This document shows positions 1 to 64,000 of a stretch of DNA of 64,000 nucleotides, piece after piece. Each line of letters begins with the position of its first letter. The first letter of the stretch is position 1. A model generated the notes under the pieces. It saw only the letters and a program-made list of their open reading frames with translations, searched no databases and was not told the origin of the DNA. The translations under genes and the position numbers were made by a program. The stretch lies in assembly GCF_027923585.1 (NCBI RefSeq), contig NZ_BRPL01000002.1:186001-250000 (forward strand). The letters run 5' to 3'. Source of the stretch: Philodulcilactobacillus myokonensis. GTDB lineage: Bacteria; Bacillota; Bacilli; Lactobacillales; Lactobacillaceae.

Positions 1-916
1 TAGGAATGTATACATAATTATTACTAGATGATTTATCTAAATTATTTTGCGATTGTGATTTTGAAGTTATATTTTTCAACGTATTTGATACATTATTTAA
101 TTCTTTATCATAGTTGTTAATCTTAATTTGCGATTGATTTAATTCCTCAATTTCTATCTTGTTGCTTGGACCGTCAAGACCATATTCAATCATTTTTGTA
201 ATATCAGAATTCTCAATAAAATCTATATCTGAATAGGCATTATTTATATCATTAATAACATTATTTGATATTTTATCGTTATTTGTTAGTTGATTTGATT
301 TTTCATTGTAATTTTTAGATTCGTTCAAAGCTTTAATTGAATAATTTTTATATGTGTTAGTATCCATTGATGTAAAATCATAAAAATCTACTTTTCCAAA
401 TATTTCTGCCTCATCATTTTGAATTTCTTGTATAGAAGATTTTAAATTTTTACCATCATTATCTCCTGAAATATAGGAATTGATATAACTTACTGCTTGA
501 TCATAAGAATAAGTATATGATATCTCAAGCTTAGATTCCTTGGTTCTATTTAATAATTCTAATAGATTGTTTTTATTTGTTTCATTTACATTAAAATTCT
601 TAAAATATGATAATTTATCATTATTTCTTTTTATTCTATTTTGTACTTTTGGCTGAAATGTATTATTAAAATAATCAATTGCTAAATTTAGATAATCATA
701 TAATTGTTTCTCTGAATCACTGGCTAAATTTTCTAAATCCTTATCACTATATTTAGCTATGAAATCCTTATTTTGTTGATCTTGTTGATTATTTTGAACC
801 TGTTGAGACCAGCTAACATCGTCAGCTTTTGCAGAATATGTATTTAATGAACCTCCTAATAACAAAATTGCTAATGGGGTAATGAATAATGATGACTTTA
901 CACTAATTTTTTTCAA
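1..916 (-). CDS. Secreted surface protein, C-terminus outside window
   Basis: Reading leftwards from a TTG at 916 the frame stays open to the window edge (305 codons, no stop), so the 3' end is missing. TAGGAG sits 8 nt before the TTG and no ATG or GTG fits as well. Residues 1-31 look like a Sec signal peptide: MKK, a hydrophobic core, then an AKA cleavage site. The mature part is hydrophilic, rich in Asn, Asp, Lys, Ser and Gln, apparently helical, without cysteines or enzyme motifs. I do not recognise the family. It is transcribed divergently from the secreted paralogues that start at 1145. Inference: an exported or wall-associated structural protein; full length cannot be judged. Confidence 0.75.
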   Translation of the reverse strand, partial: MKKISVKSSLFITPLAILLLGGSLNTYSAKADDVSWSQQVQNNQQDQQNKDFIAKYSDKDLENLASDSEKQLYDYLNLAIDYFNNTFQPKVQNRIKRNNDKLSYFKNFNVNETNKNNLLELLNRTKESKLEISYTYSYDQAVSYINSYISGDNDGKNLKSSIQEIQNDEAEIFGKVDFYDFTSMDTNTYKNYSIKALNESKNYNEKSNQLTNNDKISNNVINDINNAYSDIDFIENSDITKMIEYGLDGPSNKIEIEELNQSQIKINNYDKELNNVSNTLKNITSKSQSQNNLDKSSSNNYVYIP

Positions 917-1020
917 ATGGAAAACTCCTAAAATAGATTTGTGACACAATTTACTATTTTATCATGTAATCCAGCATTTACATATTAAAATTTTGAATTA
1001 ATTTGAATATTAAGGATAAG

Positions 1021-1121
1021 ACATCCCCATTAAAACAAGAATATCTATTTTTATGTAAAACAAAAGTCCATCTACAATCGTGTTTTTAATCATCATATAA
1101 TTAAAACTGTTGAAAATATAT
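1021..1121. repeat. Copy 1 of a 101-nt duplicated intergenic segment
   Basis: This segment aligns without gaps to 1755-1855. The best-kept parts are the first 13 nt (ACATCCCCATTAA), the middle AAAAGTCCATCTACAA, the TATAAT and the final AAAATATAT. In copy 2 the left third is an intrinsic terminator and the right part a promoter. Here the terminator hairpin is degenerate, so copy 1 looks like a relic of tandem gene duplication. Confidence 0.75.
1071..1101 (+). promoter_or_regulatory. Promoter of the first secreted paralogue
   Basis: TCTACA (1071-1076), a 19-nt spacer and a perfect TATAAT (1096-1101). The same pair with the same spacer recurs at 1805-1835 before the next paralogue, and this conservation is the main support. 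The 19-nt spacer is longer than ideal for SigA. Confidence 0.5.
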
Positions 1122-1144
1122 ATTTAAAAAAGGGGATTAATTAT

Positions 1145-1735
1145 ATGATTAAAAATACATTGAAGTATTCAGCTGCTGCATTATTAGCATTGGGTCTACT
1201 TGGTGGGGCTTTAGCAACTCCAACTAATGCCAGTGCTAAACGCCATGTCCGTGTAAGCAGAAAGGCTCATCGTCATTCTCATAAACGTCGTGCTAGAAGA
1301 CATGTCAGTCGTAAGCATAATACTCGTAGGGTAGCTCGTAGACGTCATCGTTCTCATAATCCAAAGTATAATACTGCTGAACAGGATGTAAATGCTTATA
1401 ACCATATGGTATTGATTGCAGATTCAGGCGGTCCAGTAGCGAATTTAAGTGCTAATACTAATTCACGACAAGATATTAGTGATGATTTAATAGAACAAGC
1501 TAATAGCCTTGATAGTAGTGGTGGAGCTACCGTAGAAGATGGACAAATGTCAACTAATGAAGAATTATTTACAAGCTTAAACAATTTGTTTAAAGGTCGT
1601 TTTAATTCTCATACTAATTCTCAATTAAACAATGAATATAATCAAATTAAAAATAGTGATACTACAAATATTAATGCAAATGTCTCTACATACATGAGAA
1701 CATTAGGAAATGCTATTAATAACAAGTGGCACTAA
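1145..1735 (+). CDS. Secreted Arg/His-rich protein, paralogue 1
   Basis: 196 residues. The ATG follows AAAGGGG at good spacing. Residues 1-31 are a Sec signal peptide ending in NASA. They are followed at 32-74 by a strongly basic tract of Arg, His and Lys, then a neutral to acidic Asn/Ser/Asp-rich domain containing the motif LNNLFKGRF. Three neighbours downstream share this plan and gene 3175 carries the C-terminal domain twice, so this is a local tandem family. I know no enzyme or binding family that matches. Inference: the basic tract could hold the protein on anionic wall polymers (teichoic acids) or DNA. It has its own promoter and terminator. Confidence 0.85.
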   Translation: MIKNTLKYSAAALLALGLLGGALATPTNASAKRHVRVSRKAHRHSHKRRARRHVSRKHNTRRVARRRHRSHNPKYNTAEQDVNAYNHMVLIADSGGPVANLSANTNSRQDISDDLIEQANSLDSSGGATVEDGQMSTNEELFTSLNNLFKGRFNSHTNSQLNNEYNQIKNSDTTNINANVSTYMRTLGNAINNKWH

Positions 1736-1750
1736 AAAAATAAAAAATAG

Positions 1751-1788
1751 ATCAACATCCCCATTAATTTAGGAATGCTGATTTTTTT
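1751..1788 (+). terminator. Intrinsic terminator after paralogue 1
   Basis: Imperfect stem ATCAACATCCCC / GGAATGCTGAT around a short AT loop, followed by seven T. It forms the left part of the second copy of the duplicated intergenic segment. Confidence 0.6.
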
Positions 1789-1855
1789 GTAAATTAAAAG
1801 TCCATCTACAACAGCGTTTTTAGAAAGAATATAATAATAATTGTCAAAAATATAT
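1755..1855. repeat. Copy 2 of the 101-nt duplicated intergenic segment
   Basis: Gapless partner of 1021-1121. It contains a working-looking terminator on the left and a promoter (TCTACA, 19 nt, TATAAT at 1830-1835) on the right that would drive the genes at 1876, 2516 and 3175. Confidence 0.75.
1805..1835 (+). promoter_or_regulatory. Promoter of the second to fourth secreted paralogues
   Basis: TCTACA at 1805-1810 and TATAAT at 1830-1835 with a 19-nt spacer, the same arrangement as before paralogue 1. No terminator is visible between 1876 and 4416, so it probably serves three genes. Confidence 0.5.
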
Positions 1856-1875
1856 GAAAAGGAGATTGATTTACA

Positions 1876-2502
1876 ATGCAAAATAAATATAAGTATGCAG
1901 TTGCGACGCTATTAGCATTAGGTGTTTTAGGTGGTAGTACTATTACTGCACAAAATGCTAGTGCTAAGCGTCACGTTCGAGTTACTAGGAAAGTACATAA
2001 ACATGCTAGAAGACATCGTGCAAAAAGACATTTTTATAGTAAAAGACTATCTAAAAAAGAAATTTCTAAAAAAATGATTGCTTATCTGGATGACGATGAT
2101 GGTAACGGTGATTTAGATTCAAGTGGCTTAACTAATACAGTTGCAGATGATGATTATCCGGATGGCATCGATGGTGTTTATGAATATTTATTAAATCAAA
2201 CTGATATGGAACGTATTTCATATACTAATCATAAAGAGGCTAATGATGATGCTTTTTGTTTATATACAGGCGGTTGGGCTAATTCATTACCTATTGCGAA
2301 AAAATATATTAGATTATTAAACAATATTTTTATTAATAACGTAAAAAGTAAGTATAAAAAGAATCTTAATAGTAAATTAAAGGACGTTGAACATAGTAAT
2401 ACTCATAATGCTAATAAGAATCTTTATAAGTACTACAATGAGTTAACTAAAGCTGTAAAAGATACATGGAATGCAAGAATTTATGATAATATAGCTGATT
2501 AA
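1876..2502 (+). CDS. Secreted Arg/His-rich protein, paralogue 2
   Basis: 208 residues. AAAAGGAG lies upstream of the ATG. Signal peptide 1-30 ends in NASA. A basic tract (about 31-65) begins with KRHVRVTRK, nearly the same as in paralogues 1 and 4. An Asp-rich stretch follows (DDDDGNGD), then a helical C-terminal half with LNNIF, the counterpart of LNNLF in paralogue 1. One cysteine. Only 13 nt separate it from the next gene, so 1876-4416 is probably one transcript. The function is unknown and membership in the local family is clear from sequence. Confidence 0.85.
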   Translation: MQNKYKYAVATLLALGVLGGSTITAQNASAKRHVRVTRKVHKHARRHRAKRHFYSKRLSKKEISKKMIAYLDDDDGNGDLDSSGLTNTVADDDYPDGIDGVYEYLLNQTDMERISYTNHKEANDDAFCLYTGGWANSLPIAKKYIRLLNNIFINNVKSKYKKNLNSKLKDVEHSNTHNANKNLYKYYNELTKAVKDTWNARIYDNIAD

Positions 2503-2515
2503 AAAGGAGATTAAA

Positions 2516-3154
2516 TTGAATAAATCATATTTAAAATATTTAACATTAGTTTTATTAGCATTTGGCACATTAGGTGGTTATGTAATTACTAATCAAAACG
2601 CTAATGCTAAGCATATAGTTATAATACAAGGAAATAAAAAAGTAAGAAAACATGTTAAAAGAAGGCATCTAAACAAGAAATTAAATCAGCGCCGATTAAA
2701 GTTGCAATTATTTAAGCAATTTAATAGTTATATGACAACTGATAATAATAATATATCATATTCATGTCTTTTAGGGCCTAGTAATACTTTAATGAGTGAT
2801 GATCTTGATAGTGTAACATTAGGCACTTCATCTCACGATGCTTCTAAGAAAATGAATACTATTTATAATATTTTAGAAAACATGGTTAAAGATCAGCATA
2901 CTGATTATGCCGATTTTTTTAACGAAAATGCAGTTAGAGCAGATAAATCAACATTAAAACCAACAAGAAGAGCAACTAAACATTTAGCAAATATGTTTGT
3001 TAAATACTATAGTCGTAAAGATAAATATAATGTAAACAAAACATTGAAAGCGGTTCAACATAGTGGTGTTCATGGACTTAACAAGAAATGTTATTATTTC
3101 CTTCAGTCATTAGCTAAAGGATTTAAAGATACTTGGCATACTAGTGAATATTAA
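2516..3154 (+). CDS. Secreted basic protein, paralogue 3
   Basis: 212 residues starting at TTG, preceded by AAAAGGAG. Signal peptide about 1-31 ends in NANA. The basic tract is Lys-rich and more diverged (KKVRKHVKRRHLNKK). The C-terminal 70 residues align with paralogue 2: both carry an HSG or HSN motif, an NK-rich segment and end in KDTWH or KDTWN. This is the most diverged copy of the set. Function unknown; probably exported and wall-associated like its neighbours. Confidence 0.8.
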   Translation: MNKSYLKYLTLVLLAFGTLGGYVITNQNANAKHIVIIQGNKKVRKHVKRRHLNKKLNQRRLKLQLFKQFNSYMTTDNNNISYSCLLGPSNTLMSDDLDSVTLGTSSHDASKKMNTIYNILENMVKDQHTDYADFFNENAVRADKSTLKPTRRATKHLANMFVKYYSRKDKYNVNKTLKAVQHSGVHGLNKKCYYFLQSLAKGFKDTWHTSEY

Positions 3155-3174
3155 TATTTAAGGAGAACAGAATA

Positions 3175-4416
3175 ATGCTTAAAAATACATTAAAATATTC
3201 AACCGCTGCTTTACTAGCACTGGGCTTACTTGGTGGATCAATAATTAGTTCAACAAATGCTAGTGCTAAACGAAAAGTTCGAGTTACCAGAAAAACATAT
3301 AAACACCATGCTAAAAAACGAGCAGTTCATCATGTTTCCGAGGCTGAAAAAAATATTGTTGATCAGTTTAATAAAATTATCGGGGATGATGTTCCAAACT
3401 CAACCCTTGCTAATACTGGTTTTAAGAGCAACGCTAAATCTTATCAACAATTAGGTAACAATTTAAGTCAGTATAATTCCAATGATAAATTGGATTATTC
3501 GGATCCAAGCAATGATCAAGGAACCCATAAATTATTTAATGATTTGAGTCAATTGTTCAACCATCGTTTTGGTATTAATGATAATAATTCCCTGATTAGT
3601 GATAATGACAATATTCAACGGGATGGCAATCAAGATGATGATCATTCATTGAATACTGATGCATTCCAATACCTTGAAGACTTACAGAGTGCAATGCAAA
3701 ATAGCCATTTATATTACAACAAGGCTGAAGCAGAAAATGATAAGGCTTTTGATAAAGCCAACGCTGAATTCATGCATCATTCAACTAAAAAACACGTTAG
3801 TTATCGCTTAAATGGTAAAGTTTATCGTTCTAAGCATTTGAAACACCGTGTTTACATTAAACATAATGCTAAATTAAACATTTTAAAACGTTCCCATATA
3901 AAATTAAGACATCGTAAGGTAAACGTTGATTATATTAAGGCTAATGGTAAAAAAGGCTGGATTAAAGCAAGTCAAGTTAAAAAAGTTGTTTCTAAATCTA
4001 AGAAACAATCCAATCATAAAAGCGTTACTAAACCTAAAATTGATATGGAATTAGTTAACACAATGAAGTATAACAACTTACTTGATAAAGAATTAAAGAA
4101 TACAATGTTTGCAGATTCAGGAATGGATGATCAAACTAGACAAAATTCTGACATTGCTGATAATCTAAATACAGTTGTTGTTAATGATGATCCTAATAAT
4201 GGAACCAATTTAACCACAGATAATATTCAAAATTCTAAGCAATTTATTAATGATTTGAACAACATTTTTAAAGGCCAATTTAATACAGACAAAAATAATG
4301 AATTAAATGCTGAAAACAGCAGAGTCCAAAATGATGACATTAATTCACTTACTAAGGATGCTGTTAATTATTTCAATACTTTAAGTCATGATATTTATAG
4401 CATCAGTAATAATTAA
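3175..4416 (+). CDS. Secreted basic protein, paralogue 4, two-domain form with SH3-like module
   Basis: 413 residues, twice the length of its neighbours. Signal peptide about 1-31, basic tract 32-52 (KRKVRVTRK), then copy 1 of the Asn/Asp-rich domain (about 55-175, motif LSQLFNHRF). A central Lys/His-rich module (about 200-265) has the look of SH3-like or SLAP wall-binding domains of lactobacilli (NGKVYRSK, then NGKKGWIKASQV). Copy 2 of the domain follows (about 285-410, motif LNNIFKGQF). Copy 2 resembles paralogue 1 more than copy 1 does. Inference: a wall-anchored form of the family. It ends the cluster and is followed by a strong terminator. Confidence 0.85.
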   Translation: MLKNTLKYSTAALLALGLLGGSIISSTNASAKRKVRVTRKTYKHHAKKRAVHHVSEAEKNIVDQFNKIIGDDVPNSTLANTGFKSNAKSYQQLGNNLSQYNSNDKLDYSDPSNDQGTHKLFNDLSQLFNHRFGINDNNSLISDNDNIQRDGNQDDDHSLNTDAFQYLEDLQSAMQNSHLYYNKAEAENDKAFDKANAEFMHHSTKKHVSYRLNGKVYRSKHLKHRVYIKHNAKLNILKRSHIKLRHRKVNVDYIKANGKKGWIKASQVKKVVSKSKKQSNHKSVTKPKIDMELVNTMKYNNLLDKELKNTMFADSGMDDQTRQNSDIADNLNTVVVNDDPNNGTNLTTDNIQNSKQFINDLNNIFKGQFNTDKNNELNAENSRVQNDDINSLTKDAVNYFNTLSHDIYSISNN

Positions 4417-4435
4417 TTTATTTATCCTACATCAC

Positions 4436-4468
4436 AAAACACCCAATTTCATTTTGGGTGTTTTTCTT
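4436..4468 (+). terminator. Terminator of the secreted-paralogue cluster
   Basis: Perfect stem AAAACACCCAA / TTGGGTGTTTT with a 7-nt loop and a long T run. Confidence 0.85.
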
Positions 4469-4567
4469 TTGCCCTAATTTAAACTTTTTTGAAATTATTT
4501 TAAACCCCATCGATTGAATTTATTATTTTTATAAATCCTATCGCATCAATGTTTCATAAAAAAGTGT

Positions 4568-4612
4568 AAACGATAATTACAATTGAAACTATCGTTTCCT
4601 TTCCGCTATGAT
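4568..4612 (+). promoter_or_regulatory. Promoter with palindromic operator before XRE regulator
   Basis: TTGAAA (4583-4588), an 18-nt spacer and TATGAT (4607-4612). A perfect inverted repeat AAACGATA...TATCGTTT (4568-4597, 14 nt between the arms) straddles the -35 box, its right arm falling in the spacer. Inference: the regulator at 4648 represses its own gene from this site. Confidence 0.55.
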
Positions 4613-4647
4613 AGGGATTGTTAAGAAAAAATGGGAGTGATCAATGG

Positions 4648-5493
4648 ATGAAATACTTTTTTAAAAACAATCTGGCTAAGATTCTGGATGAGCGCGACTT
4701 AAGCGTCAACAAAGCATCCAAGCTAACTGGATTAACTAGGCAGACAATCGATCATATTAAAAAAGATAAGTTAAAGCGCTTAAACAGCATTACTGAAGGT
4801 ACCATCAAAAAGAATTTACATATTAGCGACCAGGAATTTGGCTACTTCATCCCCGAAGACGTCTATAATTATCATTTACTTCAAATGGACCATAAGGATG
4901 CGGTTAATAAACGAAAACATATCCAACAACGATTGCGAAAGAATTTAAACCAGCAACATCAACTTTTCGAAGTGAGCTCAAAAGCCCAGCACCGTTTAAT
5001 GACCAATATTAAAACCATCCCCAGTGTGAAAAATTTCAAGGTGAGTGTTTCATTTAAATTGGTTCCAGTTGAAAAACGAATTGAATTACTCGTCAGTAAT
5101 TTTGATTTACATGTGTTTAACGACCAAATGAGTGATGAACTTTGCTTAATGATTAATCGGATTCTAGATTCAATAGAAACGTATGCAAAAGAATTGAAGC
5201 TACAATCTGTGAAGTACGCTTTGTTTAATTCTAAAAATGATGCGGATGATCATTATTTAAATCCAACTAAGTTAATAAAAATTATGAATGATCATCAAAG
5301 ATGTACCCACCACATTAATGAAATTTTATTGACGTTATTGATGGATCATGGATATAACAAGATTGGTCGGCTGCCGAATGACAAAGATGATGAAAGAATT
5401 AAAAATAAAGATCAATTTGTCGTGAAGAACTGGGATCCAAGTTTACACGGCGAGAACTTTTTTTTAAAGAATGATTTTGACCAAAAGTCATAA
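4648..5493 (+). CDS. XRE-family regulator with long C-terminal domain
   Basis: 281 residues from the ATG at 4648, which lies 10 nt after GGGAG; an in-frame TTG at 4618 overlaps the promoter and is less likely. The N-terminal 60 residues are a Cro/C1-type helix-turn-helix (NKASKLTGLTRQTIDHIKK). The remaining 220 residues are not a domain I recognise: helical, Lys/His/Asp-rich, no membrane segment. Length and layout recall lactobacillal XRE proteins with a C-terminal sensor or oligomerisation part. A perfect inverted repeat in its promoter suggests autoregulation. The gene stands alone before tag, with which it shares no obvious function. Confidence 0.8.
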   Translation: MKYFFKNNLAKILDERDLSVNKASKLTGLTRQTIDHIKKDKLKRLNSITEGTIKKNLHISDQEFGYFIPEDVYNYHLLQMDHKDAVNKRKHIQQRLRKNLNQQHQLFEVSSKAQHRLMTNIKTIPSVKNFKVSVSFKLVPVEKRIELLVSNFDLHVFNDQMSDELCLMINRILDSIETYAKELKLQSVKYALFNSKNDADDHYLNPTKLIKIMNDHQRCTHHINEILLTLLMDHGYNKIGRLPNDKDDERIKNKDQFVVKNWDPSLHGENFFLKNDFDQKS

Positions 5494-5562
5494 CTTGAAT
5501 CCAGTTTTAAAGTCGTTAAGATGGACTTTGAAAATTCGTAATTATGAAAACTGGTGATTATT

Positions 5563-6168
5563 ATGAAAACATGTCCATTTTCTAGGAAAAGCTTACCCAG
5601 CAAATTTTTTCACGACTACATCTGGGGTGTGCCGAAGACTGATGAACGTCAGCTTTTCGAACTATTAACATTGGAGACTTTCCAAGCCGGCTTGACATGG
5701 CAGATGATTTTGAAAAAACGGCATTATTTTGAAGTTGATTTTAAACACTTTGACTGGCTCAAGATCGGTCACATGAGCAACCATCAAATCAAACAAATTT
5801 TAGGTGACGACCGAATTATTCGCAATCACCAAAAAATTATGGCAACGGTTAATAACGCTAGAGCCCTAATTCAAATGCATAAGCACCACCAATCACTGTC
5901 TAAAATTACTTGGCAACCGGTGAAATATCATCCGGTAACCCACAAGAAGCATAAAAATTATGCGTTACCAACCAAGCACTGGGTTCATTTATATTTACCA
6001 ATTTTTAAAAAGTACCACTTTAAATTTGTGGGACCTAAAATTCTGTATTCATATTTGCAGGGTGCCGGAGTGATTAATGACCACGTGACTTCTTGCTATC
6101 GCTATCGAGAAATTATCAAGGAAGATAAACAATTTGCGCACGCGCATTTAAAATTTAATCATAACTAG
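5563..6168 (+). CDS. tag: DNA-3-methyladenine glycosylase I
   Basis: 201 residues. Removes 3-methyladenine from alkylated DNA in base excision repair. The Tag family zinc site is visible: Cys4, His17, His174 and Cys178 (NDHVTSC), and the base-recognition Glu38 lies in the conserved LETFQAGLTW segment; WGVP and KFVGP are further family motifs. I choose the ATG at 5563 because it places Cys4 and Glu38 at family positions; a GTG at 5554 is in frame but lacks a better ribosome site. It is convergent with the small membrane protein at 6210 and shares its terminator. Confidence 0.93.
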   Translation: MKTCPFSRKSLPSKFFHDYIWGVPKTDERQLFELLTLETFQAGLTWQMILKKRHYFEVDFKHFDWLKIGHMSNHQIKQILGDDRIIRNHQKIMATVNNARALIQMHKHHQSLSKITWQPVKYHPVTHKKHKNYALPTKHWVHLYLPIFKKYHFKFVGPKILYSYLQGAGVINDHVTSCYRYREIIKEDKQFAHAHLKFNHN

Positions 6169-6173
6169 AAATG

Positions 6174-6205
6174 AAAAAAGCTGACAAATCTGCCAGCTTT
6201 TTATT
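6174..6205. terminator. Bidirectional terminator between tag and small membrane protein
   Basis: AAAAAGCTG / CAGCTTTTT with A and T runs on both sides, so it can serve the plus-strand tag and the minus-strand gene ending at 6210. Confidence 0.8.
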
Positions 6206-6209
6206 TTTA

Positions 6210-6428
6210 TTAATATGGCATCGAAGAAGTAACGGAATTGATAAATGATCCATCTAAAAATAAGGTAACGACAATCATTAAGACGAAGGCACTTAGCGTT
6301 AACCAAATTTTTCTAGTCATTTGATCATGCCGCAGTAATCGCCAAAAGATGGTCAATATAATGATCCCGGTTCCTAAAATTCCAAGGATGTAGAAGCATA
6401 ACCCAATTATTAATCCCAATTTTATCAT
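6210..6428 (-). CDS. Small two-helix membrane protein
   Basis: 72 residues with two hydrophobic helices (about 4-28 and 42-60) joined by a basic loop (RLLRHDQMTRK). The ribosome site is weak (GAG close to the ATG), but the reading frame ends right at a terminator. The layout (helix, RH-containing basic loop, helix with SAF) resembles the small protein at 11119-11310, and the two may be distant paralogues. No function is known to me. Confidence 0.6.
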   Translation of the reverse strand: MIKLGLIIGLCFYILGILGTGIIILTIFWRLLRHDQMTRKIWLTLSAFVLMIVVTLFLDGSFINSVTSSMPY

Positions 6429-6523
6429 CTCGAATGAATTTATCGTGCTTGAAGCAGTGCTCTTAAAACCATTATAATAGCAGTAATTATAATTTTAAAC
6501 AACGATTAAGAGAGGAGTCACCC

Positions 6524-7663
6524 ATGCGCTTTTTACATACTGCCGATTGGCACATTGGCCGGCGTCTGCACGGTTTTGACCTATCAGAAGAACAGAAGGA
6601 TGCTTTCCAACAAATTGAAACCGCCGCTAAAAAATATCAAGTTGACGGGATTATCATTGCCGGTGATATTTACGACCGCAAGTTACCGGCCGAAAAATCT
6701 GTTCAAATGCTGAATCATATGCTGCGGCAACTTAATTTAAAGGACCATTTTCCCATTTACGCTATTTCGGGAAATCATGATAGTGCAACCCGGTTATCGA
6801 CTGGTGCCCCGTGGTACCGTGACACTAATTTTTACATGCACACCAGTGTTGCCCAGTCGTTTCAGCCGGTTGAACTACCTGATGTCCAGTTATTTTTATT
6901 ACCATATTTTGAACCGTTTGAAGTTCAACAATATTTTCAAGATAGCTCCCTTAAAAATGTGAGCCTGGCATTTGACGCCATCGTTTCTAAAATGAAAACA
7001 TTATTTGATCCGCATAAAAAACATATTTTGGTCTCCCATTTCTTTGCCAGTGGGAGCTCACAGACAGATTCGGAAACGCAATTAAAAGTTGGTGGTCTAG
7101 CCGCAGTTCCCGTTGATTTATTATCAGCATTTGATTACGTTGCCCTTGGCCATCTCCACGGTAAGGATGCCATTCATGATCCTAAAATTCAATATAGCGG
7201 GTCACCAATTAAATTTTCAATGTCTGAAGCCCACCAGAAAAAAGGCTTTTTCATTGTTGATACTGATCATATTCAGGACCGCACATTTGTGCCATTGAAA
7301 CCGAAACGGGACGTTCAACAGATTTCCGCTAGTTTTGAAAAATTAACCGACCCGAAATTTTATCAACAGTTAAACTGCGATAATTATTTTGGCTTTTTAT
7401 TAAAAAATCAAAAACCGATTCCGAACGTGATGCAGCGTTTAAGAAAAATTTATCCACACATCGCGTCTTTGAGTCGTGCTGCTGGTTACGAAATCAACGT
7501 TGATTACGATGGCGAAAATGGTGCCAAACTGAAAAAAGCCAATCCGATGGAAGTTTTAAACCAATTCTATCAGAAAGTTGCCAACGAACCGTTGTCGGAT
7601 CAACAGAAACAGTGGGCTGAAGATGCACTTCAAAATGCGCATGACGGGAGGAAAAAACCATGA
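6524..7663 (+). CDS. sbcD: Exonuclease subunit SbcD (Mre11 family)
   Basis: 379 residues. The metallophosphoesterase nuclease of the SbcCD complex, which with the ATPase SbcC opens hairpins and trims protein-blocked DNA ends. Phosphoesterase motifs appear in order: DWHIGRR near the start, GDIYDR, GNHD, SHFF and GHLHG. GAGGAG precedes the ATG. The stop overlaps the sbcC start by 4 nt (ATGA), so the subunits are translationally coupled. Length is normal for the family. Confidence 0.96.
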   Translation: MRFLHTADWHIGRRLHGFDLSEEQKDAFQQIETAAKKYQVDGIIIAGDIYDRKLPAEKSVQMLNHMLRQLNLKDHFPIYAISGNHDSATRLSTGAPWYRDTNFYMHTSVAQSFQPVELPDVQLFLLPYFEPFEVQQYFQDSSLKNVSLAFDAIVSKMKTLFDPHKKHILVSHFFASGSSQTDSETQLKVGGLAAVPVDLLSAFDYVALGHLHGKDAIHDPKIQYSGSPIKFSMSEAHQKKGFFIVDTDHIQDRTFVPLKPKRDVQQISASFEKLTDPKFYQQLNCDNYFGFLLKNQKPIPNVMQRLRKIYPHIASLSRAAGYEINVDYDGENGAKLKKANPMEVLNQFYQKVANEPLSDQQKQWAEDALQNAHDGRKKP

Positions 7664-10600
7664 GGCCAATTTGTTTAACGTTAAAAAATTTAGGACCGTA
7701 TGAAGACCAGACGATTCATTTTGATCGGCTAGAACATGCGAAAACATTTTTGATTGCCGGACCGACTGGTAGCGGAAAAACGACCATTTTTGATGCAATT
7801 ACTTTTGCCCTGTATGGCAGTGGTGCCAGTGATGATCGGGATGTCGAAAGCATGCGGTCAGATTTTGCCGACCCGAACGAACCGACCGAAGTTGACTTTA
7901 CATTTGAACATCAGGGTCTTGTCTACCATATTATCAGAAAGCCAAAGCAGACGTTGAATAAGAAGCGTGGCAGCGGCCAAAAGGAATATGGCAGCGAAGG
8001 CGTTTTGGACATTTATAAACACGATCAAAAAATCGATGAGATTAAACGGTTGCGAGAAATTAACTTGAAGATTGAATCGGTTTTACAAATCAACCGTGAG
8101 CAGTTTGTCCAAGTTATTTTACTGCCCCAGGGTGATTTTCAACATTTTCTCCTAGCACCCAGTTCTGAAAAGGAAAGCGTTTTGCGGAAAATTTTCAAGA
8201 CCCAATTATACCAACGCTGGGCGGACTTTCTGAATGATATGAAGAAGCAGCAGGGCAAGCAGTATTTAGATTGGCAAAATGATATTCAGAAGTCACTTGA
8301 TAATGTGCAATGGTTATCTGATTTTAAACCGGGTGCCAAAACCATCGATGACCAACAAATTAAATTGTTAAAGCACCAGCAAAAACATGTGCAAAATCAA
8401 TTAGCCCATAAGAAAAAGCAGCTGCAGACAATGCGTGACCAAGCTGCCCGGGCCAAGCAACGATTAGAACATGATCAGCAAATTAACCAACAAATCGATG
8501 ATTTAAATCAATCTAAGCAAAAGTTACAGTCGTTAAATCATCAATCAAAAGATTATGATCAGTTATCAAATCAAATTCAAAATTTGAAATGGGCACAACA
8601 ATTGAAGCCTAGTTATGAACGAAACGAAGATTTAAAGCGACAATTAAAACAACATCAATCTCAATTAAATCAGACTGACCAGGATTTATCAGATGCTCAA
8701 AAAAATCAAAAGGACGTTCAAACGAAGGCTGATCAGCTTGAAAAACAAAAAACTAACCAAGAAAAATTGCAAAATGAACGGGCAGTTTTAACCAAGGAGC
8801 GACCATCCTTTGAGCAGATGGACCAATTAAAACAGCAAGTTAAAAATGCTGATGAGTCGTTAGCTCAGTCACAATCTAAAGTTAAGATGTTGCGGACTAA
8901 TTTAGATGATTTAACGACGGAAGATCAAAAATTAACCGATGCAATCAAACAGCAACCGCAGATTCAGACTGACTTGTACCTTGCCCAACAAAAGCAGCGT
9001 GATTTGGAACGGTCGAAAAAGGATTTAAAGCATTTATTCGATCTTCAATCTCAACTTGATGATTTAAATCAACGAATTAAAATCAATCAATCAGATTTGA
9101 AACGGGTTCAAAAGTTAGTTTCAAGCCGGAAAAAGCGTGCGGATGAATTACACCAGCAACAGTTGCAAGGCCAAATTGTGAATTTAGTTCAGCAGCTGAA
9201 GCCTGGAACGCCGTGTCCCATTTGTGGTAGTAAGCAGCATCCCTTACCGGCTCACGTTCAACAAATTGAACCGGTTGCTGATAAAGCTGTGAAAGCTGCT
9301 GATCAAAATTTATCGAATGCACATGATCAGCAATCCCAATTAACAACCCAGATTAAAGAACGCCAGGAACAGCAAAAACAATTAACCAACCAGTTATCAG
9401 ATGGGTTGAATGCATTACTGACCGCAATGAAAAATCTTCAAATCAAACCTGATTCAAGAGAATTGGTTTCAATTCAATCAGATTTACGGAAAGCATCCGA
9501 AACTAACGATAAAAGTTTAAAACATGTTCAATCGAAATTAAACCAAATTAAGCAACAGCAAACCCAGCATGAAAATGATCAACATCATATAACTGAGCAA
9601 AAAGAAACGTTGGATCAAGCTCAAAAACAGTTGCAATCTGCACAAAATGAAGCCCAAAAATATCAAGTTCGATTGAGTGATGTGAAGCATAATTTGCCCA
9701 ATGGATTTCCTGATATTCAAGCTTTAGATCATCGTTTAGCTGATTTGAACCAACAGATTGACGATTATCAACAAGCAGTCGATGCTAATCATCAAAAATT
9801 ACATCAAATCGAGACAACGATTGCCAGTTTAGCAGCAACTAAAACGAGTTTGGAAGAACAAATTAAAAATAGTCATGATGAGCAGCAAAATGTTTCAAAT
9901 CAATTAAAACAAGCGGTTCATGATCACCAATCAATTGATCAAATCGGTACTTTAATTGATTTAATTCATCAAGTAGACCAGTTGGATCGTAAAGAAAAAC
10001 AGTTAGAAGAATACCAAAATCAAGTGCAAAAACTACAAGCAGAAATTAAAGCCCAAGCGAACGCGATTGGCGCTCATGATAAAATTGATTTAAAACATGA
10101 TCAGAAGCAAATTGATCATTTATCTGAACAACTAAACCAATTTGAAAATGATTATGACCAGCAAAATCAACGGTTTACTTTGAACGATGCCACTTCAAAA
10201 CAGATTCAAAATGATTTATCTCAGATTAACAAGCACGCTGATAAAATTCATCAACTTGATTTGTTAGTCACAACGGTAACTGGTAATAACGATGTGAAGC
10301 TTGGTTTGGAACGGTACGTTTTACGGGCAGAATTAATTCGGATCCTAGCTGCTGCTAACCACCATTTTAAATCCTTGAGTTCTGGTCGGTATGTCTTTGC
10401 CTTACATTCATCATCAGGTGCTTACCAGAAGAACACCGGTTTAGAAGTCGATGTATACGATGATGACGTTGGCAAACGACGCAGTGTCCATACTTTATCT
10501 GGTGGTGAAAAATTTATTGCCTCGTTGAGTTTAGCACTCGCATTAGGTGAAGTGATCCAAGAAGAATCTGGTGGGATTAACATCGATACTTTGTTTATCG

Positions 10601-10803
10601 ATGAAGGATTCGGATCTTTAGACCGTGAATCGCTGGACGTTGCGATGAATACCCTTGACCGTTTGAACGGCGAACACCAAATGATTGGGATTATTAGCCA
10701 TGTCGAAAGCCTGCAGAGTCGAATTCCTTATCAGATTCGGGTTCATAAGCAGATTGACGGCAAGAGTACGGCTAAGATTGTGACACCAGAAACGGCGCAT
10801 TAG
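7660..10803 (+). CDS. sbcC: Exonuclease subunit SbcC (Rad50 family)
   Basis: 1047 residues. ATPase and scaffold of SbcCD. Walker A GPTGSGKT at 34-41, a very Gln/Lys/Asp-rich coiled coil in two halves, the zinc hook CPIC at 519-522 in the middle, the ABC signature LSGGEKF near 946 and Walker B FIDEG near 980. Two hook-bearing coils dimerise through a shared zinc. It overlaps sbcD by 4 nt. The coiled coil is unusually rich in Gln compared with the rest of the window. No terminator is visible before the small gene at 10870, which may be co-transcribed. Confidence 0.96.
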   Translation: MRPICLTLKNLGPYEDQTIHFDRLEHAKTFLIAGPTGSGKTTIFDAITFALYGSGASDDRDVESMRSDFADPNEPTEVDFTFEHQGLVYHIIRKPKQTLNKKRGSGQKEYGSEGVLDIYKHDQKIDEIKRLREINLKIESVLQINREQFVQVILLPQGDFQHFLLAPSSEKESVLRKIFKTQLYQRWADFLNDMKKQQGKQYLDWQNDIQKSLDNVQWLSDFKPGAKTIDDQQIKLLKHQQKHVQNQLAHKKKQLQTMRDQAARAKQRLEHDQQINQQIDDLNQSKQKLQSLNHQSKDYDQLSNQIQNLKWAQQLKPSYERNEDLKRQLKQHQSQLNQTDQDLSDAQKNQKDVQTKADQLEKQKTNQEKLQNERAVLTKERPSFEQMDQLKQQVKNADESLAQSQSKVKMLRTNLDDLTTEDQKLTDAIKQQPQIQTDLYLAQQKQRDLERSKKDLKHLFDLQSQLDDLNQRIKINQSDLKRVQKLVSSRKKRADELHQQQLQGQIVNLVQQLKPGTPCPICGSKQHPLPAHVQQIEPVADKAVKAADQNLSNAHDQQSQLTTQIKERQEQQKQLTNQLSDGLNALLTAMKNLQIKPDSRELVSIQSDLRKASETNDKSLKHVQSKLNQIKQQQTQHENDQHHITEQKETLDQAQKQLQSAQNEAQKYQVRLSDVKHNLPNGFPDIQALDHRLADLNQQIDDYQQAVDANHQKLHQIETTIASLAATKTSLEEQIKNSHDEQQNVSNQLKQAVHDHQSIDQIGTLIDLIHQVDQLDRKEKQLEEYQNQVQKLQAEIKAQANAIGAHDKIDLKHDQKQIDHLSEQLNQFENDYDQQNQRFTLNDATSKQIQNDLSQINKHADKIHQLDLLVTTVTGNNDVKLGLERYVLRAELIRILAAANHHFKSLSSGRYVFALHSSSGAYQKNTGLEVDVYDDDVGKRRSVHTLSGGEKFIASLSLALALGEVIQEESGGINIDTLFIDEGFGSLDRESLDVAMNTLDRLNGEHQMIGIISHVESLQSRIPYQIRVHKQIDGKSTAKIVTPETAH

Positions 10804-10869
10804 TTTGAGATAATTGATTTTTTTAAACGACGCTTTTAATATGAAAGAAAAAGTTGAAGGGATGATACC

Positions 10870-11064
10870 ATGCATAATCAAAAAATTATTGCTGATAATA
10901 ATAACGCTAAAATTGGCTGGAAGATGCGGACTTTAATTGCCCAAAGTCCCAAAGAGGCTAAAGATATTCAAGACATTCAAGATCATTACATGTTGATGCC
11001 GAAGCCAGATTCTAAGGATAGCGTTGATTTCTGGAAACAAGTTCTAAAACAGTATGAAAAATAA
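10870..11064 (+). CDS. Small cytosolic protein of unknown function
   Basis: 64 residues, with GAAGGG before the ATG and an intrinsic terminator 16 nt after the stop. Hydrophilic, no membrane segment, no signal peptide. An N-terminal Asn-rich stretch is followed by a probable amphipathic helix (MRTLIAQSPKEAKDIQD). It lies 66 nt after sbcC on the same strand and may be read through from it. I recognise no family. Confidence 0.65.
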   Translation: MHNQKIIADNNNAKIGWKMRTLIAQSPKEAKDIQDIQDHYMLMPKPDSKDSVDFWKQVLKQYEK

Positions 11065-11080
11065 TTAAAAAGTATAAATT

Positions 11081-11118
11081 AAAAGCGTTGGGCACTTTTG
11101 CTCAACGCTTTTCTATTT
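11081..11118 (+). terminator. Terminator after the small gene at 10870
   Basis: Perfect 10-bp stem AAAAGCGTTG / CAACGCTTTT and a T-rich tail. It also lies just downstream of the minus-strand small gene ending at 11119 and could act for both. Confidence 0.8.
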
Positions 11119-11310
11119 TTAACTTAACAGGATATAAAAAATAAACGTATTAATAATCACAACGGATACGCAAACAATGAAGGCAGAAAAGCCATTTCGG
11201 TTATATGATTTCATTTTCTGAAATGCGTGCCGGGTTAAGAAAGTATATGCTTGTGAGCCAATCGTAATCGTTAAAGCCATAGTTAAAATCGTGATTAGCG
11301 CATCAGTAAT
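11119..11310 (-). CDS. Small two-helix membrane protein, probable AUU start
   Basis: 63 residues if read from ATT at 11310; AGGAGG (minus strand, 11318-11323) sits 7 nt before it. In this frame a TAA lies just upstream of the ATT, and the first ATG is ten codons inside, within the first hydrophobic helix and without a ribosome site. Two membrane helices flank a basic segment (FLTRHAFQKMKSYNR). A promoter (TTGAAA, 17 nt, TAAAAT) precedes it. Layout resembles the protein at 6210. Other genes in this window also appear to use ATT starts. Function unknown. Confidence 0.55.
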   Translation of the reverse strand: MTDALITILTMALTITIGSQAYTFLTRHAFQKMKSYNRNGFSAFIVCVSVVIINTFIFYILLS

Positions 11311-11350
11311 AAATTAGCCTCCTCTAAATATAATTAATTCACCTGATTTA

Positions 11351-11379
11351 ATTTTATTGCGGTTGAAAATTATTTTCAA
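11351..11379 (-). promoter_or_regulatory. Promoter for the small membrane protein at 11119
   Basis: Minus strand TTGAAA (11374-11379), 17-nt spacer, TAAAAT (11351-11356). The -35 box forms one arm of a TTGAAAATTATTTTCAA palindrome (11363-11379), a possible operator. Confidence 0.5.
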
Positions 11380-11477
11380 ATTAAGAAAATAAGCATTTAA
11401 TAATTAGATGAAATGCACAAAAGATTAGTTTAATTAAAAAAATATATCAAAAAATAAAATTATAATTAAATTCAAAA

Positions 11478-11508
11478 GACGTCAATTTGATATTGACGCC
11501 TTTTTTTA
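11478..11508 (+). terminator. Plus-strand terminator with no gene in front
   Basis: Stem CGTCAAT / ATTGACG followed by seven T. Upstream, 11380-11475 is AT-rich without a convincing reading frame, and the nearest plus-strand gene already has its own terminator at 11081. It may end an unseen small RNA or insulate the nrdG promoter. Confidence 0.6.
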
Positions 11509-11532
11509 ATGGTTTCATAAAATTAAATTAAA

Positions 11533-11580
11533 CCACAACATATTGCATATAAAATGCATGTGAAATACAATATATAGTGC
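11533..11580 (+). promoter_or_regulatory. NrdR box pair overlapping the nrdG-suf promoter
   Basis: Two NrdR-like boxes, CCACAACATATTGCAT (11533-11548) and ATACAATATATAGTGC (11565-11580), 32 nt apart start to start, the spacing known for NrdR operators. The promoter TTGCAT (11543-11548), 17-nt spacer, TACAAT (11566-11571) falls inside them: box 1 covers the -35 and box 2 the -10. NrdR binding would therefore block transcription of nrdG and the genes behind it. Confidence 0.7.
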
Positions 11581-11619
11581 TTCAAAGAATAATTGTTTTT
11601 GATTGAAAGGGTGCTCATC

Positions 11620-12201
11620 ATGAAACGTCGAATTAGAAAACCAAATAATCCTGCTCCAAAAGAATGGCAAGCAAAGGATGTTAGTCAACAGTATGTTGCT
11701 GATTACAAACCATTTAATTTTGTCGATGGTGAAGGCATTAGATGCAGCTTATACGTCAGTGGCTGCTTATTTAACTGTCCGGGCTGCTATAACGTTGCCG
11801 CCCAGAATTTTCACTATGGACAGCCATATACCAAGGGATTAGAAGATCAAATCATTGATGATATGAGTAAGAGTTACGTTCAAGGATTAACGCTACTGGG
11901 TGGTGAACCATTCTTAAATACTCAGGTCTGCCTTAAAATTTGTGAACGGGTCAGAAAAGAATTTGGTCACAAAAAAGATATCTGGTCATGGAGTGGCTAC
12001 ACTTGGGAAGAATTGATGAATGAATCCTACGATAAGTTGAAATTATTATCCATGCTGGATATTTTAATCGACGGCCGTTTCTTGGAAGATAAAAAGGATT
12101 TAACACTCCAATTCCGGGGTAGTTCGAACCAACGGATTATCGATGTTCCACAGTCTTTACAACAGAACAAAGTTGTCATTTGGGATAAATTAGTTCACTA
12201 A
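11620..12201 (+). CDS. nrdG: Anaerobic ribonucleotide reductase activating protein
   Basis: 193 residues. Radical-SAM activase that installs the glycyl radical in NrdD. The cluster-binding motif Cys49-x3-Cys53-x2-Cys56 (CLFNCPGC) is intact, as are the FNFVDGEG and LLGGEPF segments. I choose the ATG at 11620 because GAAAGGG precedes it; an in-frame upstream ATG at 11593 has no ribosome site. Unusually, nrdG is not next to nrdD (20244-22445, minus) but lies 16 nt before sufC and in front of the SUF iron-sulfur genes. A NrdR-controlled promoter lies upstream. Confidence 0.94.
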   Translation: MKRRIRKPNNPAPKEWQAKDVSQQYVADYKPFNFVDGEGIRCSLYVSGCLFNCPGCYNVAAQNFHYGQPYTKGLEDQIIDDMSKSYVQGLTLLGGEPFLNTQVCLKICERVRKEFGHKKDIWSWSGYTWEELMNESYDKLKLLSMLDILIDGRFLEDKKDLTLQFRGSSNQRIIDVPQSLQQNKVVIWDKLVH

Positions 12202-12217
12202 TCAAGGAGGAATCGCG

Positions 12218-12994
12218 TTGAGTTTAGTCATTAACAATTTACATGTCAAAATTAAAGAAAATAACCGTGAAGTATTGAAGGGCGTTAATTTGAATATCCC
12301 GGATGGTGAAATCCATGCCATTATGGGACCGAACGGAACCGGTAAATCAACACTTGTTCAAACTTTAATGGGTTCCAATAAATATCAGATTACCGATGGT
12401 GAAATCATTTTTAATGGTACCAAGTTAAACAATTTAGCCGTTGATGAACGCGCCCGGCTAGGTTTGTTTTTAGGGATGCAGTATCCGACTGAAATTACCG
12501 GGGTTAAAAACTCCGATTTCATTAAAGCTGCGATGGAAGCCACCCATCCCAACCACCATTTAACCGTTTTACAGTTCTTACAACGCTTTGAACACTGTAT
12601 GAATTTCCTAGACATTGACCATCATTATGCCGATCGTTACTTGAACGAAGGCTTTTCTGGTGGTGAAAAAAAGCGAAACGAAATCCTACAAATGATGATG
12701 TTGAAGCCCCGTTTGGCAATGCTGGACGAAATTGATTCTGGTCTGGATATTGATGCTCTAAAAGTTGTCTCTAATGGAATCAACCACATGCGGGCAAAAG
12801 ATTTTAGTGCGTTGATCATTACCCACTACGATCGAATCTTGCACTACGTTACTCCGGATGTTGTTCACGTCATGATGGATGGCCGCGTCGTCACCAGTGG
12901 TGGTCCTGATTTAGCATCAAAACTAGAAAAAGAAGGTTATGCCAAATTGCGTGATCAGCTTGGTTTAAAAATTAAGTTGGTGGATGATGAATAA
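12218..12994 (+). CDS. sufC: Fe-S cluster assembly ATPase SufC
   Basis: 258 residues, TTG start with AAGGAGG 8 nt before. ABC-type ATPase of the SufBCD scaffold complex in the cytosol. Walker A GPNGTGKS at 37-44, signature FSGGEKKR, Walker B followed by DEIDSGLD, then the H-loop THYD. Length matches the family. The stop codon lies inside an 11-nt overlap with sufD. It follows nrdG by 16 nt with no terminator or promoter between, so it is probably co-transcribed. Confidence 0.96.
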   Translation: MSLVINNLHVKIKENNREVLKGVNLNIPDGEIHAIMGPNGTGKSTLVQTLMGSNKYQITDGEIIFNGTKLNNLAVDERARLGLFLGMQYPTEITGVKNSDFIKAAMEATHPNHHLTVLQFLQRFEHCMNFLDIDHHYADRYLNEGFSGGEKKRNEILQMMMLKPRLAMLDEIDSGLDIDALKVVSNGINHMRAKDFSALIITHYDRILHYVTPDVVHVMMDGRVVTSGGPDLASKLEKEGYAKLRDQLGLKIKLVDDE

Positions 12995-14177
12995 AATGAC
13001 AATCTTAGATCAAATCGAACGGTATTCTAAAGCCAATCATGAACCACAATGGCTGTATGAGAAACGCCGGGTGGCCTGGCAAATTCAGAAGGATTTGAAG
13101 CAGCCCCGTTTGAATAATGTGAGACCGGTGGATTGGAATTTGAACCACGAACAAATTCATTGGCACCACCAAGTTGATTTTAAAAATTATGCTTCGGATG
13201 AAGAACAAAAGCAGGGAATCGTCAAAATGGATTTACTGGCGGCAGCTAGTCAGTATTCCAATTTGATGCAGGAAAATTTGATGGAAAAAGGCGTCATGTG
13301 GAATCAATATCGATTTGCCGCCCAGCATCTAGCATGTTTACAATCTGGCGTGTTCCTGTTTATTCCTTCTAATACGGTGTGTTCAAAACCAATTGACCTG
13401 TCGGATATTCTATCCCACGGCGATTTAGAAAAACACATCCTAGTGATTGTCGGTGCAAATTCTGAAGCCACTTTAGAATTTAAAGACCGAGCAACTGCCA
13501 AGGAACACGGTCATCTAATGGTAGAAATATTGCTGGGTGATAATGCCCACGTCAAATATTATGATGCTGCTAAATCACAGAATCGTAAGAGCCACCGCAT
13601 GTTGTATGCCTATTTAGCTCAGAATGCATCTTTAAAGACTTACGTTGCACTTTTGAATTACCATGATGCTCTCTATAATAGCCAGATTAATTTAGATGGC
13701 GATGGATCGGAAGCAGAAATTCACATTATAAATTTAGGTACCAACGTTCAGCATCAATCAATCTGTACCCACATTATTAACCGTGGCTCCAATACCCGCG
13801 GCTTAATTAAGGAACGGGGCGTCGTTGATGGCCATGCTAGGACCCATTGTTATACGAATGGCGAGATTGTGAAGGGTGCCAAGGATACTTCTTCTGATCA
13901 AATTAGCCGGCTACTTACTTTATCAAAACAGAGCCGTGGTGAAATCGATCCAATTTTACTGATCAAAGATAACGACATCGTTGCGAGTCATGCCGCTAGT
14001 ATTGGGAAATTGGATCCTAATCAACTTTACTATTTAAAGAGCCGTGGCTTGGATGATCAAACTGCCGATTCCATTTTAATTCGTGGCTTTTTAGAACCAC
14101 TTTTGACTCATTTTCCCGACCGTAAAATGCGTCAATCAATGGTTGATTTATTAGAGGAGCGATTGGATGAACGTTGA
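12984..14177 (+). CDS. sufD: Fe-S cluster assembly protein SufD
   Basis: 397 residues. Beta-helix scaffold partner of SufB; SufB2C2D2 and SufBC2D build Fe-S clusters. The C-terminal part has the family segments (HARTHCYTNGEIVKGA, then the ASHAASIGKLDP region and YLKSRGL). The ATG at 12984 gives an 11-nt overlap with sufC (ATGATGAATAA), the same as at the next three junctions; the adjacent ATG at 12987 is also possible. An 11-nt overlap with sufS follows. Conventional order sufCDSUB. Confidence 0.94.
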   Translation: MMNKMTILDQIERYSKANHEPQWLYEKRRVAWQIQKDLKQPRLNNVRPVDWNLNHEQIHWHHQVDFKNYASDEEQKQGIVKMDLLAAASQYSNLMQENLMEKGVMWNQYRFAAQHLACLQSGVFLFIPSNTVCSKPIDLSDILSHGDLEKHILVIVGANSEATLEFKDRATAKEHGHLMVEILLGDNAHVKYYDAAKSQNRKSHRMLYAYLAQNASLKTYVALLNYHDALYNSQINLDGDGSEAEIHIINLGTNVQHQSICTHIINRGSNTRGLIKERGVVDGHARTHCYTNGEIVKGAKDTSSDQISRLLTLSKQSRGEIDPILLIKDNDIVASHAASIGKLDPNQLYYLKSRGLDDQTADSILIRGFLEPLLTHFPDRKMRQSMVDLLEERLDER

Positions 14178-15378
14178 ACGAATTAGAAAAGATTTTCCAA
14201 TCTTACAAAACCGGTGGATGGCATATTTAGATAACGCTGCCACGTCACAGAAACCACGGTTGGTAATTGATGCCATCAACCATTTTTATCAGTACCAAAA
14301 TTTTAACGTCCACCGCAGTGTTTACACACCGGCACAGCAGACGACCGATGCTTACGAAAATGTGCGGCAAAAAGTCGCTGATTTTATTCATGCTGATCGT
14401 GCGCAAGACATTATCTTCACCCGTGGAACGACTGAAAGTTTGAACATGGTCGCTAGTGATTTTGCGATGCAGCATGTTCATCATGGTGATGAAATAGTAG
14501 TCTCAATTACCGAACACCACAGCAATTTATTGCCGTGGATGCGGGTTGCTAAAGCTAACGGTGCTAAATTAAAGTACATCCCAATTTTAGACGATGGGTG
14601 TTTAGATCTTGATGCCGCTAAAAAATTAATCACTAGTAAAACTAAAATTGTTGCTTTGACCGCCGTTTCCAACGTTTTAGGCACCATTAATCCAATTGAA
14701 ATCATTGGTAAACTTGCCCATCAAAATGGTGCCATGTACGTTGTTGATGCTGCTCAAGCCGCACCTTCAATCCCACTCGATGTTCAAAAATTTCATCCTG
14801 ATTTCATGGCGTTTTCCGGTCATAAAATGCTGGGTCCGACCGGGATTGGCGTTCTTTACGGCACCCAGCATGCTTTAAAGCAGATGCAGTTACCCGAATT
14901 AGGTGGAGAAATGATCGAAGACGTCAGTACAACTGATTTTTCAACCAAACCGATCCCGTGGTGCTTTGAAGCCGGCACGCCTAACATTGCTGGTGTGATC
15001 GGCTTAGGGGCTGCCATTGATTATTTGAACCAGATTGGCATGGATCAAATTGAAAAATATTGCCGAAATCTAGCCCAGTATTTAGCTGATCAATTGCGAA
15101 AAGATAAGCACGTGATTGTTTATGGGCCCAAACGAAGGCAGAGCGGCATCGTATCCTTTAACATTAGGGGACTACATGCCCATGACGCCGCCACGTTTTT
15201 GGATTTACAACATATTTACGTCAGAGCTGGACACCATTGTGCTGAACCACTGGTGCACTGTTTAGGGACCGAAGCCACTTTACGGGCGAGTCTGTACTTT
15301 TATAACAACCGGAATGAATGTGATCGTTTAATTAGCAGTGTTAAAAAAATGGAGATGTTTTTCTGCCATGGACATTAG
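14167..15378 (+). CDS. sufS: Cysteine desulfurase SufS
   Basis: 403 residues. PLP-dependent group II desulfurase that takes sulfur from cysteine and passes it to SufU. The PLP lysine is Lys220 in FSGHKMLGPTG; the persulfide cysteine is Cys358 in GHHCAEPL. The N-terminal YLDNAATSQKP segment is typical. GAGGAG precedes the ATG inside sufD. 11-nt overlaps join it to sufD and sufU. Confidence 0.96.
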   Translation: MNVERIRKDFPILQNRWMAYLDNAATSQKPRLVIDAINHFYQYQNFNVHRSVYTPAQQTTDAYENVRQKVADFIHADRAQDIIFTRGTTESLNMVASDFAMQHVHHGDEIVVSITEHHSNLLPWMRVAKANGAKLKYIPILDDGCLDLDAAKKLITSKTKIVALTAVSNVLGTINPIEIIGKLAHQNGAMYVVDAAQAAPSIPLDVQKFHPDFMAFSGHKMLGPTGIGVLYGTQHALKQMQLPELGGEMIEDVSTTDFSTKPIPWCFEAGTPNIAGVIGLGAAIDYLNQIGMDQIEKYCRNLAQYLADQLRKDKHVIVYGPKRRQSGIVSFNIRGLHAHDAATFLDLQHIYVRAGHHCAEPLVHCLGTEATLRASLYFYNNRNECDRLISSVKKMEMFFCHGH

Positions 15379-15808
15379 AAGTTTATACCAGGATATTATT
15401 TTAGATAACGCATCCCATCCCCAATTTCAAAAACGTTTGTCAGGAACTCGAATTCAAAAAGTATTAGTGAATAATCCGACCTGTGGGGATCGCTTAGTCA
15501 TTAACGGAATTTATCAGCATCATAAATTGGAAGCCATTTATTTCCATATTAATGGCTGCATTATTTCAAAAGCTTCCACTAATATGATGGCGCATCTGGT
15601 CATTCATCATTCGATAAAGCAAATTGATGATTTGGTATTATCGTTTTCTAAACTGATGACGAATGAGGATTTTGCTAATAAAGATAAATTAGGGGATGCG
15701 CTTTCACTATCATCGGTAGCCAAGTTACCGGTGCGGATTAAATGTGCCATGCTGCCTTGGAAGGGCATTTATCAACTATTGCATCGGGAGGTTCATCATG
15801 AAAACTGA
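15368..15808 (+). CDS. sufU: Sulfur-transfer protein SufU
   Basis: 146 residues from the ATG at 15368. Zinc-dependent sulfurtransferase that accepts persulfide sulfur from SufS in Firmicutes. All ligands are present: Cys39 and Asp41 (NPTCGDR), Cys64 (NGCIIS) and Cys126 (KCAMLPW). The family usually has GCAIS, so GCIIS is a small variation. GGAG lies about 13 nt upstream, a little far; the 11-nt overlap with sufS (ATGGACATTAG) and the family N-terminus support this start over the in-frame TTG 30 nt earlier. Confidence 0.93.
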   Translation: MDIRSLYQDIILDNASHPQFQKRLSGTRIQKVLVNNPTCGDRLVINGIYQHHKLEAIYFHINGCIISKASTNMMAHLVIHHSIKQIDDLVLSFSKLMTNEDFANKDKLGDALSLSSVAKLPVRIKCAMLPWKGIYQLLHREVHHEN

Positions 15809-17183
15809 TTTAAATCAAATTGATCAAAAATACCAATACGGTTTTAAGGATAAAATTAAACCGGTTTATACAACCGGTGCGGGATTAAATGAAAATGTGG
15901 TCAGAAAGATTTCTGCTGAGAAGCATGAACCCCAATGGATGTTAGCAATCCGGTTGCGCGCTTTTCATATTTATCAGCGGATGCCGATGCCTAATTTTGG
16001 ACCGGATTTATCACATTTGAATTTAAACAAGATTCATTATTTCCAGCGTGATAGTGATCACGTTTCGAGAAGCTGGGATGATGTCCCAGATACGATCAAG
16101 AATACCTTTCAAAAAATTGGCGTTCCACAAGCTGAACGAAAGTATTTAGCCGGAGCTGAAGCTCAATATGAATCGGAAGCTGTCTACACCAATTTAAAAA
16201 GTGATTTGAAAAAAATGGGCATCATTTTTATGGATACCGATAGTGCCTTAAAAAAACATCCCGATTTAGTAAAACAGTATTTTGGTAAATTAGTTGGGGC
16301 GGCAACGAATAAGTTTACCGCTTTAAATACGGCTGTCTGGTCTGGCGGCACGTTTATCTACGTTCCGAAGGGCGTTCACGCGACCGTTCCATTACAGAGC
16401 TTCTTTCGAATTAACGCCGGTAATACCGGCCAATTTGAGCGGACGTTAATTATCGTTGATGAAGGCGCTAGCATCAATTACGTGGAAGGCTGTACCGCAC
16501 CAACGTATTCTGAAGACAGTCTTCATGCGGCCGTGGTTGAAGTTTTCGTTAAGAAGGATGCCTTCTGCCGTTATACGACGATTCAAAATTGGTCCCACAA
16601 TGTTTATAGTTTAGAGACCAAACGGGCGGTCGCTGACGCCCATGCCCGGATGGAATGGATCGATGGTAACTTAGGCTCTAAAATTACGATGAAGTATCCC
16701 AGTGTCGATTTGAACGGTCCCTATGCATCCGGTTCGATGCTATCGATTGCGTTTGCCAAGCACGGTGTCTATCAAGATACCGGTGCCATTATGCGCCACC
16801 ATGCACCGTATACTTCATCGAACGTCATTTCTAAATCCATTTGTAAGGATGGGGGTGTCTGCAACTACCGGGGAAAGGAAAAAATTGAACCGAATAGCAA
16901 ACACTCTAAATCACACGTTGAATGTGACACCATTATTATGGATGATCAATCAACGACGGATACGATTCCGGCTAACATTGTCAGAAATGGTGATAGCACG
17001 ATGGAACATGAAGCCCGGGTCTCTAAGATTTCAGAAAACGACTTGTATTATTTAATGAGCCGTGGTTTATCCGAAAAACAAGCAACTAAAATGATTATCA
17101 TGGGATTTATCGAACCATTTTCAAAACAACTACCGATGGAATACGCCGTTGAATTAAACAAACTAATTGATCTTCAAATGTAA
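15798..17183 (+). CDS. sufB: Fe-S cluster assembly protein SufB
   Basis: 461 residues from the ATG at 15798, preceded by GGGAGG and overlapping sufU by 11 nt (ATGAAAACTGA). Core scaffold protein on which the cluster forms. Family segments include WSGGTFIYVPKGV, YVEGCTAPTY, the CRYTTIQNWS region, and ESKSHVECD-like KSHVECDTI towards the C-terminus. It is the best conserved SUF protein and matches family length. A flavodoxin gene follows 16 nt later. Confidence 0.96.
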   Translation: MKTDLNQIDQKYQYGFKDKIKPVYTTGAGLNENVVRKISAEKHEPQWMLAIRLRAFHIYQRMPMPNFGPDLSHLNLNKIHYFQRDSDHVSRSWDDVPDTIKNTFQKIGVPQAERKYLAGAEAQYESEAVYTNLKSDLKKMGIIFMDTDSALKKHPDLVKQYFGKLVGAATNKFTALNTAVWSGGTFIYVPKGVHATVPLQSFFRINAGNTGQFERTLIIVDEGASINYVEGCTAPTYSEDSLHAAVVEVFVKKDAFCRYTTIQNWSHNVYSLETKRAVADAHARMEWIDGNLGSKITMKYPSVDLNGPYASGSMLSIAFAKHGVYQDTGAIMRHHAPYTSSNVISKSICKDGGVCNYRGKEKIEPNSKHSKSHVECDTIIMDDQSTTDTIPANIVRNGDSTMEHEARVSKISENDLYYLMSRGLSEKQATKMIIMGFIEPFSKQLPMEYAVELNKLIDLQM

Positions 17184-17199
17184 AACGGGGGACTAAAAA

Positions 17200-17655
17200 A
17201 TGAATGCACAAGTTGTATTTGCAACCGTAACCGGTAATAATGAAAAAATTGCCGATATAATATGTAGGAAACTTAAAAAATTAGGCGTTAACGTGAAAGA
17301 AATTGAAATGTTTCAAGCCGATGCAGACGAGTTTCAGCATGCAGATATTGGGGTGATTTGCTCCTATACCGACGAAGGCTATTTACCCGATGAAGGTGCC
17401 GATTTCTGTGATGATTTAGAACGGCTTGATTTATCCGGATTAGTTTTTGGGGTTGCTGGTTCCGGGGATCCCGTTTACCGTGAACACTACAATTCAGTTG
17501 TTGACGATTTATCTGAAATGCTTAACCACGCTCATGCTACTCAGGGTTCCGATAACGTTAAAATTAAATTGACACCTAACCACCAAGACGCGGAAACTTT
17601 GAATCAATTTGCTAGTCAATTAGTCAAAGTTGCCAATAAAATCAAGCAAAATTAA
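17200..17655 (+). CDS. Flavodoxin
   Basis: 151 residues, with ACGGGGG before the ATG. FMN phosphate-binding loop TVTGNNEK at 9-16, then the SYTDEGYLPD and AGSGDPVYREHY loops that stack around the flavin: a short-chain-type flavodoxin. It carries low-potential electrons in the cytosol. It is the last gene of the nrdG-suf operon. Flavodoxin is the established electron donor for NrdG activation in E. coli, and cluster assembly also needs reductant, so its position fits both. Terminator follows. Confidence 0.88.
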   Translation: MNAQVVFATVTGNNEKIADIICRKLKKLGVNVKEIEMFQADADEFQHADIGVICSYTDEGYLPDEGADFCDDLERLDLSGLVFGVAGSGDPVYREHYNSVVDDLSEMLNHAHATQGSDNVKIKLTPNHQDAETLNQFASQLVKVANKIKQN

Positions 17656-17677
17656 AGCATTTATAAAAAATAAAGTT

Positions 17678-17716
17678 AAAAATGGACTTAAATTGGAAAA
17701 TTTAAGCCCATTTTTG
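17678..17716 (+). terminator. Terminator of the nrdG-suf-flavodoxin operon
   Basis: Long stem AAAAATGGaCTTAAATT / AATTTAAGcCCATTTTT with one mismatch and a T-run within the 3' arm. Confidence 0.85.
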
Positions 17717-17928
17717 ATAATATTCGATGTTGATGTCATGCTGTTTAACGACACATTTTTTCATGAATGTTACATATATAACATATTCCCCGATTTATTT
17801 AATATTCTGGTTATGGCTGTGTAATTTCTATCGTGTAGTATACAAACTGTTGATTGATAAGAAGTCAACAAATATCTGAGAAAATCGTTTTGAAACACGT
17901 ATGAATTTAACAGGAGGCTATTTTTAAT

Positions 17929-18528
17929 ATGTCATTAAGTCATCGAATTAAAAAAATGTTAATTACTACTACTGCTATGGCCGGAATTTTAGTAGCCGGC
18001 GCTGGTGCAGCTAGTGCTGCTACAGTTTCTGTTCACTCCGGTGATACTTTATCAAGTATCTCTAGACAAAATAACGTTTCATTATCTTCATTAGAACAAG
18101 TTAACAACTTAAGCAATGATTCTATTTTACAAGTTGGCCAACAATTAACTTTACCTGGCACAACTAATGGTCAAACTGCTTCTGCACAAACTACTCAAAG
18201 TACTAATTACACTGCACAAGCTCAACAACCACAAACACAAACTACTAGCACTCAAACCCAAGCTCAACCACAAACTCAAACACCACAAGCAAATACTGCT
18301 TCTAATAGCGGTGGTTCTGCTTCATCTTGGATTGCATCCCATGAATCTGGTGGTTCATATACCGCTCAAAACGGCCAATACTATGGTAAATACCAATTAG
18401 ATAAGTCATACTTAAATGGTGATTACTCAGCAGCTAACCAAGAAAGAGTTGCTACCCAATACGCTCAATCACGTTACGGTTCATGGAGTAATGCCCAAGC
18501 ATTCTGGCAAAGCCACGGCTGGTGGTAG
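17929..18528 (+). CDS. apf: Aggregation-promoting-factor-like LysM surface protein
   Basis: 199 residues. Signal peptide about 1-31 (AASAA cleavage region), a single LysM domain at about 32-76 that binds peptidoglycan, a Gln/Thr/Ala/Pro-rich linker (80-130), and a C-terminal domain at about 137-199 (ASSWIASHESGGSY, YYGKYQLD, QYAQSRYGSW, ending in GWW). The C-terminus is characteristic of Apf proteins of lactobacilli, which shape the cell surface and sometimes aggregation; its fold is lysozyme-like. AGGAGG precedes the ATG and a strong terminator follows. About 200 nt of leader precede it, without a clear promoter motif that I can defend. Confidence 0.9.
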   Translation: MSLSHRIKKMLITTTAMAGILVAGAGAASAATVSVHSGDTLSSISRQNNVSLSSLEQVNNLSNDSILQVGQQLTLPGTTNGQTASAQTTQSTNYTAQAQQPQTQTTSTQTQAQPQTQTPQANTASNSGGSASSWIASHESGGSYTAQNGQYYGKYQLDKSYLNGDYSAANQERVATQYAQSRYGSWSNAQAFWQSHGWW

Positions 18529-18576
18529 AATCCAGTTATTCATTTATGAATAATAATTAAATCTCAATATACAATT

Positions 18577-18616
18577 AAAGCTCCCTAAGGCATTAAATGC
18601 TTTAGGGAGCTTTTTT
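18577..18616 (+). terminator. Terminator after apf
   Basis: Stem AAAGCTCCCTAA / TTAGGGAGCTTT with a short loop and seven T. Confidence 0.9.
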
Positions 18617-18646
18617 ATATGAATTAGTAACGATATTATTTGTATG

Positions 18647-18675
18647 TTACAATTTTAGTTATTGTGCATTATAAA
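18647..18675 (+). promoter_or_regulatory. Promoter of prsA
   Basis: TTACAA (18647-18652), 17-nt spacer, TATAAA (18670-18675). Transcription would begin near 18682, right at GAAAGGG, so the leader is very short. Confidence 0.6.
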
Positions 18676-18697
18676 TTATTGAAAGGGATGTTGATTT

Positions 18698-19609
18698 ATT
18701 AATAAAAAATGGTTAACGGGAATTTCCGTAGCTTTAATGGGTGTATCTTTAGCAGCATGTGGATCTAATAAGCCCATTGCAACTACCAATGGAGGTAAAA
18801 TAACCCAAAGTGAGTATTATAGTAAAGTTAATAAATCGTCTGCAGGAAAACAAATATTGCAACAAATGATTTTAAATAAAGTTTTAAATAAGGAATATGG
18901 CAATAAAGTTACATCTGCAGATATTAATACTAAGTATAATCAATATAAAGCTCAATATGGTGGTTCAGAATCCACATTAAATATGGCATTGCAACAAAGT
19001 GGCATGACGAAGGAATCATTAAAGAGTGAAATTAAATCTCAATTGCTTATTCAAGCTGCTGTGAAAGATAATTTGGATTATACAACCAATGATTTAAAAA
19101 ACCAGTTCAAATCATATCAACCTAAAGTTACAGTTGGTGAAATTTTAGTTACTAATAAACAAGATGCTAATAAAGTTATTAATAAATTAAAATCTGGGGC
19201 TAAATTTTCTGATTTAGCTAAACAGTATTCTAAAGATGTTTCAAATAAAAATGATGGCGGGAAATTAGCTCCATTTGATAATACTAATACTGATATGGAT
19301 CAATCTTTTGTAAAAGCTGCTTATACATTATCTAATAGCAAATATACTGAAAAACCAGTAAAAACAAAAGCTGGGTATCAAGTTATTAAAATGATTAATC
19401 ACCCTAAAAAGGGTAAATATGAAGATCATATTAATGATTTAAAGGATCAAATTGCTAATAATGTTGTAAATACAGCTTCTAGTAATCCGGAAAGTAGCGC
19501 TAAAATCAAGAAAATCATTTCTAAAGTTCTAAAGCGCGGTGGAGTAGAAATTGAAGATAAGAATTTTCAAAATGTCTTATCTGGTTATTTAACGAATAGT
19601 ACTAAATAA
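18698..19609 (+). CDS. prsA: Foldase lipoprotein PrsA, probable AUU start
   Basis: 303 residues if initiated at ATT 18698. Extracytoplasmic peptidyl-prolyl isomerase that helps exported proteins fold. Read from the ATT, the N-terminus is NKKWLTGISVALMGVSLAAC: a normal lipoprotein signal with lipobox LAAC and lipidated Cys21. The first ATG (18737) would give only seven residues before this Cys, too short for export. The frame has TGA at 18692 and no ATG, GTG or TTG between it and the ATT; GAAAGGG lies 10 nt before. A parvulin domain lies at about 145-235 (VGEILV, FSDLAKQYSKD, GGKLAPF, AGYQVIKM). Confidence 0.85.
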   Translation: MNKKWLTGISVALMGVSLAACGSNKPIATTNGGKITQSEYYSKVNKSSAGKQILQQMILNKVLNKEYGNKVTSADINTKYNQYKAQYGGSESTLNMALQQSGMTKESLKSEIKSQLLIQAAVKDNLDYTTNDLKNQFKSYQPKVTVGEILVTNKQDANKVINKLKSGAKFSDLAKQYSKDVSNKNDGGKLAPFDNTNTDMDQSFVKAAYTLSNSKYTEKPVKTKAGYQVIKMINHPKKGKYEDHINDLKDQIANNVVNTASSNPESSAKIKKIISKVLKRGGVEIEDKNFQNVLSGYLTNSTK

Positions 19610-19685
19610 TTTTAATGCCTTTTATAAATCAAAAAATTATATTACCGTTCTAAAATATTTATTAGTTTAGAGGATATGATCAGCT

Positions 19686-20117
19686 ATTTTCGTAATATTA
19701 TCATTATTATCATTACTATTTTTAATTGCTTTTATCATTATTATTACTAATTACTTTAAATTTATTTTAAAATTAAAAGAAAAACAAAAGGAATCTAAAC
19801 TGAATAATAAAAGAAAAATTTTAAAATATATATTAATTATGATGTTTTTTCTGGGTATTTTTTTGGGTTTATTAATAAATTATTTGATTTTAGTTCAAAA
19901 TTATTCTTTAGTTGTTATTAATATATTATTGTTATTTATTTTATTAACATTTTTGATCTTTTTTAAATTTATATTTATTTATATAAATAAATTTGATGAC
20001 CAATATAAAACTGATAAATCGTTATATATGAAAAAAATATTAAAGTATTCTTTAATTCTTATTATTTTAGTATTTTTAATATTTAATTGCTTAATTTTAA
20101 TGATGAAATTAGTTTAA
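19686..20117 (+). CDS. Four-helix membrane protein, start uncertain (ATT?)
   Basis: The frame is open from a TGA at 19677. Canonical starts appear only at 19839, but the codons before it encode a clear additional membrane helix (AIFVILSLLSLLFLIAF) and a Lys-rich loop, so the gene begins upstream. ATT at 19686, 11 nt after AGAGGA, is the best candidate; an ATG at 19676 is out of frame by one base. From the ATT: 143 residues, four hydrophobic helices, two Lys-rich loops. It is extremely AT-rich. I recognise no family. It follows prsA without a terminator between. Confidence 0.5.
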   Translation: MFVILSLLSLLFLIAFIIIITNYFKFILKLKEKQKESKLNNKRKILKYILIMMFFLGIFLGLLINYLILVQNYSLVVINILLLFILLTFLIFFKFIFIYINKFDDQYKTDKSLYMKKILKYSLILIILVFLIFNCLILMMKLV

Positions 20118-20153
20118 AATTATGTGTTCTAAAATAGAAATTATAATATTATA

Positions 20154-20190
20154 GAGTCTTGCAATTATTATATTGTAAGGCTTTTTTATA
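20154..20190 (+). terminator. Terminator after the membrane protein at 19686
   Basis: Stem AGTCTTGCAAT / ATTGTAAGGCT with wobble pairs and six T. Confidence 0.65.
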
Positions 20191-20194
20191 TCAA

Positions 20195-20234
20195 AAAGGA
20201 TGTTTCCAATTCATGAATTGAAAACATCCTTTAA
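20195..20234 (-). terminator. Terminator of nrdD
   Basis: Long stem AAAGGATGTTT...AAACATCCTTT enclosing a second palindrome (CCAATTCATGAATTG); on the minus strand it ends in a T run, just after nrdD. Confidence 0.8.
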
Positions 20235-20243
20235 TCATCTAAT

Positions 20244-22445
20244 CTATACCCTTTGTGTATCGGATTGACGTTTCCGTTCAAAATTAGCAACGTTTGAAAT
20301 CATACCCGTCGACATGTTCTTCTTTCTTGAAGCAATTTCTAAGTGACGACCGTGAACCATCGGACGTGCTTGTGGATTACCGAGGTATCCACAAACCCGT
20401 TTAACAACGTCACAATATTTTGGATCATGATTACCACACTGCGGGCAGACAAAACCTAGTTTGGTTGCTTTAAATTCACCTTTGAAACCACATTTGAAGC
20501 ACTGATCAATTGAGGTATTGGTTCCAAGATAGCCAACGTGATCGTAGGCCCAATCCCAAACGGCTTCCAATGCCTTTGGATTTTGTTTCAAATTCGGGTA
20601 TTCACAGTAATGGATAAAGCCGGCACTGGCATAGTGTGGATATGCCTCTTCAAATTCAAGTTTTTGAAATGGAGAAGGCTTTTTTCTGACGTCGTAATGG
20701 AAACTATTGGTATAGTATTCTTTATCGGTAATATCTTTAACTTTACCAAATTTCTTAATATCATCTTGGCAGAAAGTATCGGTTAGGGATTCAGCGGGTG
20801 TGGAATATAAACTATAGTGATAACCACTTTCCTTACACCATTTTTGGCAGAATTCATTCATTCGTTTAACGATCGAAACGGTGAAAGCGTGGGCCTTAGG
20901 ATTATGTTCCCAATTAGGACCATAAAAGGTAGTGCCGACTTCGTACAGACCAATGTAGCCTAATGAAACGGTGGCTCGTTCGTGGTTAAATAGTTGGTCG
21001 ACAGAATCATTTGGCTTTAAGCGTTTGCCGAATGCGCCGTATTCATATAATAATGGAGCCATTTCCGGCTTGGCCTGCTTCGTTCTTTCAATTCGGTAAG
21101 CTAATGCCCGGTGACAAGTGCCCATTCGTTCGTCAAAAATTTGCCAGAATAATTTTTGATTGCCGTGGGCTAAGAGGGCAATCCGTGGCAAATTAACGGT
21201 AACAACCCCTAGGTTTAAACGACCATCGTTAATAGCCTTGCCATCCTTGTTGACCCATTTAGGTAGAAATGAACGGCAGCCCATGGGGGTCTTGAAATCA
21301 CCGGTAATTTCCTTGATTTTATCGTACATCAAAATATCAGGATACATTCGATGGGCTGAACATTTAATGGCCAATTGTTTAACGTCATAATTCGGGTCGC
21401 TTGGGTTTAGATTCAATCCCCGTTTAATCGTGAAGGTTAACTTAGGGAAAATGGCAGTCCGGTGTTCTTTACCTAGTCCCTTAATTCTGATTTTTAGCAT
21501 ATCCTTTTGGATTTCTTTTTCAAACCAATTGGTACCTAAACCAAAATTAACGGTTGTAAATGGGGTTTGACCCTGTGAAGAATATAGCGTATTGATTTCA
21601 TATTCTAATGACTGCATCGCATCGTAAATATCCTTTTTAGTTTCAGATTTAGCGTAGTCATGCTGCTTATCTTTAGGAACCCATTTTTGAGCCCGCTTTA
21701 AATGCTTTTGATAGTTTAATTTGGCGAATGGAGCGAGAACTTGATCGGCTCGGTTAAATGACAATCCACCATACTGCAAAGATGCAACATTGGCAATGAT
21801 TTGTGCCACTTGAGCGACCGCCACGTTGATTGATTTGGGCGGTTCCACTTGTGCATTCCCAATTTTAAAACCATGGTTCAACATGTTCTTGAAATCAATC
21901 AAAGAACAATTGGTTTCGGGCATTGCTGGTGAATAATCCAGATCGTGCCAGTGAATGTCACCACGTAAATGGGCTTTCGCAACGATGTCAGGTAGCATTT
22001 GAAGACCAATTGCACGGCATGCAGCCCCGGCCTGTAAATCCCGTTGGGTGTTGAAGACTTTACTGTTCTTATTAGCATTTTCATGAACAACCCTTGGATC
22101 ATGATTAAATAATTTGGCAATTCGGTACGGAACACTAGCCGATTTTTTGAAACTTGCTTGCTCATCTTGGAAGTGTTGTTCGTATGCTTTGGCATCGTTT
22201 GTTAAATGATGAGCTTTAAAAAATTGATGAAAAGCCGTTCTAATTTTAGTTGTTGGAATGAGCTTTTTATTTTGAAAATTTTTAAATAACTGCCATTTGA
22301 ATTCAGTTTGTAGATCGCTAGGGACGTTTAGTCGATTTAAAACAAAATCGATTTTGTATTGGTAAAAATTAGTATAATCTCCACCACGTTTGACAATTTT
22401 TCCCTTCAATAATTGATTCAAATTAACACTGTTAGCAGTTGCCAT
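20244..22445 (-). CDS. nrdD: Anaerobic ribonucleoside-triphosphate reductase
   Basis: 733 residues from the ATG at 22445; an in-frame ATG at 22466 lacks a ribosome site, while AAAGGA precedes 22445. Class III enzyme that makes deoxyribonucleotides without oxygen using a glycyl radical. The C-terminus holds the radical glycine in RVCGYLGNPQARP and the structural zinc site of two CxxC pairs (CFKCG and CPQCG). Its activase NrdG is encoded 8 kb away on the other strand. Two NrdR boxes lie just upstream. Confidence 0.95.
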   Translation of the reverse strand: MATANSVNLNQLLKGKIVKRGGDYTNFYQYKIDFVLNRLNVPSDLQTEFKWQLFKNFQNKKLIPTTKIRTAFHQFFKAHHLTNDAKAYEQHFQDEQASFKKSASVPYRIAKLFNHDPRVVHENANKNSKVFNTQRDLQAGAACRAIGLQMLPDIVAKAHLRGDIHWHDLDYSPAMPETNCSLIDFKNMLNHGFKIGNAQVEPPKSINVAVAQVAQIIANVASLQYGGLSFNRADQVLAPFAKLNYQKHLKRAQKWVPKDKQHDYAKSETKKDIYDAMQSLEYEINTLYSSQGQTPFTTVNFGLGTNWFEKEIQKDMLKIRIKGLGKEHRTAIFPKLTFTIKRGLNLNPSDPNYDVKQLAIKCSAHRMYPDILMYDKIKEITGDFKTPMGCRSFLPKWVNKDGKAINDGRLNLGVVTVNLPRIALLAHGNQKLFWQIFDERMGTCHRALAYRIERTKQAKPEMAPLLYEYGAFGKRLKPNDSVDQLFNHERATVSLGYIGLYEVGTTFYGPNWEHNPKAHAFTVSIVKRMNEFCQKWCKESGYHYSLYSTPAESLTDTFCQDDIKKFGKVKDITDKEYYTNSFHYDVRKKPSPFQKLEFEEAYPHYASAGFIHYCEYPNLKQNPKALEAVWDWAYDHVGYLGTNTSIDQCFKCGFKGEFKATKLGFVCPQCGNHDPKYCDVVKRVCGYLGNPQARPMVHGRHLEIASRKKNMSTGMISNVANFERKRQSDTQRV

Positions 22446-22479
22446 TAAAATCGCCGTTCCTTTCATAATTTACTCATGT

Positions 22480-22526
22480 ACACTATATATTGTGCCTAAA
22501 TTTAGAATAGCACATACATATTGTGG
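22480..22526 (-). promoter_or_regulatory. NrdR box pair upstream of nrdD
   Basis: ACACTATATATTGTGC (22480-22495) and CACATACATATTGTGG (22511-22526), exactly 31 nt apart, matching the NrdR consensus acaCwAtATaTwGtgt and its usual spacing. The proximal box ends 35 nt before the nrdD start, so bound NrdR would cover the promoter. Confidence 0.85.
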
Positions 22527-22617
22527 ATTAAAGGGTTGTTTTTTTAATTTTTTTGGGCTAGAATTGAAATTCCATTATCAAATTTGAAGTCAAAAAGAGG
22601 TCAAGATTAAATTAATT

Positions 22618-23836
22618 ATGTTAAAAAGAACGGTTGCTTTTTTTAAAGTTTTAGGTCCAGGTTTAATGGTCATGTTAGCAGATACAGATGCTGGATGTCT
22701 GATTACAGCTGCGCAGTCTGGTGGGATATACAATGATTCTGCCCCAGATTGTGTTAATGCCAATTTTATTTATGGCACAGGAGATGACTGTTCGGCTAGG
22801 CATCGTAACTAAAAAGGGTCATGGCCAATTAATCAGGGAGTATTTTGGAATGGGTTGGGCAATCATCGCTGCGGTTACTTTGTTATTATCCGTTGTGGGC
22901 GCCCAGTTGACAGAATTAATTGAAATTGCTGGGGTTGGCGAATTGTTCGGCATCTCGCGTTGGATTACCATTCCAATTACGGTGATTGCTTTGATTGCCA
23001 TGGGCTTTGTCGGTAGTTACCATCGATTCGAACATATTGGTGAGATTGTTGGTTTATTTGAATTAACATTTATTATTGCACTGGTAATGGTTCATCCTAA
23101 TTTATCCGAAATGGTTCCTAAAATGGGTTCAATCCCGTTTCACAATTCATCTTACATATACTTGGTTGCTGCTAACGTTGGTGCCGTCATCATGCCATGG
23201 ATGATTTTTTACCAACAAGGAGCGGTAATTGATAAAAAATTAAAACCGAAAATGATTCATAAGGAACAATTGGATACAGCGATTGGGACGGTCATTACGC
23301 AGGGAATCATGATTGGATTTATTATTCTATTTGCAGCCACGGTCGGGAAAACCAATTCCCATGCCATATTGAATACGGTTAGTCAATTAGCAACGAGTTT
23401 GTCTCCATTCATCGGAAGCACCAGTGCTAAATTGATGATGGGATTAAGCATATTAGGTGGTTCGTTAGTAGCTGCGTTAGTAATTGCTGTTTCTGGAACC
23501 TGGGGGATGACCGAAGTTTTAAATTGGCACCATAGTTTGAACGAACCTTTAAATCGCAATAGCCTGGGCTTTTATAGTTTATATGCATTGATTTTTATTG
23601 CTGCCGCCATGATGGTTTTAATGAACGTTAATCTTGTTTCACTAGCAATTGGAATTGAAGTAATGAACACTTGGCTTTTGCCAATTGCACTTGGCTTTTT
23701 GATTATTTTAGAGGCTGGGGCACTTCCAGATAGGTACCGAATGCACGGTTGGTATCGCTGGTTAACAACGGGATCATGTTTAATCGTGATTCTTTTTGGA
23801 TTCTATATGTTAGATTCCACTTTAAATTGGTGGTAG
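22618..23836 (+). pseudogene. NRAMP-related metal transporter, frameshifted
   Basis: Two frames together spell one NRAMP-type transporter. The first (from 22618) gives LGPGLMVMLADTDAGCLITA, AQSG and then runs to a stop at 22812. The second, one base on, opens at 22721 with GYTMILPQ and QEMTVRLG and runs in frame to 23836 with about ten membrane helices. Relatives have a few extra residues at the joint (SG-xxx-GY); an 8-nt deletion between short GTG/GTGG repeats would explain the shift. Helix 1 has DTDA where classical NRAMP has DPGN, and helix 6 has MPW instead of MPH, so substrate may differ from Mn/Fe. Ribosome site before 22618 is poor. Probably inactive. Confidence 0.8.
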
Positions 23837-23853
23837 TTAATTAAGACAAAATA

Positions 23854-23884
23854 AAAACTGCATCCAATTTTTGGATGCAGTTTT
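23854..23884. terminator. Bidirectional terminator at 23.87 kb
   Basis: Perfect stem AAAACTGCATCCAA / TTGGATGCAGTTTT between convergent genes, with A and T runs on both sides. Confidence 0.9.
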
Positions 23885-23908
23885 AATGATTTAATTTTAA
23901 TTTAAATT

Positions 23909-25237
23909 TTAAAGATTTGCCCAGACATCGCTTGCAATTGATGGGAAGAGGTAAATCATGCGTTCAACTTGAGCTGGACTTAATTTATATTCTGCAGCTG
24001 GTAAGAGTGAATCAATCGTATCGTCAGCTTTATCACTAACTTCAGTCGCACCAACCAGGTGTTTGTCTTGATCAAAAATCAAAGTTAAGTGGGCTGGTTG
24101 TTCTTTATCAATTTGTCGATACCAATCACCAGTTAAATTCTTACTGACAACTTTGTATCCCTTTTGTTTAGCTTCATCAACTGAAACACCAAATTTAGCT
24201 AGGCGTGGGGATGAGAAGACAACGGTCGGAATGACTGGATAATCAATGGCATCCTTAGTATCACCTGAGAATAGGTGCATTAGGTACTTGGATTGAAATT
24301 GAGCAGTCGGTGTTAATTTTGGTTCGTCGGTATCGGCAACATCACCAGAAGCATAGATGCTATCGACACTGGTTCTTAGATGATCGTCAACTTTAATTCC
24401 ATTAGCATCATATTTAACGCCAACTTTGTCTAACCCGATATTCTTAACGTTAGGATTTCTGCCGGTGGCATCTAAGATCCAGTCGGTTTTAACTTTGTCA
24501 TCATTATACTTAACGGTTAATTGTGAACCATCTTTTTCAAATGACTTTGGAGTAGCATTCTTAATGAATTTAACACCACGTTGTGATAGGGCATCGAGGG
24601 TCTTTTCAACGTATGGTTGGTAGAACTGTCTCAATGCTTTATCATGGTGCATTAAAACGGTGACGTTGGCACCAGATGCATTAGCGATGTCAGCAAATTC
24701 AATACTAATGTATCCAGAACCAATGATGGTAAGATTCTTAGGCATATGATCCAGTGCTAAGAAATCTTTACTATCGTGAGCTAAATCACTTCCGGGAATA
24801 TCCAAATGATTGGAATGAAGGCCGGTGGCAATGACGATGTTCTTAGCGGATTTGGTTTTACCATTTACCTCAACGGTGTGGCCGTCGACTAAAGAACCAC
24901 GTCCCTTGATAACGTCAATCTTGAAGTGTTTTAATAAACCTTCAATGGCGTTTGGTAAACCATCAATGATTTTATGCTTATGTTGCATGTTCTTATACCA
25001 ATCAATTGATAAGTCACCATTTAAAATTCCATTCAAACGTTGCTTTTCATGTAACGTTCTAACGGGAGCATCTAAAGCAATTTTGGCATTACAACCCCAA
25101 TTTGGGCATGTCCCACCAATTTTATCAGCTTCGATGACTCCTAAATGGTAACCTTTGCTAGCTAAAGGAATCGCACCATCAAAAGTACCATGGCCGGCAC
25201 CTAAATATAAAACATCATAATCATATTGCTTACTCAA
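23909..25237 (-). CDS. FAD-dependent pyridine nucleotide-disulfide oxidoreductase
   Basis: 442 residues. FAD-binding LGAGHGTFDGA near the N-terminus, redox-active Cys44-x4-Cys49 (GGTCPNWGCNAK), NAD(P)-binding IGSGYISIEFA, and the ATGRNPN and YASGDV segments of the dihydrolipoamide dehydrogenase/glutathione reductase/mercuric reductase group. Odd: the C-terminal His-Glu dyad that activates the disulfide (HPTxSE in relatives) is absent; the equivalent end reads YLFPSIAS. It may therefore act on another small disulfide or as an oxidase; substrate cannot be assigned. AGGAGG precedes the ATG. Separate from, but on the same strand as, the esterase at 25299. Confidence 0.85.
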   Translation of the reverse strand: MSKQYDYDVLYLGAGHGTFDGAIPLASKGYHLGVIEADKIGGTCPNWGCNAKIALDAPVRTLHEKQRLNGILNGDLSIDWYKNMQHKHKIIDGLPNAIEGLLKHFKIDVIKGRGSLVDGHTVEVNGKTKSAKNIVIATGLHSNHLDIPGSDLAHDSKDFLALDHMPKNLTIIGSGYISIEFADIANASGANVTVLMHHDKALRQFYQPYVEKTLDALSQRGVKFIKNATPKSFEKDGSQLTVKYNDDKVKTDWILDATGRNPNVKNIGLDKVGVKYDANGIKVDDHLRTSVDSIYASGDVADTDEPKLTPTAQFQSKYLMHLFSGDTKDAIDYPVIPTVVFSSPRLAKFGVSVDEAKQKGYKVVSKNLTGDWYRQIDKEQPAHLTLIFDQDKHLVGATEVSDKADDTIDSLLPAAEYKLSPAQVERMIYLFPSIASDVWANL

Positions 25238-25298
25238 AAAAATCCCTCCTAAAGTTAAATGCTGCTTACATCATAAAGACAATTGGAGGTTAGTTCAA

Positions 25299-26060
25299 TT
25301 ATTTAACATCTAAGAATTTTTTGGTTTCTTTGATTGCTTGGTCATAGCCATTTTCATGGAAACCATGGTCACCATTGTGAATTGGAACCATCTTGGCGTT
25401 TTTGTAAATTGAATATGCCTTTTCGCTGTATCCAATATCAACTAAATGATCGTGGGTGCCATGGCAAATTAGGACCGGTCGTTTGAATTCCATAATATGG
25501 TAATAAACGTTTAGATTCATTGCAGCTTGAATATATGCTTTGCCAATGTAAATTCCATCAACTCTTAATCGATCCGGAAGATGATTGACATTAAATTTAA
25601 CATCTTTAATATGACCGTTACGGGCGTCATTTGGAATTGAAAATGCTGGGTAGTATAAAATTAGTTTTGCAATTGCCCGTGGCATTTGATTAGCGACCAA
25701 TGCTGATACTAATCCACCTTGGGATAATCCCATTAAAATAATTTTTTGCTTATCAATATCTGGTTGTTCCCTGACAAATTGAATGACCTGCTTTAAATCT
25801 GCTTCTTCAGTTTTAACACTATTGTTAATTGAATCGCCATCGCTTTGACATTGGGAATTGCCGGAACCACAAAAGTCATATGTAAAAACGGTATAGCCTA
25901 ATTCAGCTAACGGTTCAGCATATCGAATTGAACCAATGGCACTGGATCCGAATCCATGGCTGATAATAACGGCATGATGGTTGTTAGAATCATCTTGATA
26001 GTATTTTCTACCTCTGATTGTTAATTGATTTCTTTTAGTTTCGAAACTTTTGATTTTCAT
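25299..26060 (-). CDS. Alpha/beta hydrolase, cinnamoyl/feruloyl-esterase-like
   Basis: 253 residues from the ATG at 26060, which follows GGGAGG; an in-frame ATG at 26084 has no ribosome site. Oxyanion-hole HGFGSS, nucleophile Ser113 in GLSQGG, probable Asp203 (HGTHDHLVD) and His231 (NGDHGFHE) complete the catalytic triad. Overall pattern and size match the lactobacillal esterases that cleave hydroxycinnamic esters from plants, consistent with a plant or pollen diet, but other small acyl esterases look the same. Cytosolic: no signal peptide. Confidence 0.85.
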   Translation of the reverse strand: MKIKSFETKRNQLTIRGRKYYQDDSNNHHAVIISHGFGSSAIGSIRYAEPLAELGYTVFTYDFCGSGNSQCQSDGDSINNSVKTEEADLKQVIQFVREQPDIDKQKIILMGLSQGGLVSALVANQMPRAIAKLILYYPAFSIPNDARNGHIKDVKFNVNHLPDRLRVDGIYIGKAYIQAAMNLNVYYHIMEFKRPVLICHGTHDHLVDIGYSEKAYSIYKNAKMVPIHNGDHGFHENGYDQAIKETKKFLDVK

Positions 26061-26193
26061 AAAAATCCTCCCATCATGCTTCATTATAACAATAATTTGA
26101 AATTAAAACCGGAAGTGAGAAATTAATCCGTTTTTTTACGTACATATATTATGTGTGCCGTTCAAATCAATTCCGTGAAAATCGAAAAATTCA

Positions 26194-26222
26194 TTGAATA
26201 ATGTAGATTTAAATGCTATTAT
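26194..26222 (+). promoter_or_regulatory. Promoter of rpsF-ssb-rpsR
   Basis: TTGAAT (26194-26199), 17-nt spacer, TATTAT (26217-26222). Confidence 0.6.
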
Positions 26223-26232
26223 AAATGATTGT

Positions 26233-26281
26233 GAGTATAGTTATATACTCTCCTTACTCTTTTAAATTTCACTAAAAGGGT
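26233..26281 (+). promoter_or_regulatory. Structured leader of the rpsF operon
   Basis: Two hairpins between promoter and ribosome site: GAGTATA/TATACTC (26233-26250) and ACTCTTTTA/TAAAAGGGT (26256-26281). Many bacteria have an S6:S18-binding leader at this place that represses the operon. I cannot confirm the conserved motif by eye, so the role is inference. Confidence 0.35.
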
Positions 26282-26306
26282 CTGAAGTCCATAAGGAGGT
26301 GTAATC

Positions 26307-26597
26307 ATGGAAGAACATAAATATGAAGTTACTTACATCATTCGTCCTGATTTAAACGATGCCGACAAGAAGAAGTTGGTTGACCGTTTTGACAAGATTT
26401 TAACTGACAATGGTGCTAAGTTAATTGATTCAAAGGATTGGCAAAAGCGTCGTTTTGCTTACGAAATTGGTAATTATAACGAAGGTATTTACCACGTTAT
26501 CAATATGACTACTGATCAAAAAGCAGCTTTAGACGAATTTGACCGTCTTGCTAAATATGATGACAATATTTTACGTCATATGATCGTTAGAAGATAA
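26307..26597 (+). CDS. rpsF: 30S ribosomal protein S6
   Basis: 96 residues, strong AAGGAGG ribosome site. S6 binds the central domain of 16S rRNA as a pair with S18. Typical [12 protein letters not shown] start and [18 protein letters not shown] core. First gene of the conserved rpsF-ssb-rpsR operon. Confidence 0.98.
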
Positions 26598-26635
26598 TTT
26601 TTAATTAAAATTATCGCGGAAAGGAGCATTCAATA

Positions 26636-27214
26636 ATGATTAATCGTACTATTTTAACCGGTAGATTAACACGCGATGTTGATTTACGGTACACACCAAG
26701 TGGTACTGCGGTTGGTAACTTCACCTTAGCTTGTGACCGTCAGTTTACCAATCGTGATGGCCAGCGTGATGCTGATTTTATCAATTGTGTAATTTGGCGA
26801 AAGTCTGCTGAAAACTTTGCTAATTTTACCCACAAGGGTGCTTTAGTAGGAATTGATGGTCGAATTCAGACCAGAAATTATGAAAATAAGCAGGGGCAAC
26901 GTGTTTACGTTACTGAAGTTGTCGTTGAAAACTTTGCTTTGCTAGAATCTAGAAATTCACAAAATTCTCAAGGTAACGTTAGCCGTGGCCAATCACAAGG
27001 CAATATTAGTACTGGTAATAATGCTCCTCAAGGTAATAACGCTCCTAATCCATTTGATTCATCAAACAATGGTGGATCTAATGGTGGCGGAAATAGTCAT
27101 CCAACAAATCATAACAATAATAAGGGTAATAATCACAAAGGAGATAACAGCAAAGATCCATTCGCTAATTCTGGTGATAAGATCGATATTTCTGATGATG
27201 ATTTACCATTTTAA
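26636..27214 (+). CDS. ssb: Single-stranded DNA-binding protein
   Basis: 192 residues. OB-fold at 1-110 (MINRTILTGRLTRDVDLRY), a Gly/Asn/Ser/Gln-rich flexible linker, and the acidic C-terminal tip DISDDDLPF that recruits repair and replication partners. Protects single-stranded DNA at forks. It lies between rpsF and rpsR as in most Firmicutes. Confidence 0.98.
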   Translation: MINRTILTGRLTRDVDLRYTPSGTAVGNFTLACDRQFTNRDGQRDADFINCVIWRKSAENFANFTHKGALVGIDGRIQTRNYENKQGQRVYVTEVVVENFALLESRNSQNSQGNVSRGQSQGNISTGNNAPQGNNAPNPFDSSNNGGSNGGGNSHPTNHNNNKGNNHKGDNSKDPFANSGDKIDISDDDLPF

Positions 27215-27250
27215 CGTTAAAAAAATTTAAATTGCGAGGAGGAATTATTA

Positions 27251-27475
27251 ATGCAACGTAGAGGTCGTCGCCGTAAGGTTGATTACATCGCTGCTAATCA
27301 TATCGACTACATCGATTATAAAGATGTTAAGTTATTAAGTCGATTTGTATCAGAACGAGGTAAGATTTTACCACGTCGTGTTACTGGCACAAGTGCTAAG
27401 AACCAACGTAAACTTACATTAGCAATTAAACGTTCACGTATCATGGGTTTAATGCCATTTGTTACTGAAGACTAA
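27251..27475 (+). CDS. rpsR: 30S ribosomal protein S18
   Basis: 74 residues, with AGGAGG before the ATG. Basic protein that pairs with S6 on 16S rRNA. Typical segments [19 protein letters not shown] and [11 protein letters not shown]. Last gene of the operon; terminator directly after. Confidence 0.98.
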
Positions 27476-27484
27476 TTAATAATC

Positions 27485-27516
27485 AAACTGGGACTTATTG
27501 TTCCAGTTTTTTTATT
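27485..27516 (+). terminator. Terminator of rpsF-ssb-rpsR
   Basis: Stem AACTGGGA / TTCCAGTT followed by seven T. Confidence 0.8.
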
Positions 27517-27604
27517 TTCAAATATATCTGACAAGTCTATTAATGATAAACAGCATTTGAAGTGATAAAATGGTGATAAGCTAATGACTTTAAGAGGAGA
27601 TATT

Positions 27605-29653
27605 ATGAAAAAGAAATTCTCAAGAAATAATTTGCCACCATTTTTACGAAATTCGACGATGCGTTGGATCATGCTGATTATTTTCGCACTATCGATTTAT
27701 GGAATTGTGATTTCATTTCTAAGTAATGCGATTTTAGGAATCATTGTCGCAATTATTATTTGCGCTGAAATGGCATATTCGATTAATCGAATGAATGAAA
27801 TGAGCTTAAAGACCACTAATTACATTTCTGATTTATCGTACCGAATTAAGCGGGGGGAAGAAGAAACCACGCTTGAAATGCCGGTCGGTGTTTTAATTTT
27901 AAATGCTTCCGGGGTGATTGAGTGGGTCAATCCATTCTTGCAACCATATTTTGGTGATAAAAATGTTTTAGGTGAAAATATTAGTGACGCTGCTCCCGGT
28001 CTGAAATCATTAATCGAACAGTACTGGAATTCTAAGACACCCCAACAAATTAGTTGGAATCACCATCAATTTTCGATGCTAGTTGAAAAAGAATACCGTT
28101 CTGTTTATATGATTGATATTACCAGGTACACTAACATTGAAAAGCGTTATGATGATGAAAAAGTAGCATTGGGGCAAATTTTCTTGGATAATTATGATGA
28201 AATTACCCAGTCAATGTCCGACCAAGAAATTTCTAATTTGACTAACTACGTCACAAATGAATTAACTTCTTGGGCACGCAGTTTTGGAATTTATTTGAAA
28301 CAAATTGATGATGACCATTTCTTAATGCTTTTATACCAAAAATCATTAGAAGATGTTGAACGTGATAAATTCCAGATTCTTGATAGCATTCGAGAGCGAA
28401 CGTCCAAACGGAACTTACCATTGACTTTGAGTATTGGAATTGCTTATGGTGAAACTGATTTAAATGAATTAGCTAATCAAGCTCAAAACGATTTGAACCT
28501 TGCCTTAGGACGTGGCGGTGATCAAGTGGTTGTCAAAGCGCTTGACCATAGTGCCAGATTTTACGGTGGTAAAACGAATCCAATGGAAAAAAGAACCCGG
28601 GTTCGTGCTCGAATGACTTCTCAAGCTCTCCAAGGATTGATGAAGGAATCAGATCAAATTTTTGTTCAAGGACATCAGCAACCTGATATGGATGCCTTGG
28701 GTGCTTGTATGGGAATTAGACGAATTTCTGAAATGAACAAGAAGAAGTGCTGGATTGTCGTTGACGAAAAGAACCTTCATTCTGATGTCCAACGATTATT
28801 AAAAGCAGCTCAAGATTATCCAGAAATTAGGGATTCAATTATCTCACCAGAAGAAGCGGTTAAGATTGCAACCGATAGTAGTATTATGATTATGGTTGAC
28901 CATTCAAGACCATCTATGAATATTTCTTCTGCTTTGTATGATCGATTATCTAACCGTGTCATCGTAATCGATCATCACAGACGAAGCGAAGAATTTCCAA
29001 AGGATCCATTGTTGGTTTACATTGAACCGTATGCTTCCTCAACCTGTGAATTGATTACCGAAATGTTTGAATATCAATCCAAGAATGCTGAACCAATCAA
29101 TAAATTGGAGGCAACCGCAATGCTTGCCGGAATCTTTATTGATACCCAATCATTTTCATCAAGAACGGGGACCAGGACGTTTGATGCCGCCAGTTACCTT
29201 CGTTCTGCTGGTGCTGATGCTGAAGAGATGCAGCATTTCATGCGTGAAAATGTTGATGATTACATGAATCGAACCCACTTAATATCAAGTGTTAAATTAA
29301 TGGGTGATAACCATGAATTAGCGGTTGTAACTGGTGAACAAGATAAAGTTTATGATCCAGTGGTTGCTGCTCAAGCGGCCGATTCATTACTTAAAATGTC
29401 TGGAATTGAAGCTTCATTTGTTATTTCCAATCGACCTGATAAACGGGTTGGCATATCTGCCCGTAGTTTAGGCAACGTCAACGTTCAATTAATTATGGAA
29501 CGGCTTGGCGGTGGTGGTCACTTATCTAGTGGGGCTGCCCAGATTAGTGATAAGAAACCTGAGGACGTTCAAAAGATGTTATTAGATGCCATCAAAGAAG
29601 TTAAGAAACAAGAAATTCCTGATGATGACGATGATTCAAAGCAAGACAAATAA
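27605..29653 (+). CDS. gdpP: Cyclic-di-AMP phosphodiesterase GdpP
   Basis: 682 residues from the ATG at 27605 after AGAGGAG; an in-frame GTG at 27584 has no ribosome site. Two N-terminal membrane helices, a PAS-like domain, a degenerate GGDEF domain, then DHH (HQQPDMDALG, MVDHSRPS, IDHHRRSEE) and DHHA1 (GGGGHLSSGAAQ) domains. Degrades c-di-AMP, which controls potassium and osmolyte balance. Gene order rpsR-gdpP-rplI-dnaB is the usual one. Acidic C-terminal tail. Confidence 0.97.
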   Translation: MKKKFSRNNLPPFLRNSTMRWIMLIIFALSIYGIVISFLSNAILGIIVAIIICAEMAYSINRMNEMSLKTTNYISDLSYRIKRGEEETTLEMPVGVLILNASGVIEWVNPFLQPYFGDKNVLGENISDAAPGLKSLIEQYWNSKTPQQISWNHHQFSMLVEKEYRSVYMIDITRYTNIEKRYDDEKVALGQIFLDNYDEITQSMSDQEISNLTNYVTNELTSWARSFGIYLKQIDDDHFLMLLYQKSLEDVERDKFQILDSIRERTSKRNLPLTLSIGIAYGETDLNELANQAQNDLNLALGRGGDQVVVKALDHSARFYGGKTNPMEKRTRVRARMTSQALQGLMKESDQIFVQGHQQPDMDALGACMGIRRISEMNKKKCWIVVDEKNLHSDVQRLLKAAQDYPEIRDSIISPEEAVKIATDSSIMIMVDHSRPSMNISSALYDRLSNRVIVIDHHRRSEEFPKDPLLVYIEPYASSTCELITEMFEYQSKNAEPINKLEATAMLAGIFIDTQSFSSRTGTRTFDAASYLRSAGADAEEMQHFMRENVDDYMNRTHLISSVKLMGDNHELAVVTGEQDKVYDPVVAAQAADSLLKMSGIEASFVISNRPDKRVGISARSLGNVNVQLIMERLGGGGHLSSGAAQISDKKPEDVQKMLLDAIKEVKKQEIPDDDDDSKQDK

Positions 29654-29655
29654 AT

Positions 29656-29700
29656 GAAAGGGGGGATTTCCAGTTGACTGGGAATCCTCTTTTCATTTTT
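29656..29700 (+). terminator. Terminator after gdpP
   Basis: Long imperfect stem GGGGATTTCCAGT / ACTGGGAATCCTC with a 2-nt top loop and a T-rich tail. Confidence 0.7.
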
Positions 29701-29829
29701 AATGGTTATGATATAATAATCACTAGTTAAACAAATGAAATTACTAACCCGTTTTCACTAAATAGTTTTTGATTGAAAATTAATCATTTTGGTGTTAAAT
29801 TTTGTTAGTAATTAAGGAGTTGAATTAAG

Positions 29830-30282
29830 ATGAAAGTTATTTTCCTACAAGATGTTAAAGGAAAAGGTAAGCGCGGCGAAGTTAAAGAAGTTGCTGATGG
29901 GTATGCCCAAAACTTCTTGATTCGTCTTGGCAAAGCCCGTGCAGCTTCTAAGGGTGCCATGAGTAAGTTAAATGCTGAAAAGCGTGCTGATTCTGAAGAA
30001 GAACAAGCTGAATTAGACCGTGCTAAGAATCTTAAGACAAAGCTTGAAGATGACAAGACAGTCGTTCAATTATCTGCCAAGTCTGGTAAAGATGGCAGAT
30101 TATTTGGCTCCATTACTAGTAAACAAATTGTTCAAAGTTTAAAGAAACAATTTAATATTCAAGTTAATAAGAAAAAAGTTGAATTAAGTTCACCAATTAG
30201 ATCATTGGGCTACACTAATGTTCCCGTTAAACTACATCATCAAGTTACTGCCAATATTAGAGTCCATGTTGCTGAAAAATAA
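29830..30282 (+). CDS. rplI: 50S ribosomal protein L9
   Basis: 150 residues. N-terminal rRNA-binding domain [21 protein letters not shown], long connecting helix rich in Glu/Lys, C-terminal domain with [12 protein letters not shown]. Binds 23S rRNA domain V. Positioned between gdpP and dnaB as usual. Confidence 0.98.
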
Positions 30283-30302
30283 ATTTCGACTGTTAATGAT
30301 AT

Positions 30303-30335
30303 AAAAGGGGCTGGAATATTTTTCAGCTCTTTTTG
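30303..30335 (+). terminator. Terminator after rplI
   Basis: Stem AAAAGGGGCTG / CAGCTCTTTTT, loop GAATATTTTT. Confidence 0.7.
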
Positions 30336-30360
30336 ATTGAATTTAAAGTAGAGGAATAGT

Positions 30361-31761
30361 ATGAGTAATCAAATTTTGAACAGTCAAACCCCGCCACAAA
30401 ATGTTGATGCAGAGAAGGCCGTTTTAGGTGCGATCTTTTTGAATCAGGATGCATTAGGGGATGCGATGGCAATTGTTCAACCGGATGACTTTTATAAACA
30501 TGCCCACCGAATTATTTTCGGTGCAATGGTTCACCTGTTTAATAAAGATGAAGCAATTGATGCGGTCACAATGTCTAACTACTTAAAGTCACAGAAAAAC
30601 ATTGAAGATGCTGGTGGAATTCAATACATTGCTGAATTGGCCGATTCCGTTCCAACCGCGTCTAATGTGACTTACTATGCTAAAATTGTTAGAGAAAAAT
30701 CAATTTCTAGAAATTTAATTAAAACAGCGACTAACATTGTTTCCAAAAGTTATTCCCAAAAAGAAGACGTTAACGATTTATTAGATGATGCTGAACGAGA
30801 TATTTTAAACGTTGCATCTGATCGTAATAACAGTGGTTTTAAGTCAATCGAAGACGTTTTAAGCAATGCTTTAAATGATGTTGATAAATTATCTAAGAAT
30901 AATAGTGACGTGACCGGTTTATCGACTGGCTATCCGGCCTTAGATAAATTAACTACCGGTCTGCATGACGATGAACTAGTGATTATTGCCGCAAGGCCGG
31001 CCGTTGGTAAAACGGCATTTGCCTTGAACATTGCTCAAAATGTTGGGACTAAAACTGACAAGAACGTTGCCATTTTTAGTCTAGAAATGAGTGCAGAATC
31101 ACTAGTTAATCGTATGATTTGTGCTGAGGGTAGTATTGACGCTAATCATTTAAGGACGGGGCAACTGACCCCTGAAGACTGGCATAATATGATCGTTGCC
31201 ATTGGCAGTCTATCCAATGCGAATATTTTTATTGATGATACTGCTGGCATTAACATTGCTGACATTCGAGCTAAAAGTCGCCGTTTAGCAAAAGAAAATG
31301 GTGGTTTAGGTTTAATTATCGTCGATTACTTACAGTTGATCGAAGGAACCGATAAAGAAAACAGACAGCAGGAAGTTTCTGGCATTTCAAGGCAATTAAA
31401 GAAATTGTCAAAAGAACTTCATGTCCCCATCATTGCATTATCACAATTATCACGTGGCGTTGAACAACGTCAGGATAAACGACCGGTTTTATCAGATATC
31501 AGAGAATCTGGTTCAATTGAGCAGGATGCGGATATCGTATCTTTCTTATACCGAAAAGATTATTATGAACATGACGATGATGACGACGATAGTAATAAAA
31601 AAGGTAACGCTGATGACAATGACGTCAGTGAAGTTGAAGTGATTGTCGAAAAGAATCGTTCGGGTCCGCGTGGAACCGTTAAATTAGCGTTTATTAAATC
31701 ACATAATAAATTCTCTTCAATTGCATATTCACAGCAGGGTCCAGGGATCCCTGGAAATTAA
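30361..31761 (+). CDS. dnaB: Replicative DNA helicase
   Basis: 466 residues. Hexameric fork helicase (called DnaC in Bacillus). N-terminal domain for primase contact (PQNVDAEKAVLGAI), RecA-like motor with Walker A ARPAVGKTAFAL and Walker B IIVDYLQL, then the LSQLSRGVEQR segment. Between FLYRKDYYEH and the final strands there is an Asp/Asn/Lys-rich insertion of about 20 residues that relatives lack or have much shorter. Otherwise full-length and intact. Confidence 0.97.
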   Translation: MSNQILNSQTPPQNVDAEKAVLGAIFLNQDALGDAMAIVQPDDFYKHAHRIIFGAMVHLFNKDEAIDAVTMSNYLKSQKNIEDAGGIQYIAELADSVPTASNVTYYAKIVREKSISRNLIKTATNIVSKSYSQKEDVNDLLDDAERDILNVASDRNNSGFKSIEDVLSNALNDVDKLSKNNSDVTGLSTGYPALDKLTTGLHDDELVIIAARPAVGKTAFALNIAQNVGTKTDKNVAIFSLEMSAESLVNRMICAEGSIDANHLRTGQLTPEDWHNMIVAIGSLSNANIFIDDTAGINIADIRAKSRRLAKENGGLGLIIVDYLQLIEGTDKENRQQEVSGISRQLKKLSKELHVPIIALSQLSRGVEQRQDKRPVLSDIRESGSIEQDADIVSFLYRKDYYEHDDDDDDSNKKGNADDNDVSEVEVIVEKNRSGPRGTVKLAFIKSHNKFSSIAYSQQGPGIPGN

Positions 31762-31764
31762 TTT

Positions 31765-31794
31765 AATTCCTAGTTTTTAACTAGGAATTTTTTT
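31765..31794 (+). terminator. Terminator after dnaB
   Basis: Perfect stem AATTCCTAG / CTAGGAATT with a 7-nt loop and seven T. Confidence 0.9.
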
Positions 31795-31812
31795 ATAGAT
31801 TGGACGATGTAG

Positions 31813-32982
31813 ATGAAAGAAATTAAATTATTCTGGCTTGTAATCGGTTCGCTGATTAACAACATTGCAATTAGTTGTGTCTGGCCCCTTACTAGTATTT
31901 ATATGCATAATGCACTTGGTAAGTCTTTAACTGAAGTGGGTGTTGTGCTTCTTTTGTATTCTGGAAGTAACGTTTTAGGAAGCTATATTACTGGTAAACT
32001 ATTCGATTACGTTAATGATTACCGGTTAACAATTTATGGAATCATACTTTCGATTTTAATTTCAATTAGTTTGGTAATGTTTCACGGTTGGCCGGCATAC
32101 CCAATTGGTTTAATTGGCTTCGGCTTTACAACCGGCTGGACATATACAATGATTAATTCCTTAGGAACGACAATTCATCATAAATCTGGCAACTATGTCT
32201 ATAACATGATTTATATGGGTCAGAACTTAGGAGTAGTCATCGGAACTAGTGTGGTTGGTTTTCTTTATAACACCGGTGTGGGAGCAATTTTTATTTTTAA
32301 TACTGTTGTAATTACCATCTTTTTGGCAATTGCGATTTTGTTCTACCAAACGCCAAAAGTAAATGTTAAAAAGAAAAAAGCGGCCATTCAAAATGTTAAA
32401 ATGCCACACGTTAATTGGATTGTAGTCATGACGTTATTTGTTAGTTTAGCAGCCGCTTGGGTTGTTTATGAACAATGGGTCAGTAATTTATCTGTCTACA
32501 TGCTTAGTTTAGGAATTCCAATGAGGGATTATAGTTATTTATGGACGATTAATGCTGCTTTAATTGTTATTTTCCAAATGATTATTACGAGATTTAGTAA
32601 GTATTTTCATAACTTGTACCATCAAGTTTATTTTGGCTATCTATTTATTGGCTTTTCTTTCTTAATTTTAATTTTTGCCAGGCATTATGGAATGTTCTTG
32701 CTTGCAATGGTTGTATTGACCTTAGGCGAATCCACTGCATTTCCAGCCATTCCAGCAATTATTAACAATTTAACCCCACTTCCAATTAAAGGAAAGTATC
32801 AGGGATTAAACAATGCCTGGGCTTCAGCCGGAAAAGCGTTAGGTCCGTTGATTGGTGGCATTATTATTGATAATATTTCATACATCAGTTTATTTGCGGT
32901 TTCATTTGTTACATGTTTAATTATGACCATTTTATCAATTTTATTAATTCATCCACATTTGAAACAATTAAACCAAAAATAG
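31813..32982 (+). CDS. MFS transporter
   Basis: 389 residues with about 12 membrane helices in two halves. A major-facilitator loop follows helix 2 (GKLFDYVNDYR). The plan resembles proton-driven drug or metabolite exporters of lactobacilli. Substrate cannot be inferred from sequence or neighbours. Its own terminator follows and it starts 51 nt after dnaB beyond a terminator, so it is a separate unit. Confidence 0.88.
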   Translation: MKEIKLFWLVIGSLINNIAISCVWPLTSIYMHNALGKSLTEVGVVLLLYSGSNVLGSYITGKLFDYVNDYRLTIYGIILSILISISLVMFHGWPAYPIGLIGFGFTTGWTYTMINSLGTTIHHKSGNYVYNMIYMGQNLGVVIGTSVVGFLYNTGVGAIFIFNTVVITIFLAIAILFYQTPKVNVKKKKAAIQNVKMPHVNWIVVMTLFVSLAAAWVVYEQWVSNLSVYMLSLGIPMRDYSYLWTINAALIVIFQMIITRFSKYFHNLYHQVYFGYLFIGFSFLILIFARHYGMFLLAMVVLTLGESTAFPAIPAIINNLTPLPIKGKYQGLNNAWASAGKALGPLIGGIIIDNISYISLFAVSFVTCLIMTILSILLIHPHLKQLNQK

Positions 32983-33017
32983 CGTCCGTTCAAATTAATG
33001 AACGAACGCTATTTTGA
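32976..33017. terminator. Bidirectional terminator at 33.0 kb
   Basis: AAAATAGCGTcCGTT / AACGaACGCTATTTT with one mismatch, between convergent genes. Confidence 0.85.
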
Positions 33018-33033
33018 TATTTTTAAACAATGA

Positions 33034-33771
33034 CTATGCTTGCAAAACCTTGTTTAAGAATGTTTTTAACCTTGGATTAGTGGGATGATTAAACATATGG
33101 TCAGGGGTGCCTTCCTCTAAGATTTTACCATCGTCAACGAAGACGATACGGTCGGCAACTTCCTTGGCAAATCCCATTTCATGGGTAACAACCACCATGG
33201 TCATACCTTCCTTTGCCAATTTCTTCATGACATCTAAGACATCAGCTACCATTTCTGGATCCAATGCACTGGTTGGTTCATCAAAAAGCATTAGTTTAGG
33301 GTTCATAGCAAGTGCTCTAGCAATGGCGATTCGTTGTTGTTGACCACCAGATAGTTGTGGAATTTTGTAGTTAAATTTATCATCAAGGCCAACTAATTTT
33401 AAGAGGCGGTGAGCATTTGCTTCCGCTTCTTTTTTGGTTTGTTTTTTTAATTCAACCGGTGCCAGCATAATATTTTGGGCGACGGTTAAATTATTAAAGA
33501 GGTTAAAATGCTGGAATACCATTCCAACGTTTTCCCTTACTTTATTAATGTTAACGTCTTTTTTAGCAATGTCTAACCCATTAATGATAACTGAACCTGA
33601 AGTAGGGGCATCTAGACGGTTTAAGGCCCTTAATAACGTACTTTTACCAGCACCAGATGGCCCAATAATAACGACAACTTCATTATTATTAACGTGAAAA
33701 TCAATATCTTTCAGGATATGGTGCTTACCATAATTTTTGTATAGGTGGGATACTTTAATTAATTGACTCAT
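33034..33771 (-). CDS. glnQ: Amino-acid ABC transporter ATP-binding protein
   Basis: 245 residues. Energises uptake by the fused receptor-permease encoded just upstream. Walker A GPSGAGKS, signature LSGGQQQR, Walker [14 protein letters not shown]-loop VVTHEMGFA: the polar amino-acid uptake (GlnQ/HisP) subfamily. It overlaps the upstream gene by 4 nt (ATGA), so the two are translationally coupled. Confidence 0.93.
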
Positions 33772-35219
33772 AGTTTGTAGCTCCTTTTAATCCAGTTAGA
33801 AATCCATGTTAAGACGGTAATAATGATTAAATACATAATCGCAACGATGGTCCAAACTTTGAAACCTTGTAGATTTCTAGCAATGATAATCTTACCAGTT
33901 TGGGTTAGTTCTAAGATTCCAATAACTGAAAGGATCGATGTATCCTTTAATGTGATGATTAGTTGGTTAACAAACGATGGAATAATTAATCTAATTCCCT
34001 GCGGTAAGATAATCTTTCGCATTGCTTTACCAAACGGGAGGCCAAGGCTTCTGGCCGCTTCCATTTGACCTGTATCAACGGATTGAATACCACCCTTAGT
34101 GAACGCAGCAATGTATGCACCTTCATTGAACATCAATGTAATTACACCGGCAACGAATGCAGGAACCTTGGTTCCAGTTAAACTCGGGATTCCAGTGTAA
34201 ATAAAGAGTGCTAATACTAGTAATGGTAAACCTCTAAAAATGTAGATAACGGTTGTTGATACACCCTGGCAGAATTTGTTTGGTAAGACACCTAAAAGCC
34301 CGAAGATTAAGCCAAAGAGGGTTGCAAAGAAGATTGAAACAATGGTTAGCCAAAGGGTCTCCATTAAACCATTGAATAGGACGGTCTTATTTTGTTTGAT
34401 TAAGCCAAAAAAGCTATTATCTTCACCCATCGGCGTGCCGCCTTTACCATTCAAGTATTTATCGACGATTTTTTGGTATTCACCGGTTTTTTTGATGTGA
34501 GCTAAACCATTGTTGAATTTAGTAAGCAAAACTTTATTTTTACCCTTATCAACGGCAAATCCATATGGTCCACTCATGGCAGGTTTAGTGATGATTTTTA
34601 ATTTTAATCCCTGTTTGATGCCATATTGCATGACGGGACTATCATCAAAACATGCTGCTGAATTACCAGTCATTACATCTTGATACATGTCATTGGATTG
34701 ATCAAATGTGGTCACTTTAAAACCATATTTATTTTTAATTTTATCAGCATATTCGGCGCCTTCAGTTCCAGTTTTAACAGCAACTTTTTTACCACGGAGT
34801 TGATTTAAACTCTTAATGTCACTCCCTGGTTTAACGGCGGTGACGACACCAGATTCAAAGTATGGCTTTGAAAAATCAAAGGTGGCTTTTCTTTGGGGAG
34901 TAATTGACATTCCGGCAATCATCCCATCAAGTTGTCCTGATTGAGTCGCCTGAATGGCACCATTGAAACTAGTTGGCTTAATATTGACTTTAAAACCCTG
35001 ATCCTTAGCAATAGCATTTAAAATATCAATATCAATCCCAACGTATTTGTTTTGGCTATTAGCAAATTCAAATGGCGGGAAGGTAACATCAGTCCCAATT
35101 TGATATGTCGGCTCGCCAGCAGCCTTAACTGAATTCTGATTACCCATTAAAGACAGACAGCTAAAACTAATGATGGCAATTAAACTACCTAACGCCCATT
35201 TCCAAAAACGCTTTTTCAT
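33768..35219 (-). CDS. Amino-acid ABC transporter, fused substrate-binding protein and permease
   Basis: 483 residues. Signal segment 1-33, a periplasmic-type amino-acid receptor at about 38-265 ([29 protein letters not shown]), and a HisM-type permease at about 280-483 with the EAA loop ([23 protein letters not shown]). The fusion tethers the receptor to the membrane, as in Gram-positive GlnPQ systems. The likely substrate is glutamine/glutamate or another polar amino acid, by family. Confidence 0.93.
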
Positions 35220-35390
35220 ATCTTCTCATTCCTCACATGTTATTAAATATTACATATACTTGTTAATTAATATGATATCAAATTAATTATTAATTGTATA
35301 TTAAATTTTCTTATCTGTCTTTTAAATTAAATGTTATTAATAATTACATTTAGCTGGTGTCATCGCATTTATCAACTAAAACGGCCGCAA

Positions 35391-35424
35391 TAAAAAAACA
35401 TGGAATTAATTTCTAATTCCATGT
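35391..35424 (-). terminator. Terminator of hrtRBA
   Basis: Perfect stem ACATGGAATTA / TAATTCCATGT; on the minus strand it ends in seven T. Confidence 0.85.
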
Positions 35425-35438
35425 TCTAACGGTAATGT

Positions 35439-36110
35439 TTAAGCTTTGGTAATTTGACCATCAATGATTTGATAATGTTGATCGGCAAATTGAGTTAATC
35501 TTAAATCGTGAGTAACAACGATAATTAGTTTATTGTCTTTTTGGGCGAGTTGTTTGAACATCTTCATAACTTTAAATGCACGGGCTGAATCTAATGAAGC
35601 CGTGGGTTCATCAGCTAAAATGATTTGCGGGTTAGTGTATAAAGCCCTAGCAATTGCAACCCGCTGCTTTTGACCACCTGATAATTCGTCTGGATATTGT
35701 TGATTTAATTTTTGGATGCCTAATTCATCGACAATCCATTTCCAGAGTTTAGGTCCAACATTATTATCCTTTTTAACTTTATGAACCAACTGAAATTGTT
35801 CTTCAACTTTTAAATAGGGCAATAAATTGTATGATTGAAGAATAAATCCTAAAGTATTTAAACGAAATTTTTCCTTTTCCTTTTTATTTAAATTTTGGTA
35901 TGAATGATGATTGATCAATAGTTTCCCAGATGTTGGGGTTAAAAGTCCACCAATGATTTCCAAAAAAGTGCTTTTACCAGCACCTGATGGTCCGGTAATT
36001 GTAATGAAATTACCATTATCGGCCTTAAATTGAATGTCTTTTAATGCGTAGGTTTTAGTCGTTCCATTTTGGTAAATTTTGCTGATATTTTTCATTTCAA
36101 TTGTTGACAT
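35439..36110 (-). CDS. hrtA: Haem-efflux-type ABC transporter ATP-binding protein
   Basis: 223 residues from the ATG at 36110, which follows GGAGGAAA; an earlier in-frame ATG (36143) lies inside hrtB. LolD/MacB-type ATPase: Walker A GPSGAGKS, signature LSGGQKQR, Walker B ILADEPTASLD. Adjacent to the permease at 36112 with one base between. Assignment to HrtA (haem export) rests on the permease, the TetR-type regulator and especially the HrtR-type operators upstream. Confidence 0.85.
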   Translation of the reverse strand: MSTIEMKNISKIYQNGTTKTYALKDIQFKADNGNFITITGPSGAGKSTFLEIIGGLLTPTSGKLLINHHSYQNLNKKEKEKFRLNTLGFILQSYNLLPYLKVEEQFQLVHKVKKDNNVGPKLWKWIVDELGIQKLNQQYPDELSGGQKQRVAIARALYTNPQIILADEPTASLDSARAFKVMKMFKQLAQKDNKLIIVVTHDLRLTQFADQHYQIIDGQITKA

Positions 36111-36111
36111 T

Positions 36112-37179
36112 TTAATTTCCTCCAATTGCTTTAGCTGGATCAATTTTCATGATGGATCTCGTTGGAATAATGGATCCGATGATTGACATTAAAATGATTA
36201 ATCCAGCGGCACCAAAAATTAGTGGATAGTTAAAAATAATTGGGACTGCAGATGGGATAATCATGGCTGTTAAACCGGTTAAAATTCCACTGATTATAAT
36301 TCCTAAAATTGTAATTAATAATGATTGGCCGATGACATTTTTCACTAAATACTTAGTAGCAATTCCCTGAACTTTTAAAACGGCAAAGTATGGGATCTTT
36401 TGCATTGTTAGGATGTATAGGAAAATAGCGATAATAATAACGGTAATTAATAGTAGGAAGCCAATCATGAAAATAAAGGTGCTATTTTGAGCACTGTATC
36501 CAGGAATTTTCTGAATCATTTGCTGAATTGATATTTTTTCTAATCCGTTGATTTTACCTTGCTTTAGATTATGCTTCATGATGACTGCACTGATGTTATT
36601 GACGTTTCTTGAACCGAACTTAACTTTTCTAAAATCACCCATGGATGAGTAGATGACGGGAGCAACGTTTAATTTTGCATTTTTAGTAATCCCAACGATT
36701 TTGAAAGTCGGGGAATTATTGCTTACTTTGAAATGATCGCCCAAATGGTAGCCGTTATTTTGCACCATGCTTTGGTCAACGATGACTTCATTTTGATGCT
36801 TGAATTTTCGTCCTTGAATGATATTAACGTTTTGATAAATAAATTGATTACTATTAATGCCGACCATGCTGGCTGAAGTTTTTTGGTTCTTCTTTTGAGC
36901 GTTAACGCTGATTTGGCCGATTTGAGCTTGACCAGGTTGAGATTTGATTTGCTTGGCTTGATTAGAAGTAATGGTTGATTGTTGTAAGGCACCATCAGCG
37001 TCACTGTTTAAAACAACTTGATTAGCATTCCATGAATCAATTGCCTGGCGGTTTGATTCTGCTAAACCGTATGCCAAACCGGTTAAAACAAAGATTAGGT
37101 ATGCAATTAAAACGATAACTGTAATGATTAAACCATATCTAAATTTTGAATGCTTCATTTCTTTGATTGCTAAAAACAT
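36112..37179 (-). CDS. hrtB: Haem-efflux-type ABC transporter permease
   Basis: 355 residues. One N-terminal helix, a large extracytoplasmic domain (about 40-225), then three C-terminal helices: the MacB/FtsX-type plan. The start MFLAIKEMKHSKFRYGLI agrees with HrtB permeases of lactic acid bacteria as I know them. Such HrtAB pumps remove toxic haem from the membrane. It starts 2 nt after the reading frame of the regulator's C-terminal half ends, so the three genes form one operon. Confidence 0.85.
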   Translation of the reverse strand: MFLAIKEMKHSKFRYGLIITVIVLIAYLIFVLTGLAYGLAESNRQAIDSWNANQVVLNSDADGALQQSTITSNQAKQIKSQPGQAQIGQISVNAQKKNQKTSASMVGINSNQFIYQNVNIIQGRKFKHQNEVIVDQSMVQNNGYHLGDHFKVSNNSPTFKIVGITKNAKLNVAPVIYSSMGDFRKVKFGSRNVNNISAVIMKHNLKQGKINGLEKISIQQMIQKIPGYSAQNSTFIFMIGFLLLITVIIIAIFLYILTMQKIPYFAVLKVQGIATKYLVKNVIGQSLLITILGIIISGILTGLTAMIIPSAVPIIFNYPLIFGAAGLIILMSIIGSIIPTRSIMKIDPAKAIGGN

Positions 37180-37181
37180 TT

Positions 37182-37768
37182 TTAATCATTCCTTTCATTA
37201 ATTAAGCCTTTTTTGACCGTAGATATTATAATCTTTAATTGTTTTAGTGATTGATTAATATTTTGACCCATTAGGATTTGTTTAGTGGTTTCATGACTAG
37301 CAAGGGTAATAAATTTAATTACTGCTGAAACTACTTCGGAATCTTTAATTTGTTTTTGATTGACAATTAATTTTTCATACGCTTGGTTTTATGAATTGAT
37401 CCTGAAAGATAATACTGGTTGTATTTAAGGTAAAGTTTATAAAAATCTTTATACTTTGAATGGTTTAATTCTTTTGCAAACTTTTTTGTATACTGGTAAA
37501 AAGAATTTAATGTGTCTTTTGGTGAACTAGAAATTTCTTGATAAAGGTCGGCATGCACTGTTTGCATGACGCAATCGAAAGTATAGCGATAGCTATCTTC
37601 TAGATTATCAAAGTACTTGTAGAAGGATCCGCGAGCAATATTAGCTGAAACGATGATCCGCGATACTTTCGCTTTTGAAACCGGGAATTTGGAAAATTCT
37701 TTTAATAGTGAGTTAAAAATATGGTCTTGCTTTTCTGAATTTAGATTCTTAAAAGTTATTTTAGGCAT
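37182..37768 (-). pseudogene. hrtR: TetR-family regulator HrtR, frameshifted
   Basis: The first frame gives 133 residues with a TetR helix-turn-helix (VSRIIVSANIARGSFYKYFDN) and stops at 37367. The next frame continues without a stop to 37182 with a sensible helical C-terminus (NQAYEKLIVNQKQI onwards). One extra A in an A-run at about 37388 would join them to a 195-residue protein, the normal TetR length. So either a one-base deletion inactivated it or a homopolymer was misread. The DNA-binding half is intact. Without the C-terminal sensor it may be unable to release DNA, or to dimerise. Confidence 0.8.
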
Positions 37769-37794
37769 TGATAATCACACTCCATTTAATTTTA

Positions 37795-37809
37795 GTGACA
37801 CTATGTCAT
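37795..37809. promoter_or_regulatory. HrtR-type operator 1
   Basis: GTGACACTATGTCAT, a palindrome differing at few positions from the central site; 27 nt upstream of the regulator start. Confidence 0.75.
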
Positions 37810-37829
37810 TATAAAGTCAAAAAATAAAA

Positions 37830-37844
37830 ATGACACAGTGTCAT
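37830..37844. promoter_or_regulatory. HrtR operator 2, perfect palindrome
   Basis: ATGACACAGTGTCAT, a perfect 15-nt palindrome. As I recall, this is the very sequence reported as the HrtR operator of Lactococcus lactis. It is the strongest evidence that the neighbouring genes are hrtRBA. Confidence 0.85.
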
Positions 37845-37873
37845 TTAAAGATTAACTGTAGTATATCAATTTG

Positions 37874-37888
37874 GTGACATAGTGTCAA
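37874..37888. promoter_or_regulatory. HrtR-type operator 3
   Basis: GTGACATAGTGTCAA, third copy of the palindrome. The three sites start 35 and 44 nt apart, upstream of the regulator. Confidence 0.75.
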
Positions 37889-37945
37889 CATAATATACTT
37901 CTTCTTTTCTATTGATTTATTTAATTTATTAAGTTGATTTTACAA

Positions 37946-37978
37946 ATAAAAAAAGCAATCACTAAAAAGTGATTGCTT
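37946..37978 (-). terminator. Terminator of tRNA-Lys
   Basis: Perfect 10-bp stem AGCAATCACT / AGTGATTGCT with a 4-nt loop; on the minus strand it ends in seven T. Confidence 0.85.
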
Positions 37979-37993
37979 ACCGAATTTATGTGA

Positions 37994-38066
37994 TGGGCTG
38001 TCAGGGGCTCGAACCCTGGACCCACGGATTAAGAGTCCGTTGCTCTACCAACTGAGCTAACAGCCC
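37994..38066 (-). tRNA. tRNA-Lys (CTT)
   Basis: Complete cloverleaf on the minus strand: acceptor GGGCTGT / ACAGCCC, D-arm GCTCAGTTGGTAGAGC, anticodon loop CTCTTAA giving CTT, T-arm with GGTTCGAGCC. No CCA is encoded. Own promoter and terminator. Confidence 0.97.
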
Positions 38067-38099
38067 ATAAATTTGCATCGCCATCAGACGACATATATT

Positions 38100-38128
38100 A
38101 TAATATCACGTGGACATTATATTTGCAA
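38100..38128 (-). promoter_or_regulatory. Promoter of tRNA-Lys
   Basis: Minus strand TTGCAA (38123-38128), 17-nt spacer, TATTAT (38100-38105). Confidence 0.65.
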
Positions 38129-38168
38129 CCATTCATTTAAATTTTTTTCAAATTGATTTGTACTTAAA

Positions 38169-38196
38169 TGAACATCAACTGGCTACGTGCTATAAT
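38169..38196 (+). promoter_or_regulatory. Possible promoter of the walRK operon
   Basis: TGAACA (38169-38174), 16-nt spacer, perfect TATAAT (38191-38196). The leader to walR would be about 110 nt. Confidence 0.45.
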
Positions 38197-38312
38197 TATT
38201 AATTGGATGACAGTATTATGCTATCCATTAAATTATGAACATAAAACAAAATTTAAAATAAAAAATAAATTTAATCAAAAGAAAACGAAAAACCCTTTAA
38301 AGGAGAATGTAT

Positions 38313-39032
38313 ATGGCTAAGAAAAAAATACTAGTTGTTGATGATGAAAAACCCATCACCGATATCGAAAAATTTAATTTGAAAAAAGAAGGCTATGACG
38401 TTGTCGTTGCATACGATGGTGAAGAAGCCTTGAAAAAAGTTAAGGATGATAATCCAGATTTGATTATCTTAGATTTGATGTTACCTAAAATTGATGGCTT
38501 AGATGTTGCAAGGGAAGTTCGAAAGACCCATGACATGCCAATCATTATGGTAACTGCCAAGGATTCTGAACTTGATAAGGTTTTAGGATTGGAATTAGGT
38601 GCTGATGATTATGTTACTAAACCATTTTCAAACCGTGAATTGGTAGCACGGGTTAAAGCTAATCTAAGACGTCAAACCACAAATGAAAATAACAGTCAAA
38701 GTCCTGATAAGAAAAATCAGGATATTAAAATTGGCGATTTAGTCATTCATCCCGAAGCATATTCAGTGACTAAAAGGGGTAAAAACATTGATTTAACCCA
38801 CCGTGAATTTGAATTACTTCATTATCTAGCTGAACATATGGGCCAAGTAATGACCAGGGAACACCTACTCCAAACCGTTTGGGGCTATGATTATTTCGGT
38901 GATGTTAGAACCGTTGATGTTACCGTTCGTCGTTTGAGAGAAAAAGTTGAAGATAACCCTAGTCATCCAATTTGGTTAATTACTAGACGTGGAGTAGGGT
39001 ATTATTTAAGAAATACTGATAATACTAAATGA
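38313..39032 (+). CDS. walR: Response regulator WalR
   Basis: 239 residues from the ATG at 38313, 7 nt after AGGAG; the ATG at 38307 is too close to it. OmpR-type regulator: receiver domain with VVDDEKP, phospho-acceptor Asp in LDLMLP and Lys in VTKPF, then a winged-helix DNA-binding domain ([15 protein letters not shown]). Essential in many Firmicutes; controls cell-wall hydrolases. It heads the walRK-yycHIJ-htrA cluster. Confidence 0.97.
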
Positions 39033-39058
39033 TTGTCTACATTAATTAAGGAGTAATT

Positions 39059-40900
39059 TTGAAGTTGAATAATAAACTTAGATTTTTTAGATCCATTCAC
39101 TTTAAAATTGCACTGGTTTTTGCTCTAATGTTGTTAATGACTTTAGAAATCGTTGGTGCAGTTTTTGTTAATCAACTTGAACAAAATAATTTGTCTAATT
39201 TCAAAAGTAGTATTCAACCCAAACAGTACTTATCGAATTCTTTGGCTCAAAAATTAACGATGAAGAATACTAAAAAGGCTAACGATGAAATTAATTCACT
39301 ATTAACTGATTATAATAATGGCAATTCAACCGTTATTTATGTAACGGACGCTAATAATACGATTCGTGGTAGTAATAGTGATCAATTCAAGATTAACCAA
39401 AAGGGGCCATATAGCGAAGTCAAAAGTGTTTTAGCTGGTGGTCACTTTGTAAAGAAATCAACGATTGATGGTAGTGATAATAATCGCTATTACACTATTA
39501 TTTCACCATTAACCCGGAACCAAAATAACCAACCAGTTGGTGCGATTTTTATTCGTGGAAATCTAACCCCAATCTATAATGATATTACTGGGGTTACTAA
39601 AATTTACTTGGCAGCCGCAGTGATTGCAATCATGTTAGGAATCATTATTGCAATTGTTATTTCGCGTGCAATTACAAGACCAATTGATGAAATGAAGAAG
39701 CAAACTCAACAGATTGCCCGTGGTGATTATTCTGGGCATGTTGATATTTATGGTGATGATGAATTAGGTGATTTGGCTGATTCCATTAATACGCTATCCT
39801 ATAAGATTGAAGAATCACAGGAATCAACTGAGTCTGAACGAAGACGACTAGACTCTGTTTTGACTAACATGACCGATGGGGTCTTAGCGACAGATCGTCG
39901 TGGCAATATCATCATTGCGAATGACAAAGCCTATGATTTCTTGAATCAAAATGAAGAAAATGTGATTGGACATTCCATTTTAAGTACGCTTGGCATTCAA
40001 AAGAAATATACATTAAGACAGTTATTGGAAAATCCAAAGGAAATTACGTTGAACTTCTCTAACAGTAGCCGTGATTTGATTTTGCATACCCAATTTTCTT
40101 TAATTCGACATGAATCTGGTTTTATCAGTGGATTAGTATGTGTCCTTCATGATATTACCGAACAACAGAAAATCGATGCTGATCGTAAACAGTTCGTATC
40201 CAACGTTTCACATGAACTTAGAACGCCACTGACAAGTGTTCATTCCTATTTAGAAACATTAATGGAAGGCGCTTGGAAAGATAAAGAATTTGCACCTCAT
40301 TTTATTGGTGTGGCTCAGAATGAAACCAATCGAATGATTAGAATGGTTCGTGATTTACTAACTTTGTCCAGAATTGATTCCAATACACAGAAGCTCAATA
40401 TGGAAATGGTTAATATCAATGAATTGTTTAATTACATTTTGAAACAATTTGATATGATCATTAAGAATAAAAAAACCAAGGGTTCATATAAAATTAAAAA
40501 AGAGATTACTAAGGATGATCTCTGGGTAGAATTAGATACCGACCGCTTTACCCAGGTTATTGATAACATTATGAATAATGCAATGAAATATTCACCAGAC
40601 GGCGGAACCATTACTTGTCGGTTATATGAAAATAATAACCATGTCATGCTAAGTATTTCAGATCAAGGAATGGGAATTCCAAAGCAAGCATTGCCACATA
40701 TCTTTGAACGATTTTATCGTGTTGATAAGGCCCGTTCTAGAAAGCAGGGTGGCAGTGGCTTAGGGTTAGCCATTTCGAAAGAAGTCATTAATTCATTAGG
40801 CGGTAAGATATGGGTTGAAAGTAAGGAACATCATGGGTCAACCTTCTATATTTCACTTCCTTATGAACCAATGAAGGAGGATTTGTGGGATGAAGATTAA
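39059..40900 (+). CDS. walK: Sensor histidine kinase WalK
   Basis: 613 residues, TTG start after AAGGAG. Two membrane helices (about 14-34 and 183-203) enclose an extracellular PAS-like domain; then HAMP, a cytoplasmic PAS domain, the H-box FVSNVSHELRTPLTS with the phospho-His, and the ATP-binding domain (NAMKYSPDGG, GLGLAISKEV). Phosphorylates WalR. Overlaps yycH by 11 nt (ATGAAGATTAA), the same geometry as in the suf operon. Confidence 0.97.
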   Translation: MKLNNKLRFFRSIHFKIALVFALMLLMTLEIVGAVFVNQLEQNNLSNFKSSIQPKQYLSNSLAQKLTMKNTKKANDEINSLLTDYNNGNSTVIYVTDANNTIRGSNSDQFKINQKGPYSEVKSVLAGGHFVKKSTIDGSDNNRYYTIISPLTRNQNNQPVGAIFIRGNLTPIYNDITGVTKIYLAAAVIAIMLGIIIAIVISRAITRPIDEMKKQTQQIARGDYSGHVDIYGDDELGDLADSINTLSYKIEESQESTESERRRLDSVLTNMTDGVLATDRRGNIIIANDKAYDFLNQNEENVIGHSILSTLGIQKKYTLRQLLENPKEITLNFSNSSRDLILHTQFSLIRHESGFISGLVCVLHDITEQQKIDADRKQFVSNVSHELRTPLTSVHSYLETLMEGAWKDKEFAPHFIGVAQNETNRMIRMVRDLLTLSRIDSNTQKLNMEMVNINELFNYILKQFDMIIKNKKTKGSYKIKKEITKDDLWVELDTDRFTQVIDNIMNNAMKYSPDGGTITCRLYENNNHVMLSISDQGMGIPKQALPHIFERFYRVDKARSRKQGGSGLGLAISKEVINSLGGKIWVESKEHHGSTFYISLPYEPMKEDLWDED

Positions 40901-42197
40901 AGATTACTTATTAACATTCCTACTAGCAGGAACCATTATTGTTAGTATCGTTTTGTCGACCATCCTTTGGTACAATCCTGCTTATTATCAAAAGAACCGT
41001 TCTAGTGAAGTTAATAATTCCAAAGTGTCGATTACAACCCATTCCTTGTCTTATATTTATGCACCGTCCCAGGTGATTAAAACTAATTCGGATGGCAAAC
41101 AGAATATGTTGACTAATCGATCGGTTAACTTGGTTGATGGCATCTTAAATCAATTGAATGACTACCACCAAGCTAAATTTTCTAATGATCAACAAAAATC
41201 GAAAAGTAATTATTTTAAAATCTTAAACCGGCCGAATTCGCTGATGCTGAATTATTCTAGTTCAATTAATACTAAAATTTTTAGTAAAATCATGGATAAT
41301 TCTAAAATTCATAATCAATTGAGTAATTTTCCTGATCATTCGATTAACAGAATCGTTATTCCAACTGATGATGCTGATAATATTTATTTACTATCCGATC
41401 ATAATTTTACAATTTACAGAATTACTGTTAATCACCATCCCTTGAAGAAACTTAACAAGGAACTGAGCGGTAATAGTATTAAACGGATTCCAATTCAGAT
41501 GACAGATCGTAATAATATTCCGTTTATTCAATTTACAAAGGATATTTCAATGCCACAATATGGTTATATTATTAATAAGCAGAATATTAGTTACTATGCA
41601 AGCTATTTAAACTTCTCGTCTAATTCTAAGACCAATCGTAACCGAACTGTATATGACAGTAATTCTAGACAGTTAGAAGCAAACGATAAAAGTTCGCAAG
41701 TGATTTATTCGACTGCCCAGGATAATATGCAGACTGATAGTACCGATGAATTTTTAAGAAATGCCTATCATAATATTATTCAATTGGGATTAAATTTAGA
41801 TAATGTCCATTTTTATAGTTATAATCATAGCAAGAAATCAATTGATTATAGATACTTTGTTGAAGGTTTCCCCATTCTAGGAAATGAACCATGGGGTGTT
41901 ATTAAGGTTGAAGCTCAATACAACAATGACGTTCGATATTACTTCTCTTTGAATGATTTAGAGGTTCCGGTTCCAACGGGACGTGCCAACATTGTGTTAC
42001 CTTCGACTGATAAAGTCTTTAATAATTTGAGAGCTGCTGGATATGATCCTAACCGTGTTTCTGATGTTGAGATTGGTTATAATTCCGGTCCAAATACGCA
42101 TCAAAATTCAAATATTTTGATTAATTTAAAACCTAGTTTATATATAAAATATAATGGAAAATGGATGACTTATAATCATATGCTATACCACAATTAA
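40890..42197 (+). CDS. yycH: Two-component system regulatory protein YycH (WalH)
   Basis: 435 residues. One N-terminal membrane anchor (about 9-29) followed by a large Asn/Ser-rich extracytoplasmic domain. In Bacillus, YycH and YycI bind and restrain WalK in the membrane; in staphylococci they activate it. Sequence is poorly conserved, so the name rests on position directly behind walK, size and topology. GGAGG lies 15 nt upstream inside walK. The next gene follows after 15 nt. Confidence 0.9.
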   Translation: MKIKDYLLTFLLAGTIIVSIVLSTILWYNPAYYQKNRSSEVNNSKVSITTHSLSYIYAPSQVIKTNSDGKQNMLTNRSVNLVDGILNQLNDYHQAKFSNDQQKSKSNYFKILNRPNSLMLNYSSSINTKIFSKIMDNSKIHNQLSNFPDHSINRIVIPTDDADNIYLLSDHNFTIYRITVNHHPLKKLNKELSGNSIKRIPIQMTDRNNIPFIQFTKDISMPQYGYIINKQNISYYASYLNFSSNSKTNRNRTVYDSNSRQLEANDKSSQVIYSTAQDNMQTDSTDEFLRNAYHNIIQLGLNLDNVHFYSYNHSKKSIDYRYFVEGFPILGNEPWGVIKVEAQYNNDVRYYFSLNDLEVPVPTGRANIVLPSTDKVFNNLRAAGYDPNRVSDVEIGYNSGPNTHQNSNILINLKPSLYIKYNGKWMTYNHMLYHN

Positions 42198-42212
42198 AGG
42201 AGTTGGTTTCGA

Positions 42213-43034
42213 GTGGATTTTAAAAGAATCGAGTGGATTTTTTTAATTACCTTTGCCGTCATTGATTTTTTCCTGTTTGCAATCGTCAGGCAGAACCGTA
42301 ATATTCAAAATGAAAGCATCAATCAAGATAGTTCGACCGCAACGATTATTAAGGATATGCGGGATGATCAAATTTCGGTTGGTAACGTTTCAGATAAAAC
42401 TCCTTATGGTTACTATATTTCGGCAACCCAAAATAATTCACTCAAATCAGCTTTACGTTCGAATCAGCTCTATAATCAAACCGTTAGTTTTAATGGCAAC
42501 AAGTTACACAGTAGCTTTAAACGTCAATACGTGATTACTGATAAAAAGCATCCTGAAAATACCGCCAATAAAATTTTAACTAATACTAAGTTAATTCAAT
42601 TTGGCAAAAATTATTCATATAATGCTAACCTTTCAACCAATAATGAGATTGTTTATACTGAAAATGCTGAAAATCGTTACCTATATTCCAAGGAAGCCCA
42701 AATTAAATTTAAAGTTAATAAGGGCGTTTTAACTGGTTATTCTCAAACGTATTTGAACATGGTTAATCCTTTGCGTGAAGGTACGAAAGCACTGTCTGGT
42801 AGAAAGGCTTTGGCAATTTTATACCAAAATAATAACATTCCAAGTAATTCTAAAATTGAATGGATTGATTTAGCATATACTAAATTATTAACCATGAAGA
42901 ACAATATTATTTTTGTTCCAACTTGGATCGTTGTTTATAAGACGAATAATTCTGAAACATTGCAAATGAATGAAGTCAATGCTTTTAACGGAACCGTGTT
43001 GAAGAATGAAAATACAAGTACAGTTTCTAATTAG
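42213..43034 (+). CDS. yycI: Two-component system regulatory protein YycI (WalI)
   Basis: 273 residues, GTG start after GGAG. N-terminal membrane anchor (about 8-25), then an extracytoplasmic beta-rich domain. Partner of YycH in control of WalK. KRIEWIFLITFAVIDFFLF is typical of YycI N-termini. Assigned from position, topology and this N-terminus. Confidence 0.9.
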   Translation: MDFKRIEWIFLITFAVIDFFLFAIVRQNRNIQNESINQDSSTATIIKDMRDDQISVGNVSDKTPYGYYISATQNNSLKSALRSNQLYNQTVSFNGNKLHSSFKRQYVITDKKHPENTANKILTNTKLIQFGKNYSYNANLSTNNEIVYTENAENRYLYSKEAQIKFKVNKGVLTGYSQTYLNMVNPLREGTKALSGRKALAILYQNNNIPSNSKIEWIDLAYTKLLTMKNNIIFVPTWIVVYKTNNSETLQMNEVNAFNGTVLKNENTSTVSN

Positions 43035-43049
43035 TAGGGAGTTATGATA

Positions 43050-43862
43050 ATGGGAAAAGAATTGGATCCGCTGCGCTGTTGTGTGTTATCAAGTGGTAGT
43101 GGCGGTAATTGTGAATATATTCAAACGAATCAGCACCAGATTTTATTAGATGCTGGATTGAGCGGTATTAAGATTGAAAGACTATTAAAAGCTATTCATC
43201 GTGATATTCACAATATTGATACTTTACTCGTTAGTCATGAACATACCGATCATTGCAAGGGTGTCGGCGTTTTAGCCCGCCGTTATCCTAATATCAATGT
43301 CTATGCCAATGAAAAAACATGGCAGGCAATGAACCATAAAGTGGGTCATATTGCCGATGAACAGAAAAATATTTTCCCGAAGAATACGACTTTATCATTT
43401 GGGGATGTTGATATTGAAAGCTTTGGCGTTTCACACGATGCTGCCGACGCCCAATTTTATAAGTTCAATTCTAATAATAAGAGTTTCGTTGTCATTACTG
43501 ATACCGGCTATGTTTCAGACCATGTTAGAGGCATCATCCAGGGAGCCTCTGCTTACCTATTTGAATGTAATCATGATCCTGAAATGCTAATTGATGGACC
43601 ATATTCATGGCCATTAAAACAAAGAATTTTAAGTGATGAGGGTCATTTATCAAATGAAAGTAGTGCTCACGCCATTTTAAATTCAATTAATTATCATACA
43701 AAATATATTTTCTTAGCCCACCGCAGTCATAATAATAATATGAAGACGTTAGCCCATTTAACGGTTGCTTCGATGCTGACTAATCATGATTGGGCGGTTG
43801 AACATGATTTTAAATTGCTTGATACCGATGTTGAACAACCGTCATCAATGATTACTTTGTAA
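43050..43862 (+). CDS. yycJ: MBL-fold hydrolase YycJ (WalJ)
   Basis: 270 residues from the ATG at 43050, 8 nt after GGGAG. Metallo-beta-lactamase fold with the metal motif SHEHTDHCKG, then DTGYVS and the later HLSNESSAH segment. YycJ is a 5' exonuclease-like protein linked to DNA repair and wall homeostasis. Third accessory gene of the walRK cluster. Confidence 0.93.
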   Translation: MGKELDPLRCCVLSSGSGGNCEYIQTNQHQILLDAGLSGIKIERLLKAIHRDIHNIDTLLVSHEHTDHCKGVGVLARRYPNINVYANEKTWQAMNHKVGHIADEQKNIFPKNTTLSFGDVDIESFGVSHDAADAQFYKFNSNNKSFVVITDTGYVSDHVRGIIQGASAYLFECNHDPEMLIDGPYSWPLKQRILSDEGHLSNESSAHAILNSINYHTKYIFLAHRSHNNNMKTLAHLTVASMLTNHDWAVEHDFKLLDTDVEQPSSMITL

Positions 43863-43950
43863 TTCTTTACATTTTTAAAATTTAGTTTATGATTAAAATT
43901 AAAAAGATTTCATTTTACGAGGAGGTAAGTGGCTTAATTGCCAGTCTTCT

Positions 43951-45186
43951 ATGAAAAGACAAAATGGTTTATTAAAAATTGCGTTAGTTGCATTAATTGC
44001 CGGACTGATTGGCGGTGGCGGTGCTTATTATGGAATATCATACTTCCAGAATAATGACATCATTAACCAAGCAACCGCAATCCCATCTGGATCAAATAAT
44101 GGTGGGACTGCGAAAGTCAGTAATGTTAAAGTCAATGTTCAGAATCAATCTGAAAAAGCATTTCAATCCGTTAAGGATTCAGTGGTTTCAGTCATTAATT
44201 TAAAACGTGATAGTTCATCTGAAAATCCATTTGCTAGTCTATTCGGTGGCAGTAGTAGCCCTTCTAAAAAGGGAACTTTAGAGGCTAATAGTGAAGGCTC
44301 CGGAGTCATTTATAAGACTTCTGGCAACGCTGCTTATATTGTTACTAATAATCACGTTGTTGCAGGGTCCTCTGCACTGGAAGTCATCATGAGTAATGGT
44401 AAACGAGCTGAAGCACAATTAGTTGGTCGCGATACAATGACCGACTTAGCAGTCTTGAAGATCAATTCAAGCATGGTCAATAAAATTGCGACATTCGGAA
44501 ACTCTGATAATATTAAAGTTGGTGAGACCGCATTAGCAATTGGTTCACCATTAGGCTCAAGTTATGCTTCATCTTTGACGCAAGGGATTATTTCTGCTAA
44601 ACACCGTGAAGTTCAGGTACCTTCAAATGGCAGTTCAGCTGGTAACATTGCGAATGTTATTCAAACTGATGCGGCTATTAACCCCGGTAATTCTGGTGGT
44701 CCATTAATTAATCTTGCCGGTCAAGTGGTTGGGATTAATTCAATGAAATTAGCTTCTGATAGTGAAGGAACTAGTGTTGAAGGAATGGGATTTGCCATTC
44801 CAAGTAATGAAGTTACCAAGATTATTAATCAACTGGTTAAAAACGGGAAAGTCGTTAGACCGGTATTAGGAATTGAATACGTTGATTTAACTAATATTCC
44901 TTCTAAGGACCAATCTAAAGTTTTGAAACTACCTAGTAGCGTTCATACGGGTGCCGTTGTCATGAAAGTGGTTCAAGGTTCAGCAGCCGCTAATGCAGGA
45001 TTAAAACAATACGATGTCATCACCAGCTTGGCTGGCAAGAAAATTACGAGCCAGGCTCAAATTAGGGATGTCTTATTGGCCCAGAAGATTGGTTCAACGA
45101 TTCCAGTTACCTACTATGAAAATGGACACGTTAAGACCGCTCAAATTAAATTAACTAAGCAATCAAGCAACGTTAATTTTAAATAA
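43951..45186 (+). CDS. htrA: Serine protease HtrA (DegP family)
   Basis: 411 residues. Membrane-anchored quality-control protease for exported proteins. One membrane helix (about 9-29), trypsin-like domain with His in TNNHVV, Asp in TDLAVLK and Ser in NPGNSGGPL, then a PDZ domain (about 300-395). The ATG at 43951 has no adjacent ribosome site: GAGGAGG at 43919-43925 is 25 nt upstream, and no in-frame alternative start lies between. Translation may depend on RNA folding or on a tiny GTG-GCT-TAA frame at 43929. Terminator follows. Confidence 0.95.
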   Translation: MKRQNGLLKIALVALIAGLIGGGGAYYGISYFQNNDIINQATAIPSGSNNGGTAKVSNVKVNVQNQSEKAFQSVKDSVVSVINLKRDSSSENPFASLFGGSSSPSKKGTLEANSEGSGVIYKTSGNAAYIVTNNHVVAGSSALEVIMSNGKRAEAQLVGRDTMTDLAVLKINSSMVNKIATFGNSDNIKVGETALAIGSPLGSSYASSLTQGIISAKHREVQVPSNGSSAGNIANVIQTDAAINPGNSGGPLINLAGQVVGINSMKLASDSEGTSVEGMGFAIPSNEVTKIINQLVKNGKVVRPVLGIEYVDLTNIPSKDQSKVLKLPSSVHTGAVVMKVVQGSAAANAGLKQYDVITSLAGKKITSQAQIRDVLLAQKIGSTIPVTYYENGHVKTAQIKLTKQSSNVNFK

Positions 45187-45203
45187 GCTTAAATGAAAAA
45201 ATA

Positions 45204-45254
45204 AAAAGCAGCATAATTATTAAGATCTAATCATAATTATGCTGCTTTTTTGTG
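45204..45254 (+). terminator. Terminator of the walRK-htrA cluster
   Basis: Very long stem AAAGCAGCATAATTAT / ATAATTATGCTGCTTT with six T. Confidence 0.93.
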
Positions 45255-45351
45255 ATTAAATTTGATAATCATTTTGTGAATGAATTGTTATATATTATAA
45301 TTAATAGTGAGATTTGAATATCAAAGATAAAACGAAAGGGATAATTAAATT

Positions 45352-45615
45352 ATGAACGAAGAAAATGCAACTAAAGAAATCAGAACACTATTAGGTAATA
45401 ATCAATATATTGCCATTGATGAACAAAGCGGCATCGTTGTAACTGGTAAACCGGGCGACAAATTTAATGCCATCAACCCGGTTAAATCAACTGACGATGA
45501 AGTTCAAAAGAACGTTGAACGAGCTAATCGTCAAGGATACAAAGCATTTGCTTCTGATCAATTATCAGACCAAGATGTTTCAGATTACCAAAAGATTTTT
45601 AACGAAGATAAGTAA
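45352..45615 (+). CDS. Small cytosolic protein, paralogue of the one at 48932
   Basis: 87 residues, GAAAGGG before the ATG. Aligns over most of its length with the minus-strand protein at 48932-49198: shared features are IRT or VRT near the start, a QYIAIDEQSGI / RYVSVSEPSGI segment, a central DxK block, and a YQKIF end. No signal peptide or membrane helix. I know no family. The two copies flank the aldehyde dehydrogenase and UPF0210 genes. Confidence 0.75.
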   Translation: MNEENATKEIRTLLGNNQYIAIDEQSGIVVTGKPGDKFNAINPVKSTDDEVQKNVERANRQGYKAFASDQLSDQDVSDYQKIFNEDK

Positions 45616-45763
45616 ATTTGTTTAGGTTCCAAGCGTTCAATTAGTTGCGAATGGTGAAATCTATGTTAGAATTTCAACGGATATTTAATTATATCTATAA
45701 TATATTAATTTATATTAGTAAAATTGTAAGCATTTCCGATTAATTAAAAATGGAGTGATGATT

Positions 45764-47143
45764 TTGTCCGACGTTAATACAATGATTAATTCAATGGTTG
45801 AAAAGGGTCACACTGCCCTTAGTAATATGTCTGATTTTAGTCAAGAAAAAGTTGACCATATTGTTCATCAAATGGTCCTAGCTGGTTTAGCTTCAAGTAA
45901 AGAACTCGGTCAAATGGCTTATGATGAAACCGGGCGTGGGGTTGCCCACGATAAGGCACTCAAAAATATTTTTTCGACCGGTGAAATTTGGCATTCAATT
46001 CAACATCATAAGACGGTCGGCGTTGTTAGTGAAGATAAGGGTAAAAAATTAATTAAAATTGCCCGTCCACTAGGTGTCATTGCTGGAATTACACCGGTTA
46101 CGAATCCAACTTCGACCACAATGTTCAATGCCATTATTGCGATGAAGACCCGCAATCCAATTATCTTTAGTTTTCATCCCCAAGCAATGAAATCATCAAC
46201 TAAGGCTGGTGAAATCATGCGGGATGCTGCAATTAAAGCGGGTGCTCCTGCCAATAGTATTCAGTGGATTACCCAACCCAGCATTGAAGCAACCAACGAA
46301 CTAATTAATAATTCTGGGATTGCAACGACCCTAGCAACCGGTGGTCCCGCAATGGTAAAGGCTGCTTATTCAACTGGTAAACCAGCATTAGGTGTTGGCC
46401 CGGCTAATGGTCCTTTATATGTTGAACGCACTGCTGATTTAGACCAAGCAGCTTCCGACTTAGCAACTTCTAAAACCTTTGATAATGGCATGATTTGTGC
46501 AACTGAAAATAGTGTCATCATTGATCAAGGCATTTACGATGATTTTAAGAAGAAATTACAACAACATGGTTTTTATTTCATTAAACCGGAAGATCAAACT
46601 AAACTAGCTAAAACCATGTATAATCCAAAGACCAAGAGTGTGAACGGTCCGATTGCAGGTCAATCTGCTATTAAAATTGCTAAAGATGCTGGAATTAAAG
46701 TTCCTGATGATACTAAGGTTTTGGCGGCTGAATTAGATGGAGTCGGTCCCGACTATGTTTTATCAGGTGAAAAGTTATCACCAGTCATTTCAGTTTATAA
46801 ATCTAAAGATCACCATGAAGCATTTCGCATTGCTGATGAATTGCTTAACTATGGTGGCTTAGGTCATACTGCAGCTATCTGTACTACTAATTCAGACATT
46901 GCAAAACAGTTCGGTATTCACATGAAAGCATGCCGTGTCCTTGTTAACATGCCAGCTTCACTTGGTGGTGTTGGTGGTTTGTTCAACGACTTAACGCCTT
47001 CATTAACATTAGGAACCGGTTCATGGGGCAAGAATTCAATTGACCATAACGTTACCGATTATGATTTATTGAACTATAGCTATGTCACTGGCAGAGAAGA
47101 AAGTACTGCTTGGAAACAATTAGTTCAAAAGTACGCAGAATAA
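45764..47143 (+). CDS. Acylating acetaldehyde dehydrogenase (AdhE N-terminal type, stand-alone)
   Basis: 459 residues from the TTG at 45764, 8 nt after GGAG; ATG 45758 and GTG 45755 are too close. CoA-acylating aldehyde dehydrogenase that interconverts acetyl-CoA and acetaldehyde, with catalytic Cys245 in NGMICATE and cofactor segments ATGGPAMV and GVGPANGP. It matches the N-terminal half of AdhE, but the Fe-dependent alcohol dehydrogenase half (another 400 residues) is missing and the frame ends cleanly. As I recall, loss of that half is a mark of fructophilic lactobacilli, which then need external electron acceptors. Confidence 0.9.
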   Translation: MSDVNTMINSMVEKGHTALSNMSDFSQEKVDHIVHQMVLAGLASSKELGQMAYDETGRGVAHDKALKNIFSTGEIWHSIQHHKTVGVVSEDKGKKLIKIARPLGVIAGITPVTNPTSTTMFNAIIAMKTRNPIIFSFHPQAMKSSTKAGEIMRDAAIKAGAPANSIQWITQPSIEATNELINNSGIATTLATGGPAMVKAAYSTGKPALGVGPANGPLYVERTADLDQAASDLATSKTFDNGMICATENSVIIDQGIYDDFKKKLQQHGFYFIKPEDQTKLAKTMYNPKTKSVNGPIAGQSAIKIAKDAGIKVPDDTKVLAAELDGVGPDYVLSGEKLSPVISVYKSKDHHEAFRIADELLNYGGLGHTAAICTTNSDIAKQFGIHMKACRVLVNMPASLGGVGGLFNDLTPSLTLGTGSWGKNSIDHNVTDYDLLNYSYVTGREESTAWKQLVQKYAE

Positions 47144-47164
47144 AAATAAGAATAAATAAAAATA

Positions 47165-47198
47165 AGACTTTGTCATTTTAAATGGCAAAGTCCTTTTT
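47165..47198 (+). terminator. Terminator after aldehyde dehydrogenase
   Basis: Stem GACTTTGTCATTT / AAATGGCAAAGTC with one mismatch, then five T. Confidence 0.75.
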
Positions 47199-47213
47199 AG
47201 TTTTAAATTAAAT

Positions 47214-48557
47214 TTAATTCTTAAATGAATGAATTGGTGCCGGAATATGACCACCACGTTGAATAAAGCGGCTCGGGCTCTTGGTGTTGATGGGCATGAC
47301 TGGAGCAGATCCAAAGATACCACCAAATTCAATTGTATCGCCAACTTTTTTACCCTTTGCAGGGATGACACGAACGGCAGTGGTCTTATTATTGATCATG
47401 CCAATGCCGGCTTCATCGGCAATCATGCCACTGATGCTGTCAGCACTAGTATCACCGGGAACCGCAATCATATCTAAACCAACGGAGCAGACGGCGGTCA
47501 TGGCTTCTAATTTTTCAATCCGTAAATTACCATTATTGGCTGCTCTAATCATTCCCTCATCCTCAGAAACGGGAATGAAAGCACCTGATAATCCACCGAC
47601 GTGTTCACACGCCATGATGCCACCCTTTTTAACGGCATCATTTAATAGTGCCAAAGCAGCGGTAGTGCCAGGTGCACCAACACTATCCAAACCAATTTCT
47701 TCTAGGATTTCGGCAACGGAATCACCAGGATATGGGGTGGGTGCTAATGATAAATCAACGATGCCGAATGGAACACCAAGCCGCTTTGATGTAATGTTAC
47801 CAACAAATTGGCCCATCCGGGTAACTTTAAATGCGGTTTTCTTAATCGTTTCTGAAACGACGTCGATTGACTGACCCTTGACCTTTTCCAGTGCGCGTTT
47901 TACAACCCCAGGGCCACTAATTCCAACGTTAATGATTTTATCAGCTTCACTGACACCGTGGAATGCACCGGCCATGAATGGGTTATCTTCAACGGCATTA
48001 CAGAAGACGACTAAGTTCATGCAACTGACGGGGTCAATGTTTTCAATTTTTTTAATGGTACTGCCCATCGTTTTAACGGCATCCAAATTAATACCGGCCT
48101 TAGTTGAGCCAATGTTAACGGAACCACAGACTCGGCTGGTTTCAGTTAAAGCCTCCGGAAGTGATTTAATTAAGGTATGGTCGCCCTTTTGAAATCCCTT
48201 TTGAACGAGGGATGTGAAACCACCGATTAGGTCGACCCCAACGGCTTTGGCAGCTTGATCCATTGTCTTAGCGTATGCAACATAATCTTTATCATCAGAT
48301 GCGGCCGCAATCATGGAAATCGGGGTGACTGAAATTCGTTTGTTAACGATCGGAATTCCATATTCACGTTCAATTTGGTTCGCAACTTTGACTAGGTCTT
48401 TCGCGCTACTAGTTAACTTATCGTAAATCTTTTGACGGGCTTTTTTGCCATCACTGTCAATACAATCAAAAAGCGAGATTCCCATCGTAATGGTTCTAAT
48501 ATCTAATTTTTGTTCTGAAACCATCTTAATGGTATCCATAATTTCCTTCGATTTCAT
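47214..48557 (-). CDS. UPF0210 (DUF711) family protein
   Basis: 447 residues. A conserved but uncharacterised family related in fold to glycyl-radical-type barrels; typical [10 protein letters not shown] start, [13 protein letters not shown] and [14 protein letters not shown]-like segments. It lies 12 nt behind the ACT-domain protein at 48570, the standard pairing in Firmicutes, which suggests amino-acid-responsive regulation of an unknown reaction. Soluble, cytosolic. Confidence 0.92.
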
Positions 48558-48569
48558 AAATTCATGCTC

Positions 48570-48839
48570 CTATAGTTTTTGAATCGCGTCAAAAACTTCT
48601 TGACGCTGAACTCTAATGTTAACGTTAATCTCTTTGCCTAATTTTGATAAGCTGTCTTGAACGGTCTTAAAATCGTTCTTCTTGGTATCTAAATGACCTA
48701 ATAACATCATTGTAAAATCATTTCGCATTAGTGTCTGTGAAATGTCAACGATGTTAACGTTTAATTCTGCTAGTTTTGATGATACTTTAGCAACGATTCC
48801 TAATTGATCCTTGCCGACCACCGTAATAATAATTTTCAT
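48570..48839 (-). CDS. UPF0237 ACT-domain protein
   Basis: 89 residues from the ATG at 48839, preceded by AAGGAA; an in-frame upstream ATG at 48857 lacks a site. A single ACT domain (KIIITVVGKDQLGIVAKVS, later VNIVDISQT), related to GcvR-type regulators that bind amino acids. Probably the regulatory partner of the UPF0210 protein 12 nt downstream. Confidence 0.9.
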   Translation of the reverse strand: MKIIITVVGKDQLGIVAKVSSKLAELNVNIVDISQTLMRNDFTMMLLGHLDTKKNDFKTVQDSLSKLGKEINVNIRVQRQEVFDAIQKL

Positions 48840-48879
48840 TTTACAATTCCTTTCCAAAAATAATTAATTCTATTATATC

Positions 48880-48910
48880 AAAAAAAGGCTCCGAAATAAT
48901 CGGAACCTTT
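48880..48910 (-). terminator. Terminator after the small gene at 48932
   Basis: Minus-strand stem AAAGGTTCCGA / TCGGAGCCTTT with one mismatch and a seven-T tail. Confidence 0.8.
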
Positions 48911-48931
48911 GATTTTATATCATAAATATTT

Positions 48932-49198
48932 TTAGGCGTCTTCAGTTGCGTCTAGATAAAATATTTTTTGATAAGTTTTAATATCATCAGCGTTTAAGTG
49001 ATTACTATCGATAATTTTCATTCCACGATTTTTAATTGATCTTAATTTTTGATCAATTTCAGCGGAAGTAGTTGAAACATGGTTTAAAGTTTTAAATTTA
49101 GAATTTTTAGGATCACCGATCATCGCAATTCCACTGGGTTCGCTAACGGAAACGTATCTGCTTTGATCCATAAAGGTTCTGACAATTCCACGGTTCAT
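48932..49198 (-). CDS. Small cytosolic protein, paralogue of the one at 45352
   Basis: 88 residues, AAAGGAC-type site before the ATG. Similar along its length to the 87-residue protein at 45352 (VRT, PSGIAMIGDP, DDIKTYQKIF). Basic N-terminal half, acidic tail. Own terminator. Function unknown; the pair flanks the same small cluster in opposite orientation. Confidence 0.75.
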   Translation of the reverse strand: MNRGIVRTFMDQSRYVSVSEPSGIAMIGDPKNSKFKTLNHVSTTSAEIDQKLRSIKNRGMKIIDSNHLNADDIKTYQKIFYLDATEDA

Positions 49199-49256
49199 AT
49201 TAAAGTCCTTTCATTAAATATCGATATCACAATAATTATATCATATCATGATCATT

Positions 49257-49370
49257 TTAATGAAACCAAGGTTTCATCATGCCCGTTAAAATTAAAAAAT
49301 TATATAATATTAAACCGACAAATAAAACAAAAAAACATGCTTTTAAAATATTCATAATGATTTTCTTCAT
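49257..49370 (-). CDS. Tiny membrane protein overlapping the large membrane protein
   Basis: 37 residues: MKKIIMNILK, one hydrophobic helix (CFFVLFVGLILYNFLIL), and a short GMMKPWFH tail. The ATG overlaps the stop codon of the 49367 gene by 4 nt (ATGA), the usual sign of translational coupling, which is the reason to call it despite its size. Basic N-terminus and single helix suggest a small membrane subunit or regulator of its large neighbour. Confidence 0.55.
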   Translation of the reverse strand: MKKIIMNILKACFFVLFVGLILYNFLILTGMMKPWFH

Positions 49371-51103
49371 TGACGATGCCACTTTCCTTTTTTAAAGATT
49401 AAATCGAGTATGAATCCAATCCATGAAAGGGTAAAGATGATCATTAGTGCCTTCCAAATTAAGCTTGGTTGATAAGACAATTGAACGTGATTTTGGCCCG
49501 GTTTTGCTTTAACGACTAACGTTCCAATTGCAGATGTTTTGGCATTAGAAACATACTTTCCATTTAATTTTACACTAGAATGTGCATATTTGGTAATCGG
49601 AATCATCTGCCACTTGGATTGATTGAAATTATTATTCCATGTGACATTTAGATTGGTGCCATTAACTGTCTTTTTAGTTTGAATTGATGGTTTAATAATC
49701 TGATAGTAGTAATTTCTTCTGAAATGATAATTATAATAATTAGCTGGTGTGATCTTCTCTCTTGCTGGCAAATAATCAGGAATAGTTTTTTGAACTAGTG
49801 GGGCTGATTTTTGGAAATTATCTTTCAACAATGCATGCCTTAACTTGTCTGGATTCTTTTCCTGAATGGTTAACGATTGAACGGTCTGATCAGAGCTGAC
49901 AACCTGTTTAGATGACCAATCAGTTAAGAAAGAATTGATATTATGATGGGTGTCAATGGCAAAATCACCAAAAATGAATAAAACAATTGCAATTTTAATG
50001 ATTTGCGCCCACTGTGGAATCTTAACTGTTGAAAGGTCCATGCCAATTGCTAACAGTAATAAAATACATGAAATGACCATCAATCTTTTGGGTAGCTGAA
50101 CCGTTGTATCTAGAATTGGTAGAAAACGGCTAAGTTGATTCCATGGAAATAACCATGATGACATCCATAGAAATATAATCCCGGTGAATACAGTGACGCG
50201 ATTAACTAAACTAATCTTTCGCCAACGAATGATGGTGAAGATTAGTAGGGCAGCAAACATGAGGGTAACGAGTGGCCCTAATAAATCTAATGACCAATTT
50301 GACCACATGATGGTGTCAGTATTGAAATCAGTTTGTGGAAAAATTGGAATGATGTGATTAGTACCGGAAACTTCAAATAGGTTGGCCCACAAATTAAGCG
50401 TTAGTAGAATTGTTAATAATGCAGCTTCAACGGTATGTTTGAATAACAGCATTTTTTTGTGCTTATTTGGGGCAGAAATCAAACCAACGATAAAGAATGG
50501 CAAAATTGCAACGGCACCAACGGCACTGCTCATAAAATGCGTTTGAAGAAGTAATACCATGCTAATTGCTAATAGAATTAAATTAACATCGTGCTTTTTA
50601 ATCATTTGGGTTGCTGGAATAAATAAGAGTGGCAAGATTGCTGCTCCCATTCCAGTAAATTGTTGCCCTGTGATCCATGCTAAAACGGGATGGGTGCCCA
50701 TGTAGATCATTGAAATGAAGAGGGCGTTGAATTTTGAAACATGATTTTTAACTGCCAGGAAGTAAATTAATATCCCAGCGGTAATTAGGACAATCAAGTT
50801 ACTAACAATCTGATAATTAAAAATGGTTTTACAGATTAAAAGTAATAATCCATTGATGTAAGCAATAACAGGTCCATAGACAGCATTAACAATCCGACCT
50901 GATTGATCGAACCCAAAATTAGTTTGAAATGGACTAATGTTTGCGGACTTGATCTGCATTGCCGTGTCATAAAAACGATTCATGTGGAAGGCATAGTCAA
51001 CGCCAACAATCATCGCATGGTGAGTTATTTCTGGAAAAATAATAAAAATCGCGAATAAACAAATGATTAAAGGTGAGATTAATTTGGTTAAATGATTGCG
51101 CAA
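49367..51103 (-). CDS. Large polytopic membrane protein, YfhO/glycosyltransferase-C-like
   Basis: 578 residues with about 11-12 membrane helices in the first 400 residues and a soluble extracytoplasmic domain (about 400-555) before a last helix and a short basic tail. The first loop carries GVDYAFHMNRFYD, where an acidic residue sits as in GT-C enzymes that use lipid-linked sugars. Lactobacillal YfhO-like proteins of this plan add sugars to wall polymers or lipids. The assignment is by architecture only. GGAG lies upstream of the ATG. Confidence 0.7.
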   Translation of the reverse strand: MRNHLTKLISPLIICLFAIFIIFPEITHHAMIVGVDYAFHMNRFYDTAMQIKSANISPFQTNFGFDQSGRIVNAVYGPVIAYINGLLLLICKTIFNYQIVSNLIVLITAGILIYFLAVKNHVSKFNALFISMIYMGTHPVLAWITGQQFTGMGAAILPLLFIPATQMIKKHDVNLILLAISMVLLLQTHFMSSAVGAVAILPFFIVGLISAPNKHKKMLLFKHTVEAALLTILLTLNLWANLFEVSGTNHIIPIFPQTDFNTDTIMWSNWSLDLLGPLVTLMFAALLIFTIIRWRKISLVNRVTVFTGIIFLWMSSWLFPWNQLSRFLPILDTTVQLPKRLMVISCILLLLAIGMDLSTVKIPQWAQIIKIAIVLFIFGDFAIDTHHNINSFLTDWSSKQVVSSDQTVQSLTIQEKNPDKLRHALLKDNFQKSAPLVQKTIPDYLPAREKITPANYYNYHFRRNYYYQIIKPSIQTKKTVNGTNLNVTWNNNFNQSKWQMIPITKYAHSSVKLNGKYVSNAKTSAIGTLVVKAKPGQNHVQLSYQPSLIWKALMIIFTLSWIGFILDLIFKKGKWHRQ

Positions 51104-51183
51104 AAATAGGAGCTCCTTCGGTAATCTTATTAATTCATATTATCACAATCATGATAATAGCGAAAAATTAGGTAAAAAAAATA

Positions 51184-51219
51184 CCTCTAAAAGTATATAT
51201 GAAATGATACTTTTAGAGG
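51184..51219 (-). terminator. Terminator of the gene at 51247
   Basis: Stem CCTCTAAAAGTAT / ATACTTTTAGAGG; on the minus strand it is followed by a T run. Confidence 0.85.
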
Positions 51220-51246
51220 CACTAGAAAATAATGTAGTTGTAATGA

Positions 51247-51597
51247 TTAACCATTAAAATCCTTCTCATTAATTAATTTGATGCATTGATTTTGAAATTT
51301 TTCTAAGCATTTTTCGTATTTAAGTTGTTGACGATTAAATTGAGCGCAACCAACGTTACCCTTCAATTTAAACAACTTGTATAGGTGCTTAACGATTCTT
51401 CTGGCGGATTTATCCAGATTCTCTGGAAATTCCATGTTGTCAATTTCAACATCAATCGGGTCAAATGAATCCTTCTCAGTCCGATTAACAATGTTTCTGT
51501 AGATAATGTTGCAATCACCTACTAATTGGTCAGCATTATTATGCAACTGAGTCCTAATATTATCAGGTACTTGATAACTCTTCATTCTAAATAACAT
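51247..51597 (-). CDS. Hypothetical cytosolic protein, 116 residues
   Basis: Start chosen at ATG 51597, after AGGAAGTG; the frame extends 13 codons further to an ATG without ribosome site. Helical, Lys/Asn-rich, two cysteines in the last third, no signal or membrane segment. Good terminator. I recognise no domain. It is isolated on its strand, divergent from the DUF805 gene. Confidence 0.65.
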   Translation of the reverse strand: MLFRMKSYQVPDNIRTQLHNNADQLVGDCNIIYRNIVNRTEKDSFDPIDVEIDNMEFPENLDKSARRIVKHLYKLFKLKGNVGCAQFNRQQLKYEKCLEKFQNQCIKLINEKDFNG

Positions 51598-51800
51598 TAG
51601 ATCACTTCCTAACGAATAATTCATCCTCAATCTCATGTGATAAAGCTATCCTCACGCAAATTGACTTAATTGTCAATAATAAAATCTGATGTAAGCGATT
51701 TTATATATTATATTTCATTAAATTTTAATCTTTTGAGAATATGTTAAAATATGATATATAAAATTATCGCTTAGTAAATAGCTATCAAAAGGGGATTTAT

Positions 51801-52220
51801 ATGGATAATATTGATTTTAGAAATGCTTATTCGTATTATATACGAAATTTTTCAAATTTTGAAGGGCGAATTAATCGGCGCGTTTTTTGGTTAGTAACTA
51901 TTTGGAACGTGCTGTTGCTCTTCGTATTTATAATGATTGGTTTTTTAATGAATGATATGAAAGGGGATACAATGCCAATTGTGATGGGATGTTTTTTTGA
52001 GCTTTTAACATTTGTCCCTAATTTCAGCCTGGTCACCCGTCGTTATCATGATATTGGACTTTCGGGTGGCTGGTTCTTGCTAACTAACTTCTTACCATTC
52101 ATATTATTGAACTTACATATGATCATCTTTCGAATCATCGGTTTCGCCTTAGTTATAACCGCTATTTACTTAGCATGCAAGAAAAGTAAAATTAAAAATA
52201 ATAAATATCGGATTGAATAG
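51801..52220 (+). CDS. DUF805 membrane protein
   Basis: 139 residues, AAAAGGGG before the ATG. Three to four membrane helices with the DUF805 signatures GRINRRVFW near the N-terminus and TRRYHDIGLSGGW in the middle; short Lys-rich tail. Function of DUF805 is unknown. A second member lies at 54620, on the other side of the DUF3278 cluster. Terminator follows. Confidence 0.85.
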   Translation: MDNIDFRNAYSYYIRNFSNFEGRINRRVFWLVTIWNVLLLFVFIMIGFLMNDMKGDTMPIVMGCFFELLTFVPNFSLVTRRYHDIGLSGGWFLLTNFLPFILLNLHMIIFRIIGFALVITAIYLACKKSKIKNNKYRIE

Positions 52221-52221
52221 T

Positions 52222-52247
52222 AAAAAGGCCAGAAATGGCTTTTTTAT
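52222..52247 (+). terminator. Terminator after DUF805 gene
   Basis: AAAAAGGCC / GGCTTTTTT, loop AGAAAT. Confidence 0.7.
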
Positions 52248-52258
52248 TTAATAAAATT

Positions 52259-52322
52259 GGTCATATATAGTTGACACATAAATTAATCTTAGTTATGATT
52301 TAATTGTCGTATATATATGACA
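52259..52322 (+). promoter_or_regulatory. Promoter with two palindromic operators
   Basis: Near-consensus promoter TTGACA (52271-52276), 17-nt spacer, TATGAT (52294-52299). Two related near-palindromes flank it: GGTCATATATAGTTGACA (52259-52276), covering the -35, and TGTCGTATATATATGACA (52305-52322), covering the start of the transcript. Probable binding sites of the XRE protein encoded next. Confidence 0.7.
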
Positions 52323-52336
52323 TGGAGGAAAACATC

Positions 52337-52528
52337 TTGAATCGTGTAAAAGAGTATCGTAATCGACAGCATTTAACACAGTTTCAATTATCTAAACGGG
52401 TCGGTGTCGCTCGCCAGACCATCAATTTAATTGAAAACAATAAGTATAATCCATCGCTAGATTTATGTATCAAATTGGCCAAGACGCTAGGGACAGATTT
52501 GAACAGTTTATTTTGGGAGGATGAATGA
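52337..52528 (+). CDS. Small XRE-family transcriptional regulator
   Basis: 63 residues from the TTG at 52337, 8 nt after GGAGG; an in-frame TTG at 52304 lies inside the operator. Nothing but a helix-turn-helix: LTQFQLSKRVGVARQTINLIE and NPSLDLCIKLAKTL. This compact type is usually paired with a DUF3278 membrane protein, here overlapping by 4 nt (ATGA). Palindromes in the promoter suggest it represses the whole 52.3-54.5 kb set. Confidence 0.9.
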   Translation: MNRVKEYRNRQHLTQFQLSKRVGVARQTINLIENNKYNPSLDLCIKLAKTLGTDLNSLFWEDE

Positions 52529-53055
52529 TGAAAAGGAAAAATTCAATTTATGAAAAAATTGTTAAACACTTTTTTGGCATCAAACAATTAGATGAATATA
52601 AATTACATAAAGTTGAACGTATTGGAAATTTAATGTTCATGGCTGATTTCTTTTTATTACTACTTAGTGTGTGTATAGCTGGTATTTTTGCAACTATGAA
52701 TTCTAATTTTGAGATTATACTGCTTTGCTTAATGGGATTTGATTTTGCATTAGTAATGATTGAGGCTTTGATTACGATTGTCTGTAATATTCGTTATAAA
52801 CTGGATCAAATTGATGTTGATGTAAATTCAACTAAGCAGACTTATAAAAAATTGATTTTTAAAGGAATTGGAATGGCACTTCGTTTTGGCTTTTTTATGT
52901 ATATTTGGATGGGCTTTATGAATCATCTTGAGGGAGCAAGTTGGCAATCATCATTTACATCAATATCACTCATTAAATCATCAGTTAAAAGTGGAATTAT
53001 TTTTGGTTTAATAATGTCAATCTATCAAATTTTTAGAATTAAAAAAATGAAATAA
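52525..53055 (+). CDS. DUF3278 membrane protein, copy 1
   Basis: 176 residues, GGGAGG before the ATG. Starts with the DUF3278 hallmark FGIKQLDEYKLHKVERIGN, then two pairs of membrane helices joined by a Lys/Asp loop (DQIDVDVNSTKQTYKK). Copies 2 (53458) and 3 (53998) repeat this plan. The domain's function is unknown; it regularly occurs with small XRE regulators. Translationally coupled to the regulator. Confidence 0.85.
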   Translation: MMKRKNSIYEKIVKHFFGIKQLDEYKLHKVERIGNLMFMADFFLLLLSVCIAGIFATMNSNFEIILLCLMGFDFALVMIEALITIVCNIRYKLDQIDVDVNSTKQTYKKLIFKGIGMALRFGFFMYIWMGFMNHLEGASWQSSFTSISLIKSSVKSGIIFGLIMSIYQIFRIKKMK

Positions 53056-53083
53056 TTGAAATTAATAAAAGAAGGTTAATATC

Positions 53084-53434
53084 ATGCAATATGAAGATGA
53101 TGATTGGCTTATTAGGCAATTGAAACAAAGTGCGAAGGGAATTGCTGAAATTTTTTCAGGTAAAAATGATGGTGATAGCAAAATTATTTTTCATCAAGAA
53201 AATAAAATGAAATTGCCACATCAACGGGAAATTAATGATTTAATTAAAAAGCATCAATATTCTAAGGCAGCAAATCGATTATTAGATTTAAAATATGCGA
53301 TGAGTGAGAATGACTTTCAAAAATTAGGCATTTGGTTCTATTCGAAATTAAACCACAAGGATTTTAATGTGAAAGATTATTCAAGATCGTCTTTGTTAGC
53401 GGGACTAGAACAAATTAAAAGAGCAAAACTATGA
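53084..53434 (+). CDS. DUF6483-like small cytosolic protein
   Basis: 116 residues, GAAGG before the ATG. Starts with DDDWLIRQLKQSAKGIAEIFSGK, the pattern of the DUF6483 family as I know it; the rest is helical, possibly a TPR-like pair (YSKAANRLLDL). It sits between two DUF3278 genes. Function unknown. Confidence 0.7.
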   Translation: MQYEDDDWLIRQLKQSAKGIAEIFSGKNDGDSKIIFHQENKMKLPHQREINDLIKKHQYSKAANRLLDLKYAMSENDFQKLGIWFYSKLNHKDFNVKDYSRSSLLAGLEQIKRAKL

Positions 53435-53457
53435 CTATATAAATGAGGTGATTTTTC

Positions 53458-53985
53458 GTGCATAAATCCCTATATAATTGGTTAATCAAGTTGATCTTCG
53501 GTGTTCACCAATTGGATGAGTACCGAAAGCGAAAAATTGAACATCTTGGAACTTACTTGTTTATGATTGATTTCATTTTGCTCATTGTTATGTTTTTAAG
53601 CATTATGCTTCTTTCAATTTTAAACATCAATCAGAACCAGATCCTATTTCCATGCTATTTAATTTTAGGTGTAGTTCTTTTAATTAATTGGCTAGTAATT
53701 GATTTTTACGTCCAAAAGTTTAAGTTATCATTGGTAGAAATTGATCAGAAAAATATTGATGAAATTAGAAATAAACTGATCAAAAGAAGTATTTATTATT
53801 TTGTTTTTGGCTTTACAGTAATGGGATTTGTTTCTAGTCATAAGATTGATGGTTCATTATTTAATGGAATCAAACATTCGTTTACTAATGTGAATGTAAT
53901 TGCATCTAATTTACTTTTGGCATTTTTCTATTCATTAATGTATTTCGGTCGATTATGGAAAAATGTACGAAAATTTAAGAATTGA
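53458..53985 (+). CDS. DUF3278 membrane protein, copy 2
   Basis: 175 residues, GTG start after GAGGTG. Hallmark FGVHQLDEYRKRKIEHLG, two pairs of membrane helices and a loop with EIDQKNIDEIRNK. Clearly homologous to the proteins at 52525 and 53998. Twelve nucleotides separate it from copy 3. Confidence 0.8.
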   Translation: MHKSLYNWLIKLIFGVHQLDEYRKRKIEHLGTYLFMIDFILLIVMFLSIMLLSILNINQNQILFPCYLILGVVLLINWLVIDFYVQKFKLSLVEIDQKNIDEIRNKLIKRSIYYFVFGFTVMGFVSSHKIDGSLFNGIKHSFTNVNVIASNLLLAFFYSLMYFGRLWKNVRKFKN

Positions 53986-53997
53986 GAGGGATTTAAT

Positions 53998-54537
53998 ATT
54001 AATAACAAAAAATTATCTTTATACGATCTTTTAACTAAAAGAATTTATGGCATTAAGCAGTTAGACGAATACAAAAGGAGTAAAGCTGAACATGCTAGTA
54101 ATCTGTTTTTAATTTTCTTTTGGTTCATTTTCCCAGAAGAATTATTGATTGCGTTTATATGTGGGCTGATTTGGCCAACAGTCACACTGTATGTTTTTAT
54201 CAGCGTTAATTTTATATTGTTTTACATCTGGAATCTCTATGTGATCCATTACTTGCATAAATATAAGCTGGATGAAAACGATATTGATGTAAAGGACAGT
54301 AAGAAAATTAAGAGGAGGGTCGTGAGAAAAAGTATTTTAGCCGGCGTTTGGTTCTTTATTATTGAATTTGTTGTTTTAAATTTTGTCAATTCATTAATGG
54401 ACCATATTAGTTTTGTGAATGAAGTTAAACAAAACTTTAACTGGTTTAGTTTAATTTCTTTGATAGTTATTTCAGCTCTGCTTTCAATTACATTTATGTT
54501 AATTTCATTTTCAAAAACCAAGAAATTTAAATCATAG
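53998..54537 (+). CDS. DUF3278 membrane protein, copy 3, probable AUU start
   Basis: 179 residues when read from ATT at 53998, 7 nt after GAGAGGG. The hallmark YGIKQLDEYKRSKAEHA lies between this ATT and the first ATG (54145), so a 54145 start would delete the conserved part. Between the stop of copy 2 and the ATT there is no ATG, GTG or TTG in frame. The codon context ATTAATAACAAAAAA is close to that of prsA (ATTAATAAAAAA). Two pairs of membrane helices, Lys-rich tail. Confidence 0.75.
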   Translation: MNNKKLSLYDLLTKRIYGIKQLDEYKRSKAEHASNLFLIFFWFIFPEELLIAFICGLIWPTVTLYVFISVNFILFYIWNLYVIHYLHKYKLDENDIDVKDSKKIKRRVVRKSILAGVWFFIIEFVVLNFVNSLMDHISFVNEVKQNFNWFSLISLIVISALLSITFMLISFSKTKKFKS

Positions 54538-54619
54538 CGTAATTTGCACAATGAGTTAAAGTTTGTTACTCTAATTTCTATCATCACTTTTTAATATACA
54601 TATGAAAGAAGGATTTTTA

Positions 54620-55120
54620 ATGCAAAGACCAAATCATGGTTATGTTGGATTTTTGAAAGCTTATGGGATGTACTGGAAGAACTACTTTAATTTTAGTGGT
54701 AATAGCAGTCGTTCTGAATACTGGTGGACATTTTTGTGGAATACAATTATTGGAATTGTAATCTCAATTCCAATGCTAATTTCGTTAATTTCTATGTTTG
54801 CACAGTTTGAACATAATAATTATTCTTTGAGTGGTGTTTCAATTTTTAGTTTGATTATGATCCTTATTTACTTTATTTGGGGTCTTGCTAATTTAATTCC
54901 GCAAATTTCATTGACAGTCAGACGTTATCATGATGTTAATTTTTCTGGTTGGTGGTATATTTTGACACCATTATTAGCTAGTCGTTTAGCTATTATTAGT
55001 ACTCATAATTGGACTGCAGTTGTAATTAGGACAATTGGATTTATCCTGCTAGCATTCTTTTTCTACCTGTTAATTAAGAATCCGGTTCGAACCAATAATA
55101 AATACATTAAAAATAATTAA
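54620..55120 (+). CDS. DUF805 membrane protein
   Basis: 166 residues from the ATG at 54620 after GAAGGA; an ATG at 54602 is in frame but sits before that site. DUF805 motifs FSGNSSRSEYWW and LTVRRYHDVNFSGWW; four membrane helices. Second DUF805 gene of the region (the other at 51801). Confidence 0.85.
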   Translation: MQRPNHGYVGFLKAYGMYWKNYFNFSGNSSRSEYWWTFLWNTIIGIVISIPMLISLISMFAQFEHNNYSLSGVSIFSLIMILIYFIWGLANLIPQISLTVRRYHDVNFSGWWYILTPLLASRLAIISTHNWTAVVIRTIGFILLAFFFYLLIKNPVRTNNKYIKNN

Positions 55121-55162
55121 ACGAGCGATTAGCTGTCTTTTTCTAATGATGGAGTGATTTAA

Positions 55163-55642
55163 ATGAATATTAAATTTGTCGTTGTTGGAAAATTGAAGGA
55201 AAAGTATTTTAAAGCGGGCATTGCTGAATATGCCAAACGAATGTCTCGGTTCTGTAAGTTTAAAATTGAAGAAGTTAAGGATGAACCCACTCCGGAAGGT
55301 GCTAGTCAAGCTCAAATGGATAAAATTATGGACATTGAGGGGACGAGAATCCTTGATCACATTAAGAATAACGAATATGTGTATGCACTGGCAATCTGGG
55401 GTAAAGAATTAACTTCTGAAAAATTTGCCAAGGAAATTAAGGATTTAATGACTTATGGTCATTCGAAGATTACCTTTGTGATTGGCGGTTCATTAGGTTT
55501 AGCTCCTAAAGTTTTGAAACGGGCTGATGAACAGATTTCGTTTGGTCGGTTTACAATGCCACACCAGTTAATGCGTTTAGTTTTGAGCGAACAGGTCTAC
55601 CGGGCATTTATGATTAATGAGGGTAGCCCATATCATAAATAG
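55163..55642 (+). CDS. rlmH: 23S rRNA (pseudouridine1915-N3)-methyltransferase RlmH
   Basis: 159 residues, GGAGTG before the ATG. SPOUT-fold enzyme that methylates pseudouridine 1915 in helix 69 of 23S r[23 protein letters not shown] start, SAM-binding knot with [13 protein letters not shown], then the C-terminal [18 protein letters not shown]. It usually follows htrA directly; here about 10 kb of other genes lie between. Confidence 0.97.
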
Positions 55643-55650
55643 AATGCACA

Positions 55651-55690
55651 TAAAAAGCAGTAATCTTATCACAGACTACTGCTTCTATTT
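55651..55690. terminator. Bidirectional terminator between rlmH and glucosidase
   Basis: Stem AAAAGCAGTA / TACTGCTTCT with a long loop; on the minus strand followed by TTTTTATG. Confidence 0.65.
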
Positions 55691-55710
55691 GTATATTCAT
55701 ATTTAATATT

Positions 55711-57414
55711 CTATTCCACAACCACTGCCTGGAATGGCATTAGTTGACTTAAATCTTCATTCTTCGGATTAGAATTTAATTCGATTTTACCTTTAATTGG
55801 CTGATCCAATTTAATCGTGTGGTTTGAAAAGTTGACGATGACTTTAATGGTTTTACCGTCTAATGTTCTTGTGTAGGCAATGATATCCTTTGATAAGCCT
55901 TTGATTTGTTCGATCGAGCCATCAATGAATAACTTTCTTACGCGGTCGTTTTGTCTGTATCTTACTAAACGACGGTAGAAGTTCAAAACGGAATTCGGAT
56001 CTTTTTCTTCATCCTTAACGTTGATGCCTTCTCGATCATTACCCATTTCTAACCATGGTTTGTGATCTGAGAAACCACCGTATTTAGAACCATCCCATTG
56101 CATTGGAACTCTACCGTTATCTCTTGAACGTTCATTTACAAATTGAAGTGCTTGTTCCTTTGTATAACCATTCTTGATTGCCATGTGATAGTTATTGATG
56201 GAAGAAAGATCATTAAATTCACTGATACTATGGCGTTTGAAGTTCTTCATCCCAAGTTCCTGACCTTCAAAAATTAATGGAACGCCAGGTAACAAGAAGT
56301 AAACGGCAGCTAATGCTTTAGCAGATTCAGGAGTGCGGTCCTTTGGATTCTGAATAAATTTAGAAACGGCCCTCGGTTGATCATGATTTTCAATGATGTT
56401 CGTGAAGTAAGCGTGAGCCTTTTGAACGGCATGCTGACTATCAAAAATAGTTTTTGCCCAGTCGGCAGTACTCCATTTATTTTTAATGTACCAGCGGTTA
56501 ACGTCTGGTATATCAGGATTCATAATGTCAAAATTAAAGATCATTGAGAAGTAACCATCCGGTCCGATGTATCTTGGCATGTCTTTAGCTGGGACTCCGT
56601 ATGCTTCACCGATGGTTAAAGCATTGTATTTAGCAAATGTTGATTGCTTCAATTCGGATAGGAATTTTTCAATTCCTGGGCGGTTCAAATCTTTCTTTTC
56701 ACCGTTGACTAAACCATCAACATCATCAGCAGGGAGGCTTGCAAAGTCCTGATCCTTTTTAAGCTGCATGATGGCATCTAAACGAAAACCGGCAATCCCT
56801 TTATCCAACCACCAGTTGATGATCTTATAGATGGCTTGACGGAGTTCAGGATTTTCCCAGTTTAAATCGGGTTGCTTTGGTGCAAAATTATGGAAGTAGT
56901 AAGTTCCTGGTTCATTGGGAACTTTAGACCATGTCGAACCACCAAATGCGGAACGCCAATTGTTAGGAGCTTTACCATTATCGGTATGTTTAAAAATGTA
57001 ATAGTTACGGTACTTAGATTTTGGATCTTTCAAAGCTTCTTGGAACCATGGACACTGGTCAGAAGTATGGTTAACGACTAAATCCATGAGAATCTTCATG
57101 CCATGCTGCTTGGCTTTAACGATTAAATTATCAAGATCCTTCATTGTCCCAAAGATGGGGTCAATCTTTTGATAATCCGCAATATCGTATCCCATATCAA
57201 ACATGGGTGACTTGTAGACGGGTGAAAGCCAGATGGTAGTGATACCGAGGCTTTGTAAGTAATCTAGACGGGATGTAATTCCGTTGATATCACCAATGCC
57301 ATCACCATTTGAATCTTGAAATGATCTTGGATAAACTTGGTAAATGACTTCATTTTTCCACCAGCGCTTATTGGTGTGATGAAGTGGTTTTAAAATGTTT
57401 TCATTGCTCATCAT
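55711..57414 (-). CDS. GH13 alpha-glucosidase (oligo-1,6-/dextran glucosidase type)
   Basis: 567 residues, AGGAGG before the ATG. Cytosolic exo-acting glucosidase that releases glucose from isomalto-oligosaccharides or related disaccharides. Catalytic Asp213 (GFRLDAI), Glu270 (LTIGEAYG) and Asp345 (ENHDQPR); the N-terminus KNEVIYQVYPRSFQDSNGDGIGD is typical of subfamily 31. Exact linkage preference cannot be read. A consensus cre site 49 nt upstream implies CcpA catabolite repression. Confidence 0.92.
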   Translation of the reverse strand: MMSNENILKPLHHTNKRWWKNEVIYQVYPRSFQDSNGDGIGDINGITSRLDYLQSLGITTIWLSPVYKSPMFDMGYDIADYQKIDPIFGTMKDLDNLIVKAKQHGMKILMDLVVNHTSDQCPWFQEALKDPKSKYRNYYIFKHTDNGKAPNNWRSAFGGSTWSKVPNEPGTYYFHNFAPKQPDLNWENPELRQAIYKIINWWLDKGIAGFRLDAIMQLKKDQDFASLPADDVDGLVNGEKKDLNRPGIEKFLSELKQSTFAKYNALTIGEAYGVPAKDMPRYIGPDGYFSMIFNFDIMNPDIPDVNRWYIKNKWSTADWAKTIFDSQHAVQKAHAYFTNIIENHDQPRAVSKFIQNPKDRTPESAKALAAVYFLLPGVPLIFEGQELGMKNFKRHSISEFNDLSSINNYHMAIKNGYTKEQALQFVNERSRDNGRVPMQWDGSKYGGFSDHKPWLEMGNDREGINVKDEEKDPNSVLNFYRRLVRYRQNDRVRKLFIDGSIEQIKGLSKDIIAYTRTLDGKTIKVIVNFSNHTIKLDQPIKGKIELNSNPKNEDLSQLMPFQAVVVE

Positions 57415-57462
57415 GATTCCTCCTTTGATATTGATTGCTGATTGATTAATTTTTAATTTAAA

Positions 57463-57476
57463 TGTAATCGCTTACA
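57463..57476. promoter_or_regulatory. CcpA cre site
   Basis: TGTAATCGCTTACA matches the consensus TGWAANCGNTNWCA at every position; upstream of the glucosidase. Confidence 0.85.
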
Positions 57477-57510
57477 ATAGTAATTATAACATTGGCATAA
57501 TCGTTTGAAA

Positions 57511-57558
57511 ATAAAAAAGCAACTCAACGGATGATGAATATCACCAGTTAAGTTGCTT
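57511..57558 (-). terminator. Terminator of the small gene at 57579
   Basis: Stem AAGCAACTcAAC / GTTaAGTTGCTT; ends in T-run on the minus strand. Confidence 0.75.
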
Positions 57559-57578
57559 GATTTATTGTTATAGATGCT

Positions 57579-57740
57579 TTAATCGTCGCAATCAGTTTGC
57601 TTCGGCATGATGTCAAACTCGTTTTGAAATTCATCATAGGATTTAACACCGTAATTTTCTGCAATTTTCTGGCCTAATTTTTGGTAGGCCAATTTTTGTG
57701 CGTCATTTTGTTGATTCTTTGTTTCATCGTTTTTAGCCAT
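57579..57740 (-). CDS. Small acidic cytosolic protein
   Basis: 53 residues from the ATG at 57740, which follows AGGAGG at good spacing; ten in-frame codons further upstream (to an ATG at 57770) precede that site. Asn/Gln/Asp-rich start, a probable helix (AQKLAYQKLGQKIAENYG), acidic tail ending in CDD. Own terminator. No known family. Confidence 0.65.
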   Translation of the reverse strand: MAKNDETKNQQNDAQKLAYQKLGQKIAENYGVKSYDEFQNEFDIMPKQTDCDD

Positions 57741-57815
57741 ATTTAAAACCTCCTTTAATTTCCTGGGCATTATTATACAACAAAATGATTTTAATGTGTG
57801 ATTAGATAATTTTAA

Positions 57816-57879
57816 TTTAATATTGCAATAAAAAAAGACGGTGGATCATATCCATCGTCTTTTAGGGAGATACCATTTT
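57816..57879 (+). repeat. Left 64-nt direct repeat flanking the STAND cassette
   Basis: Matches 61671-61734 at 63 of 64 positions (only 57825 g versus 61680 t differs). It contains the terminator hairpin AAAAGACGGTGGAT / ATCCATCGTCTTTT followed by AGGGAGATACCATTTT. Here no minus-strand gene ends nearby, so this is probably the added copy. Confidence 0.92.
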
Positions 57880-58047
57880 TAGTAAATGATTTTTTATAAA
57901 AATGATAATTAAAATTAGGAGGTATTTTAATTTTACTGGAAGATTGGTAAACTAACTATACAATTTAATTTATTATAATTCGTTAAAATAATAATGTATT
58001 TAAATACTATAATAAATAATATCATATTTATAAAAAGGAGAAATGTA
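57880..58047. other. AT-rich leader between the left repeat and the STAND gene
   Basis: 168 nt, very AT-rich. It contains TTAGGAGG (about 57916) followed by ATT-TTA-CTG-GAA-GAT-TGG and a stop: a well-formed ribosome site with only a six-codon frame, perhaps the remnant of a gene disrupted on insertion or a leader peptide. AAGGAG just before 58048 serves the nuclease frame. Confidence 0.35.
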
Positions 58048-58611
58048 ATGGACCGATTTAATCAAATTGAAGAAGGAATACGTATAATGGAAGGAGGACG
58101 CTTTCAAAAACTTTGTGATAGATATTTGCACCAGAAATATGGTTGGGAATTAAATACACCAGGATCGATGGATGGATCCAATAAAACTACTGCTGGTACA
58201 CCAGATTCTTATTTACATGATATATCCGATTCTTACATTTTAATGATGTATGGAACGCGTCAAGATTCTGAGAAAAAATTAATGTCGGATATTGATGATG
58301 CAAAAACAAAGGCTAAATTACCTAAAAATAAAATAAAAGGAATAGTTTGTTGTTATGCTGGATCAAATATTTCAGCAGAAGAGAATAATAAACTTGTTGA
58401 ATACGCTAAACCATATAGATTAAAATTAATTAGTTCAACGACAATAGCAAATGATTTATTAGATGAATATCATTCTTTAGCTTTAGATTTTTTTGATTTA
58501 CCTAAATGGACTGATCAAATAAATTCATTTGATAAATTTATTAATAAACATGACAAAAGTAAACTAATGCTCCATTATCAACATCCTATATTGATCAAAA
58601 TGATAGATTAA
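58048..58611 (+). CDS. Nuclease-like N-terminal part of a STAND-ATPase protein, truncated by frameshift
   Basis: 187 residues; AAAGGAG 7 nt before the ATG. Resembles the restriction-endonuclease-like domains placed in front of STAND ATPases: an N-terminal helix GGRFQKLCDRYLHQKYGWE, GTPDSY with the metal-binding type Asp, YILMMYGTRQ, then a KGIVCC strand. Relatives usually have Glu in the ExTxQ strand; Met here suggests weakened or lost nuclease activity. The last 16 residues or so (after HDKSK) are frame-shifted nonsense: the true continuation is in the next frame, from 58563. Probably the first domain of a 1207-residue protein. Confidence 0.7.
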   Translation: MDRFNQIEEGIRIMEGGRFQKLCDRYLHQKYGWELNTPGSMDGSNKTTAGTPDSYLHDISDSYILMMYGTRQDSEKKLMSDIDDAKTKAKLPKNKIKGIVCCYAGSNISAEENNKLVEYAKPYRLKLISSTTIANDLLDEYHSLALDFFDLPKWTDQINSFDKFINKHDKSKLMLHYQHPILIKMID

Positions 58612-61600
58612 ATGAAATTAAAAATTATATTCAAAACAATAAAATTATTGTTATTGAAGGAAATCCAGGTGTTGGAAAAACTAAACTTGCAATTGAAGCA
58701 TTAAGAATTTTTGATAAAAATCATAAAGATAATCAATGTTTATTTGTTAAAAATAATCAACAGCCTCTTTATAGTGATTTAAAAAATTTTTTATCAAAAA
58801 ATAGAATGAATTATGTTTTAATTGATGATGCAAATGAATTTAAAATTGACTATTTATATAGCGCTATTTCTTTATTAGATGAATATGATAATCTTCATTT
58901 TATTGTTACGATAAGAAATTATGCAGTGGACAATTTTAGACATAATATAAAAGACTATGAGTATAAATTATTTAATTTGGAAGCTGCTAAAAGAAAAACC
59001 GTTGAATCTATAATTAATGAAGATGATTTTATTTCTAAAAATCCTCTAATTAAAGATAAAATTCTTAATCTTTCTCACTCTAACCCTAGACAGGCTATCA
59101 TTGCAGTTAAATTAGTAAAACTAAAAGGTGAAAATATTTTAAATAATTCTAATGGAATTATGATTAATTATTATAGTCAAATAATTAAAGATGCTAATAT
59201 TTCCGATTCTTATTTAAAAACATTATTCATTATTGCTGTATTCAACAAAATAAAGTATCGCGATGAATCTAAAATAGATGGATTGATTAAAATGATGGGA
59301 TTAAATCATAATCAATTTGTTAAAAATATAATTCAGCTGAGTGATAAAGAGATTTGTAATATTTATCAAAAAGAGGTTGCAAGTATATCTGATCAATCTT
59401 TAAAAGATTATGTCTTGTATTTATTCTTGTTTGGTTCAAAAAAATTTACATTGAATGATTTATTATCAATTTTATTTAATTGTGGATTTAGTTATTTGCT
59501 TAATGCTTTAGAACATGCTAAATCTGTTAAGTTTAGTAATGATGAACGTTATTTATTAAAAAATGCTGTTTACAATTTTTATAGACACTCTGGTGAAAAA
59601 TTAAGTAAACAACAAAAAATTGAATTTTTGAAAGAATTTGGTAATTTTTTAGAGTCAGATGTTCTTAGATTGGGCATTTATTTAGCTGATAATGTTGAAA
59701 TTAAGAATCGTAATATTAATTTTAATTTAAATCAATTAAATCAAAAATATAATAATACTCAATGTGATAATTTTTTATCTCTTTTGAAAATTTTATTGAA
59801 AAATGATTTTAAAAAATATTATGGAAGTGTTATTGAACTAAGCATTACTTATCTTCAAAGGGATAATTCAACTATTAATATATTTGAAAATTTCTTTGTC
59901 GATATGTTTGGAATTGATCCTATTTTAAAAGATCAGCTATTTCATTTAAGATTAGGTCTTCCAATTTTTCATAATTGGATTATTAAATCTATTCCAATTA
60001 TTAACGAATGCTTATTATTTACTATGAGGGGGATTCTTAAACCTAGAGGCAGTAAAACAGTATATATTAATGATACTTATGGAATTGTGAACTATCATTT
60101 AAATGATAGTTTATTTGATGAAAAAATCTTAAAACAAATTTTTGATATATTAAAAGTAATTGCTAATCAAAATAAGTTTCCTAAAAATTCTCTTTTAAAA
60201 TTTATTCCTAATAATCTTATATATGATAAACATAATTTTAAAATCACAAAAACCTCATTAAGGCATATTCTAAAAATAGCAAGTGATTCTGAATCGATGG
60301 ATATAAATAAATATGATATTGATTTTATAAAATTAGAAATAGTTCATATAGATTATTTAGCTGGTAAAATATCATTAAATGATGTAATTAAGTCATTTAA
60401 TCCTTTTCAAAAATGTTTTTGGATTATGAACAATTATTGTGATAAAAATCAATATGGAGTTTTCAATGAAAATTTGCTATTGAATGATTATACGAATAAT
60501 GTAATCAATAAATTAAATGATTTTGCATTTGATTTATCATTATGTTTAAATAGTAATTTATCTAATTCATCTTCCATTAGATATAATTTTGCAAATATAG
60601 TTAAATTGATTTCTTCAAAAGAAAAACATGATTTGTTAAAAGAGCTTCTTAAAATCGGTTTAAAGAATGTAAACTATCTTACATCTTGTGTAATTGTAGA
60701 GGAATATGGAATTGTTAATTTTCTTAATGATTTTAAAGATCAATATAAAAATTCAATAATGCTGATGTATTTTGTCTATTCTACTAAATCGGATCCAACA
60801 ATTAATGATGTTGATATTTTATTTGATTTAATGAGTAGGTTGGATGAACATGATTGGTTAAATGTTTCTTATGAAAATATGAATAGTGGTTATCAAAAAA
60901 ATACTAAAATTATTGATTTGTTTGTAGATAAAACTATCGAATATAGTTCTTATGATAATTTTCAATTTAATTCTAAAGAAAGTGCAGATAATATTTTTAA
61001 TAACGTATCTTCAAAGAATAAACTTATTAAATGTTACTTAAGGGGATTTTATTTTACAATTGTTAATTCAATAGATATAGACTTTAAAAACAATTTATTC
61101 TTGTTAATTAAAGATGATTCTGATTTTCAAAGGTCAATATTAAATTTATTATTTAATAAAAATAATCAAATTTATTGGAATAATACACCAGAAATTTACT
61201 TAAAAATGTCTTTATTGTGGGAATCTTCATTCTTTCGGAATCTTATTAAAGAAAAAATATATAGTAAACAATTTAATCCTTTAAATTCAGCATGGAATTT
61301 TATTTTACATCCTAAAAATTATTCATCTGATAACTGGTTATTATCTAATTTAAAAATAACTAGTGAAATTAATGAAGCTCAAAATATAATGCAATTAATT
61401 AATCTTTATTTTAGTTATGATAAAGCAATTCCTTTTTTTAAAGTGATTGCTAGTAAACATTTTTCGCTAAATAAATTTAAATTATACAAAATTGAAAATT
61501 CATGGTTTGGTTCTGAAATACCAAGTATTAAAGAAAATATATCGTTTATTAAGAAAATAACTCCATTTTTTAGTAGTGCAGAAGATATATTATATTTAAA

Positions 61601-61670
61601 TACAAACGAGGAAATTTTACAAAATCGTATACGTCAAGTAACTATAGATGATTATGTTTATGATATTTAG
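58563..61670 (+). pseudogene. STAND P-loop ATPase with helical C-terminus, separated from its start by frameshift
   Basis: Open frame of 1035 codons with no ATG, GTG or TTG before 58806. Before that ATG it encodes Walker A GNPGVGKTK (58659-58685), so 58806 cannot be the natural start. Walker B is VLIDDAN, followed by a sensor-like IVTIRNY and a winged-helix-like region (SNPRQAIIAVKL); after that come about 800 helical, Asn/Ile/Lys-rich residues that may form sensor repeats. Restoring one A near 58562 fuses it to the nuclease-like domain. Novel STAND proteins of this plan often defend against phage; function here is inference. Very AT-rich; ends 1 nt before the right repeat. Confidence 0.7.
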
Positions 61671-61734
61671 TTTAATATTTCAATAAAAAAAGACGGTGGA
61701 TCATATCCATCGTCTTTTAGGGAGATACCATTTT
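61671..61734 (+). repeat. Right 64-nt direct repeat flanking the STAND cassette
   Basis: Begins immediately after the stop codon of the STAND gene and ends just before the stop of the minus-strand ykoE gene. Its hairpin with T-run on the minus strand (61685-61718) is the natural terminator of ykoE, so this is probably the original copy. Confidence 0.92.
61685..61718 (-). terminator. Terminator of ykoE, within right repeat
   Basis: Stem AAAAGACGGTGGAT / ATCCATCGTCTTTT (one G-T wobble), 3-nt loop, seven T on the minus strand. Confidence 0.85.
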
Positions 61735-61737
61735 AAA

Positions 61738-62295
61738 TTATTCCTTTACCAAGTGGCTCTTCTTCAAAGCCTTGATAATTAAAACGGGAATGATTCCGCC
61801 GAAAACGAAGGCGGAAATTAAGTTTACGATAAAAATCCAGAAGAGCAATCCAGCAGAGTAACTAGCGTAACCATTGGTGAATAGTTGATAAATAAAAGTG
61901 ACTGTCGTAGTTAAAATCAATGATAATGACAGACTGAAGTAGTTATACATTTTATAACCAGTCAATGCAAAACCTAATTCGGCACCAATCCCTTGGACTA
62001 AGCCGGATACAATCGTCATGATGCCCCATTGGCCACCTAAGATCATTTCAACGATGGCGCCGATGACTTCACTTAAAATTGCTGCACCTGGAATCTTGAA
62101 AATCATAGCACATAGTGGACTGGCAATGATCCAGAGACCAAATAGGGCAGCACCGGCCATGGGTGCTAGACCAACCGGTGTTAGAGCAGCCGTTAGTGCA
62201 TTATAGAAAAAGTCAGCCGACCAAAAAATAACTCCACAAAGAATTGAAATCATGGTTAACATGATGATGTTATGCAAGTTCCATCTTTTTAACAT
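61738..62295 (-). CDS. ykoE: ECF transporter S component for thiamine precursor, YkoE family
   Basis: 185 residues with five to six membrane helices. Substrate-binding subunit for hydroxymethylpyrimidine/thiamine that works with a shared ECF energising module (not encoded here). The YkoE plan is visible: LHNIIMLTMISILCGVIFW start, TPVGLAPMAGAALFGLW, and the GGQWGIMTIVSGLVQGIGAEL segment. AGGAGG precedes the ATG. A TPP riboswitch with terminator lies in its leader, which confirms the vitamin B1 link. Confidence 0.93.
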   Translation of the reverse strand: MLKRWNLHNIIMLTMISILCGVIFWSADFFYNALTAALTPVGLAPMAGAALFGLWIIASPLCAMIFKIPGAAILSEVIGAIVEMILGGQWGIMTIVSGLVQGIGAELGFALTGYKMYNYFSLSLSLILTTTVTFIYQLFTNGYASYSAGLLFWIFIVNLISAFVFGGIIPVLIIKALKKSHLVKE

Positions 62296-62314
62296 ATTTT
62301 TATTCCTCCTAAAT

Positions 62315-62343
62315 AAAAAAGGATTCCTTTTAAAAAGGGATCC
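62315..62343 (-). terminator. Riboswitch expression-platform terminator
   Basis: Minus strand GGATCCCTTT / AAAGGAATCC (one mismatch) with six T, between the TPP aptamer and the ykoE ribosome site: transcription stops when TPP is bound. Confidence 0.8.
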
Positions 62344-62365
62344 TCACATTTATGATTCATTTAAA

Positions 62366-62441
62366 CGATTCCCTCCGCCAGCATTATCTGGTTCAGGTTC
62401 AATGGGTATGATCTCAGCTAATTAAAGCACCCCCCTCAAGA
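62366..62441 (-). promoter_or_regulatory. TPP riboswitch (THI element)
   Basis: Minus strand shows the conserved parts in order: GGGGTGC near the 5' end, GCTGAGATCATACCC, TTGAACCTGA, GATAATGC and GGCGGAGGGAA. It senses thiamine pyrophosphate and controls ykoE. Confidence 0.95.
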
Positions 62442-62589
62442 AGTATTTAGTTTATAATTATGATACAAAATGAGAACTCTAAAGTCAATTTTGAACTTTG
62501 TTAATTAAATCACCCGCCTTAACTTATATATATTATTCATAACTATTTAGTGTTATGATAATATCAATTTAATCAAGGTGGGTGATTTA

Positions 62590-63939
62590 ATGTTAAGTAA
62601 AATTGGTAAAATCATTGCAAAAAATGGCTTGATTCAAAATGATTTTAATTTAAGGATGGGAATTGAACTTGAGATGAATCGGGTTCAGCCTAACGGTCAT
62701 TTAGTGAATACTGATTCACCGTTGATTGTGGAAAGTAAGAAGACAAAATCCTACTTCACAAAGGATTATTTAGAATCAATGGCTGAACAGGTGACCGATC
62801 CAGGCAAAAATATTTTTGCGTCTTCCAATGGTTTGAAACAATTGAACTATGTTTTAAGACGCAATTTAAATCATCATGAATTACTCTGGCCGTTTTCAAT
62901 GCCGCCAATTTTGCCACAACATCAAGGATCCGAAATGTTATCGAAGGTTAATCCGCAAAAACGAGCTTACTTTGAAAACATTCGCAAGCGGAATGGCATT
63001 TCACACGGTGGAACCTGTGGTATTCATCTAAATTTTTGCTTGCATCAATCCTTCATCGAGCAAATTTTAAGACAAACCGATCAATTTGATTCAGCTAATG
63101 ATTTAAAAAGCCATCTTTATTTAAAAATTGCCCAAGGGATGATCAAATATCGCTGGTTATTGACCTATCTGCTTGGTGCTAGTCCACTAGCAGAGAATAA
63201 TTATTATAAACCAAGCGAACATCCCAATCATTTGGTTCGTAGTCTGAGGCAGAGCCGTAAATATGGCTTTGTTGACGAATTGAACGGTGACTACACCAAT
63301 TTACAAAGATACGTTCAAAGAATTCAAGATGGCATCAGCAAAAAGATTATTATTGCACCTTCCGAATTTCATGGGCCAATTCGGTTTAGAAATCCCAATG
63401 CAACTTTAGATGAGTTACCTCAAAAGGGGATTGAATACTTAGAGTTCCGCATTTTTGATTTGGATTACACCAGCCCGTTTGGGGTTGATATTAAAACCCT
63501 TGAGATAATTCAATTGATGTTGCTTTACTTTTTAGTAAGCAAACCAATTTCACCAAACTTAGTCATGCCACAAATTAATCGTGCTAATCGAATGAATGAA
63601 AAGGTTGCATTGGCCAATCCAGAAGAACCATTTCAATATCGAAGGGATGCAATGCGCTTTACCCAATCATTAAAACGGTTCGTGTTTAGCCAAGATTTAG
63701 ATTCACAATATCTAGATTTAATTATTGATATGCAAAACCAGATTGAACATCCCAAATTAACGAAGTGCGGACGGTTAGTTCCACACATTCGTAGACATTC
63801 GCTGGTCAGGTATGGGATGAAACAGGCTCAACAATTCCAGCAACTAGCTTTGAATAGTCGCGAACCATTTTTGAGTGCGGACGAGATTAAGAAATTAAGT
63901 CAGCGAGAAGTGATTAAACGTTTCATTTTTAAAAGATAA
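62590..63939 (+). CDS. gshA: Glutamate-cysteine ligase (gamma-glutamylcysteine synthetase)
   Basis: 449 residues from the ATG at 62590 after GGTGGGTG; an in-frame GTG at 62578 is part of that site. Makes gamma-glutamylcysteine from Glu and Cys with ATP. Family segments: MGIELEMNRV with the metal-binding Glu residues, WPFSMPP, SHGGTCGIHLNF and YLEFRIFDLDYTSPFG. It has only the ligase domain; the ATP-grasp glutathione synthetase domain found in fused GshF is absent, so the product may stop at gamma-glutamylcysteine unless gshB lies elsewhere. Confidence 0.92.
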   Translation: MLSKIGKIIAKNGLIQNDFNLRMGIELEMNRVQPNGHLVNTDSPLIVESKKTKSYFTKDYLESMAEQVTDPGKNIFASSNGLKQLNYVLRRNLNHHELLWPFSMPPILPQHQGSEMLSKVNPQKRAYFENIRKRNGISHGGTCGIHLNFCLHQSFIEQILRQTDQFDSANDLKSHLYLKIAQGMIKYRWLLTYLLGASPLAENNYYKPSEHPNHLVRSLRQSRKYGFVDELNGDYTNLQRYVQRIQDGISKKIIIAPSEFHGPIRFRNPNATLDELPQKGIEYLEFRIFDLDYTSPFGVDIKTLEIIQLMLLYFLVSKPISPNLVMPQINRANRMNEKVALANPEEPFQYRRDAMRFTQSLKRFVFSQDLDSQYLDLIIDMQNQIEHPKLTKCGRLVPHIRRHSLVRYGMKQAQQFQQLALNSREPFLSADEIKKLSQREVIKRFIFKR

Positions 63940-63989
63940 AAATACTGGTATAATAACCTGAGTATTTAAAAAAGAGAGGTTTTACTCAT

Positions 63990-64000
63990 ATGTACCAGTT
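63990..64000 (+). CDS. Start of a further gene, cut by the right edge
   Basis: ATG at 63990 with GAGAGG 10 nt upstream and TATAAT-like sequence (TATAATAA near 63951) before it. Only three codons are visible (Met-Tyr-Gln), so no identity can be given. Confidence 0.45.

What the first reader, a model, noticed from the sequence alone, without database searches (positions are those of the whole stretch)
57816..61734. Nuclease-like/STAND ATPase cassette enclosed by a 64-nt direct repeat
A 3.6-kb, very AT-rich locus coding for a nuclease-like domain plus a P-loop STAND ATPase with about 800 residues of unrecognised helical sequence lies exactly between two copies of a 64-nt sequence (63/64 identical). 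The right copy is the terminator of ykoE and begins 1 nt after the stop codon of the cassette gene; the left copy has no gene to terminate. This looks like a recent gain in which the terminator was duplicated or used as a recombination site, with no integrase or transposase in sight. Domain make-up recalls anti-phage STAND proteins, but I cannot match it to a named system.
Basis: partly seen in the sequence, partly recalled or inferred. Interest (0 to 1): 0.85.

Follow-up and report, generated by a model that had tools for sequence, protein, structure and literature searches.

The report
Phage-defence-like gene between duplicated terminators
A foreign-looking, apparently frame-broken gene resembling bacterial anti-phage alarm proteins sits alone between two copies of a 64-letter terminator-like sequence, and some of its relatives in other bacteria also sit between duplicated chromosomal sites, which suggests that such genes can travel as small cargo cassettes with no recombinase of their own.

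Summary
Two 64-nt copies (57816-57879 and 61671-61734, 63/64 identical) are the only ones found in the genome and enclose 3,791 nt; this cassette is 22% G+C in a 34% G+C window. Inside is one gene: a PD-(D/E)xK-like domain, an nSTAND3 ATPase and a long helical C-terminus. Its frame is broken between the first two domains; 33 full-length relatives are single ORFs of 1,167-1,291 aa. No PADLOC Avs model matches. By fold the first domain is nearest Avs4, and the ATPase part resembles Avs5 among others. No empty site could be tested: no same-genus genome appeared in my searches. Relatives give indirect support. Four other loci lie between direct repeats that carry the rpsI or mnmG 3' end; with the window 5 of 27 loci against 0 of 40 control regions. 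Others follow rlmH or rpsI, lie at guaA, or sit inside BREX. No intact integrase was recognised in the five repeat-bounded units; one keeps a remnant. Best reading: an acquired, CIME-like cargo islet carrying a decayed Avs-like defence gene. Recombination at the terminator is inferred, not shown.

The parts
57816..57879 (.). left copy of the 64-nt repeat (terminator-like hairpin; proposed attL-like end)
   Evidence: 63/64 identical to the right copy; only two copies found in the genome; hairpin
57880..58047 (+). 168-nt AT-rich leader of the cassette
   Evidence: sequence and ORF list
58048..58611 (+). 5' frame of the cassette gene: PD-(D/E)xK-like domain (187 codons)
   Evidence: 28-69% identical to the N-termini of 19 relatives; AlphaFold model pLDDT 81, best VIA match the Avs4 nuclease domain, Z 11.6, 134 residues, rmsd 3.0
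58563..61670 (+). 3' frame of the same gene: nSTAND3 ATPase plus long helical C-terminus (1,035 codons); frame broken relative to the first part somewhere in 58563-58611
   Evidence: PF20720 at 1.8e-6, 28.2 bits against a cut-off of 27.2; single ORF in relatives; fold matches to Avs5 among others
61671..61734 (.). right copy of the 64-nt repeat; read as the terminator of ykoE on the minus strand (proposed attR-like end)
   Evidence: not listed by the consensus scan
61738..62295 (-). ykoE-like thiamin ECF substrate component, gene next to the right copy
   Evidence: PF09819 at 3.8e-37; TPP riboswitch at 62353-62444 minus
57579..57770 (-). 63-aa ORF next to the left copy, presumed old neighbour of ykoE before the gain
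   Evidence: ORF list; no Pfam match at E 1

Best explanation
The 3.9-kb unit is an acquired cargo islet of the CIME kind (an island that keeps its two att-like ends but no recombinase), holding a single anti-phage-type STAND gene that is now frame-broken. Proposed history: a circular or transferred DNA carrying the gene and a copy of the terminator recombined with the terminator behind ykoE, leaving one copy at each end. The recombinase came from elsewhere or was lost. Proposed function of the intact protein, by analogy with Avs proteins: the C-terminal helical region binds a phage protein, the nSTAND3 ATPase assembles the protein, and the N-terminal nuclease-like domain then damages nucleic acid and halts the infection. 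Shown: the repeat, its two copies, the composition, the gene's family, the frame break in the sequence as given, and the repeat-bounded setting of four relatives. Inferred: insertion at the terminator, recombinase in trans, nuclease activity, phage sensing. As sequenced, the gene should yield only the first domain, because no ATG, GTG or TTG opens the second frame before 58806, downstream of the P-loop at 58659.
For: The repeat was found twice in the genome and nowhere else in it. Cassette G+C is 22% against 34%. The gene is patchy: its N-domain was found in 17 of 395 genomes of the order and its ATPase part in 11 of 397 of the family, own genome counted in both. Four relatives lie between direct repeats of other sites: L062 (238 bp at 90%, with a 193-bp core at 95%, includes the last 49 bp of mnmG and a hairpin), L104 and L105 (rpsI 3' end, 51 bp at 98% and 107 bp at 93%), L148 (178 bp at 96% carrying the rpsI 3'-end sequence). 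With the window that is 5 of 27 loci, against 0 of 40 control regions (200 placements), Fisher p 0.008. L148's unit keeps a 112-aa tyrosine recombinase C-terminus beside one repeat. L077-L079 start 20-46 nt after rlmH, L069 follows rpsI, L066 lies at guaA. L073 lies between pglX and pglZ of a BREX operon. nSTAND3 is matched by 19 of 20 rows of A1, the other row presumably being the window's N-domain alone. Folds: Avs4 nuclease Z 11.6; Avs5 filaments 9nc9 and 9jap, 356 and 384 residues, though at rmsd 11 and 14. The rpsI 3' end is a published att site with 160-163 bp repeats (PMC5341023, passages). CIMEs are published as att-bounded units without recombination genes, 1.2-13 kb, in composite islands often at rpsI (PMC7563491, passages).
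Against: No empty site could be examined. The 64-nt repeat lies wholly between genes, not in a gene's 3' end as in the rpsI and mnmG cases. The repeat has no match better than E 0.7 over about 30 nt in 50,697 phage or 72,556 plasmid records, and its 23-nt core has no exact match in the viral contigs, so no attP is known. The genome holds three tyrosine-recombinase matches, none near the cassette and none tested further. 22 of 27 loci show no such repeat, and the closest relatives L077-L079 are among the loci without one. The canonical E-x-K of the nuclease motif is absent from the window's domain. PADLOC gives no Avs match, only weak mad8 matches: 1.2e-4 for the window and 8 of 20 rows of A1, best 4.4e-6. 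Clamp-loader ATPases fit the ATPase model as well as Avs5 does.
Confidence: 0.6

Rival explanations
1. Gain by ordinary homologous recombination or illegitimate repair: a donor fragment carrying the gene was copied in next to ykoE, and the terminator was duplicated by slippage or by the repair event. No site-specific recombinase was ever involved.
For: No att partner was found and no integrase lies near the cassette; the repeat is intergenic and starts flush with the gene's stop codon.
Against: Some relatives lie between duplicated ends of known integrase target genes, and one such unit keeps an integrase remnant.
Confidence: 0.22
2. Old resident gene near rlmH: three Lactobacillaceae relatives, among them the closest one found, lie directly behind rlmH, so the gene may have been kept in this region for long, with later gene insertions placing it 2.4 kb from rlmH and a chance duplication of the terminator.
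For: L077, L078 and L079 start 20-46 nt after rlmH; rlmH is at 55163-55642 in the window.
Against: 22% G+C; presence in only 11 of 397 family genomes; neither ykoE nor the 63-aa ORF is seen beside L077-L079 (by eye); the repeat copies are 63/64 identical.
Confidence: 0.12
3. The break of frame is an assembly error, and the cassette gene is intact and active.
For: The second frame has no stop in 1,035 codons; G785 shows a break at the same joint, in a gene split over two contigs, which could be an assembly fault as well.
Against: No obvious broken gene elsewhere in the 64-kb ORF map, judged by eye only; G194 has lost part of the same domain, so damage at this end of the gene also occurs elsewhere.
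Confidence: 0.25

Closest known systems
CIME (cis-mobilizable element) and other integrase-less islands, e.g. rpsI-linked units in streptococci and macrococci
   Same: Short unit bounded by direct repeats, no recombination or transfer genes, cargo only; relatives lie at the rpsI 3' end, a published target (PMC5341023 and PMC7563491, passages read).
   Different: The window unit holds one gene, and its repeat is an intergenic terminator-like hairpin and not the end of a coding gene; no ICE or IME ancestor or partner is seen.
Avs (AVAST) STAND proteins, types 4 and 5
   Same: N-terminal effector, STAND ATPase, helical C-terminus. The nuclease-like domain is nearest Avs4 by fold; nSTAND3 is also the ATPase class of Avs5 (PMC12931631, passages; folds).
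   Different: Combines an Avs4-like effector fold with an nSTAND3 ATPase as in Avs5; no PADLOC Avs model matches; the E-x-K motif is missing; phage ligand unknown.
SCC elements at rlmH (recalled, not from a call)
   Same: Three Lactobacillaceae relatives start right behind rlmH, and cargo-only SCC-like units are known (recalled).
   Different: The window cassette is 2.4 kb from rlmH and has another repeat; no duplication passing the threshold was seen around L077-L079; ccr genes were not searched for.
Integron gene cassette
   Same: One gene plus one hairpin-bearing presumed recombination site, no recombinase.
   Different: Neither 64-nt copy contains GTT or AAC, which attC ends need (motif recalled).

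Membership tests
CIME / integrase-less island | direct repeats (att-like) at both ends | tested here: met
   64-nt repeat, 63/64, only two copies found in the genome
CIME / integrase-less island | no recombination or transfer genes inside | tested here: met
   one gene inside, with no such domain
CIME / integrase-less island | repeats are recombination sites of a known integrase | tested here: inconclusive
   no partner found in phages, plasmids or viral contigs; relatives have rpsI and mnmG ends
CIME / integrase-less island | derived from an ICE or IME; excision or mobilization | not testable with these tools
   needs related elements or circular-junction PCR or reads
Avs STAND defence proteins | STAND ATPase of the nSTAND class | tested here: met
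   PF20720 just above cut-off in the window; 19 of 20 rows of A1 at 0.001
Avs STAND defence proteins | N-terminal effector domain with nuclease fold | tested here: met
   AlphaFold model, Avs4 nuclease Z 11.6 over 134 residues, rmsd 3.0; Foldseek alone gives no match at E 0.001
Avs STAND defence proteins | intact D-E-x-K catalytic motif | tested here: not met
   D53 kept, E replaced by M in the window and 6 of 15 other rows, no K at the x-K place of the window (A3)
Avs STAND defence proteins | match to a curated Avs profile | tested here: not met
   PADLOC gives no Avs match for the window or the rows of A1, only weak mad8 and single others
Avs STAND defence proteins | phage-protein sensing and infection arrest | not testable with these tools
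   needs phage assays
Integron gene cassette | attC with RYYYAAC and GTTRRRY ends | tested here: not met
   no AAC or GTT in either 64-nt copy (motif recalled)
SCC element | insertion at the rlmH 3' end | tested here: not met
   rlmH ends at 55642, the cassette begins at 57816
SCC element | ccr recombinase or its remnants | not tested
   no search made

The most novel reading that the evidence does not exclude
The unit is a minimal one-gene mobile cassette whose recombination site is the terminator hairpin itself: gene plus 64-nt site, moved by a recombinase supplied in trans. It would be one case of a wider class in which a family of nuclease-like/nSTAND3 defence proteins spreads as recombinase-free cassettes that each carry a copy of their target's 3' end or terminator.
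Probability: 0.12. Interest if true: 0.75.

Novelty: new variant of a known kind. Interest (0 to 1): 0.48.

Why it matters
Anti-phage genes are known to move between strains, but the carrier is often unclear when no integrase or transposase is present. Here members of one uncharacterised family of alarm-type proteins are found, in different genera, inside units that consist of little more than the gene and a duplicated piece of its target. If that holds, such genes can be found by their repeats, and the question of how they move becomes testable by looking for circular forms. The family also joins an Avs4-like effector fold to an nSTAND3 ATPase like that of Avs5, a combination for which I found no PADLOC model.

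Tried and rejected
Integron-type attC was rejected on motif (motif recalled). A dispersed repeat family was rejected: two copies only. A phage or plasmid carrier was sought and not found: ATPase part in phages, no match; in plasmids only Leptospira with 29% or less of the query covered; N-domain in neither. In the viral contigs two loci held relatives, L102 and L103. A programmed frameshift was considered because G785 breaks at the same joint in the same direction; I saw no classical slippery heptamer in the overlap by eye, so I hold it unlikely. The idea that the insertion split the ykoEDC operon was rejected: the ykoD match stands 260 kb away, and by eye ykoDC is preceded by its own TPP-riboswitch-like leader and a hairpin. 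Sequence search of solved structures gave only generic P-loop and chance matches, best E 0.004, or none. A family that VIA-align does not list is not excluded. Literature: the Streptococcus thermophilus defence paper (PMC11514479, passages) and six searches (listings only) showed me no description of this protein family at these sites; that is no proof of absence.

Counts and dropped rows. Members in all: 33 distinct loci with a single full-length ORF (L065 and L104 are one genome and counted once); window, G785 (L147) and G194 (L021) broken; L071, L081, L103, L106, L116 and L133 partial, most of them near contig ends, not resolved. One search used 27 loci; left out were near-duplicates (L065, L068, L074, L075, L079) and loci with short flanks, contig ends or damage (L021, L071, L081, L102, L103, L106, L108, L116, L133, L145, L147). 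All 40 control regions come from genomes that carry a member, but 12 of the 27 loci come from genomes without a control region. The window is the discovery case; without it the count is 4 of 26 against 0 of 40, p 0.02 by my own arithmetic. The criterion (40 bp, 85%, 2.5 kb) was set after the repeats had been seen. With 7-kb flanks one search also showed weaker or more distant repeats in L063, L069, L110 and L146; its 20 control loci were shorter, with flanks of about 4 kb.
Full report
What is there. The window holds two copies of a 64-nt sequence, 57816-57879 and 61671-61734, 63 of 64 identical. A search of the own genome with the left copy finds only these two places. Each copy folds into a stable hairpin whose longer T run is on the minus strand; the simple consensus scan did not list it as a terminator. 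The right copy begins directly after the stop codon of the cassette gene and ends 3 nt before the stop of ykoE, so I read it as the ykoE terminator. The DNA between the copies has 22.1% G+C, the window 34.3%.

One gene, broken. The cassette has two overlapping frames, 58048-58611 and 58563-61670. Alignment with relatives shows that they are one gene: in the closest relative, L077, residues 1-173 match the first frame at 69% and 174-1197 the second at 36%. I count 33 distinct loci with a single full-length ORF of 1,167-1,291 aa, near-duplicates of one genus included. Besides the window, G785 is broken at the same joint and G194 lacks part of the first domain; six more hits are partial, most of them near contig ends, and were not resolved. 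In the window no ATG, GTG or TTG opens the second frame before 58806, downstream of the P-loop at 58659, so as sequenced the gene should make only the first domain. By eye the 64-kb ORF map shows no other obvious broken gene, but a sequencing error is not excluded.

What the protein is. The second frame matches nSTAND3 (PF20720) at 1.8e-6, just above the curated cut-off; 19 of the 20 rows of alignment A1 match it, and the twentieth is presumably the window's N-domain alone. The first domain has no Pfam, NCBIfam or PADLOC match of note. Its AlphaFold model (16 sequences, pLDDT 81) has a restriction-endonuclease-like order of helices and strands. VIA-align ranks the Avs4 nuclease domain first, Z 11.6 over 134 residues at rmsd 3.0, above AF1548 and MspJI at 9.4-9.8; Foldseek alone gives no match at E 0.001 or better, with EcoT38I at 2.3e-3 and Avs4 at 0.025. 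The conserved D53 stays, but the following glutamate is Met in the window and in 6 of 15 other rows of A3, and no canonical lysine follows in the window. Activity is therefore open. The ATPase part (model pLDDT 66, poor in the middle) matches EfAvs5 at Foldseek E 6.4e-6, second to human NLRP14, and Avs5 filaments over 356-384 residues at Z 15-15.6 but rmsd 11-14. Clamp loaders score as high over the ATPase domain alone, so this shows a fold and not a function. Avs5 is published as Sir2 effector plus nSTAND3 plus variable C-terminal repeats (PMC12931631, passages).

Where relatives sit. The N-domain was found in 17 of 395 genomes of the order, the ATPase part in 11 of 397 of the family, both counts including the own genome. 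L062 lies between repeats of 238 bp at 90% (193 bp at 95% in a stricter search) that include the last 49 bp of mnmG and a hairpin. In the mnmG loci of the other 21 genomes of that genus, 17 show a single match of 26-79 bp at the gene end and 4 none, but only 1.5 kb beyond the gene was held, so a distant second copy would be missed. L104 (Enterococcus ureilyticus) and L105 (a Staphylococcus) lie between repeats of the rpsI 3' end, and L148 between two copies of that same sequence, although rpsI itself was not looked for in L148. L104 has in addition a 155-bp, 85% repeat that carries a terminator-like hairpin by eye. L063 has a weak, 70% repeat next to rpsI. L069 follows rpsI, L066 lies at guaA, and L077-L079 begin 20-46 nt after rlmH; rpsI in L104, L105, L063 and L069, mnmG in L062, guaA in L066 and rlmH in L077-L079 were confirmed by NCBIfam. 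L073 lies between pglX and pglZ, with brxC upstream, in a BREX operon; in L074 pglZ was confirmed the same way. The unit of L148 holds a 112-aa C-terminal piece of a tyrosine recombinase. Apart from that, no recombinase was recognised in the repeat-bounded units: the other ORFs scanned gave HTH regulators, an Fst-like peptide or nothing, and the window unit has only the one gene.

Is the repeat setting more than chance? With one criterion, 5 of 27 loci had a flanking direct repeat and 0 of 40 control regions (200 placements) from member-bearing genomes, Fisher p 0.008. Without the window it is 4 of 26. Earlier controls: 0 of 69 and 0 of 56 placements, 0 of 20. The criterion was chosen after the repeats had been seen, 12 of the 27 loci lack a control from their own genome, and the loci are not fully independent, so this is support and not proof.

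Mechanism. Published work links tyrosine integrases to the rpsI 3' end, with repeats of 160-163 bp and a 61-bp core, and reports that an island lacking one repeat was not seen as a circle (PMC5341023, passages). CIMEs are published as islands that keep att sites but no complete recombination genes, 1.2-13 kb, in composite islands that include 16 at rpsI (PMC7563491, passages). The window unit has that layout. I therefore take it as a CIME-like cargo islet at the ykoE terminator. Not shown: the empty site, an attP, a recombinase, excision. The own genome has three tyrosine-recombinase matches, none beside the cassette.

Verdict. A real, repeat-bounded unit holding a probably acquired and probably decayed defence-type gene. 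It is a new variant of known kinds (integrase-less island; Avs-like STAND protein), with an effector-ATPase pairing for which I found no PADLOC model and a terminator as the presumed junction.

Noticed in passing
window 61738-62295 and G000:C2:508200-510600 (L218 5210-7266): ykoE stands alone at the window site under a TPP riboswitch, while ykoD and ykoC lie about 260 kb away behind what looks by eye like their own TPP riboswitch; in 18 of the 20 related loci fetched, ORFs of ykoD and ykoC size follow ykoE directly (by size).
   Followed up: partly
L073 7034-10747 and L074 6932-10645: Members of the same STAND family sit between pglX and pglZ inside BREX operons of Lactobacillaceae (pglX of L074 by eye).
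   Followed up: partly
L148 4805-11002: Unit with repeats of the rpsI-end sequence that keeps a 112-aa tyrosine recombinase C-terminus, a possible intermediate in loss of the integrase.
   Followed up: no
L104 4557-4736: A 60-aa ORF like the type I toxin Fst (just under the Pfam cut-off) and an XRE regulator accompany the STAND gene in Enterococcus.
   Followed up: no
L147 6740-9142 (G785): A distant relative broken at the same joint between nuclease-like and ATPase domains, in the same direction as in the window; the rest of the gene lies on another contig.
   Followed up: partly
window 1145-4416: Four adjacent ORFs with very similar secretion-type N-termini, apparently a tandem gene family.
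   Followed up: no
window 52304-55120: Cluster of an XRE regulator, small membrane proteins and a DUF805 protein just before rlmH; an XRE gene and membrane genes also follow the STAND gene behind rlmH in L078 and L079.
   Followed up: no
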